From Microbacteriaceae bacterium (GTDB lineage Bacteria > Actinomycetota > Actinomycetes > Actinomycetales > Microbacteriaceae), in the NCBI GenBank assembly GCA_025463565.1, contig JAODAT010000042.1, forward strand, positions 1 through 35,932: a stretch of 35,932 nt of DNA, in the 5' to 3' direction. Under the pieces are notes generated by a model. That model had not been told where the DNA came from. It saw only the letters and a list, made by a program, of their open reading frames with translations, and searched no databases. This document shows, in pieces, positions 1-35,932 of this stretch. The translations under genes and the position numbers were made by a program. Numbering within the stretch: the first letter of the stretch is position 1; every line of letters starts with the position of its first letter.

Positions 1-1153
<1,153 letters not shown>

Positions 1154-1852
1154 TTATCGGTCGAGCAGCTCCCGCAGCTGCGCGACCACCAGGTCGGGCC
1201 GGGTGATGAACGGGTGGTGACCGGTCGGCAGGTCGACCGATCGCGTCGCCCGAGCCGCGTGAATGCGCTGCAGCTCGATGGACGTGCTGCGATCGTCCGC
1301 GCAGACCAGGTAGGTCGAGTCGACGCCCTGCCAGCCGGCGGCGGTGGTCGGCGTCACGAACGCGGCGGCCGACTGGGCGGTCACGCGCTCGAATGCCTCG
1401 CGCTGGGTCTCCGCGTCGGCATCCTGCAGGAAGCGGGCACCGAACGACGCGGGGTCGTAGCCCGTCAGTGCAAGCCTGCCGTCCCCGTTGTCGCCGATCG
1501 AGGCCGGGTCGCCCACGCCGCTCATGATCGCGCCCTGCGACTGGCCGGCATCCGGCAGGTACGACGAGACGTACATCAGGTGCGCGACGGCCGGATGCCG
1601 GCCCGCCTCGGCGACGACGGTGCCCCCGTAGGAGTGGCCGACCACAATCGCCTCGCCGACCTCGTCCAGCAGGGTGCGGAGCGCCGCGGCGTCGGCGACA
1701 AGTCCGCCTTGGGCTGTGCCCGTCTCCCCGCAGGACGGAAGCGCGAGCGCGCGACTGCGGATGCCGGTGCGCGCTTCGAGCAGCTGCGCCGTCGGCCGCC
1801 ACCACCACTCGCCGTCGCGAACCAGGGCGCCGTGTACGAAAATCAGCTCCAT
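1154..1852 (-). CDS. Alpha/beta-fold hydrolase
   Basis: A 232-residue single-domain alpha/beta hydrolase, probably cytoplasmic because no signal peptide is seen. The N-terminal LIFVHGAL strand carries the oxyanion HG. The nucleophile elbow is GHSYGG (residues 72-77, Ser74). A likely acid lies in VCADDRS near residue 187, and the catalytic histidine in TGHHPF near residue 215. It resembles the small esterase/hydroxynitrile-lyase-like group often annotated only as alpha/beta hydrolase. No convincing Shine-Dalgarno precedes the ATG at 1852. It lies 64 bases downstream of the thiolase stop, so it may be the last gene of that operon or have its own start. The substrate is unknown. Confidence 0.85.
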   Translation of the reverse strand: MELIFVHGALVRDGEWWWRPTAQLLEARTGIRSRALALPSCGETGTAQGGLVADAAALRTLLDEVGEAIVVGHSYGGTVVAEAGRHPAVAHLMYVSSYLPDAGQSQGAIMSGVGDPASIGDNGDGRLALTGYDPASFGARFLQDADAETQREAFERVTAQSAAAFVTPTTAAGWQGVDSTYLVCADDRSTSIELQRIHAARATRSVDLPTGHHPFITRPDLVVAQLRELLDR

Positions 1853-1916
1853 GGTTCGACGCTACGGTGCGCGCACGGGTGACGCCATCGAATCTGCCGA
1901 CAGCAGACCGTTCTCG

Positions 1917-3101
1917 CTAGGCGTCCCACCGGCGCAGCAGCGCGGCAAGCGCCTGGCCGCCGCCGATGCACATGGTCACGATGGCGAACTCTAGGTCCCG
2001 GCGCTGCAGGTCGAGCGACGCCCTCACGGTGAGGATGGCCCCGGTCGCCCCGACCGGATGCCCGAGCGCGATCGCGCCTCCGTACGGATTCGTCTTCTCC
2101 GGGTCGAGACCGGCGTCGCGGATCACGGCGACCGCCTGTGACGCGAAGGCCTCGTTGAGTTCGATCGTGCCGATATCCGCCGGTGTGAGGCCGGTCTCGG
2201 CGAACAGTTTCGCCAGCGCTGACACCGGCGCGTAGCCCATGATCTCGGGGTCGATCGCGGCGGTGCTGACGTGCTCGAGGGTTGCGAGGCCGGTCAGTCC
2301 GCGGTCGCGCACATCCGTGTCGCGCATGAGCACCACCGCGCCCGCGCCGTCGTTGATTCCCGACGCGTTGCCCGCCGTGACCGTTCCACCGGGAATGAAC
2401 GCCGATCTCAGAGCGGCAAGCGTCTCGACGGTCGTGTCGGGGCGCGGATGCTCGTCGGTCGAGATCTCGACCGGCTTGCGCCCCGCCGTCGTTACGGCGA
2501 CGATCTCCTCCGCGAACGCCTTCTTCGCGGCCTCGGACGCCGCGCGATGCTGGCTCTCGGCGGCGAACTCGTCCTGCTGCTCGCGCGACACGTGATACTT
2601 CTTTGCAACGTTCTCGGCCGTGACGCCCATGTGGGAGTCGCTGAAGGGGTCGGTCAGCATCGCGACAGTGCCGTCGACGAGGGTGCGGTCGCCCAGCCGG
2701 TCGTTGAACCTCGCGTCGAAGTCGTAGAACGGCATGCGCGACATGTTCTCGTCGCCGCCGGCCAGGATGACGTCGGCCCCGCCCCAGAGCAGCTGCTGCG
2801 CGCCCGACCAGATCGCCTGGAGTCCGCTGCCGCAGAGCCGATTCACCGTGTATGCGGGCACGCGCACCGGAAGCCCGGCCTCGAGCGCGACCCGACGCGC
2901 GTTATAGGCGTCCGGCCCGACCTGACCGATGCAGCCCATGATCACCTCGTCGACGGAGTCGCCGGCAACACCGGCCCTGCGAAGCGCCTCCACCGTGGCC
3001 ACGGCACCGAGCTGGTGCGCGGGGGTATCGCGAAATACCCCACCGAAGCTGCCGATGGGCGTGCGCGCACCCGCGACGATGACGACTTTTTCCGTGTTCA
3101 T
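1917..3101 (-). CDS. Acetyl-CoA C-acyltransferase (thiolase)
   Basis: A 394-residue thiolase that cleaves 3-oxoacyl-CoA with CoA, or runs in reverse to condense acetyl-CoA. The nucleophilic cysteine is in NRLCGSG (Cys90). The histidine is in ALGHPVGATG (His348), and the second cysteine in TMCIGGGQ (Cys378). Length and all three catalytic motifs are complete. The ATG at 3101 has a GAGG site and sits 12 bases after the preceding Ldh2-type gene, so it is the fifth gene of the operon starting at 7737. Its likely role is the terminal thiolytic step of the catabolic pathway. Whether it prefers acetoacetyl-CoA or longer acyl chains cannot be told from sequence. Confidence 0.93.
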   Translation of the reverse strand: MNTEKVVIVAGARTPIGSFGGVFRDTPAHQLGAVATVEALRRAGVAGDSVDEVIMGCIGQVGPDAYNARRVALEAGLPVRVPAYTVNRLCGSGLQAIWSGAQQLLWGGADVILAGGDENMSRMPFYDFDARFNDRLGDRTLVDGTVAMLTDPFSDSHMGVTAENVAKKYHVSREQQDEFAAESQHRAASEAAKKAFAEEIVAVTTAGRKPVEISTDEHPRPDTTVETLAALRSAFIPGGTVTAGNASGINDGAGAVVLMRDTDVRDRGLTGLATLEHVSTAAIDPEIMGYAPVSALAKLFAETGLTPADIGTIELNEAFASQAVAVIRDAGLDPEKTNPYGGAIALGHPVGATGAILTVRASLDLQRRDLEFAIVTMCIGGGQALAALLRRWDA

Positions 3102-3113
3102 GGGTGCCTCACT

Positions 3114-4199
3114 TCAGACCGGAGAGGTCGGGGTTGTCGGGATCGGCAAGGGAGCGAACCGCTCGACGCCGAGTCCGGTCGCGATGCCGAGCAGCGTCTC
3201 CCACACGTCCTGGGGAATCTCGACGCCCTCCTTCAGTTTCTTCTCGCGGGTGATCTTGCTCCGCTCTCCCGGGTAGTACACCCGGTCGCCTTCGACCGCG
3301 GGCTTGCTGCTCGCCACGTATTCCGTCATCTCGCCGAGCTCGCGGCGGAAGTCGGCGAGCGGCCGGAACGCCTCAACGTTGAAGACGGCCATGAAGCAGC
3401 CGTCGATGATCGGCCACGGGCGGGAGAGATCCTCGCGGAACCCCATTCCCGAGAGCACATCGGCCATCGCCTCGATCATGAAACTGAGCACGTAGCCCTT
3501 GTGCGCCTGCGGTCCGCCGAGGGGAAGCACCGATCCCCCGGCCTCCAGGTCGTTGGGGTCCGTCGTCTGGCGACCTTCTGAGTCGATGATCCAGCCCTCC
3601 GGGATCGGCCGTCCCTCCGCGACGCCCCGGCGAATCTTGGTGAGCGACACCGCGCCGGAGGTCATGTCGAACCCGACGTAGCCGTTCTCCTCGTTGGGCA
3701 TCGCCATGGACCACGGGTTGATGCCGAGTCGGCGCTCGCGCCCACCGTACGGCGCCATCAGCTTCGGGCCCCACGCGCCGTCCGTCATCATGATCGCGAT
3801 CATGCCCGCGCGTGCCGCCATGGACGTGTAGTCGATCAGGCACCCGACGTGCGTCTGGTTGCGGATGCTCGCGGCCGCCACGAAGGACGTGGACGCCTTG
3901 TCGATCAGCTTGTTCATAACGTTGTGACTGACCACGTGACCGAAGTTGAAATGACCGTCGACCATCAGGGTGGTCGGGGTCTCCTTCACGATCTCGAGCG
4001 GCGCGCCCGGAATCAGGATGCCCTCCTTGATCAGGGGCAGATAGGAGGTGCCGAGGTCCATGCCGTGCAATTGCTCACCCGACAGAAGGGAGGCGACGCT
4101 GTGTTCGGCGATGATCGCGGCATCTTCCCTCGGAACCCCGGAGGCCACGAGTATCTCGATACTGAACGGCGCGACATCTTCGGCACGGAATTTGGGCAT
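3114..4199 (-). CDS. Ldh family (malate/L-lactate/ureidoglycolate-type) NAD(P)-dependent oxidoreductase
   Basis: A 361-residue protein of the Ldh2 fold, whose members oxidise 2-hydroxyacids such as malate, L-lactate, ureidoglycolate or sulfolactate, or reduce cyclic imines. Visible family blocks are GEQLHGMD (residues 41-48, with the family histidine), the THVGCLIDY region (116-124), APYGG (149-153) and LGINP (158-162). The reading frame stays open upstream to about 4769, but the ATG at 4199 is chosen because an AGGAGA site precedes it. It then begins two bases after the amidohydrolase stop at 4202, which suggests translational coupling. It is cytoplasmic. In this context it probably oxidises a hydroxyacid intermediate, but the substrate is inference. 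Confidence 0.88.
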   Translation of the reverse strand: MPKFRAEDVAPFSIEILVASGVPREDAAIIAEHSVASLLSGEQLHGMDLGTSYLPLIKEGILIPGAPLEIVKETPTTLMVDGHFNFGHVVSHNVMNKLIDKASTSFVAAASIRNQTHVGCLIDYTSMAARAGMIAIMMTDGAWGPKLMAPYGGRERRLGINPWSMAMPNEENGYVGFDMTSGAVSLTKIRRGVAEGRPIPEGWIIDSEGRQTTDPNDLEAGGSVLPLGGPQAHKGYVLSFMIEAMADVLSGMGFREDLSRPWPIIDGCFMAVFNVEAFRPLADFRRELGEMTEYVASSKPAVEGDRVYYPGERSKITREKKLKEGVEIPQDVWETLLGIATGLGVERFAPLPIPTTPTSPV

Positions 4200-4201
4200 G
4201 G

Positions 4202-5041
4202 TCAGTCTCCTTGGATCCAGCGGGTCACTCCGAAGAACCGCCCGGCGGTGCCGCTCAGCACCTCGAGCTGCTCCGACTCGGCGAGGGGTGAAACGGCGAG
4301 GCGGGCGAATTCGGCCAGTTGCTCGTACGTGCCGGCGCTTGCGGCAGGCGTGTAGTTGGACCCCCACATCACGCGCTGCGGACCGAACGTGGCGCACAGG
4401 TCGAGCAGACGTTCCTGGGCTTGGGGGTAGGGAAACGTCTCGCGGGTCGCCTCGGGCAGCGCAGATGCCTTGACGAAGATGTTGGGCAGGTCCGCCAGTG
4501 CGAGCACGGCATCCCACTCGTCGAAACGCGCGGAGACGGGAGTCTGCGCGAAGACGTTCGTGCCGGCATGATCGAGCACTATCGGAAGACCGGGGTGCGC
4601 TGCCGCGACCTTCCGGAAGCCGTCGGTGAATCCCGGCGCGTAGATCGAGACGGGCAGCCGGAGGTTCTCGGCCGCAGTCCAGAACGCATCGGCCTCCGAC
4701 GCGAACAGCGCCGGCTCGGTCGGCAGGGTGAAGACCCTCAGGCCGACGATTCCCGCGCGAGCGCTCCATCCGGCGAGCGATGCAGGATTATCGAGCATGG
4801 AACGCTCGAACTTGCCCAGTACCTTGAAACGGTCGGGATGTGCTGCCGCGCCGGCTAGGGAATAGTCGTCGGCATCGAAATACCTGGTCACCTGCAGGAG
4901 TCGGCTCACTCCCGCGGAATCCATCAGCTTCCCGAAGGCCGCGGGATCGATCGGCTTGTCCGTGGCAGCCAGGTTCACGATCTCAGTGGCCGAGGGCTGC
5001 CAGTAGTGAGCGTGGGTGTCGACGACGGAGGCCCGCGTCAC
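4202..5041 (-). CDS. Amidohydrolase family protein (amidohydrolase-2, TIM barrel)
   Basis: A 279-residue metal-dependent hydrolase or decarboxylase of the amidohydrolase-2 group. The HxH metal motif is DTHAHYW (His10, His12) and a third ligand candidate is LDHAG (His158). Near the C-terminus the motif reads MWGSNYTPA, with Asn where many members have Asp; Asn variants do occur in the family. The frame is open much further upstream to 5362, but the GTG at 5041 has a good GGGAGG site eight bases before it and places the HxH motif at the expected N-terminus. It lies 31 bases after the flavoprotein gene and two bases before the Ldh2-type gene. Possible roles are lactone hydrolysis or decarboxylation. 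Confidence 0.87.
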   Translation of the reverse strand: MTRASVVDTHAHYWQPSATEIVNLAATDKPIDPAAFGKLMDSAGVSRLLQVTRYFDADDYSLAGAAAHPDRFKVLGKFERSMLDNPASLAGWSARAGIVGLRVFTLPTEPALFASEADAFWTAAENLRLPVSIYAPGFTDGFRKVAAAHPGLPIVLDHAGTNVFAQTPVSARFDEWDAVLALADLPNIFVKASALPEATRETFPYPQAQERLLDLCATFGPQRVMWGSNYTPAASAGTYEQLAEFARLAVSPLAESEQLEVLSGTAGRFFGVTRWIQGD

Positions 5042-5072
5042 AGCGCCTCCCGTGTCACTGGGCTTCCCCAAG

Positions 5073-5996
5073 TCACAGGGCTCCCGCTCGCACCTGCAGT
5101 TCGCGCGAGACGGTCCATGCGACACCGATGCCGTCCCCGATCGCGCCCGCCACCGTGCGTGAAGTGCCGGCGCGCATGTCGCCGATCGCGAACAGGTTTC
5201 GCGTCGACGGATCGCTCGTGACCACGCGGAGCTCACCATCGACCTCGAATGCGGCCGTGTCGTCGACCAGGCCCTCGAGGAGGGAGCGCCGAGGCACGCG
5301 CGGCACCGCGAGGAAGACGCCGTCAGCACTGACATCCGGCGCGCCGGCACGATGCGCGACATCCACCGCCCCGTCCGCCGTCTTGGAAACCGAGAACGAA
5401 CCGGATGCCTGCACGAAGTCGACCGAGTCGCCCGCCGGCGCCGTCAAGCGCCAGAATTCTCCATCGGCGCCCGACCAGTCACCCACCGCGGTCACCCGGC
5501 TCGCATACTGGCGCAGCACCTGCACCTCGTAGACGGCATCCCGCCCATCGCCGAGCACGATGACGCCCTTGTTCTTGAAGAGGGGCGCGTCGCAACTGGC
5601 GCAGATCGAGACGCCGCTGCCATACAGCTCCTGGGCACCGGCCACCGCCGCGAAGTCGGCCTCGGAGCCCGTGGCGATCACCACCGCGTCGGCCTCGAGC
5701 CTGGCGCCGTCGATGAGCCAGGTGCCCCGATCGGAACGCGCGAGGCTGGCGACCTCGGAGTAGTCGATCTTCACACCGGCATCCATCGCGCGGTCGAGCA
5801 GCACCGCCGAGAGGTCCGGACCGGTCACCGGGTCGAGAGAACCGAGGTTGCCGTTGATCTCGAGCAGCGACGCCATCTCACCTCCGGGTGCCAGGGCCTC
5901 GATGAGCGTGACGTCGAGCCCGAGTTCCCGCGCGGCGATCGCACAGCTCAGGCCAGCGGGACCCGCACCGATGACGGCAAGGGGTACGTGTGCCAT
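5073..5996 (-). CDS. Thioredoxin-reductase-like FAD flavoprotein with CASC redox motif
   Basis: A 307-residue protein with low-molecular-weight thioredoxin reductase architecture: N-terminal FAD motif GAGPAG (residues 10-15), central nucleotide domain, and C-terminal FAD motif with IGDMRAGTSRT. The redox-active CxxC is present as CASC (Cys132, Cys135) where the family has CATC. The central GDGRDA keeps GxGxxA, but the HRRxxxR motif that binds the NADPH 2'-phosphate in classical enzymes is absent; the equivalent region reads VTAVGDWSGADGEF. The electron donor may therefore not be NADPH. The gene starts ten bases after the CGSC-motif protein, so that protein is the natural candidate for its thiol substrate. 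The housekeeping reductase is probably elsewhere. Confidence 0.88.
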   Translation of the reverse strand: MAHVPLAVIGAGPAGLSCAIAARELGLDVTLIEALAPGGEMASLLEINGNLGSLDPVTGPDLSAVLLDRAMDAGVKIDYSEVASLARSDRGTWLIDGARLEADAVVIATGSEADFAAVAGAQELYGSGVSICASCDAPLFKNKGVIVLGDGRDAVYEVQVLRQYASRVTAVGDWSGADGEFWRLTAPAGDSVDFVQASGSFSVSKTADGAVDVAHRAGAPDVSADGVFLAVPRVPRRSLLEGLVDDTAAFEVDGELRVVTSDPSTRNLFAIGDMRAGTSRTVAGAIGDGIGVAWTVSRELQVRAGAL

Positions 5997-6006
5997 CTGC
6001 GTTGCC

Positions 6007-7737
6007 TCAGCCGATCAGTTCGGCCAGCGCTGCATTGACCTCGACGCGACGGTACTGCGGAAGACCCTGCGCGTGGTTGTTCGCGTAGAACCGGTTCTGG
6101 TTGCGTCCGGGGTCACCGGCCACCACGATGCGCACCTCGTGCTCGTCGGCGATCACCGGCAGCAGCCTGCTGGGGTCATCCGATTCCGCGAAGTGCTCGG
6201 GGATGCGGCCTGCGTCGACCATCTCCTTGAACGTGTACGGGTTGCCGCGGGTCATGGTGCCGAACTTCTCCATGAGGTCGGCCTCCACCTTCACGTTGTT
6301 CGCCAGGTATTTGCGGATGTCGCTCTTCGAGTAGCCCTCCTGGGCGAACGACGCGGCGACGCTCGGGCTCATCAGCAGCAGCGTCGAACTGGCGTGGAAC
6401 AGGATGTGCGTGAAGCCCCATCCACCGATGGTGTCCTTCGCGAACCGCGTGAGCACCTCGAGCTGATCCTCCGGCGTACCGCCCGTGTACGCGGGGCCGC
6501 TGATGCCGACGACGCTCTGCACCGACACCACGGTGTCTGTAAGGGAGAACCCGGCGTCGACGCGGTCCGGGTTCCAGCCGGCGGCGATCGTCAGATCGTC
6601 GTTCTCGGCGAGGGCGACGTTGAAGGTACGGCCGATTGCCGCCTTGTCGGTGTCGCCCGGCTCGGTGAGCAGGCCGGCCACGTTCCTCATGTACATGCGC
6701 ACGAACCGGCCGATGGACGTGTTCGCCCGACGCCCGACCCGCATCATGCCGCCCTGGTAGTTGAAGTCCAGCGCCTTCACCAGCGGACCGCTGACGACGA
6801 CCAGGGGCTCCCAACCGGGGGTGCATCCCGCGTCTTCGATGCGCCAGTTCGGGTCGGTGATCACTTCGACGATGCCGAGCAGGATGGGCATGTACTCGGG
6901 CTTGCAGCCGGCCATGACGCCATTGACGGCGACGGACCACACCGTGGCCTCGCGGCTCGCGGGGAGGATGACTCCGATGACCTCGTCGGCCTTGCGGTCG
7001 GTGAACTCCATGAAGCGGTCGACCCGCTCCAGGGTCGGCGGCACGACGGGCAGTCCGTCGCTCCACAGTCGCTCGTCGAAGAAGTCCTGCACCTCGTCGA
7101 GAGTGCCGCTCACCACGATGTCGCGCGGCGCCGGTTCGGCGACCGGAGCGGCCGCGTCATCGATCCGGAATCCGGCGGTAAGCCGATCGAATCCTTCGAA
7201 CAGGCTCGGCACCACCACGTCGCGGGTCTTCTGCAGGAACACCTCGTCGGTGTCGTTAGGGATGACTCCGGGGTACTCCGCGATCCAGGTGTGCTCGATT
7301 CCGAGCGAACGCCCGATCGACTTCGCCTGCCGCATGAACCCGCTCGCGACCAGCGCGAAGGTGGGCACGCCGGCGGCCTCGACCGCCTCCGCCGCCCGCA
7401 TGACCGCGGGCGTGCAGCTGCCGCATGCCCCGACGCCCACGATCGCGGCGTCGACGTTGTATTCGGCGAGCAGTTTCGGCATCCGCGCGAGCACCTCGTG
7501 CTCGTCGGTGTGACCGTGGATGTCACCGAAGACCTCCCACGGAATGGTTGTGAACGTCTGGCCGCGGCGCTCGGCCTCGGCCTGGAATTCGTCGAAGATG
7601 TCCTGGCCACGGAAGAGGTCGTCCCAGATGAAGGCGATGTGCGAGCCAGCGACCGAATCGAGTTTTCGCATTCCGGCGATGGTGTTCTCAACGGCGGGGG
7701 CCTCGGGCCAGACCGCTTCGAAAATGGGTTCGGACAT
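6007..7737 (-). CDS. UGSC-family (seleno)protein homologue, cysteine form (CGSC)
   Basis: A 576-residue protein. The N-terminal domain (about 1-190) carries GVGACGSCTP with Cys105-Gly-Ser-Cys108, matching the U-G-S-C signature of a family in which the first residue is selenocysteine in some members. Here both codons are TGC, so this is the all-cysteine form. A second domain (about 207-576) opens with LWSDGLPVVPPT and contains Cys278 and Cys305. I know no established function for it. No signal peptide or membrane segment is seen. The ATG at 7737 follows GAGGTAAG; an upstream start at 7752 is possible. First gene of the operon, with a thioredoxin-reductase-like gene next. A redox or thiol-dependent role is inferred. 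Confidence 0.8.
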   Translation of the reverse strand: MSEPIFEAVWPEAPAVENTIAGMRKLDSVAGSHIAFIWDDLFRGQDIFDEFQAEAERRGQTFTTIPWEVFGDIHGHTDEHEVLARMPKLLAEYNVDAAIVGVGACGSCTPAVMRAAEAVEAAGVPTFALVASGFMRQAKSIGRSLGIEHTWIAEYPGVIPNDTDEVFLQKTRDVVVPSLFEGFDRLTAGFRIDDAAAPVAEPAPRDIVVSGTLDEVQDFFDERLWSDGLPVVPPTLERVDRFMEFTDRKADEVIGVILPASREATVWSVAVNGVMAGCKPEYMPILLGIVEVITDPNWRIEDAGCTPGWEPLVVVSGPLVKALDFNYQGGMMRVGRRANTSIGRFVRMYMRNVAGLLTEPGDTDKAAIGRTFNVALAENDDLTIAAGWNPDRVDAGFSLTDTVVSVQSVVGISGPAYTGGTPEDQLEVLTRFAKDTIGGWGFTHILFHASSTLLLMSPSVAASFAQEGYSKSDIRKYLANNVKVEADLMEKFGTMTRGNPYTFKEMVDAGRIPEHFAESDDPSRLLPVIADEHEVRIVVAGDPGRNQNRFYANNHAQGLPQYRRVEVNAALAELIG

Positions 7738-7770
7738 GCACTTACCTCGCATCTTTGAGAGCCGCTATTA

Positions 7771-7790
7771 ATGCTAACTATGATTAGCAT
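7771..7790. promoter_or_regulatory. 20-bp palindrome, candidate operator upstream of the CGSC-protein operon
   Basis: The sequence ATGCTAACTATGATTAGCAT has perfect 7-base arms (ATGCTAA/TTAGCAT) around a 6-base centre. It overlaps the -10 and start region of the predicted minus-strand promoter at 7786-7814. Its right half CTATGATTAGCAT recurs as CTATGAATAGCAT (12 of 13 bases) on the minus strand at 23794-23806. The regulator is not known; the local FadR/FCD protein is one candidate. Confidence 0.6.
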
Positions 7791-7814
7791 ATCGCGCGCC
7801 TTCACGAGCGACAA
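7786..7814 (-). promoter_or_regulatory. Predicted promoter of the 7737-1917 operon
   Basis: On the minus strand TTGTCG (7814-7809) is followed after 17 bases by TATGCT (7791-7786), a reasonable sigma-70-type pair. Transcription would begin near 7779, inside the palindrome 7771-7790. The call rests on motif match only. Confidence 0.45.
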
Positions 7815-7828
7815 GCCCTCGGGGTGGC

Positions 7829-8926
7829 TCAACAGCCGATCGTCAGCCGGGTGCCAGACTCGGCGCTCGTCTCGATCGTCGACAGCAGCCGGTGCAACCG
7901 CACCGCGTCATCGAACCCGGGGACGCTGGCGCTGCCCGTGACCAGGTCGACGTGGAGCCGGGCGTAGGCGTTCGCCACGGCGTGGGCAGGATCGGCGCGG
8001 GCGAAGCCCGGCGCCAGGTCGAAGCTCGCTGGTACCGTCAGGTCGGACAGTGCGTCGCTGCCATCGAGCGCTCCGCGGATCGTGACGTCACCGTGCTGCA
8101 GGTGTCCGGTCGGTCCCTCGACCAGCAGCGAGCCCGCCGTGCCATCGATCTGCCAGCTGAAGTTGTTCGCGGCTGAGCGCCCGCCGCGGTAGTGCACCGA
8201 CAGAACCGCTCCCCCGTCGAGTTCCCCCTGCACCACGAGTTGGTCGGGGGCCGTCGCGACCAGCATCGATCCGTCGTCCCGGTTGGTGACCTGGTCGGTA
8301 CGAACCGCTTCGAGCGCGCTCAGCGACCTGATCTCACTAAGGCACTGCTGCACGACATCGATCGTGTGGCCGAACGGGATGGACAGCATGGTCGCGCCAT
8401 TGTGCCGGTGCCGCAGATAGGTCGAACGGTCATTGGTCGCGAGACCCCATGACATTCCCGATGCCACGATGCTGGTGGAGAGCACGATGCCGATCGCCCC
8501 GCTTCGCACCAGGTCGCCGATGTAGCGAACCGACGGGTCGGAACGGCCCTGGAGCCCGACGAAAGCCCGAACGCCGCTCGCTCTCGCCAGCTCGGCGAGC
8601 GCCCCCGCCTCCGCCTCCGTCGGCGCAAGCGGCCACTCGCAGAGCACCGACGTGCCCGCTCGGATGACCCGCCCGACCAGGTCGACGTGGTGAGGAACCC
8701 TGACGGCGACGACCACGAGGTCGATCTCGTCGGCTGCAGCCATCTCGTCGATGGAGTCGAAACCTCGCGGGATGCCGTACATCTCAGCCGATCGACGGGC
8801 CGAATCGGACGTGCTCGCGCTGACGCCCTCGATACGGAAGTCGGACGAGCCTCTGATCGCGGCGAGGTGAGAGCGGGCGGCCCATCCACCCGAAGCGCTC
8901 AACCCTGCAATTCCGACCCGGATCAC
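7829..8926 (-). CDS. Gfo/Idh/MocA-type oxidoreductase, Gal80-like
   Basis: A 365-residue protein with an N-terminal Rossmann fold (VGIAGLSASGGWAARSH, about residues 4-20) and a C-terminal Gfo/Idh/MocA domain. In most enzymes of the superfamily the end of the Rossmann domain carries EKP, whose lysine takes part in catalysis; here the motif is CEWPL (96-100), as in Gal80-like members. It may therefore be an atypical dehydrogenase or a nucleotide-sensing protein. The GTG at 8926 lies nine bases after the ABC ATPase stop, so it is the third gene of the permease-ATPase operon. It is expected to be cytoplasmic. A role in modifying or sensing the imported solute is inference. Confidence 0.82.
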   Translation of the reverse strand: MIRVGIAGLSASGGWAARSHLAAIRGSSDFRIEGVSASTSDSARRSAEMYGIPRGFDSIDEMAAADEIDLVVVAVRVPHHVDLVGRVIRAGTSVLCEWPLAPTEAEAGALAELARASGVRAFVGLQGRSDPSVRYIGDLVRSGAIGIVLSTSIVASGMSWGLATNDRSTYLRHRHNGATMLSIPFGHTIDVVQQCLSEIRSLSALEAVRTDQVTNRDDGSMLVATAPDQLVVQGELDGGAVLSVHYRGGRSAANNFSWQIDGTAGSLLVEGPTGHLQHGDVTIRGALDGSDALSDLTVPASFDLAPGFARADPAHAVANAYARLHVDLVTGSASVPGFDDAVRLHRLLSTIETSAESGTRLTIGC

Positions 8927-8935
8927 CGGAACTCG

Positions 8936-10051
8936 TTACTTACGCTCGACGAGCGTGCCGCCCTGGTAGATGGTGAGGGCCTGGTGCGGCACGCTCCCGA
9001 TCGTGAGCTCGCCCACGACCGGCACCCGCGCGACGCTGTTCGAAGTCAGCCGCCCGGTCAGGGTTGCGCCCGCCTTTGTGAGCCCGACATCCCAGTACTG
9101 TCCGGCGTAGACGCGTGAACTCACTTCAAGGCCCGCGATCTCGAGCCGGGGACCGCCTTCGGCCGCACCGACACCCACGAGTTCGAGGGCATCGCTGCGG
9201 AAGCGCATCTCGAGCTTGCCCCTGAGGTATTCGAACCCGGCCACCGGGGCGACCGAGCTAGCGTCCGCAAGCTGCCAGTGCCCCTCGACCGCGTCGATGT
9301 GCAGCACGTTATTTATTCCGAGGAAGCGGGCCACGTCGACCGAAGCCGGCCGCGAATAGACCTCCTCCGGAGTGCCGATCTGCAGGATCCGGCCCGAGCC
9401 CATCACGACGACCAGGTCGGCGACAGAGAATGCCTCGACCTGGTCGTGCGTGACATAGACCCCGGTGAATCCGATTCGCTGATGGATGTTGCGGATCTCC
9501 ACCCGCAGTTCGCTGCGCAGTCGCGCGTCCAGGTTGCTGAGCGGCTCATCGAGCAACAGCACGCCGGGCTCCGCCACGAGGCCGCGCGCGAGCGCAACAC
9601 GCTGCTGCTGGCCTCCGGACAGCTGCCCGGGGTAGCGATCGAGCAGTGGGTCGACCTCCACCAGTTCCGCGACCTGCTTCACGACGTCCGACCGGAGCAT
9701 GTCGCGTTTTCCCCTGGCCCGCAGCGGGAATGCGATGTTCTCACGCACGGTCATGTGCGGCCAGAGCGCGTATGACTGGAATACCATGCCGATGTCCCGC
9801 TTGCGCGGCGGAGCGGAATAACCCCGTGCCGCATCCAGCACTATCGTGTTTCCCAGTTCGATCGTTCCCGCGTTCGGTGTCTCCAGGCCGGCGATGCTGC
9901 GCAGAATCGTCGTCTTTCCACAGCCACTCGGCCCGAGAAGCACGAGTAACTGGCCATCAGGAACCTCGAGGTCGAGGGTATCGATCGCGCGGGTGATCCC
10001 TGCCTTCCCCTTGAAGGTCTTCTCCACTCCACGCAGTCGAACATTTACCAT
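8936..10051 (-). CDS. ABC importer ATP-binding protein (system 1, PotA/FbpC-like)
   Basis: A 371-residue ATPase that powers solute uptake at the inner face of the membrane. Walker A is GPSGCGKTT (40-48), Q-loop FQSYALWPH (91-99), signature LSGGQ (144-148), Walker B VLLLDE (164-169) and H-loop THDQ (201-204). A C-terminal beta-rich TOBE-like region follows from about residue 270. The length and the GPSGCGKTT and LSNLDA motifs fit the polyamine/iron/phosphonate importer class. It lies 45 bases after the permease gene and 9 before the Gfo/Idh/MocA gene. The binding protein of the system is most likely the divergent lipoprotein at 12058. The solute is not identifiable. Confidence 0.93.
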   Translation of the reverse strand: MVNVRLRGVEKTFKGKAGITRAIDTLDLEVPDGQLLVLLGPSGCGKTTILRSIAGLETPNAGTIELGNTIVLDAARGYSAPPRKRDIGMVFQSYALWPHMTVRENIAFPLRARGKRDMLRSDVVKQVAELVEVDPLLDRYPGQLSGGQQQRVALARGLVAEPGVLLLDEPLSNLDARLRSELRVEIRNIHQRIGFTGVYVTHDQVEAFSVADLVVVMGSGRILQIGTPEEVYSRPASVDVARFLGINNVLHIDAVEGHWQLADASSVAPVAGFEYLRGKLEMRFRSDALELVGVGAAEGGPRLEIAGLEVSSRVYAGQYWDVGLTKAGATLTGRLTSNSVARVPVVGELTIGSVPHQALTIYQGGTLVERK

Positions 10052-10096
10052 CTTGTCGTCCCCATATATAGGTTGTTGCGGTCTGAACCGGGTACT

Positions 10097-11809
10097 TCAC
10101 AGCCGATCGAAGGCACGCGACCCTCCGAGAAGGAACGCCAGGCCGACACCAACGGCCGTGACGACGCACATGACGATCGCGAGGGCGGCTACCTGGGGGA
10201 ACGTTCCGGCATCCCAGAAGTCATAGATGACAGTCCCCATGAGGTTGGTGCTGGCGGATCTCACAAAGAGCGACGCCGCGAACTCCTGCGTCAGCAGCAC
10301 GAAGGTGATAGCCACGGCCCCGCCGATGCTGGGGCGCAGCAGCGGCAACGAGACCCGAAGGGTGGTTCGCAGCGTCCCGGCACCGCTCACCCGAGCCGCC
10401 TCGAAATACTGCTCGCCCAGCGTGAGCACGCCGGAGGAGATCATCCTCGTGGCGTGCGGAATCATCAGCGTCACGTACGCGATCACGATGACGGCGAGCG
10501 TGCCATACAGCTGCAGTGGCGGAGCGTTGTACGAGAAGAGAATGCCGGCCCCGAACACCACGGCGGGCGTGACCAGGGGCACCGCCACCAGCACGTCGAG
10601 CAGCACCTTGCGGCGGCGGCCTGCACCTCCGCGCCGCAGAAGCATCGCTGCGGCGAACGCGATGGGAAGCACAATGGCGATCGCGATCGCCGAGGCCCCG
10701 ACGCTGTCAAGTATGCCGTTGAGGGCCTGCGGCGAATGGAATACCAGCGTGTAGTTGGCGGTCGTGAGGTGCGCGAGGGAGAGCTGGCCGCTCCAGAACG
10801 GCAGCAGGGAGACGTGCACGAGTGCGAGCAGCGGCAGCAGCAGCGCGATCACACCGAAGACCACGATCGGCACGGGGGCGAAGGAACTGCCGCCCATCGA
10901 TCGCACCTGCTTGCCGGTCTGTGACACGAATCGCGATGAATCGCCGATCGTGAATCGCTGCGCGACGAGAAGCAGGGCACCGGCGACGATGAGCGGCGAG
11001 CCGAATGCGGCAGCCTGTCCGATGTCGATCGGAAACTGCTGGATGAGCTTGTACATCTGCGTGGTGATGACGTCGAAGCCCTGCTGCCTGCCGAGGAGGA
11101 GCGGGGCGGTGAACTGTCCGAAGCCGAGCAGCAGAACCAGGACTGTCGCGTAGGCGATGCTGGGCCGCAGGAGCGGCAGAACCACGGTACGGAAGCGCAT
11201 GAAGCCCGACGCTCCCGAGACATCGGCGGCCTCGTAGAGTTCGGCGTTCATGTTTCGCAGCGCCGTGATCACGTAGAGGTAGACGAAGGCGGTGAGGTTG
11301 ATCCCGGTGAGAAGCACGATGGACCAGCCCGAGTACACGTTGAGCGGGCCCTGGCGGTCTCCGGTCCACCAGGGCAGGAAACGCAGGAGCGTGTTGATAT
11401 ATCCGACGGTCGGCGAGAGCAGGAACACCCAGCCGATGATGCTGGCGATGGGCGGGAGAACCAGAGGAAGGATCGGCACGAGCGAGAGCCAGCGAAGCTT
11501 CGGCTTGAGCTGGTAGGCGTACCAGGCGAGCCCTGTGCCCACCAGGACAGCGAACACCACGCTGCCCACCGCCAGGAAGAACGAGTTCCAGAGCACCTTG
11601 CCGAGGTCGGGCGACGACAGCAGGCGACCATATGCGGACGCGCCATCCCCCAATGCCGTCGCCTGGAGCCGGATGATCGGTGAGAGCACGAGGAACGCGA
11701 CGACCAGGATGAGAACGCACCAGCTGACGACCATTCGCCATCGACCGCTACCCCGTGTTGCGCGCAATGGAACCTCGGTGGTCGACGTTTCGCTCAAATT
11801 TTGAGACAC
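10097..11809 (-). CDS. ABC importer permease, two fused BPD domains (system 1)
   Basis: A 570-residue integral membrane permease with two binding-protein-dependent transport domains in one chain, as in FbpB-like systems. Each half has about six hydrophobic segments. The ATPase-coupling EAA loops are YEAADVSGASG (about 192-202) and FEAARVSGAG (about 469-478). The frame stays open to 11938, but that region holds a predicted promoter (11909-11938), so the start must be inside it. GTG at 11809 is chosen, though its ribosome site is weak; TTG at 11797 is an alternative. It is the first gene of the permease-ATPase-Gfo operon, divergent from the binding-protein gene at 12058. Confidence 0.88.
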   Translation of the reverse strand: MSQNLSETSTTEVPLRATRGSGRWRMVVSWCVLILVVAFLVLSPIIRLQATALGDGASAYGRLLSSPDLGKVLWNSFFLAVGSVVFAVLVGTGLAWYAYQLKPKLRWLSLVPILPLVLPPIASIIGWVFLLSPTVGYINTLLRFLPWWTGDRQGPLNVYSGWSIVLLTGINLTAFVYLYVITALRNMNAELYEAADVSGASGFMRFRTVVLPLLRPSIAYATVLVLLLGFGQFTAPLLLGRQQGFDVITTQMYKLIQQFPIDIGQAAAFGSPLIVAGALLLVAQRFTIGDSSRFVSQTGKQVRSMGGSSFAPVPIVVFGVIALLLPLLALVHVSLLPFWSGQLSLAHLTTANYTLVFHSPQALNGILDSVGASAIAIAIVLPIAFAAAMLLRRGGAGRRRKVLLDVLVAVPLVTPAVVFGAGILFSYNAPPLQLYGTLAVIVIAYVTLMIPHATRMISSGVLTLGEQYFEAARVSGAGTLRTTLRVSLPLLRPSIGGAVAITFVLLTQEFAASLFVRSASTNLMGTVIYDFWDAGTFPQVAALAIVMCVVTAVGVGLAFLLGGSRAFDRL

Positions 11810-11908
11810 CGTGGGGTTCCGATCATTGCGCGCCCTTTTCGCCAGCCGAGTGGCCCAATCTCCGTCTCGTCGTTGAAATCGAAGGAGCGTCGGGCAAATT
11901 TCATGCTT

Positions 11909-11938
11909 ATTATGCGCATATTTATGAGGAGGTGTCAA
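11909..11938 (-). promoter_or_regulatory. Predicted promoter of the system 1 permease operon
   Basis: Minus-strand TTGACA (11938-11933), 18 bases, then CATAAT (11914-11909). It would give a leader of about 95 bases before the GTG at 11809. It sits back to back with the plus-strand promoter at 11956-11983, so the binding protein and its permease may be controlled together. Confidence 0.55.
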
Positions 11939-11955
11939 GCGAGCCCAAATGCCTC

Positions 11956-11983
11956 TTGACAGGTCCAGTCAAATGTCTATCAT
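11956..11983 (+). promoter_or_regulatory. Predicted promoter and dyad upstream of the system 1 binding-protein operon
   Basis: TTGACA (11956-11961), 16 bases, then TATCAT (11978-11983). An inverted repeat TTGAC-N7-GTCAA (11956-11972) covers the -35 box, a typical place for a repressor or activator. A further dyad AATGTC/GACATT surrounds the -10 region. The binding regulator is unknown. Confidence 0.5.
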
Positions 11984-12013
11984 TATAAGGATTATCGACA
12001 TTGAGGTCGATAT

Positions 12014-12032
12014 GGGAGCCGCACGCGGCCCC
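12014..12032 (+). other. Small hairpin in the leader of the system 1 binding-protein gene
   Basis: The leader can fold with GGG/CCC and GCCGC/GCGGC pairing around one bulged A, about 15 bases before the GGAG ribosome site. It may affect mRNA stability. No known riboswitch class is recognised. Confidence 0.35.
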
Positions 12033-12057
12033 ACGGAAAACCCGACGGAGTGTATCC

Positions 12058-13095
12058 ATGCGAAAGATTTCCACAGCCCTCACAGCAACACTGGTCGTCG
12101 GCCTGGCTGCAGCAGCCCTCACCGCGTGCAGTAGCGCTTCCACCAGCCCGACACCTTCGGCGACGAGTACCGCAAGTTGGTCGAAAGTGCAGTCCGCCGC
12201 CGACAAAGAGAAGACGGTCACCCTGTACGGCAACAAGGCAGCCACGGTGGGAAACGAACTCGGCCTCGCGTTTGAAGCCGAATACCCCGACATCGACTTC
12301 AACTATGTGCAGGGCATCAGTGCCACGCAGGAAATCCAGGTCGACCAGGAGTCGGCCGCCGGCGCCAAAGGTGCAGACGTCTTCCTTCTCACCGATCCCA
12401 TCTACGCCGACAAGCAGGTATCGACCGGAAAGTTCGTCAGCCCGGTCGGCCCCCAGGCACAGAATGCCCAGTGGGCCAAGCAGGTCGGCAAGAGCGGTTA
12501 CGTGAACATCTCGATCGACCCGTACCTCCTGTGCTACAACACGAACCTCGTGAAGACATCGCCCACGACCGTCACGGCGATGCTGAACGACAAGAGCCTC
12601 GGCAACCAGGAGATCGGCATCAGCGACGTCATCGCCCTCGGAACAATCGCGGGCTACAAGGCGTACCAGGCCAAGCTCGGCTCGTCGTTCCTCACGAAGC
12701 TCGCCGCGACCAAACCTCGGGTATATGCAGGATTCAGTGTGATCGCACAGGCCCTGCCCGCTGGCGAGATCAAGGCTTCGCTGGCGATCACCCCGTCGTA
12801 CTACGAGGCGATGTCCGCCGCGAAGGCGCCGGTCAAGTGCACCGTACCCACCGACGCCCCGATCGGAGTCGGCTACCAGGTCGCTGCGCTCAAGAACGCA
12901 AAGAGCCCCAACGCCGCCCAGGTCCTGGTCAACTTCATGATGACCGACAAGGGCCAGAGCATCCTGAACGGCACCTTCGGTCACTCCCCGATCGACACGA
13001 CGAGCAAGCTGGCGGCGTTCAGCTACAAGGGTCTTGACGACCCGGCCACCGTCACTGCGTTCACCCAGAACTTCGACAAGCTCTTCAAGGGCTGA
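12058..13095 (+). CDS. ABC importer substrate-binding lipoprotein (system 1)
   Basis: A 345-residue extracellular solute-binding protein anchored by lipid. Residues 1-23 are a signal peptide with a basic MRK start and hydrophobic core, ending in the lipobox LTAC (lipid-modified Cys24), followed by a Ser/Thr/Ala-rich linker. The body resembles the iron/polyamine/2-aminoethylphosphonate binding-protein class (periplasmic-binding type 2 fold). The ATG at 12058 has GGAG upstream and begins exactly at the signal peptide, so the open frame from 12001 is not used. It is transcribed away from the permease-ATPase operon. A strong hairpin lies just downstream, so this gene is probably expressed above its followers. 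Confidence 0.9.
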   Translation: MRKISTALTATLVVGLAAAALTACSSASTSPTPSATSTASWSKVQSAADKEKTVTLYGNKAATVGNELGLAFEAEYPDIDFNYVQGISATQEIQVDQESAAGAKGADVFLLTDPIYADKQVSTGKFVSPVGPQAQNAQWAKQVGKSGYVNISIDPYLLCYNTNLVKTSPTTVTAMLNDKSLGNQEIGISDVIALGTIAGYKAYQAKLGSSFLTKLAATKPRVYAGFSVIAQALPAGEIKASLAITPSYYEAMSAAKAPVKCTVPTDAPIGVGYQVAALKNAKSPNAAQVLVNFMMTDKGQSILNGTFGHSPIDTTSKLAAFSYKGLDDPATVTAFTQNFDKLFKG

Positions 13096-13108
13096 TCCGT
13101 CGGGTTTG

Positions 13109-13147
13109 GCTGCGCGGCCCGGGGGTTCACATTTCGGGCCGCGCAGC
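13109..13147 (+). terminator. GC-rich hairpin after the binding-protein gene, likely partial terminator or mRNA stabiliser
   Basis: Perfect 13-base arms GCTGCGCGGCCCG and CGGGCCGCGCAGC with a 13-base loop, 14 bases after the stop codon. No T-run follows, and genes on the same strand begin at 13191, so it probably tunes rather than ends transcription. Confidence 0.65.
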
Positions 13148-13190
13148 GCTCACTCACGCTTCATACCGACCACACAGAAAGAGGACGACC

Positions 13191-13718
13191 ATGGATGACA
13201 CGCTGGAGTCTCGCGTAAAGGAACTGTGGGACCGAAAGGGTATCGAGGAGGCGATGGTGCGCTACACGCGTGGTCTCGATCGGCTCGACCTCGACCTCTA
13301 TCGCACCTCCTTCTCGCGGGATGGTCTCGACAACCACGGGCTGGCGAAGTCGCCCGAAGATTTTCTCGAAGGCTGGATGCCGCAGCAGGCCGCCCGCGAA
13401 CTCACGGAGCATCACATCTCGAATTTCACGATCGAGATCGACGGAGATACGGCGCACACCGAGTCCTATTACATGGTGGCAGTGAAGAACACCGAGGAGG
13501 ACTTCGTCAATCTCTTCGGCGGTCGCTACGCCGACCGGCTGGTGAATGAGGACGGCACCTGGCGCATGGCGGTGCGCGTCGTCATCCCGTCCTTCCACGT
13601 ACAGGCGCCCACCGCCGTGGGTTCGACGATCATGTCCCGCAGTAACTGGGGGCGACGTTCCGAGGAGGATCCGACCTATGAGAGGCCGCTCCAGCCGAAG
13701 TACGACATGGGCGTCTGA
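13191..13718 (+). CDS. SnoaL-like / NTF2-fold protein
   Basis: A 175-residue protein of the NTF2-like superfamily, whose members include polyketide cyclases, dehydratases, ring-hydroxylating dioxygenase small subunits and non-enzymatic binding proteins. The family pattern is seen as an N-terminal helix with IEEAMVRYTRGLDRLD, then LYRTSFSRDG, then the beta-sheet stretch ISNFTIEIDGDTAHTESYYM, and DGTWRMAVRVV. There is no signal peptide. The ATG at 13191 follows AGAGGA. It lies after the binding-protein gene and its hairpin and only two bases before a second SnoaL-like gene, so the two may form a heteromer. The exact reaction cannot be assigned. Confidence 0.82.
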   Translation: MDDTLESRVKELWDRKGIEEAMVRYTRGLDRLDLDLYRTSFSRDGLDNHGLAKSPEDFLEGWMPQQAARELTEHHISNFTIEIDGDTAHTESYYMVAVKNTEEDFVNLFGGRYADRLVNEDGTWRMAVRVVIPSFHVQAPTAVGSTIMSRSNWGRRSEEDPTYERPLQPKYDMGV

Positions 13719-13720
13719 CC

Positions 13721-14167
13721 GTGAGCGCTATTGGCGACCTGGAGGGGCGGGTGGCGCTGCTCGAGGATGAGCGCGCGATCCTCCGGCTGCTCCACTCGTA
13801 CGGTCACTATCTCGATTACGGGCTGGTCGACGCCTGGGTCGACTGCTTCACCGAAGAGGGTGTCTTCGAGGTGCAGCGCGCCACTCCGCCGGGCGGCCTC
13901 TATCGCGGGCGGGACGAACTCCGCAGCTTCGTGGCAGCGCACAGCCACGCGCCCGACAAATGGCACAAGCATGTGGTCGTTGACCCGATCATCGCCGCGC
14001 GCGGCAACTCGGCAGAAGTCGAGAGCTACTTCATGAGACTCGATCGAATCGATGACCTTCCCCAGGTGCGAACCTTTGGACGATATCGCGACTCGGTGCG
14101 TCGCACCGCAGACGGGCGATGGCGGCTGGCGCACAGGGTCGTCGAAGTCGAAGCGCGCATCACCTGA
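13721..14167 (+). CDS. SnoaL-like / NTF2-fold protein, second copy
   Basis: A 148-residue NTF2-like protein, shorter than and clearly diverged from its upstream neighbour. Recognisable pieces are ILRLLHSYGHYLDYGLVDAW near residues 20-39, the CFTEEGVFEV block, the HKHVVVDPII strand, and DGRWRLAHRVVE at the end, matching the usual SnoaL-like layout. The start is GTG at 13721, two bases after the previous stop, which suggests translational coupling. The next gene is an SDR dehydrogenase. It probably acts as a cyclase, dehydratase, isomerase or carrier in the same pathway; sequence alone does not separate these. Confidence 0.8.
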   Translation: MSAIGDLEGRVALLEDERAILRLLHSYGHYLDYGLVDAWVDCFTEEGVFEVQRATPPGGLYRGRDELRSFVAAHSHAPDKWHKHVVVDPIIAARGNSAEVESYFMRLDRIDDLPQVRTFGRYRDSVRRTADGRWRLAHRVVEVEARIT

Positions 14168-14213
14168 TCTTTTTCTTGTCACTGTTTCGCAATAACCGAT
14201 CGACTGGAGCACC

Positions 14214-15014
14214 ATGAGCACCACTCCCCCCGCCGCCCCTGCACCCTGGCAGGAAGTCGTGACGCCCGGCCGTTTCTCCGGGCAGACCGTCGTAGTGACC
14301 GGCGCGGGGTCCGGCATCGGCCGCGCAACGGCACTGCGGATCGCTGCGGAGGGTGGCCGGCTCATTGCCTCCGACCTGAGCGTGCCCCGACTCGATGCCC
14401 TGGTCGACGAAGCACCCGGCCTCGATATCGTTCCCATCATCGGCGACATCACCATCGAGGAGGATGTCGCGAAGATCGTCGCTGCGGCCGGCGGACACGT
14501 CGATGGCCTCGCCAACATCGCGGGCATCGCCGACGACTTCTCGCCCATCCACGAGGTTTCTGACGAGATGTGGGAGCGCGTCTTCAGGGTGAACGTTCTC
14601 GGCACGCTCCGTCTCTCGCGTGCGCTCGTGCCGTTGATGCTGGCGGGCGGCAGCGGGTCGATCGTCAACATCTCCTCGGAAGCCGGACTGCGCGGCTCCG
14701 TTGCCGGCATCGCGTACACGGCGTCGAAGCACGCTGTCGTCGGAATGACCCGGCACAGCGCTTTCATGTACGGACCGTCCGGCATCCGCACGAACGCGGT
14801 GGCGCCGGGCTCCGTCTCCACGAACATCGAGACCGACTTCGGAGCGTCGTCCGACCTCGTGCGCTCGCGAATGGAGCCACTGCGGGCCGCGATCCGCCCG
14901 CCGCGGGCGCAAGCCGCCGAGCTGGCGGCCGCAATCACCTTCCTGCTGAGCCGTGACAGCGTCAACCTGAACGGCGTCATCCTGCCCTCGGACGGCGGCT
15001 GGTCGGCGATCTGA
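14214..15014 (+). CDS. SDR family NAD(P)-dependent oxidoreductase
   Basis: A 266-residue classical short-chain dehydrogenase/reductase. The cofactor motif is TGAGSGIG (29-36), followed by the NIAG motif (101-104), the catalytic serine in ISSEAG (about 153-158) and the YTASK active-site pair Tyr168/Lys172. An acidic residue after the second strand (SDL, about 53-55) suggests NAD(H) rather than NADP(H). The ATG at 14214 has GGAG in the spacer. It is the last gene of the plus-strand operon and is convergent with the LLM gene, with two bases between the stops. A likely role is oxidation of a hydroxyl intermediate such as 3-hydroxyacyl-CoA; this is inference. Confidence 0.92.
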   Translation: MSTTPPAAPAPWQEVVTPGRFSGQTVVVTGAGSGIGRATALRIAAEGGRLIASDLSVPRLDALVDEAPGLDIVPIIGDITIEEDVAKIVAAAGGHVDGLANIAGIADDFSPIHEVSDEMWERVFRVNVLGTLRLSRALVPLMLAGGSGSIVNISSEAGLRGSVAGIAYTASKHAVVGMTRHSAFMYGPSGIRTNAVAPGSVSTNIETDFGASSDLVRSRMEPLRAAIRPPRAQAAELAAAITFLLSRDSVNLNGVILPSDGGWSAI

Positions 15015-15016
15015 CG

Positions 15017-16009
15017 CTAACGCAGGGCCGGGAGCACCTCTTCGGCGAACACGCGCATGTGGTCGTGGACCTCGCCGGAGGTCATGCCGGGAAACTCCAG
15101 TCGCACGATGTGATGGTGCGTCCGGGACTCGGGAAGCAGGTCGGCGAACTTTCGCAGCCGCCTGATGATCTCTGCTGGCGGGCCGTCGATGACCATCGGG
15201 TCGGAGTCGGTCGAGCGACCCACGCGCGAGCTCAGGTCGCCCGCCTTGACCTGCTGGTAGAAGCCGAGCAGCCGGTCGAGCGCCGCGCGAGTGCTGTCCC
15301 CGTCACTGCCGGCCGACCGCACGACGACGAATGAACTGGAGGCGATATCCAGGTCTGCAGTGCGCCCCGCCTCGGCTGCGGCAGCGTCGACTGCGGCCAC
15401 CTGGGCGGTGAGATCGTCGATGGTGCCGACCGGTGCAATGTACCCGTCGGCGATCCTGCCGGCCCGGGCGAGGGCAGCGCGCGCGCGGCCGCCCAGCCAG
15501 ATCGGGATGTCGCCCACGGTCGGGTAGACCGTCACCGAGGGCGTGGCCGTGTTTTCGAGCTCCACCGGTGAACCGGTCCAGGCCGCTCGACAGATCGCGA
15601 CCATCCGCTCGAGCCGTCGGGCCCGTTGGGTGATCGGCACCCCGAAACCGTCGAACTCCTCCGGTCGGTAGCCGATGGCCGCCCCCACCACGAGCCGTCC
15701 GCGGCTGATCAGCTGCACGGCCGCGGCATCCTCCGCGATCCGGATCGGGTGGTGCAGCGGAGCCAGCAGCACCTTGCTGCCGATGGTGACCCGCTCCGTC
15801 GTTGCCGCGATCGCGGCCAGGAACGGAAAGACCGACGGCAGGTAGCCGTCGTCGGTGAAGTGATGCTCACCGACCCAGACGCTGTCGAAGCCGAGCTGCT
15901 CCGCGCGGCGGGCATACTCGAGCCCCTCCGCCCAGAGCACGGCCGGCTCGCGGTGATCGCCCTCCGCTGCCTGGACAGTGATCGGCCCGAAGCCGACGGA
16001 GAACGTCAC
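15017..16009 (-). CDS. LLM class flavin-dependent oxidoreductase
   Basis: A 330-residue luciferase-like TIM-barrel enzyme that uses reduced FMN or coenzyme F420. Family features are YARRAEQLGFDSVWVGEHHF (about 33-52), RVTIGSKVLLAPLHHP, the SRGRLVVGAAIGYRPEEF block (about 102-119) and IPIWLGGRARAAL. Its start overlaps the ABC ATPase stop by four bases (ATGA), so the two are translationally coupled. An importer ending in an LLM gene recalls organisations in which the imported compound is broken down by a monooxygenase, such as sulfonate utilisation. That parallel is only suggestive. The choice between FMN and F420 cannot be made here, though the right end encodes an F420 enzyme. Confidence 0.9.
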   Translation of the reverse strand: MTFSVGFGPITVQAAEGDHREPAVLWAEGLEYARRAEQLGFDSVWVGEHHFTDDGYLPSVFPFLAAIAATTERVTIGSKVLLAPLHHPIRIAEDAAAVQLISRGRLVVGAAIGYRPEEFDGFGVPITQRARRLERMVAICRAAWTGSPVELENTATPSVTVYPTVGDIPIWLGGRARAALARAGRIADGYIAPVGTIDDLTAQVAAVDAAAAEAGRTADLDIASSSFVVVRSAGSDGDSTRAALDRLLGFYQQVKAGDLSSRVGRSTDSDPMVIDGPPAEIIRRLRKFADLLPESRTHHHIVRLEFPGMTSGEVHDHMRVFAEEVLPALR

Positions 16010-17208
16010 CGCGAGGAGGGCTTATAGACGCGAGCGAACTTCGCGGGGAGAGCGACTGCGAGCGAGCCACCCGGTTCGACATCCGTCGAGCTCGGGAAAT
16101 GCACGCGCATCTCACCCCAGCCTTTAGCCCGAAGCACGGCGCCGCGGTGATCGCCCATGAACATGGTCGTCCTCACCTCGACGGGCCACTCGTTTTTGGC
16201 ACCGGCAGCAGAGGCTTCCCGCAGCTCGAAGCGCTCGGGACGGCCGATGACGCACACCGTGTCGCCCACCGTGATTCCCTCTTCGCCGAGCAGGGCGTCG
16301 ATCTGTCCTGCCTCAGTCTTGATCACCACCGCGCCGTCAGCTCCCAGCGATTCCACCACGCCGTTGATCTCGTTCGTCGCACCGACGAATTTCGCCACGT
16401 AGCGGTCGGCCGGCCGATCATAGATCGCCTCCGGGCGATCGAGCTGGCTGATCTTGCCCGAGTTGAGCACCGCGATGCGATCGGCCAGCTCCATCGCCTC
16501 GTCCTGGTCGTGCGTGACGTAGACGGCCGCGAATCCGATCTCGGACTGCATCTTCAGGATCTCGAAACGCAGCTGTTCGCGCACCTTGGCGTCGACGTTC
16601 GAGAGCGGCTCGTCGAACAGCACCAGCCCGTTGTTCGATACCAGGGCGCGAGCGAGAGCTACGCGCTGCTGCTGGCCACCGCTCAATTGGCCGGGATACT
16701 GCTCGGCGAGTTCTTTGATCCCCGCGAGTTCGAGCACGTTCATCACCCTGTCGCGGATCTGGGACTTCGGCACTCCACGCACCTTCAGGGGATACGCCAC
16801 GTTCGCGGACACCTTCATGTGCGGCCAGAGCGCGTAAGACTGAAAGATCATGCCGAGCTTGCGCTTGTCCGGCGAGGTGTTGACGCGATTGCCGCTCGAG
16901 TAGTGCTGTTCGCCGTTGATCGTGATCGTTCCGCTGTCGGGGTCTTCGAGACCGGCGACGCAGCGCAGCAGGGTCGTCTTGCCGCATCCGCTCGGTCCAA
17001 GCAGCACGACGAACTCACCCTGTTCGATTCGTAGGCTGATGTTGTCGACGGCCGGAACCTTGGTTCCATCGCGTCGTACGAACTCCTTGCGCACGTTTTC
17101 GATGACGAGCGCCGGTGTAGCCGAGGGCGTCTTGTCGGGAGTCGCCTGTCGCAGGGTTCGTTCTGAAACTGCAGTGCTCATGCGTGAGGCTCTTTCCTTT
17201 GATGGCAT
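16006..17208 (-). CDS. ABC importer ATP-binding protein (system 2, PotA/FbpC-like)
   Basis: A 400-residue ATPase energising the second importer. Walker A is GPSGCGKTT (71-79), Q-loop FQSYALWPH, signature LSGGQ (175-179), Walker B LVLFDE (195-200) and H-loop THDQ (232-235); a TOBE-like C-terminal region follows. The ATG at 17208 has a GGAG site and gives a 35-residue Ser/Thr-rich N-terminal extension. An ATG at 17181 is a fair alternative with a weaker site. It lies 18 bases after the permease gene and overlaps the following LLM gene by four bases. It shares the domain plan of the system 1 ATPase but is clearly diverged, so the two importers are not a recent duplication. Confidence 0.92.
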   Translation of the reverse strand: MPSKERASRMSTAVSERTLRQATPDKTPSATPALVIENVRKEFVRRDGTKVPAVDNISLRIEQGEFVVLLGPSGCGKTTLLRCVAGLEDPDSGTITINGEQHYSSGNRVNTSPDKRKLGMIFQSYALWPHMKVSANVAYPLKVRGVPKSQIRDRVMNVLELAGIKELAEQYPGQLSGGQQQRVALARALVSNNGLVLFDEPLSNVDAKVREQLRFEILKMQSEIGFAAVYVTHDQDEAMELADRIAVLNSGKISQLDRPEAIYDRPADRYVAKFVGATNEINGVVESLGADGAVVIKTEAGQIDALLGEEGITVGDTVCVIGRPERFELREASAAGAKNEWPVEVRTTMFMGDHRGAVLRAKGWGEMRVHFPSSTDVEPGGSLAVALPAKFARVYKPSSR

Positions 17209-17226
17209 GTACTTTGCTCCGCCCGC

Positions 17227-19035
17227 TCAGATTCCGCGCGCGGTCGTGCGCTTCTCGATGAAGTGCGCGATGCTGAGAACGACGATGTTCAACACGGTCA
17301 GTCCGAGAGCCAGTGACGCAAGGGTCGCGAATCCCCCGAATTGGAACGTCTGCAGGATGTAGTAGCCGACCACCGGCGTCTGCGTTCCGGCGAGCATGAC
17401 CGAGGCGTTCAGTTCGCCCGTCATCCAGACGAAGAGCAGCCCCCATCCGGCGACCAGCCCCGGAATCATCAGCGGGATATTGATTCGCGCGAAGGTACGT
17501 GCGTTTCCGGCACCGGAGACCCATGATGCCTCCGAGAGCTGCCGGTCCACCTGTGCGGCTGCGGCATCCGCCGCGATAGTCGCCTGGGGAAGGAACAGCA
17601 CCAGATAGCAGAGCAGCAGGATCACGAGGGTGTTTCCGAGGTTGAAGGGCGGCCCCGCGAAGGCCAGCACGAACCCGAGGCCGATTACGATCGCGGACAG
17701 TGCGGCAGGGAGTTTGATCACACCGTCGAGCACTCTGCTGATGCGCGATCGGTGTTCCCGCAGATAGAGAGCAAAGATCGCCGCGACCGTCATGCCGATG
17801 GTCGCACCGATCAGCGCCAGCAAGGTGCTCGTGCCGAATGCGCTCGAGGCCTGCGAGTTGGCAGTGATGCCCGACCAGAGGCGCGTAATATCCAGCGCGC
17901 TCCACTTGATCGCTGTAGTCCAGTAGCCGTTCAACGCCACCAGGATCTGCGCGATCAGGGGAAAGACGAAGGTGAGCGCGAAGTACAGCACAAGCAGGGC
18001 CTGGGCCGGACGGCGCCACTTGCCGAGACGAGTGATGGAATTGCGCTGTCCTTTGCCGCCGATTGAGGAGTGTCGGTTACTTCGAAGGATGCGGCCCTGG
18101 AAATACCAGGCTGTGCCGATCGCGATGATGAGGAAGATACTCAGCCCGACCGCCACCTTGGTGTTCGACGGGTAGGTGAACGTGAGGAGCCTGACGATCT
18201 CCACCGGGAGGACTTTGACGTTCATCTGGGTGCCGAGCACGACCGGTACCGAATAAAACGAGAACCCGAACCACACCATGTAGAGAGCGGCTGCGCCGAG
18301 GCTCGGGCGAAGCACGGGGATGGTGATCCGCATCAGTGTGTGCCTGAGGGATGCGCCGCTGATGCGGGAGGCCTCCTCCATGCTCGCGTCGCTATTGCGG
18401 AGACCGGTAGTAATCATGAGGAAGGCGAAGGGTATCTGGTAGGCGGTGTAGAGAGCGATGAGCCCTGTCCACGAGTAGATGTCGAGCGGCCCGCTCGTGA
18501 GATGAACGCCGAAGAAGTCGAGCACGGCACGGATGATGGCATTGATGAACCCAGCCTGCGGTGCAAGCAGGAACACCCAGCCGATCGCGCCGGCGATAGC
18601 GGGCATCAACATCGGCAACATCGGCATCAGGGCGGCCAGGCGGCCGATGCGGGCATCCGTGCGTTCCATCAGCCATGCGAAGAGCGCGCCGAAGAAGAGC
18701 GCGAGCACCATGCTGCTCGCCACCAGGATCACCGTGTTGAGCAGCATCTGCCCAAGACCGGGATAGTTCAGCACCTCCGAAGCGATCGAGAAATCGAAGG
18801 TGCCGTCGCCGAAGAAGGCCTGGATGAGCACCCGCACGAGCGGGTAGATCACCAGGATTGCGAAGACCAGGCCGAGCACAACGCTTAGCACCGAGAACCA
18901 TCCGCCGCGCCTGGCGCGAGCGACGACACGGGCCCATGGAGAGGCAACGACTGCCATCGCGAGCTCGGCGTCTATGTCATCCAAGCCCCCAGGCGCTTCC
19001 GTGTCGGTCTCCGCCTTCGTGTCGGTCGTAGTCAT
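17227..19035 (-). CDS. ABC importer permease, two fused BPD domains (system 2)
   Basis: A 602-residue membrane permease with two transport domains in one polypeptide. The first 45 residues are polar and acidic, then about twelve hydrophobic segments follow. EAA coupling loops are MEEASRISGASL (about 219-230) and SEASWVSGAGNA (about 501-512), each followed by a proline-rich IPxLxPxL-type turn. The ATG at 19035 is preceded by AGGAG. It is the second gene of the operon, after the binding protein and a strong intergenic hairpin, and 18 bases before the ATPase. The imported solute is unknown; the class includes iron, polyamine, thiamine and aminophosphonate carriers. Confidence 0.92.
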   Translation of the reverse strand: MTTTDTKAETDTEAPGGLDDIDAELAMAVVASPWARVVARARRGGWFSVLSVVLGLVFAILVIYPLVRVLIQAFFGDGTFDFSIASEVLNYPGLGQMLLNTVILVASSMVLALFFGALFAWLMERTDARIGRLAALMPMLPMLMPAIAGAIGWVFLLAPQAGFINAIIRAVLDFFGVHLTSGPLDIYSWTGLIALYTAYQIPFAFLMITTGLRNSDASMEEASRISGASLRHTLMRITIPVLRPSLGAAALYMVWFGFSFYSVPVVLGTQMNVKVLPVEIVRLLTFTYPSNTKVAVGLSIFLIIAIGTAWYFQGRILRSNRHSSIGGKGQRNSITRLGKWRRPAQALLVLYFALTFVFPLIAQILVALNGYWTTAIKWSALDITRLWSGITANSQASSAFGTSTLLALIGATIGMTVAAIFALYLREHRSRISRVLDGVIKLPAALSAIVIGLGFVLAFAGPPFNLGNTLVILLLCYLVLFLPQATIAADAAAAQVDRQLSEASWVSGAGNARTFARINIPLMIPGLVAGWGLLFVWMTGELNASVMLAGTQTPVVGYYILQTFQFGGFATLASLALGLTVLNIVVLSIAHFIEKRTTARGI

Positions 19036-19054
19036 GAAAAGAACTCCTAATCAC

Positions 19055-19092
19055 GTGTGGTTCCCTCCGGTTGCGCCGGGAGGGAACCACAC
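19055..19092 (-). terminator. Strong intercistronic hairpin between binding-protein and permease genes
   Basis: Perfect 14-base arms GTGTGGTTCCCTCC and GGAGGGAACCACAC with a 10-base loop, 20 bases after the binding-protein stop. On the minus strand a short T-rich stretch (TTCTTTTC) follows but also spans the permease ribosome site. It is best read as an attenuator or stabiliser giving more binding protein than permease. Confidence 0.7.
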
Positions 19093-19112
19093 TGTGGTGT
19101 TGCTACGTTGTG

Positions 19113-20186
19113 CTACTTCACGCCGAGCGCCGCAAGGATTTGCGGCTGCCTGGTCGCTGCGTCAGGCGCGACGGCAAGTGACTGGATCTCCTTGGTCGTG
19201 AGCTTCGGGTTCAACACCCAGACGTCATGACCGACCTTGGCCACAGCTTCGTCCCCCTCGGGCGAAAGCAGCCAGTTGGCCAGCAGGCGAGCGGCAGCCG
19301 GGTGCGGCGCCTTGGCAGAAGGGGTCATCCCGAGCTCCAGCTTCGAGCCGGTCGTAATCGGTGCCGTGATGTAGGCGACGGGTGCTCCTGCGGCGATCAC
19401 CGGTGCGAGAGCCGGAACGGAGGTCGGCGCGTTGATCGAGCCCTCGCCCGCAGCCAGGTCCTGCGCCGCTGCAGCAGCGCTCGCGTCGAACTTAGGCATG
19501 TTCGCCCCGATTGCCTTCAGCGTCTTTGCGCCGTAGACGGTCTGGATGCGGTCCCAGAATTCGACGTAGGCGATCGACGCTGCCGGGTTGCTAGTGATGA
19601 TCTTGCCCTTCCACTTCGGGTCGGCGAAGTCCTTGAAGGTCTTGGGCGCATCCTTCTTGCTCACGAGGTTGGTGTTGTATGCGATCACCCAGGGGATGTA
19701 CGACACGGCCGCTGTGGTCTGGCCCAGGAAGGCGGTCGGATAGGCCTTGCTGTCGATGACGGGGATGCCCGCCTTCTTGACCGGTTCCAGCCAGCCGTTC
19801 GGGACGAACGTCGAGGTCGAGAGTGCATCGATCTCAGTACCGACGATCACGTCGGCGTTGTAGTCGCCGGCGGTCGCCTCGGCCGTGAAACGCTGCAGGA
19901 GCGCGGCGCCGGACAGGCCGAGCAGGTTGACGTGGATGTTGTACTTGTTCTGGAACTGCTGAGCCGCGTATTCGGAACCAGCGACCGGAATGGCGCTGTA
20001 CCAGTTGACGCTCCCTTCCGCCTGAGCCTCCTTGATGAGCTTGGTCAGCGCGGGGGAATTGGCCGACCCGGAGGCCGATGCTGTGCTTGACGGGGTGCTG
20101 CCTGAACTGCAGGCGGCGAGACCGAGCGCCAGGGTGGCGAGGACCGCCCCACCGACGATCAGGCGTTTTGCGCGTGTGATTGGCAT
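19113..20186 (-). CDS. ABC importer substrate-binding lipoprotein (system 2)
   Basis: A 357-residue lipid-anchored extracellular binding protein. The signal peptide (1-25) has basic residues at its start, a hydrophobic core and the lipobox LAAC (Cys26), followed by a Ser/Thr/Ala-rich linker. The mature part has the type 2 periplasmic-binding pattern of ferric/polyamine-like proteins, for example IPWVIAYNTNLVSKKDAP and PKTFKDFADPKWKGKI. The ATG at 20186 has an ideal GAGGAG site five bases upstream. It is the first gene of the system 2 operon. The consensus-like promoter (20220-20250) and the hairpin after it predict high expression. The ligand is unknown and differs in sequence context from system 1. 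Confidence 0.93.
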   Translation of the reverse strand: MPITRAKRLIVGGAVLATLALGLAACSSGSTPSSTASASGSANSPALTKLIKEAQAEGSVNWYSAIPVAGSEYAAQQFQNKYNIHVNLLGLSGAALLQRFTAEATAGDYNADVIVGTEIDALSTSTFVPNGWLEPVKKAGIPVIDSKAYPTAFLGQTTAAVSYIPWVIAYNTNLVSKKDAPKTFKDFADPKWKGKIITSNPAASIAYVEFWDRIQTVYGAKTLKAIGANMPKFDASAAAAAQDLAAGEGSINAPTSVPALAPVIAAGAPVAYITAPITTGSKLELGMTPSAKAPHPAAARLLANWLLSPEGDEAVAKVGHDVWVLNPKLTTKEIQSLAVAPDAATRQPQILAALGVK

Positions 20187-20219
20187 TGTGACTCCTCATT
20201 GAGCGGACATGTGAATACG

Positions 20220-20250
20220 ATTATATAGATGCGCACAGATTCGGTGTCAA
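20220..20250 (-). promoter_or_regulatory. Predicted promoter of the system 2 importer operon
   Basis: Minus-strand TTGACA (20250-20245), 17 bases, then TATATAAT (-10 at 20227-20220). This is the most consensus-like sigma-70 promoter in the window and lies 35-65 bases before the binding-protein ATG. The -35 overlaps the stop codon of the upstream SnoaL-like gene. Confidence 0.65.
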
Positions 20251-20774
20251 TGATAGTCATCAATATTTGAGACGGCTGGCAATTTGCCTCCGGCCCAGAC
20301 GTCGATGCCCAGTTGAACGTCCCGCGGGTCAGTCGTCTGGACCGCGTCGACCCTCACCCGCGAGAGCCGCATTTCCTTGATTCGCCAGCGACCATCCGCG
20401 CCCTTCAGGTAACGCTCGTGGTAGTGGCCGTATCCCTTCCAGGCGTGCCCCTCCGCGTGATTGTCGACCCAGTCGAACAGTGCCCAGATGCCGGTGGCGG
20501 TGTCGTCGCCGGTGAGCTCGATCTCGGGTCCGTGCCCGTGATGGACAGTCACCGACGTGCTGTGACGACGCCTGATGTTTTCGAGGAAGGCATCAGCACC
20601 CACAACGGACGGCGCTGCCGAGGGCTCGCCATAACTCGGGTCGCGGTAGTAGAGCAGGTCGTCCGCGAACACGGACCGAAGTTCAGCCCAATCCTTGGTG
20701 TCGATCGCGCGAAAGTACCTTGCCTTGAGTGCATGAAGATCATTCAGATCCAGAAGACGTTGAGTATCGTCCAT
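20247..20774 (-). CDS. SnoaL-like / NTF2-fold protein, third copy
   Basis: A 175-residue NTF2-like protein with the layout of the SnoaL-4 group. It starts with DLNDLHALKARYFRAIDTKD (about 9-28), then ELRSVFADDLLYYRD, the STSVTVHHGHGPEIEL strand, HAWKGYGHYHERYLKGADG and GRWRIKEMRLSRVRV. The ATG at 20774 has a GGAAGGG site. It is divergent from the FadR-type regulator gene and upstream of the system 2 importer, which has its own promoter. It is only distantly like the two SnoaL-like genes at 13191 and 13721. Members of this group include dehydratases and cyclases acting on small hydroxylated or aromatic compounds; no specific reaction can be assigned. Confidence 0.83.
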   Translation of the reverse strand: MDDTQRLLDLNDLHALKARYFRAIDTKDWAELRSVFADDLLYYRDPSYGEPSAAPSVVGADAFLENIRRRHSTSVTVHHGHGPEIELTGDDTATGIWALFDWVDNHAEGHAWKGYGHYHERYLKGADGRWRIKEMRLSRVRVDAVQTTDPRDVQLGIDVWAGGKLPAVSNIDDYH

Positions 20775-20827
20775 GAGAGCCCTTCCAGGAGCACTACTGC
20801 GTGCCGACCAGCTCTCGATACTCTACC

Positions 20828-20838
20828 TACTATTAGTA
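20828..20838. promoter_or_regulatory. Palindrome between divergent SnoaL-like and regulator genes
   Basis: TACTATTAGTA has 5-base arms around a single base, centred between the genes starting at 20774 (-) and 20956 (+). The site is a natural place for autoregulation by the FadR/FCD protein. It shares a CTA-N4-TAG core with the elements at 7771-7790 and 23794-23806. It does not match the usual FadR-family half-site order (GT...AC), so the link is tentative. Confidence 0.4.
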
Positions 20839-20955
20839 TGGATTGCTCCGGAGAAACGACCCGCGAAACCGATGCCGGACAATCATTAGAACTATTCATC
20901 TGGGCATAGACTCATGCCTGTCGATTTGGCCAACGCACGGAGTTTTGGGGAAAGT

Positions 20956-21687
20956 ATGGCGCAGGCACGGTTTCGCCCCCAGAAGACCGCAATGCTCGTC
21001 GCGCAGCGAATCGTCGCAGACATCCTGAGTAACGGCAGCAAGGCCGGTGATCGGCTCCCTCCGGAGAAGATCATGCTCGAGGAATACAAGGTCGGCCGAG
21101 GCACGCTGCGTGAGTCACTGCGTTTTCTCGAGCTGCAGGGCCTTATCTCCCTGAAGCCCGGCCCCGGCGGCGGCCCAGTCGTCGAGGAACTCGACGGATC
21201 GGGTCTCGCGACCTCGCTCACCCTGCTGCTCCAGTTCGAGCGCGCGCCGTTCCGCACCATCGGCGAGGCCCGCGCCGGCCTCGAACCCATGACCGCGCGT
21301 CTGGCGGCCGAGCGGCTCACCGACGAGCAGCTCGCCTCCCTCAAGTCCAACCTCGACCGGATGAAAGAGAAGATCTCCGACGAGGACACCTTCCTGGAGC
21401 TCAATGGCGAATTCCACGACGTCATCGCGCACGGGTCTGGAAACCTGCTGTTCGCCCACCTGATCGACGCCCTGACCGGAATGCTCGACGGATCCGCGAT
21501 CGGCATCACCTACTCGGAGCGCCGCCGGGTCGCCGTCCATGCCGCGCACGCCCGGATCTACGAGGCCATGGCGGCACGCGACCCCGAGGCGGCAGCAGCC
21601 GCGATGCGCGAGCACATCGACGAGTACACCCGGTATGCGGAAGCCAAGTTTCCCGAGGTGCTGGCAGCCCCTATCTCGTGGGACTAG
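20956..21687 (+). CDS. FadR-type GntR regulator with FCD ligand-binding domain
   Basis: A transcription factor of the GntR/FadR subfamily, 243 residues from the chosen start. The N-terminal winged helix contains DRLPPEKIMLEEYKVGRGTLRESLRFLELQGL with a glycine-rich wing. The C-terminal all-helical FCD domain keeps AGLEPMTARLAAE, the metal-site pattern GEFHDVI, and later histidines in VHAAHARIYEAM and MREHIDEY. Such regulators usually sense acids or acyl-CoA intermediates of the pathway they control. The frame begins at ATG 20914, but ATG 20956 is preferred because GGGGAA precedes it; the earlier start adds 14 residues. It overlaps the convergent LLM gene by 17 bases. It is the likely local regulator of the catabolic operons. 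Confidence 0.9.
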   Translation: MAQARFRPQKTAMLVAQRIVADILSNGSKAGDRLPPEKIMLEEYKVGRGTLRESLRFLELQGLISLKPGPGGGPVVEELDGSGLATSLTLLLQFERAPFRTIGEARAGLEPMTARLAAERLTDEQLASLKSNLDRMKEKISDEDTFLELNGEFHDVIAHGSGNLLFAHLIDALTGMLDGSAIGITYSERRRVAVHAAHARIYEAMAARDPEAAAAAMREHIDEYTRYAEAKFPEVLAAPISWD

Positions 21688-22603
21688 GCAGCGCGCACGC
21701 GGAGCTGATCCAGCGCAGCACCGACTCCACCTCGTCCGGCGTCGCGGCCAGCCCCGACAGGTAGATCTTGAAGTCGGTCGCGCCCAGGGCCGCCAACCGG
21801 TCGAGCTCCTCGAGCAGCTGCGACGGGTCGTCTCGCGTGTACGCCTCGGTGCAGATAGCCTCGGGGATCGCGACCCTCACGATGAGCCCGGAGGGGTCGC
21901 GGCCGGCGCTCTCGAACGCCTCGCGCAGGTACTCCACGCCGGGAGCCACCTCGTCGCGCTGGGAATTCATCGGGATCCAGCCCTCGGCCACGCGCGCGAT
22001 GCGATCGGCAGTCTCCCGTGTGGCACGGCCGCCGAGCAGCACGGGGATCGCTCCGGCCCTCCCCGGACGCGGCGAGCACCAGAGATCGGTGAAGGACACC
22101 GTCTCCGAGCTGAAGCTGGCGGGGGCGCCCTCCCACAGCGCACGGCAGGCGCCGACGTAGTCCACCATGCGCGCGGTGCGCCGCGCGAAGGGTACGCCCT
22201 CGGCATCGAACTCGGCGCGATTCCACCCGGACCCAATGCCCAGGCGGAGTCGACCACCGGTGAGATTGTCGATTGAGGCCGCCATCTTGGCGACGACGAT
22301 CGCCGGGCGCAGCGGGATGACGAGAACGCTCGTTGTCAGCTGGATGCTGCTGGTGACCGCGCCGACCGCAGCCAGCACGACCAGTGGGTCGGGCCAGAAC
22401 GAGTCCGGCGGCCAGCGGAACTCGCCGCCGGGGTAGCCCTCGTTCTCCCTGGTCAGGGCCACGTGATCGGCGGCGTCGAAATCCGCGAACCCGAGCTTCT
22501 CGCTCAGTCGCGCGTAGTCGAGCACGTTGCTGATGCCGTCGGGGCACAGCTCCCCTCCGGCGCGGAACGATGCGCAGATCTTCGGCGGCGCGGTGAACGA
22601 CAC
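21671..22603 (-). CDS. LLM class flavin/F420-dependent oxidoreductase
   Basis: A 310-residue luciferase-like enzyme, probably F420- or FMN-dependent. Family signatures are LSEKLGFADFDAADHVAL (N-terminal third), the VTSSIQLTTSVLVIPLRPAIVVAK strands, LTGGRLRLGIGSGWNRAEF (the glycine-rich cofactor region) and IPVLLGGRA. The layout resembles the Rv2161c-like F420 group. GTG at 22603 is chosen: the frame is open to 22696, but that part overlaps the acyl-CoA dehydrogenase gene. This start is five bases after that gene's stop, so it is probably coupled. It is the last gene of the minus-strand catabolic operon and overlaps the regulator gene tail to tail. The substrate is unknown; it differs from the LLM at 15017. 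Confidence 0.87.
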   Translation of the reverse strand: MSFTAPPKICASFRAGGELCPDGISNVLDYARLSEKLGFADFDAADHVALTRENEGYPGGEFRWPPDSFWPDPLVVLAAVGAVTSSIQLTTSVLVIPLRPAIVVAKMAASIDNLTGGRLRLGIGSGWNRAEFDAEGVPFARRTARMVDYVGACRALWEGAPASFSSETVSFTDLWCSPRPGRAGAIPVLLGGRATRETADRIARVAEGWIPMNSQRDEVAPGVEYLREAFESAGRDPSGLIVRVAIPEAICTEAYTRDDPSQLLEELDRLAALGATDFKIYLSGLAATPDEVESVLRWISSACALPSPTR

Positions 22604-22608
22604 AAGCG

Positions 22609-23775
22609 TCAGCGACGCTGGTCGAAGCGTCGGCCGAGAAGCTCGGTGACGATTCGGGTGCGCTGCATCGCGGGAGTGCCACCGGCGATCGCCCAACCGT
22701 GGGAGTCGCGGTGGAGACGCTCCAACCCGTACTCCTCGGTATAGCCGTTGCCGCCGTGAACCTGGATGGCGAGATCACTCACCCGCTTCGCCATTTCGTT
22801 GGCTGCACACTTGGCCAGGGACACGTGGAGCGAATTGGGCAGGCCCTCGTCGACGGACTTCGCCGCCCGCTCGATCAGGAGCCGCGAGGACTCAACCTGC
22901 AGGAGCATGTCGGCCAGGATCGTCTGGATCGACTGGAAGTCGATGATGTCCTTGCCGAACTGCTTGCGCTCCTGCACGTACTGGATCGACTTGTCGAGCG
23001 CGGACTGGCCGATGGCGAGACTCATCGTCGCGTTGCCCATCCGCTCGATCGAGAAGGCGCCGAACAGCTTGGGGAAATCCCCGGCCGGAACAACCAGGTT
23101 CTCCTTGGGCACGACCACGTCCTGCAGGATCACATCCGCCGACGGGATGCCGCGAAAACCCATCAGGCGCTCCGGCACGCCGAAGCTCACGCCGGGCATC
23201 GTGGACTCGACAACCAGGGCGCCGATGCCCTTGGAACCCGGAGCATCACTGACCCGGGCGTAGAGCAGGTAGAGATCCGCTTCCCCGCCATTGGAGATCC
23301 AGCGTTTCGTGCCATTGACCAGAAAATCGTCGCCGACCGCCACGGCCTTGGTCGTCATGTCCGTCGCGGCCGAGCCGGCATCCGGTTCGGAGATCGCCAC
23401 GGCCATCGTCTTCTTGCCCGCGATGATGTCGGGCAGCCAACGCTCGCGCTGCTCCTCGGTTCCGAGACGGGCGAGAGCCTGCGCCGGACCGGTGTTCGCT
23501 TCGAAGATCTGGAACGCGGCGGGCCGGCACACCTTGCCGAACTCTTCGATGACGGCGAGCGCGTGGGAGAACGGTGCTCCCGCTCCGCCGTACTTCTCGT
23601 CGTGTGCGATGCCGAGGAATCCCAGTTCGCCGAGCTGCTCCCGCTGGGCGTGCGAGACCGGAGTCCTCGTCGCGTCGAGTTCCTGGGCGATTGGACCGTA
23701 GACCTCGTTTGCCACGGACGCAGCAAGACGCCGGATGTCGGTCAGCTCGTCCGTTATCAATGCAGTCACGGTCAT
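22609..23775 (-). CDS. Acyl-CoA dehydrogenase (Glu at the isovaleryl/long-chain-type position)
   Basis: A 388-residue FAD enzyme that introduces the alpha-beta double bond into an acyl-CoA and passes electrons to ETF. Family blocks are AISEPDAGSAATD (128-139), the WISNGG stretch (159-164), QYVQERKQFGK (265-275), and VHGGNGYTEEYGLERLHRD (339-357). The medium-chain-type catalytic Glu would lie in the motif after RD, where IYEGT is replaced by AIAGGT (Gly365). A glutamate is present in SIERMG (Glu244), where isovaleryl-CoA and long-chain enzymes have theirs. The ATG at 23775 has GAGAGGA. The 108-base gap to the CoA-transferase gene upstream holds a possible internal promoter. Confidence 0.9.
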   Translation of the reverse strand: MTVTALITDELTDIRRLAASVANEVYGPIAQELDATRTPVSHAQREQLGELGFLGIAHDEKYGGAGAPFSHALAVIEEFGKVCRPAAFQIFEANTGPAQALARLGTEEQRERWLPDIIAGKKTMAVAISEPDAGSAATDMTTKAVAVGDDFLVNGTKRWISNGGEADLYLLYARVSDAPGSKGIGALVVESTMPGVSFGVPERLMGFRGIPSADVILQDVVVPKENLVVPAGDFPKLFGAFSIERMGNATMSLAIGQSALDKSIQYVQERKQFGKDIIDFQSIQTILADMLLQVESSRLLIERAAKSVDEGLPNSLHVSLAKCAANEMAKRVSDLAIQVHGGNGYTEEYGLERLHRDSHGWAIAGGTPAMQRTRIVTELLGRRFDQRR

Positions 23776-23793
23776 CGTTCCTCTCTTGATTTA

Positions 23794-23822
23794 ATGCTAT
23801 TCATAGACCTAGATTGAGGCAA
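23794..23822 (-). promoter_or_regulatory. Possible internal promoter and operator-like element before acyl-CoA dehydrogenase
   Basis: Minus-strand TTGCCT (23822-23817), 17 bases, TAGCAT (23799-23794). The element ATGCTATTCATAG (plus strand, 23794-23806) covers the -10 and contains the perfect dyad CTAT-TC-ATAG; its complement matches the right half of the 7771-7790 palindrome in 12 of 13 bases. Confidence 0.45.
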
Positions 23823-23872
23823 GGAAGTGGCCACGATGACTTTGGTCATGATCAGTATAATGGTAATCAGCA

Positions 23873-23888
23873 AATAGTCTCGACTATT
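23873..23888. repeat. 16-bp palindrome over the stop codon of the CoA-transferase gene
   Basis: AATAGTC-TC-GACTATT is a perfect inverted repeat with 7-base arms, starting inside the last codons of the gene ending at 23884. A two-base loop is poor for RNA hairpins, so a protein-binding site in DNA is more likely. Confidence 0.4.
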
Positions 23889-25107
23889 CGTTGACCAGCT
23901 CTTTGCGAAACTCGGGCGCCGCAATCCCGGCGAGGGCGTCAGCCCGCTCCCGGAGACCGAGGCCACGCAGGTCGGCAACGCCGAACTCGGTGACCACCGT
24001 GTCGACGCCCGATCGGGCGGTGGTGACGACGCCCTGGTCCAGGCGCCGCACGATCCGCGATCGTGCCCCGGCGGTCGCCTGCAGAGCGACGATCGACAGT
24101 CCACCGTGCGAGAGCTGGCCCCCGCGAAGGAAGTCCACCTGGCCGCCCACTCCCCCGAGGTACCGGTCGCCCGCGACCTCGGCGTTGATCTGGCCGCTCA
24201 GGTCCACCTGGACCGCGGAGTTCAGCGCGACGAAAGAATTGATCGGCGCCGTGATGTCCACTCGGGTCAACTCGGGAATGATGCGCAGCTCTACCCGCGG
24301 ATCCGTCGAGAGGAAGTCGTACAGCGCGGCCGATCCGGCGGCGCCGCCGACCACGATAGGGGCTGCCGGGTCGAGGGCGCCGGATGCTTCGAGGTCGAGC
24401 AGCCAGTCTCCGACGAGTCCGGAGTGGACCCTCAGGTGCCGGCGGTGCTCGCCGAGCTGGGAGGCGACCGCGGAAGGCACTCCACCGATGCCGAGCTGGA
24501 GGGTGGCGCCGTCGGCGATCATCGGCACGATGTGCGCCGCGATCGCGCGGTGCACATCGGTCACCTCGCCGGACTGGATCTCCCGCAGCTCGCGCGACGT
24601 CTCGATGCTGGCATCGATTTTGCTCGTGTGCACGCTCGCACCGCGCACCACCGGCACCCGGTCGTTGATCTCCGCGATCACGAGCCGGGCGTCATCGATC
24701 AACTCGGCGGCGTACTCGACGGCCGCTCCGAAGCTGTGATTTCCGTCGGCATCCGCCGGCGCGACCTGGATCAGCAGCACGAGGCCGTGCGCATTGCGGC
24801 TGCGTAGCTGCTTCGCCACGTCGACGTAGTTAATAGGAAGCACATTGACGAGCCCGGCCTTGGCGAGCTTTCCGATCTCGCCCATCGCGCCGAACGATGA
24901 CAGCGGAAGCGCGCCGACGAGCTCCGGCGTGAACAGCCCCGAGTAGCTGATCCCCGCGAACAGCTCCGCCCGGGGCAACGAGCCGAGCTGCTCGCCCAAG
25001 GCTGCGACGAGACCCTCCGGCTCCCCCACCCCGGAGCCGACTACGACGAGGTCGCCGTCACGGAGGTGATCGGCGAAACGGATAGCCAGATGGTCGGCAG
25101 CAGCCAT
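23884..25107 (-). CDS. Acetyl-CoA hydrolase/transferase family protein (4-hydroxybutyrate CoA-transferase-like)
   Basis: A 407-residue class I CoA-transferase homologue; members move CoA between acyl groups through a glutamyl-CoA thioester. Family blocks are VVVGSGVGEPEGL, LQLGIGGVPSAVA (about 203-215), SFVALNSAVQVDLSGQINAE and GGVGGQVDFLRGG. In 4-hydroxybutyrate CoA-transferase-type enzymes the catalytic Glu sits in an HSEM/HTEL-type motif; here the segment is VHSGLVGDW with Gly230 (codon GGA). It may thus be a hydrolase, use another residue, or be non-catalytic. The start overlaps the stop of the MaoC gene by one base (TAATG). The substrate is unknown. Confidence 0.85.
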   Translation of the reverse strand: MAAADHLAIRFADHLRDGDLVVVGSGVGEPEGLVAALGEQLGSLPRAELFAGISYSGLFTPELVGALPLSSFGAMGEIGKLAKAGLVNVLPINYVDVAKQLRSRNAHGLVLLIQVAPADADGNHSFGAAVEYAAELIDDARLVIAEINDRVPVVRGASVHTSKIDASIETSRELREIQSGEVTDVHRAIAAHIVPMIADGATLQLGIGGVPSAVASQLGEHRRHLRVHSGLVGDWLLDLEASGALDPAAPIVVGGAAGSAALYDFLSTDPRVELRIIPELTRVDITAPINSFVALNSAVQVDLSGQINAEVAGDRYLGGVGGQVDFLRGGQLSHGGLSIVALQATAGARSRIVRRLDQGVVTTARSGVDTVVTEFGVADLRGLGLRERADALAGIAAPEFRKELVNE

Positions 25108-25559
25108 TAGACCGGCCGCTTCATGGAGAGGCCCGCGCGGTTCATCTCGATGACTAGTTCGTCATTCTGGTTGTATCCGCGGTGAATCACCTGGATGATC
25201 CCCGCCTCTGGCCGGGACTTCGATTCACGCTTGCTCACGATCTCGGTTTCGGCGCGCAGCGTGTCACCGATGAAGACCGGATTCGGGAAGGTGATCTTGT
25301 CGAAGCCGAGGTTGCCGTACGAGGTGCCCTCGAACAGGTCGGTGACGCTCAGCCCCATCACCAGCCCGATGGTGAACACGCTCGTCACAAGCTGCCTGCC
25401 GTAGGGCGTCGTCTTGGCGTACTCGGCATTGAGGTGGAGCGGTGCCGGGTTCATCGACAGCGCGGTGAAAAACAGGTTGTCGGTCTCGGTCACCGTGCGG
25501 CCGAGGCCGTGACGGTAGGTCTTGCCGATCTCGTACTCTTCGAACCACAGTCCGGGCAT
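25107..25559 (-). CDS. MaoC family (hot-dog fold) enoyl-CoA hydratase-like protein
   Basis: A 150-residue single hot-dog domain. The family adds water to enoyl-CoA to form (R)-3-hydroxyacyl-CoA, or acts as mesaconyl-CoA hydratase or beta-methylmalyl-CoA dehydratase. The active-site loop appears as ETDNLFFTALSMNPAPLHLNAEYA (about 25-48), with NPAPLH standing for the hydratase (D/N)xxxxH pattern. Next comes the strand region with NLGFDKITFPNPVFIGDTLRAETEI. The ATG at 25559 has GAGAGAGG upstream. It lies 39 bases after the acyl-CoA dehydrogenase gene and overlaps the CoA-transferase gene by one base. In the pathway it would hydrate the product of one of the dehydrogenases. Confidence 0.9.
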   Translation of the reverse strand: MPGLWFEEYEIGKTYRHGLGRTVTETDNLFFTALSMNPAPLHLNAEYAKTTPYGRQLVTSVFTIGLVMGLSVTDLFEGTSYGNLGFDKITFPNPVFIGDTLRAETEIVSKRESKSRPEAGIIQVIHRGYNQNDELVIEMNRAGLSMKRPV

Positions 25560-25598
25560 CGAAAGCCTCTCTCTCGTCGTGTGTGAGTAATTAACGAA

Positions 25599-26765
25599 TC
25601 AGTAGGAGCGGGGAAGGCCCAGAACGTGGTTTCCCACGTAGGCGAGCACCAGCTCGTTGGACACCGGGGTGATGCGCAGCAGCCTCACCTCGCGCCAGTA
25701 CCGCTCGATGTGGTACTCCTTGGCGTAGCCGAAGCCCCCGTGCACCTGCAGCGCACGATCGGCAGCACGGAAGCCGGCGTTCGAGGCGGCGAACTTCGCC
25801 GAGTTGGCTTCGCGACCGCAGGGGAGTCCGGCGTCGTACTTCCAGGATGCCTTGCGCACCAGAAGCTCAGCGGCGTCGAGCTCGATCAGGGACTCGGCAA
25901 GCGGGAACTGCACACCCTGGTTCTGTCCGATCGCCCGATCGAAGACATGGCGCTCTTTGGCGTATTCCGTTGCCCGCGCGAGCGAGATACGCCCGATGCC
26001 GAGGCACTCCGCCGCGACCAGGATCCGCTCCGGATTGAGACCGTCGAGCAGGTACTTGAACCCGTTTCCCTCGTCGCCCAGGCGATCCTCATCGGCGACG
26101 AAGAGATCGTCGATGAAAAGCCAGTTCGACGCGACTGCGTTGCGCCCCAGTTTATCGATCGGGGTGATCTGGATGTGGTCGGGGTCCATCTTCGCGAACA
26201 GGATCGTGATGCCGTCGGTGGGCTTGGCGGCCTCGTCGCGCGGCGTGGTGCGGCAGACCAGCAGGATGCGGTCGGCCTGGGCGGCCCGCGAGATCCAGGC
26301 CTTCCGTCCGTTGACCAGATATCCGCCCTCGACCTTCTTCGCGAAGGTGCTGATGCGCGTCGTGTCCGACCCGGCATCCGGCTCGGTGACTCCGAACGCG
26401 ATGGAAAGCTCGCCCTTCGCCGCGTCGGGCAGGAAGCGCCTCTTCTGTTCGTCAGACCCGTGCTTGATGATCGGCAGCAGTCCGAACAGCGCGATGTGGA
26501 TCGTGGTGCAGGCACTCAGGGCACCGCCGGATGCCGCCACCTCCTCCATCACGATGGACGCCTCGGTCACCCCGGCGCCCGATCCGCCGTACTCCTCGGG
26601 AATGCAGAGACCCAGAAGCCCTGATGCAGCGAACACCTCGAAGAACTCCTGCGGAAAGCGATGCTCGTTGTCGCAGACGAGCCAGTAGTTGTCGTCGAAT
26701 GGCGCGCAGAGTCCGCGAACGAGTTCACGAAGCTGCGTGTGTTCGCTCGATTCCTGGAAGTCCAT
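25599..26765 (-). CDS. Acyl-CoA dehydrogenase, second copy
   Basis: A 388-residue flavoenzyme. Blocks seen are PEEYGGSGAGVTEAS (56-70), GVTEPDAGSDTT (125-136), the WISRAA stretch (157-162), EYAKERHVFDRAIG, and VHGGFGYAKEYHIERYWREVR near the end. As in the other copy, the medium-chain EGT motif is missing (RITPVSNE), while Glu246 in LNPERILVA occupies the isovaleryl-CoA-type position. The two copies differ strongly, so they likely act on different intermediates or different steps. The ATG at 26765 has GAGGAAAA upstream. It is 35 bases after the FAH gene and 39 before MaoC. Confidence 0.9.
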   Translation of the reverse strand: MDFQESSEHTQLRELVRGLCAPFDDNYWLVCDNEHRFPQEFFEVFAASGLLGLCIPEEYGGSGAGVTEASIVMEEVAASGGALSACTTIHIALFGLLPIIKHGSDEQKRRFLPDAAKGELSIAFGVTEPDAGSDTTRISTFAKKVEGGYLVNGRKAWISRAAQADRILLVCRTTPRDEAAKPTDGITILFAKMDPDHIQITPIDKLGRNAVASNWLFIDDLFVADEDRLGDEGNGFKYLLDGLNPERILVAAECLGIGRISLARATEYAKERHVFDRAIGQNQGVQFPLAESLIELDAAELLVRKASWKYDAGLPCGREANSAKFAASNAGFRAADRALQVHGGFGYAKEYHIERYWREVRLLRITPVSNELVLAYVGNHVLGLPRSY

Positions 26766-26800
26766 GGCTGTTTTCCTCGTTTCGATTCGGCTGTCGGCGG

Positions 26801-27694
26801 TCAGCCGCGGGCCGTGATGGTCGTGGTCAGGGTGCCGATGCCGGCGATTTTCAGTTCGACGATGTCGCCCGCTCCGAGCCAGTGCGCCCTGTCGTCATCG
26901 AGAGCGAGCAACTCCATGACGCATCCGCTCGTCACAGTGCCCGAACCGAACACATCCCCCGCGGCGACCCGCGAGTCGGCGGCGGCCAGGGCGATGGCCT
27001 CGCCGAAGTCAAAGTGCATAGTCTCGCTGCGACCGGCCGACCAGAGTTCCCCGTTGACCCAGGCCTCCATCGAGAGCTCCGGGCGACGCCGGGTGCCCGG
27101 CAGTTCGTCAACGGTGACCAGCACCGGACCGAGACCGGTCGCGAAGTCCTTACTCTTGCTGGGGCCGAGGCCGAGCGGGCGTTCGAGCGCCTGGCGGTCG
27201 CGCAGCGAGAAGTCGTTCAGGATGGTGAACCCCGCAATAGCGTCCGCCGCCTCGTCCGGTGTCGCGTCGACGAGGTCCCTGCCCACCACCGCCGCGAGCT
27301 CCAGCTCGTAGTCGAGCTCGAGACCGCCGGTGGGCATCGGCAGCGACTGGCCGGAGGCCAGGAGTCGGTGCGGCGAGGTGAAATAGAAGCTCGGCTCGGC
27401 GTACCAGCGCTCGGGAACGTCACGCTTGAAGCGGCGCAGCGAGTTGGCGACGTGTCCCTCGAACATCATGTAGTCGCGGATGGACGGCGGTTGCGTGAGC
27501 GGGGTCAGGAGCGTGACGTCGGCCAGGCGCTCACGATCGCCTCGAGGCTCGATCGGCAGGTCGCCCATGGCGTAGGCGACGATCGCGCGATCGGTGGAGT
27601 AGCCGGCCGGTATCGGCAGTGAGACGATGTCGTCGCCGTCCAGCATCCCGACCGCCGCCGAACCGTCGGCGCCACGGAACTGCGCGAGCTTCAC
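26801..27694 (-). CDS. Fumarylacetoacetate hydrolase (FAH) family protein
   Basis: A 297-residue metal-dependent enzyme of the FAH superfamily, which cleaves C-C bonds of acylpyruvates, or decarboxylates or isomerises related oxo-acids. The metal ligand motif is LDYELELAAVVG (Glu130, Glu132), with Asp161 in ILNDFSLRDRQ and Lys182 in SKSKDFATGLGP, all typical of the fold. The C-terminal VFGSGTVTSGCVMELL is also characteristic. The gene overlaps the CaiB gene by four bases (ATGA), showing tight coupling. In this operon it may cut a ring-opened or oxo-acid intermediate. That step and its order in the pathway are inference. Confidence 0.92.
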   Translation of the reverse strand: MKLAQFRGADGSAAVGMLDGDDIVSLPIPAGYSTDRAIVAYAMGDLPIEPRGDRERLADVTLLTPLTQPPSIRDYMMFEGHVANSLRRFKRDVPERWYAEPSFYFTSPHRLLASGQSLPMPTGGLELDYELELAAVVGRDLVDATPDEAADAIAGFTILNDFSLRDRQALERPLGLGPSKSKDFATGLGPVLVTVDELPGTRRRPELSMEAWVNGELWSAGRSETMHFDFGEAIALAAADSRVAAGDVFGSGTVTSGCVMELLALDDDRAHWLGAGDIVELKIAGIGTLTTTITARG

Positions 27695-28911
27695 GAGCCG
27701 GCGGGAGGCGCCGGCGGCGCCACTTCCGCGACACCAGACGAGACCAGCGCGGCGATGCTCTCGCTGCTGTAGCCCACCTCCGCGAGGATCGCTTCGGTGT
27801 GCTCGCCCAGGCGCGGCGGCGGTCCCGCGATCTCGCCGGGCGTATCCGACAGCAGGAGGGTCGGGGCCAGCATCGAGATCTCACCCGCGGTCGGGTGCAT
27901 GATCTTCTTGACCATCCCCTTCTGCAGCACGTGCGGGTGCACCATCAGTTCCTTGAGGCTCAGCACCGGCCCGAACAGCACGTGCTGCGCGCGGAACAGG
28001 GTCTCCCACTCCGCCGTCGTGCGGGTGACCGTGATCGACTCGATGAGCGGATTCAGGATGTCGCGGTGCTTGACCCGTTCGACGTTGTTGATGAAGCGGG
28101 GGTCTTCGACCAGGTCGGGGCGATCGATCGCCGCACAGAACTTCGGCCAGTTCTCCCCGGCACCCCACACCCCGGCGACCATATAGCCGTCCTTCGTCGC
28201 GAAGACGTTGTACGGCGCAACGGCGCTGTGCGACCCGCCGAGACGCTGCGGCTCTTCACCCGTCGCCCAGTACATGGCCAGCCGGGTGGTGAGGGATGCC
28301 ATCAGCGCCTGCATCATCGACACCTCGATGTGCTGGCCTTCGCCGGTCTTCTCCCGCGCGAGCACCCCGATGAGCATGGCCTGGATCGCCTGCATCGCAC
28401 CGGCGAAGTCTGCAATCGGAACCCCGATGAGCAATGGAGGGCCGCCCAGCTCACCGGTGAGGGACATCACGCCCGACATCGCCTGCACCACGGGGTCGGT
28501 CGCCGGCCAGTCCTCCAGCATCCCCTCGCCGAAGCCGGAGACGGAGATGTAGATGAGGCGCGGGTTGAGCTTGTGAAGCGTCTCGTAGCCAAGGCCGATC
28601 TTCTCCGCGACACCCGGGCGGTAGTTCTCGAGAAAGACGTCGCTCTCCATGGCGAGCTTGCGGACCGCTTCGACCCCTTCGGGCTTGCGCAGGTCCAGCG
28701 CGATGCTGCGCTTGCCCCGGTTCCACATCAGGTAGAGGGCGTTTTGGTCGCCCTGCATCGCCGACCCGGTCTGGCGACTCGGGTCGCCGGAGCCAGCCGA
28801 CTCGACCTTGATCACCTGGGCTCCGTAGTCGGTGAGCAGGGCGCTCGCGTACGGGCCGGACATGTGTCGGCTGAGATCCAGGATCTTCAGTCCGTCGAGT
28901 GGTTTCACCAT
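27691..28911 (-). CDS. CaiB/BaiF CoA-transferase (class III), catalytic Asp present
   Basis: A 406-residue class III CoA-transferase, which moves CoA between carboxylic acids through an aspartyl-CoA thioester. The N-terminus KPLDGLKILDLSRHMSGPYAS and the VIKVES segment are typical, as are LDLRKPEG, FLENYRPGVAEKIGLGYE (about 93-110), YISVSGFGEG and the GEGQHIEVSM block. The catalytic aspartate is in PIADFAG (Asp168), with the following helix ending in VLAREKTG aligning well with formyl-CoA transferase. The gene lies 19 bases after a second CaiB gene that lacks this Asp, so a heteromer is possible. It probably activates the acid substrate of the pathway. Confidence 0.93.
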   Translation of the reverse strand: MVKPLDGLKILDLSRHMSGPYASALLTDYGAQVIKVESAGSGDPSRQTGSAMQGDQNALYLMWNRGKRSIALDLRKPEGVEAVRKLAMESDVFLENYRPGVAEKIGLGYETLHKLNPRLIYISVSGFGEGMLEDWPATDPVVQAMSGVMSLTGELGGPPLLIGVPIADFAGAMQAIQAMLIGVLAREKTGEGQHIEVSMMQALMASLTTRLAMYWATGEEPQRLGGSHSAVAPYNVFATKDGYMVAGVWGAGENWPKFCAAIDRPDLVEDPRFINNVERVKHRDILNPLIESITVTRTTAEWETLFRAQHVLFGPVLSLKELMVHPHVLQKGMVKKIMHPTAGEISMLAPTLLLSDTPGEIAGPPPRLGEHTEAILAEVGYSSESIAALVSSGVAEVAPPAPPAGS

Positions 28912-28930
28912 CGTTGCCGTCTTCTTTCCG

Positions 28931-30100
28931 TCAGTTTCGAATTTCGTCAGGGCCGAAGTCGAGGCCGATCTCTTTCAAGATCTCGGCCGACTGCTCGCCG
29001 ATCTCGGGCGGGGACGAGAGGTCGCCGAGCGGGGTGGTGACGTTGCCGTCCACGTCGAGGTGCATCTGCACGGGCGAGGCCACGACCCGAGCCGTCTGGC
29101 CGTTGACCGTCGTGGTGCGCAGCAGGTCGTTCGCCGACGCGTGGTCGCTGTTCATCGCCTCTGCGACATCCAGCACCGAGGCGAAGGGGATCTCGAGGCG
29201 CTCGAGGTCGGCGGCCCATGCATCGCGGGGGCGGGTGAGCAGCTTGGCGGCGATGAGTTCGTACTCGCCGTCGTAGCCGTAGTCCATTCCGCTGTTGGCC
29301 TTGTTCCAGGTGCCGCGCTGCAGCTCGTCTGGTTCCAGCCCGATGAGGTCGGCGAAGCGGTTCCAGAACTTCTCCTCGAGCGGGCAGACCAGCAGGGGGC
29401 GCCCATCCGCGGTCTTGTAAATGGAGTAGCGCGGGCCCAGGTCACGGTAGTCGGGCCACTGGTGCCCGAGGTTCGCGAGGTCATTGATGTCCCGCCACTT
29501 CCACCACATCGCGCTCTGCCAGAGCGAGACGTGCACGAACTGGGGAGCGCCGACCTCGTCGCGCTTCTGCACGGCGGCGAGGGTACCGAGTGCGGCGAAC
29601 ACACCGGCGAGAGTGGTCCCGGCCGAGCGCCAGCCGGATCCGGTAACGAGTCGCCCATCGGACTCGACGACGGGCACCTGGCCGGCCCAGGCATCCACAT
29701 TCTGGCCATGGGCGGGAAACTCCTGCCACGGACCACGAAGGCCGTAACCGCTGATCGCGGTGTAGACGAGGCGATCATTATACGCGGAGAGTGTCGCGAA
29801 GTCGAGTCCGCGGCGTCGCGCGTCGCTGGGGCGTGAGCCGACGATGATCGCGTCCGCCCACTTCGCGCAGGCCTCGAGAAGACGCGGCCAGTTCGCCGAA
29901 TGCGTGCTGGCGGCGAGCGAACGCACACCGCTATTGAGCCCGACGTGGAAGTCCCCGATGCCGTTGATCTTCGGCGACATACCCCGATTGCCATCACCGA
30001 TTACGGGATGCTCGATCTTGATGACGTCCACGCCCGTTTCGGCCAGAAGGTGGCTGGCCATCGGCCCGGAGAGATGGGTAGAGAAATCCACCACGCGCAC
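28931..30100 (-). CDS. CaiB/BaiF CoA-transferase homologue lacking the catalytic Asp
   Basis: A 389-residue class III CoA-transferase relative. Family blocks include RVVDFSTHLSGPMASHLLAE, VIKIEHP, YTAISGYGLRGPWQEFP (about 113-129) and the FVHVSLWQSA helix. Aligning the helix that ends AALGTLAAVQKR with its neighbour places Thr162 (SAGTTLAG) where the catalytic Asp should be. The N-terminus is also short, starting almost directly at the RVVDFS strand. GTG at 30100 is used; GTG at 30094 gives better spacing to the GAGGA site. Likely the first gene of the operon, and a partner subunit of the next CaiB protein, as in two-subunit class III enzymes. An independent unknown activity is possible. Confidence 0.87.
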   Translation of the reverse strand: MRVVDFSTHLSGPMASHLLAETGVDVIKIEHPVIGDGNRGMSPKINGIGDFHVGLNSGVRSLAASTHSANWPRLLEACAKWADAIIVGSRPSDARRRGLDFATLSAYNDRLVYTAISGYGLRGPWQEFPAHGQNVDAWAGQVPVVESDGRLVTGSGWRSAGTTLAGVFAALGTLAAVQKRDEVGAPQFVHVSLWQSAMWWKWRDINDLANLGHQWPDYRDLGPRYSIYKTADGRPLLVCPLEEKFWNRFADLIGLEPDELQRGTWNKANSGMDYGYDGEYELIAAKLLTRPRDAWAADLERLEIPFASVLDVAEAMNSDHASANDLLRTTTVNGQTARVVASPVQMHLDVDGNVTTPLGDLSSPPEIGEQSAEILKEIGLDFGPDEIRN

Positions 30101-30113
30101 AATTCCTCATTCC

Positions 30114-30139
30114 TGTCGAGATCCTCGGTGACCTCGACA
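30114..30139 (-). other. Leader hairpin just upstream of the ribosome site of the CaiB-like operon
   Basis: Arms TGTCGAG and CTCGACA (7 bases) with a 12-base loop end about five bases before the GAGGA site. It could affect translation of the first gene; no known RNA motif is recognised. Confidence 0.3.
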
Positions 30140-30173
30140 ACGACAGCACAGGGCTGTTCTTACTATGACATAC

Positions 30174-30203
30174 ATTATAAGCAATCTCTCGCGGGACCGC
30201 TAA
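30174..30203 (-). promoter_or_regulatory. Predicted promoter of the CaiB-to-LLM catabolic operon
   Basis: Minus-strand TTAGCG (30203-30198), 18 bases, then a perfect TATAAT (30179-30174). The start would fall near 30166, in a stretch (30163-30175, CTATGACATACAT) that resembles the 7778-7790 element in 9 of 13 bases. The weak -35 suggests activator or repressor control. The -35 overlaps the stop codon of the upstream hydrolase gene. Confidence 0.5.
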
Positions 30204-31192
30204 CCCTCGAGATTGTGCAGGTGCATCTCCGTCTGGGACAGTGCGGAGAACAGGTTCGTGCCCGCGAGAGCCTCCCAGCCGCCCGTCCACTCGATCCTGG
30301 ACGCGATATCCCACACCGAGCTTTCCGCCGCGTTCTCTCGCAACGCCGAGATCTGTTTCGATCTCAGGTTGTGGTGCGCGCGTGTTGCTTCGCTTCTCTC
30401 GGCCACCCCCTCGAAGCGATAGCCGTGACCCGGTAGCACCTCATAGCCATCCAACTCCGAAACCAGCGTCAACGAGTACAGATAGTCACCGATCGGGTTG
30501 TCGCCGGCCGTGCGCCCTCCGAGCCCGATCCCGGCGAACATGGTCGGAAGCAGGTGGTCGCCGGCGAACAGGAGTCGTTCGTCGTCCATGACGAAGCCGA
30601 CGTGGCCGGGGGTGTGCCCCGGCAGATGGATCACGCGGATCGCTCTGCCACCGACATCGAGCAGGTCGCCGTGCTCGAATCGTCGGTCGACAGGCACTCT
30701 AAGTCCCGGTGCCACGCTCCGGGCGGCGGCGGCCCGCACCTCGTCGCGGCGATGGTTCGGCACAGCCCATCGCTCCAGGGTCGACTCGAGCGAGCCCGCC
30801 GGAACGAACGTCGCCGCATCACGGACGGCACGGTCGTCGACCGCATGCATTCCGACGCTCGCGCCGGAGACCTCGCGGATTCGCCCGGCCAGTCCGGCAT
30901 GATCGACGTGGAGGTGGGTGATGGAGACGCTCGCGATGTCAGCGACGGTGTGGCCGATCGAGTGGATCGCCGCGTCGAGGTGGCCCCAGTTATCGTCGGA
31001 GTCCACGCCGCCGTCCACGAGGTGCAGGCGACCATCCGCCGCCTCGATCGCGTAGCAGAACGAGTAGCGCAGCGACGGCACGTCCATCGGCACCGCGATC
31101 GCGAAGATGCCGTCGCGCACCCGCTCCACCGGCGGAATCGATCCAGCCGCGTGCGCCGCGGACTGGCTCGTGCTGGTCGACCTCACAACCAT
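30200..31192 (-). CDS. Metallo-beta-lactamase-fold hydrolase
   Basis: A 330-residue MBL-fold protein with two-metal site motifs: THLHVDHAG (His93, His95, Asp97, His98), PGHTPGH (191-197, His193) and FAGDHLL (Asp212). A C-terminal helical region of about 70 residues after LPGHGYRF resembles the small domain of LACTB2-like thioesterase or hydrolase members. No signal peptide is seen. The ATG at 31192 is used although the frame extends to 31243; the ribosome site is weak. It is divergent from the ThDP enzyme gene. Possible jobs are thioester, lactone or glutathione-thioester hydrolysis; in a CoA-rich pathway an acyl-CoA thioesterase role is attractive but unproven. Confidence 0.88.
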   Translation of the reverse strand: MVVRSTSTSQSAAHAAGSIPPVERVRDGIFAIAVPMDVPSLRYSFCYAIEAADGRLHLVDGGVDSDDNWGHLDAAIHSIGHTVADIASVSITHLHVDHAGLAGRIREVSGASVGMHAVDDRAVRDAATFVPAGSLESTLERWAVPNHRRDEVRAAAARSVAPGLRVPVDRRFEHGDLLDVGGRAIRVIHLPGHTPGHVGFVMDDERLLFAGDHLLPTMFAGIGLGGRTAGDNPIGDYLYSLTLVSELDGYEVLPGHGYRFEGVAERSEATRAHHNLRSKQISALRENAAESSVWDIASRIEWTGGWEALAGTNLFSALSQTEMHLHNLEG

Positions 31193-31285
31193 GACGCTAA
31201 TCTCTGCATATCTATATGATAAATCGAACGAATTAACGCACACTCCGATTTAACGCACGGTCCAATCAGAGACGAGGGACATGCC
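31193..31285. promoter_or_regulatory. Divergent control region between MBL hydrolase and ThDP enzyme genes
   Basis: The region holds a palindrome CATATCTATATG (31207-31218), a plus-strand TATGAT that could be a -10 with ATGACG 18 bases before it, and two direct repeats of TTAACGCAC at 31233-31241 and 31250-31258 (17-base phase). The repeats lie downstream of the -10, where a repressor could bind. The regulator is unknown. Confidence 0.45.
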
Positions 31286-32923
31286 GTGAAAGGCTTCGAA
31301 GGAATCGCCCACGCGCTGAAGGCGGAGGGGATCGACACGGTCTTCGGGCTCATGGCGATCGACAACCTGCCTCTCATCGCCGAACTGAAGGCAAGCGGCA
31401 TCCACGTGGTGCGCGCCCGCACGGAACACGGCGCCATCTCGATGGCCGACGGCTACGCCCGCGCCACCGGAAAGGTGGGGGTGGTGAGCGTCGGCGACGG
31501 GCCGGGTGCCGCCTTCACGGCCAACGGGCTCATGACGGCACTCCGTCGTCGCTCCCCGATCATCCTGATTTCCGGCGACACGCCCGCGAGCGAGATCGGG
31601 TCGAACCTCAAGCACTTCGACCAGGCCGCATTCTTCACGGCCACCGCCGGCCACTGCCTCGAGGTCGCGAGCGGCGACACCCTGGCATCGGATCTTGCCA
31701 CCGTGTTCCAGCGAGCGAAATCCGGAATCGGGCCGTCGGTGCTCAACTGCCCGCTGAACGTCTTCGAAGACGACCTGCCGCCGGCATGGTCCTACGCACC
31801 GCTCGAGGCCGACGAACCGGCGACTCCCGACGAATCGCTGGTGCAGCAGGCTGCGACGCTGCTGTCCGAAGCGAAGCGGCCGCTGATCCTGATCGGTCGT
31901 GGCGCGCTCGATGACGCGACTCTTGCCGAGATCGAGCGCTGCGCGTCCGCCCTCGGCGCCCTGGTCGGCACGACGCTCCAGGCCGAGGGGGCCCTCCGAA
32001 ACAACTCCGGCCAGGTGGGAATCGTCGGTGGCCTCGCCAGCGTCCCCACCCGTGACCTGGTGAACACCGCCGATGTCGTGCTGGCTGTCGGTGCGGGCCT
32101 GAACGCCTTCACCACGGACTTCGGGCGCCTGTTCTCCTCGGCCGCAGTCATCCGTATCGCGCGCGCCACCTCGGCGCTCGACGAATCGGTGCCCGTTGCG
32201 CTCCGCATCGAGGCAGACACGCTCGCGACCATGCGGGCGCTCAATGCGGACCTCGCTGCCCGCGAACTGGCGCCCCGCGACTCCGCAGTCGCGCCGCCTC
32301 ACGAGCCGATCAAAGATGTCGACGCGATCAGCAAGCTGCCCGACGTCATCGACCCCCGCACCTTCCTGGACATCTTCGACAGAGTCACGGCGGGGCCACG
32401 CATGGTCGTGACCGATGCCGGCCACGCGATGTTCTTCGTTCTCGACCGCGTTCCGCCGCAGGACGGCGGCGAACGGATCTGGGGAGGCGACTTCGCCGCG
32501 ATGACCGTCGGGATTCCGATCGGAATCGGAGCCGCGATGGGCAATCACGCCCGCCGGACATTTGCTTTCCTTGGCGACGGGGCATTCATCATGAGCCCGT
32601 CGGAGCTCGACACCGCGGCGCGCGAGGGTGTGCCGCTCACCGTGATCGTGATGAACGACCTCGCGTATGGTGCCGAGGTGCACTATCTCAACAACTGGGG
32701 ACTCGAGCCGGACCTCGCGCTGTTCCCCACGACCCCCGATGTCGAGGCCGTCGCCCGTGCGCTCGGGTGCGAGGCGATTACCGTGCGCGACGCTGAAAGC
32801 GCGGAGCGAGCCCTGGAGCGGGCGATGGCCTCCACCGGACCGCTCGTTCTCGATGTGCGTATTGCCGGAGACGTGCGTCATCGGCTCTGGGCAAGCGCGA
32901 AGCGCATCTCGGGCGGCCGCTGA
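31286..32923 (+). CDS. Thiamine-diphosphate-dependent enzyme (acetolactate synthase/benzoylformate decarboxylase-like)
   Basis: A 545-residue three-domain ThDP enzyme. The N-terminal PYR domain contains the conserved glutamate in ARTEHGAISMADGYARATGK (Glu47), which activates the cofactor. The central domain follows, and the C-terminal PP domain has the ThDP/Mg motif GDG (430-432)...N457-D, a GDG-x24-ND spacing. Family members decarboxylate 2-oxo acids or form acyloins. The N-terminal FGLMAIDN differs from the FGYPGG type of acetolactate synthase, so a biosynthetic role is less likely. GTG at 31286 has GAGGG seven bases upstream. It is monocistronic and divergent from the MBL gene. The substrate is unknown. 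Confidence 0.9.
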   Translation: MKGFEGIAHALKAEGIDTVFGLMAIDNLPLIAELKASGIHVVRARTEHGAISMADGYARATGKVGVVSVGDGPGAAFTANGLMTALRRRSPIILISGDTPASEIGSNLKHFDQAAFFTATAGHCLEVASGDTLASDLATVFQRAKSGIGPSVLNCPLNVFEDDLPPAWSYAPLEADEPATPDESLVQQAATLLSEAKRPLILIGRGALDDATLAEIERCASALGALVGTTLQAEGALRNNSGQVGIVGGLASVPTRDLVNTADVVLAVGAGLNAFTTDFGRLFSSAAVIRIARATSALDESVPVALRIEADTLATMRALNADLAARELAPRDSAVAPPHEPIKDVDAISKLPDVIDPRTFLDIFDRVTAGPRMVVTDAGHAMFFVLDRVPPQDGGERIWGGDFAAMTVGIPIGIGAAMGNHARRTFAFLGDGAFIMSPSELDTAAREGVPLTVIVMNDLAYGAEVHYLNNWGLEPDLALFPTTPDVEAVARALGCEAITVRDAESAERALERAMASTGPLVLDVRIAGDVRHRLWASAKRISGGR

Positions 32924-32960
32924 CCCGCCAACGAAACCCGGAGCAACCTCCCAGCCGAAA

Positions 32961-32968
32961 GATATATC
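32961..32968. promoter_or_regulatory. GATATATC palindrome upstream of padR-type gene
   Basis: A perfect 8-base palindrome, GATATATC, lies 44 bases before the PadR ATG in otherwise GC-rich DNA, with the A/T-rich TATATC as a possible -10. An autoregulatory site is plausible, as PadR proteins often repress their own genes. Only the sequence symmetry supports it. Confidence 0.35.
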
Positions 32969-33011
32969 GTTCAGTGTCGTCGAGCTTCTCGCCCGGCAGA
33001 GGGAGCACATC

Positions 33012-33542
33012 ATGAACGGGTCATTCAACGCCAACGACATCACCGGTGGAGTCTGGGAGGCGATGGAGCAGCTGCGCGGGCAGTTCGGCCGCAGGGCGGG
33101 CGAGCGGGTCGGGCGCGGCGATGTGCGAGCGGCGGTTCTCGCCCTGCTCGCCGAGGAGCCGATGCACGGCTACCAGATCATCCACGAGGTCGAGGAGCGC
33201 AGCGGCGGCGCATGGAAGCCGAGCCCCGGTTCGGTCTACCCGACCCTCCAGCTGCTCGTCGACGAGGGCCTGATCAGTGCCGAGGAGTCCAACGGCCGCA
33301 AGACCTACTCGCTGACCGACGCGGGCAAGAAGGCCGCGGATTCCGCCGGTGACAAGTCCACACCGTGGGCCGCCCAGAGCGCGAAAGACGGAGGACGCTC
33401 CGCCCTGCCGAAGGCCGGCTTCGATCTCGCCCAAGCCGCAGCAATGGTCGGACGCACCGGCACTCCCGAGCAGGTGAAGGCGGCTGTCGCCGTTCTCGAA
33501 GACGCGCGACGTAAACTTTTCACGATCCTCGCCCAAGACTGA
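33012..33542 (+). CDS. PadR family transcriptional regulator
   Basis: A 176-residue regulator. The N-terminal winged helix is the canonical PadR type: GDVRAAVLALLAEEPMHGYQI (about 36-56), then the WKPSPGSVYPTLQLL block and a NGRKTYSLTDAGKKA wing. The C-terminal part is Ala/Lys-rich and helical, suited to dimerisation. The open frame extends to 32667 inside the ThDP gene, but ATG at 33012 has a GAGGGAG site and begins at a sensible N-terminus. The next gene starts 33 bases later on the same strand. It is probably part of the resident chromosome rather than the catabolic set, since it pairs with the UbiB-like gene. The effector is unknown. Confidence 0.93.
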   Translation: MNGSFNANDITGGVWEAMEQLRGQFGRRAGERVGRGDVRAAVLALLAEEPMHGYQIIHEVEERSGGAWKPSPGSVYPTLQLLVDEGLISAEESNGRKTYSLTDAGKKAADSAGDKSTPWAAQSAKDGGRSALPKAGFDLAQAAAMVGRTGTPEQVKAAVAVLEDARRKLFTILAQD

Positions 33543-33575
33543 GCGGGGTGAGCCACCCCCGCGTCAGGAGTTCAG

Positions 33576-35276
33576 GTGACCGAGGTCCGGGCGGTGCATG
33601 ACGCCGCCATGCGTGCGCGATCGCGGCGCATCCTGCGATTCGCCGCACGCTACCTGGCACAGGCATGGTGGTTCGAGCTGTTTCTGCCGCGCATCGGGCT
33701 GGGCAGGCTCGCGGCGCGTAACCGATCAAAGCGGCTGACGCACATCGCCCGACGTTTTCATGTGCTCGCCGTCGACCTCGGCGGCTTGATGATCAAGGTC
33801 GGCCAGTTCATGTCGTCGCGCCTCGACGTGCTGCCGCCCGAGATCACGAAAGAACTCGAGGGCCTGCAAGACGAGGTGCCGGCCGTGCCGTTCGCCGATA
33901 TCGAGACGCTCGCGGAGGCCGAACTCGGGCTGCCTCTCGATCGCCGGTTCTCCTTCGTCGACCCCGTACCGCTGGCCGCCGCATCCCTTGGCCAGGTGCA
34001 CCGCGCCCGACTTTCGGAACAGGATGCGGCCGATACGGGCCTGCTGCACGTGGTCGTGAAGATCCAGCGGCCCGGCATCGCTGAGATCGTGGCCGTCGAC
34101 CTGAGCGCACTGCGCCGCGTCGGCGGCTGGCTGAGCCGCGTCAGGCTGGTGTCGGATCGCGTCGACGTGCCCGCCCTCGTCGAAGAGTTCGCCCTCACCA
34201 GTCTCGACGAGATCGACTACCTGCAGGAGGCCGCGAACGCCGAGCGGTTCGCCCAGAATTTCGCGGACGATGCTCGAGTGAGCGTGCCGGAGGTGGTCTG
34301 GGAGCGGGTCACCCGACGGGTTCTGACAATGCAGGATGTCACCGCCATCAAGATCAACGACGTGGGCGCTTTGCGCGCGGCCGGCATCGACCCTTCCGCC
34401 GTCGCCACCGAGTTCGCCTCCGTCATGTTCGACCAGCTCTTCCTCTATGGCTACTTCCACGCTGATCCGCACCCCGGCAACATCTTCGTCACGCCGCTGC
34501 CGGAGGGCGCCTGGAAGTTCACGTTCGTCGATTTCGGGATGATGGGTGAGATTCCCGACACCCTGCGGCAGGGACTCCGAAAAGTGCTGATCGCCGCAGC
34601 CTCACGCGACGGCAAGGGGATGGTGGAGGGCATCCGCTCGGTCGGAGCCCTGCTCCCCTCCGCCGACACCACCGAGCTCGAGCGGGCCATGACGACACTG
34701 TTCTCCCGCTTTGGCGGAATGGGTTTCGCCGAGTTGCAGCAGGTCGACCCACGGGAGTACCGCGCCTTCGCCAACGAGTTCGGCGATATCGTGCGAACGC
34801 TGCCGTTCCAGCTTCCGGAGAACTTCCTGCTCATCGTGCGCGCCATGTCGCTCACCTCCGGCATGTGCAGCTCTCTCGACCCGGCCTTCAACATCTGGAA
34901 CGCCGTCGAGCCCTACTCGGCCCGGCTCATCCGCGAGGAGGGCGCCAACCTGGTGAAGTCCGCCGCGCAGCAGGTCGTCACCTTCGCGAGCACCGTGGTC
35001 AGGCTGCCCGGCCGAATCGATGAGGTGATCACTCGCATCGAGGAGGGCAACCTCACGGTGCAGACCCCGCAGCTCGACCGGCGGCTCGACAACTTCCAGC
35101 GTGCGGCCCGGCAGATCATCGCTGCGGTGCTGTTCGCGGCGCTGCTGATCGGCGGCATCCTGCTGCACCCGCAGAATGCGGTGTTCGGTGTCGTGCTGAT
35201 GTCGGTGTCGGGGTTGCCGCTGCTGTACGCGCTGCTCGCAGGGCTGTTCGGTCGGCGGGGCCGCAGAATCCGGTGA
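33576..35276 (+). CDS. ABC1/UbiB (AarF) family atypical protein kinase-like ATPase
   Basis: A 566-residue member of the UbiB/ABC1 family, linked to isoprenoid-quinone and lipid metabolism at membranes. Family hallmarks are the KxGQ motif in LMIKVGQFMSSRLDVLP (about 69-85), the alanine-rich AAASLGQVHRARL loop in place of a glycine-rich P-loop, the VVVKIQRPGI lysine, the catalytic YFHADPHPGNIFV segment and FVDFGMMGE (DFG). Two hydrophobic helices end the protein (about 508-560), the usual membrane anchor. GTG at 33576 has an AGGAG site. It lies 33 bases after the PadR gene and is followed by a long inverted repeat that likely ends transcription. The substrate is not known. Confidence 0.94.
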   Translation: MTEVRAVHDAAMRARSRRILRFAARYLAQAWWFELFLPRIGLGRLAARNRSKRLTHIARRFHVLAVDLGGLMIKVGQFMSSRLDVLPPEITKELEGLQDEVPAVPFADIETLAEAELGLPLDRRFSFVDPVPLAAASLGQVHRARLSEQDAADTGLLHVVVKIQRPGIAEIVAVDLSALRRVGGWLSRVRLVSDRVDVPALVEEFALTSLDEIDYLQEAANAERFAQNFADDARVSVPEVVWERVTRRVLTMQDVTAIKINDVGALRAAGIDPSAVATEFASVMFDQLFLYGYFHADPHPGNIFVTPLPEGAWKFTFVDFGMMGEIPDTLRQGLRKVLIAAASRDGKGMVEGIRSVGALLPSADTTELERAMTTLFSRFGGMGFAELQQVDPREYRAFANEFGDIVRTLPFQLPENFLLIVRAMSLTSGMCSSLDPAFNIWNAVEPYSARLIREEGANLVKSAAQQVVTFASTVVRLPGRIDEVITRIEEGNLTVQTPQLDRRLDNFQRAARQIIAAVLFAALLIGGILLHPQNAVFGVVLMSVSGLPLLYALLAGLFGRRGRRIR

Positions 35277-35329
35277 GGTGCCCAAGAATGTCGTGTTTCG
35301 GCCGAAATTCGAGCATTCTTGGGCACCTC
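35275..35329. terminator. Bidirectional terminator-like 55-base nested inverted repeat
   Basis: Arms GAGGTGCCCAAGAATG (35275-35290) and CATTCTTGGGCACCTC (35314-35329) match over all 16 bases. Their loop holds a second perfect palindrome TTTCGGCCGAAA (35296-35307). It lies between the converging UbiB-like and fgd genes, overlapping the UbiB stop codon. No long T-run is present. The perfect symmetry would also suit a dispersed palindromic repeat. Confidence 0.7.
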
Positions 35330-35339
35330 GCGGAAAGAA

Positions 35340-35932
35340 TTAGAGGGCGCGGAGGCGGGGTGCGAGGTCGCGCTCGAAGAGTTCGAGGAATCGGCGCTGG
35401 TCCTGGCCGGGGGCGTGGAAGACGAGATGGTTCAGCCCGGCGTCGACATACTGTTTGATGCCGGCGACGACCTCGTCCGGGTCGGCACCGACGATCCAGC
35501 GGGACGCGATCTTCTCGATCGGCAGCGCATCCGCCGCGTTCTCCATCTCGATCGGATCGGTGATGTCGTGCTTCTGCTCCTTCGACAGGGCCAGCGGCGA
35601 CCAGAACCGGGTGTTCTCCAGCGCGGTCTCATAGCTCGTGTCGTAGGACAGTTTGATCTCGATCATCCGATCGATGTCCTCATAGGAGCGGCCGACTTTC
35701 TCGGCACCCTCTTTCACCGCCGGAATCAGATCCACCGTGTACAGGTCCATGCCCTTACCCGAGGTGCAGATGAACCCATCCCCCGCACGCCCCGCATAGC
35801 GGGCCACCACCGGACCACCCGCCGCGATATACACCGGCACCGGAACATCCGGCCGGTCATAAATCGACGCCCCATGGGTGGAGTAGTACTCGCCCTGGAA
35901 ATCGACCCGCTCCCCCGTCCACAACTGCCGCA
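35340..35932 (-). CDS. fgd: F420-dependent glucose-6-phosphate dehydrogenase, N-terminus beyond window
   Basis: C-terminal 197 codons of an LLM-fold enzyme that oxidises glucose-6-phosphate and reduces coenzyme F420. The match to mycobacterial Fgd1 is strong over long blocks: [94 protein letters not shown]. The frame runs through the right edge ([14 protein letters not shown] is near the beginning of the visible part), so the start is missing. It implies that the host makes F420, which supports an F420 option for the two LLM enzymes in the window. It is convergent with the UbiB-like gene. Confidence 0.95.

Follow-up and report, generated by a model that had tools for sequence, protein, structure and literature searches.

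A cysteine-form UGSC protein fused to an unnamed domain beside a thioredoxin-reductase-like gene, and its possible remote kinship to glycine and proline reductases

The window analysed here, a 35,932-nucleotide stretch that is part of a 3.1-Mb Microbacteriaceae assembly (88% complete), encodes a 576-aa protein in which a UGSC domain is joined to a second domain, next to a gene for a thioredoxin reductase (TrxR)-like flavoprotein. Comparison of sequence profiles suggests that this protein could be the Cys form of a two-part reductase of the GrdB/PrdB type that cleaves an activated bond within a pathway of carboxylic acids, the flavoprotein re-reducing it, a reading to which a probability of roughly 0.45 is given. 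Its basis is sequence: gene order, conserved pairing, a recurring thiol supply, Sec/Cys exchange and profile homology with the Sec position in register. The features concerned are as follows:

6007..7737 (-), UGSC domain and partner domain in one protein, 576 aa if translation starts at ATG 7737; it may instead start upstream, at 7749 or 7752
7213..7710 (-), UGSC domain (PF24696), Pfam match
7414..7425 (-), CGSC codons, Cys105-Gly-Ser-Cys108, with Cys where many relatives carry Sec
6010..7152 (-), second, unnamed domain with linker ('CDOM'), containing the conserved MAGC cysteine (Cys278)
5073..5996 (-), TrxR-like flavoprotein, 307 aa, CASC and GxGxxA present, HRRxxxR lost
4202..5041 (-), amidohydrolase family 2, order as in the Microbacterium locus L002; start GTG at 5041 inferred
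3114..4208 (-), Ldh_2 (malate/lactate-type) dehydrogenase, order as in L002
1917..3101 (-), thiolase, downstream and in the same direction as the candidate unit

Pfam places the N-terminal part in the UGSC family at 67.5 bits against a cut-off of 25 (E 2e-18, residues 14-179 of a 580-aa translation), and the [U/C]GxC motif of the family is present as CGSC at residues 105-108 of the 576-aa numbering (109-112 in the 580-aa translation); the open reading frame itself, 6007-7752 (-), gives 581 aa, 576 being counted from the ATG at 7737. An earlier, sequence-only reading of the region had described a 576-residue Cys form of the UGSC family with C105-G-S-C108 and two further cysteines in a second domain, and this description is confirmed by the Pfam score and by the positions of the other cysteines, Cys278 and Cys305, both in the second domain (one extra appears only with the longer start). 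The protein scores 44.6 bits on the NCBIfam UGSC equivalog NF041046, under its cut-off of 125, and neither Pfam nor NCBIfam matches its remainder outside UGSC at 0.001. The second cysteine of the CGSC motif is conserved in all 32 rows of one alignment (A3) and Cys278 in all 33 rows of another (A4), the latter position being Ala in L043, L050 and L051, which all lie outside A4; Cys305 is a cysteine in two of the 33 rows. A fusion of UGSC to a conserved domain, Unknown_1, is already mentioned in the pertinent passages of a 2008 survey (PMC2398784), and the unnamed partner is possibly the same domain.

The proposed link to the reductases comes from profile-profile alignment (hhalign, with Sec written as Cys) against GRDB-family members taken from Actinobacteria. 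Over some 50 to 90 aligned columns, and in pairwise, uncorrected E-values, UGSC aligned with a GrdB-like profile at 3e-5 (all UGSC) or 5e-6 (stand-alone set) and with a PrdB-like profile at 4e-5 or 0.0037, respectively; the reciprocal comparisons gave 8e-6 and 5e-6, and the catalytic Sec/Cys positions of UGSC and GrdB/PrdB coincide in the alignments. A combined GrdB/PrdB catalytic profile, built and trimmed round the Sec position only after the separate results were known, reached 1.8e-8 (all) and 3e-7 (stand-alone), the best of 100 column shuffles being 0.016. In the controls, the best of 100 column shuffles each was 0.023 for GrdB and 0.0042 for PrdB, reversed profiles gave 0.085 or worse, and 13 non-UGSC neighbour families gave 0.031 or worse. 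The stand-alone set against the PrdB-like profile alone (0.0037) is no better than the best shuffle, and families with CxxC can reach about 0.0013 by chance, since this was the value obtained for the PrdB-like profile against an unrelated Trx-like domain that also carries CxxC. The Pfam GRDB model (PF07355) does not match the window protein at 0.001 and is unlisted for 32 UGSC members scanned to E 1.

The motif given for GrdB in a 2026 review, UxxCxxC (PMC13188914), occurs in 24 of the 37 Sec UGSC matches and 5 of the 45 Cys ones; the window protein, with CGSCTPA, lacks its third cysteine. In that review PrdB and GrdB are described as homologous, and UGSC is set apart from them, named in the same sentence as Trx-fold proteins and described as largely uncharacterised (PMC13188914). 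Within the text it covered, a literature search found no paper connecting UGSC to GrdB/PrdB. The partner domain gave only E 0.32 (hhalign) against GrdE-like proteins, which are encoded upstream of GrdB-like genes. In the glycine/proline reductase complex a pyruvoyl group arises from a cysteine; the MAGC cysteine of the partner domain is replaced by Ala in the three relatives named above. Thirteen Actinobacteria GrdB-like genes (L170-L182) contain an in-frame stop at the Sec position, mostly with a GrdE-like gene upstream, and represent glycine-reductase-type genes outside Clostridia.

The pairing of UGSC with its partner was surveyed in neighbourhoods taken from genomes and plasmids, 88 stretches being scanned with custom profiles; 83 of them contain UGSC, with 87 matches in total, two TAG-split genes being counted twice. 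For 84 of the 87 matches (83 loci) the partner domain is fused to UGSC or encoded on the same strand no more than 1.5 kb away, and the three others are L097 and L098, near contig ends, and L142, with the partner 5.9 kb off. Most loci beyond the scan of the phylum with PF24696 were retrieved with the fused protein, which biases the survey toward partner-bearing loci; retrieval by UGSC only, in the PF24696 scan of the phylum, yielded 43 matches above the cut-off, of which 41 were fetched and 39 have the partner, the misses being L097 and L098. As in the window, UGSC and partner form a single protein in 10 of 56 UGSC rows. Because the pairing is nearly constant across the surveyed loci and sometimes takes the form of a fusion, the two domains probably form one functional unit. 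With the whole fused protein as query, matches came from 5 of 299 genomes in the family to which the window belongs and from 25 of 394 in the class (own genome included in both), with none in five listed same-genus relatives, and PF24696 was detected in 29 of the phylum's 396 genomes, in 27 of them above the cut-off.

Three fused proteins (L047:7390-9111, L065:6737-8461 and L069:6365-8050) retain the partner together with a degenerate UGSC part that reads DMGTS at the motif site, and aconitase X is found near L065 and L069. Judging from such sequences, the partner domain may be able to work without a Sec/Cys centre. An Arthrobacter plasmid UGSC protein (L070:8027-8809 (+)) carries a C-terminal NifU-like match of 27.4 bits (cut-off 27).

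Among relatives, Sec and Cys exchange at the first motif position. Of 15 genomes scanned for tRNA-Sec, 9 have one above the cut-off; the window's assembly (88% complete) is not among them, which is consistent with the Cys form. The link between Cys form and tRNA-Sec absence is not strict, since two genomes (G848 and G856) have a tRNA-Sec though their fetched UGSC matches carry Cys. In G1033, a genome with a tRNA-Sec above the cut-off, the Sec position is occupied by TAG instead of TGA in both UGSC genes (L143:10340-10342 (+) and L155:10458-10460 (-)); some Actinobacteria read UAG as Sec. A Paracoccus ferrooxidans plasmid carries Sec-type UGSC with partner (L072:6396-8014 and 11329-13104), with selB about 3 kb off.

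The flavoprotein gene lies ten bases downstream of the UGSC gene (5073-5996 and 6007-7737), as the sequence-only reading had stated in pointing to its CASC site. A Microbacterium chromosome (L002) repeats the order UGSC, TrxR, amidohydrolase, Ldh_2, with 80% identity in the best UGSC segment, and the pairing of UGSC and TrxR in the window is no chance event; no thiolase was found within 8 kb of UGSC in L002. In the Microbacterium copy (L002:8001-12620) the UGSC, amidohydrolase and Ldh_2 genes are interrupted and read in several frames, reflecting assembly errors or decay. Elsewhere in the window, at 8936-13095 and 16006-20186, are two ABC-transporter gene sets with binding proteins, and a homologue of the second binding protein was found near UGSC in L002 and L071.

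In the survey as a whole, 13 of the 83 loci have a TrxR-like gene (at least 190 bits on a custom profile) no farther than 5 kb from UGSC, namely 11 of 44 Cys, 1 of 37 Sec and 1 of 2 TAG loci; the difference between Cys and Sec loci gives a Fisher p of 0.005 with the kinship of loci ignored, the window and L002 being close and L132, L135 and L142 belonging to one genus (g384). Some TrxR neighbours may be missed, as one side is shorter than 5 kb in 21 loci. Chance alone would give about 0.3 such loci among the 83, judging from 20 TrxR-like places in some 54 Mb across 12 author-chosen genomes. The adjacency, which the earlier reading proposed to check for fixity, is not fixed: it is above chance, yet a minority arrangement, missing in 70 of 83 loci. 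The idea of a dedicated thiol supply fares better, for TrxR genes recur, in an Arthrobacter locus in the order trxB-trxA-partner-UGSC and in a Roseovarius locus as partner-UGSC-trxB, and the N-terminus of the partner bears a fused Trx-like domain in 18 of 37 Sec, 0 of 44 Cys and 1 of 2 TAG loci (p 4e-8, kinship ignored). These fused domains have C[PEA]TC in fourteen cases and CPTS in three weaker ones, the motif of L140 being left unread; Pfam at 0.001 left the Trx-like domain unnamed in all four fused proteins scanned, and a profile of 12 such domains aligned with a thioredoxin at E 4e-6 (hhalign) with CxxC and VPT in register.

In the flavoprotein the CASC site, at residues 132-135 of 307, lies between the FAD and NADPH parts and aligns with CATC of 11 unlinked TrxRs; the TIGR01292 score is 145 bits, under the equivalog cut-off of 343. 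In the same alignment the window and L002 proteins retain GxGxxA and lack HRRxxxR. The latter motif is also absent from the linked copies L043, L063, L071, L099 and L155 and retained in L067, L068, L070, L132, L135 and L142; it varies in 4 of the 11 unlinked TrxRs, the window genome's own included, but at least two arginines remain. Since a second, separate TrxR is encoded elsewhere in the window's genome (G000:C90), the UGSC-linked copy is an additional one. Sequence comparison suggests that linked TrxR-like genes were recruited repeatedly, although long branches leave the placement of the window copy in the TrxR tree unsure. The loss of HRRxxxR means that the electron donor of the window flavoprotein is possibly other than NADPH; according to PMC10880999, C. 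difficile TrxRs without NAD(P)H motifs are taken as ferredoxin users.

It is tempting to outline how such a reductase would operate; the substrate class, the redox cycling, the functions of the partner and of either cysteine, and the electron donor are what we infer here. The partner domain would probably bind or activate the substrate, Cys105 would attack an activated C-N, C-O, C-S or C-halogen bond in the alpha position relative to a carboxyl or carbonyl group, Cys108 would resolve the intermediate to leave a disulfide, and the adjacent flavoprotein could re-reduce this disulfide directly or through a thioredoxin. Dethiolation, one of the steps proposed earlier, is one of several possibilities. 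By analogy, in the account given by parts of one review, the Sec-bearing protein B of glycine reductase expels the amino group with a thioredoxin dithiol as reductant, and D-proline reductase uses a dithiol in breaking the alpha C-N bond (PMC10298544). Thioredoxin is ruled out as partner of the latter in the same account, which counts against the reductase reading, while the clostridial grd operon bears its own trxA/trxB according to the portion of PMC10880999 describing it, which counts in its favour. Also weighing against a GrdB/PrdB-like enzyme are the lack of a GRDB match, the E-value of 0.32 between partner and GrdE-like proteins, the missing third cysteine in the window protein, the absence of TrxR from 70 of 83 loci and the AlphaFold model, for which structural comparison returned generic alpha/beta matches only. 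Catabolic neighbours are frequent, yet no single family is constant: within 8 kb of UGSC, 12 of 87 loci have CaiB-type CoA-transferases, 26 have SDRs, 21 have acyl-CoA dehydrogenases and 4 have relatives of the amidohydrolase found in the window (counts for which no chance rate was computed).

Alternatively, the CGSC domain might merely pass electrons from the flavoprotein to another pathway enzyme as a dithiol relay or carrier, as the sequence-only reading had proposed. A CxxC-type motif, TrxR-like neighbours and Trx-like domains fused to the partner would all suit such a role, and the recurrence of a thiol supply upholds that part of the proposal. However, UGSC does not match the Trx-like profile (E 0.058 and 0.11) while GrdB-like profiles do match, and the large partner domain with its invariant residues suggests catalysis. 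Nor does the predicted fold favour a carrier: the AlphaFold2 model (48 rows; pLDDT 83.7, pTM 0.86) shows UGSC as an alternating beta/alpha domain of five strands with CGSC after the third. A Trx-like fold was considered likely for UGSC in a passage of the 2008 survey (PMC2398784); in the model the domain is not evidently thioredoxin-like. A simple carrier appears unlikely, and the profile homology favours a bond-cleaving GrdB/PrdB-type reductase, which seems to fit better. Thiol peroxidases and disulfide or sulfoxide reductases are common among Sec/Cys exchange families linked to thioredoxin, and together with the thiol-supply linkage this could point to a thiol peroxidase or organic-disulfide/sulfoxide reductase for oxidative defence. 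Such a function looks improbable given the often catabolic neighbours listed above, and no peroxiredoxin family was among the Pfam matches of the window protein and 32 UGSC members.

A further reading is an enzyme without redox chemistry, of a racemase-, hydrolase- or lyase-like kind, in which Cys105 would serve as covalent nucleophile and the TrxR-like neighbour would act separately. Such an enzyme would be at ease with a cysteine placed, in the model, after a strand of a beta/alpha domain, with the many loci that have no TrxR-like neighbour and with the lost NADPH motif of the linked flavoprotein; the invariance of the second motif cysteine (32/32 rows), the linkage of differing TrxR types at differing loci and the fused Trx-like domains speak for redox cycling instead, which makes a non-redox role rather unlikely. 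Returning to the GrdB/PrdB-like reductase, a broader and quite tentative extension would be that UGSC and its unnamed partner add a third branch, found far beyond Clostridia, to the glycine/proline reductase superfamily, with a Sec or Cys nucleophile and a new partner replacing the pyruvoyl subunit, and that they cleave an activated bond in carboxylic-acid catabolism. Within that scheme electrons would come from a fused thioredoxin-like domain in many Sec forms, or from a recruited TrxR-like flavoprotein, in some cases without the NADPH motif, in some Cys forms, the window's included.

UGSC is listed among the most abundant selenoprotein families in the ocean-sampling survey of 2008 (PMC2398784). 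For a family so far known mainly as a selenium protein, an apparent distant kinship to glycine and proline reductases suggests a testable job, and the GrdB/PrdB link, the near-constant partner and the repeated thiol supply lead to a defined biochemical question, namely the bond that is reduced and the source of the electrons. Since a Cys form needs no selenium machinery and ordinary hosts can express it, the window's pair is a convenient test object.

Set against known systems, the window protein shares the N-terminal domain and the CGSC motif with the UGSC family (PF24696; NF041046) and differs by Cys replacing Sec, the fused partner domain, the TrxR-like neighbour and a score under the NCBIfam equivalog cut-off. 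The flavoprotein has sequence kinship to solved TrxRs, a CxxC site and GxGxxA in common with low-molecular-weight thioredoxin reductases (TIGR01292), from which it departs in reaching 145 of 343 bits and in losing HRRxxxR; the ferredoxin-dependent clostridial TrxRs, as characterised in the excerpted text of PMC10880999, are without both NAD(P)H motifs, whereas the window flavoprotein is without HRRxxxR but with GxGxxA. With GrdB and PrdB (PF07355) UGSC shares the profile match, a catalytic Sec/Cys in register and, in 24 of 37 Sec matches, UxxCxxC, while its partner is an unnamed domain with no convincing match to GrdE-like proteins and PF07355 itself does not match. The grd operon of glycine reductase, in the segment of PMC10880999 cited above, holds its own Trx and TrxR genes, and UGSC loci are sometimes accompanied by TrxR or a Trx-like domain. 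Finally, although the farACEB products are GrdB/GrdE homologues of an anaerobe, likened to UGSC by description and not by sequence, the proposed fluoroacetate reductase of Synergistota, in the passages that describe its induced operon (PMC10838667), shows that a different activated carboxylate has already been proposed as the target of GrdB-like proteins.
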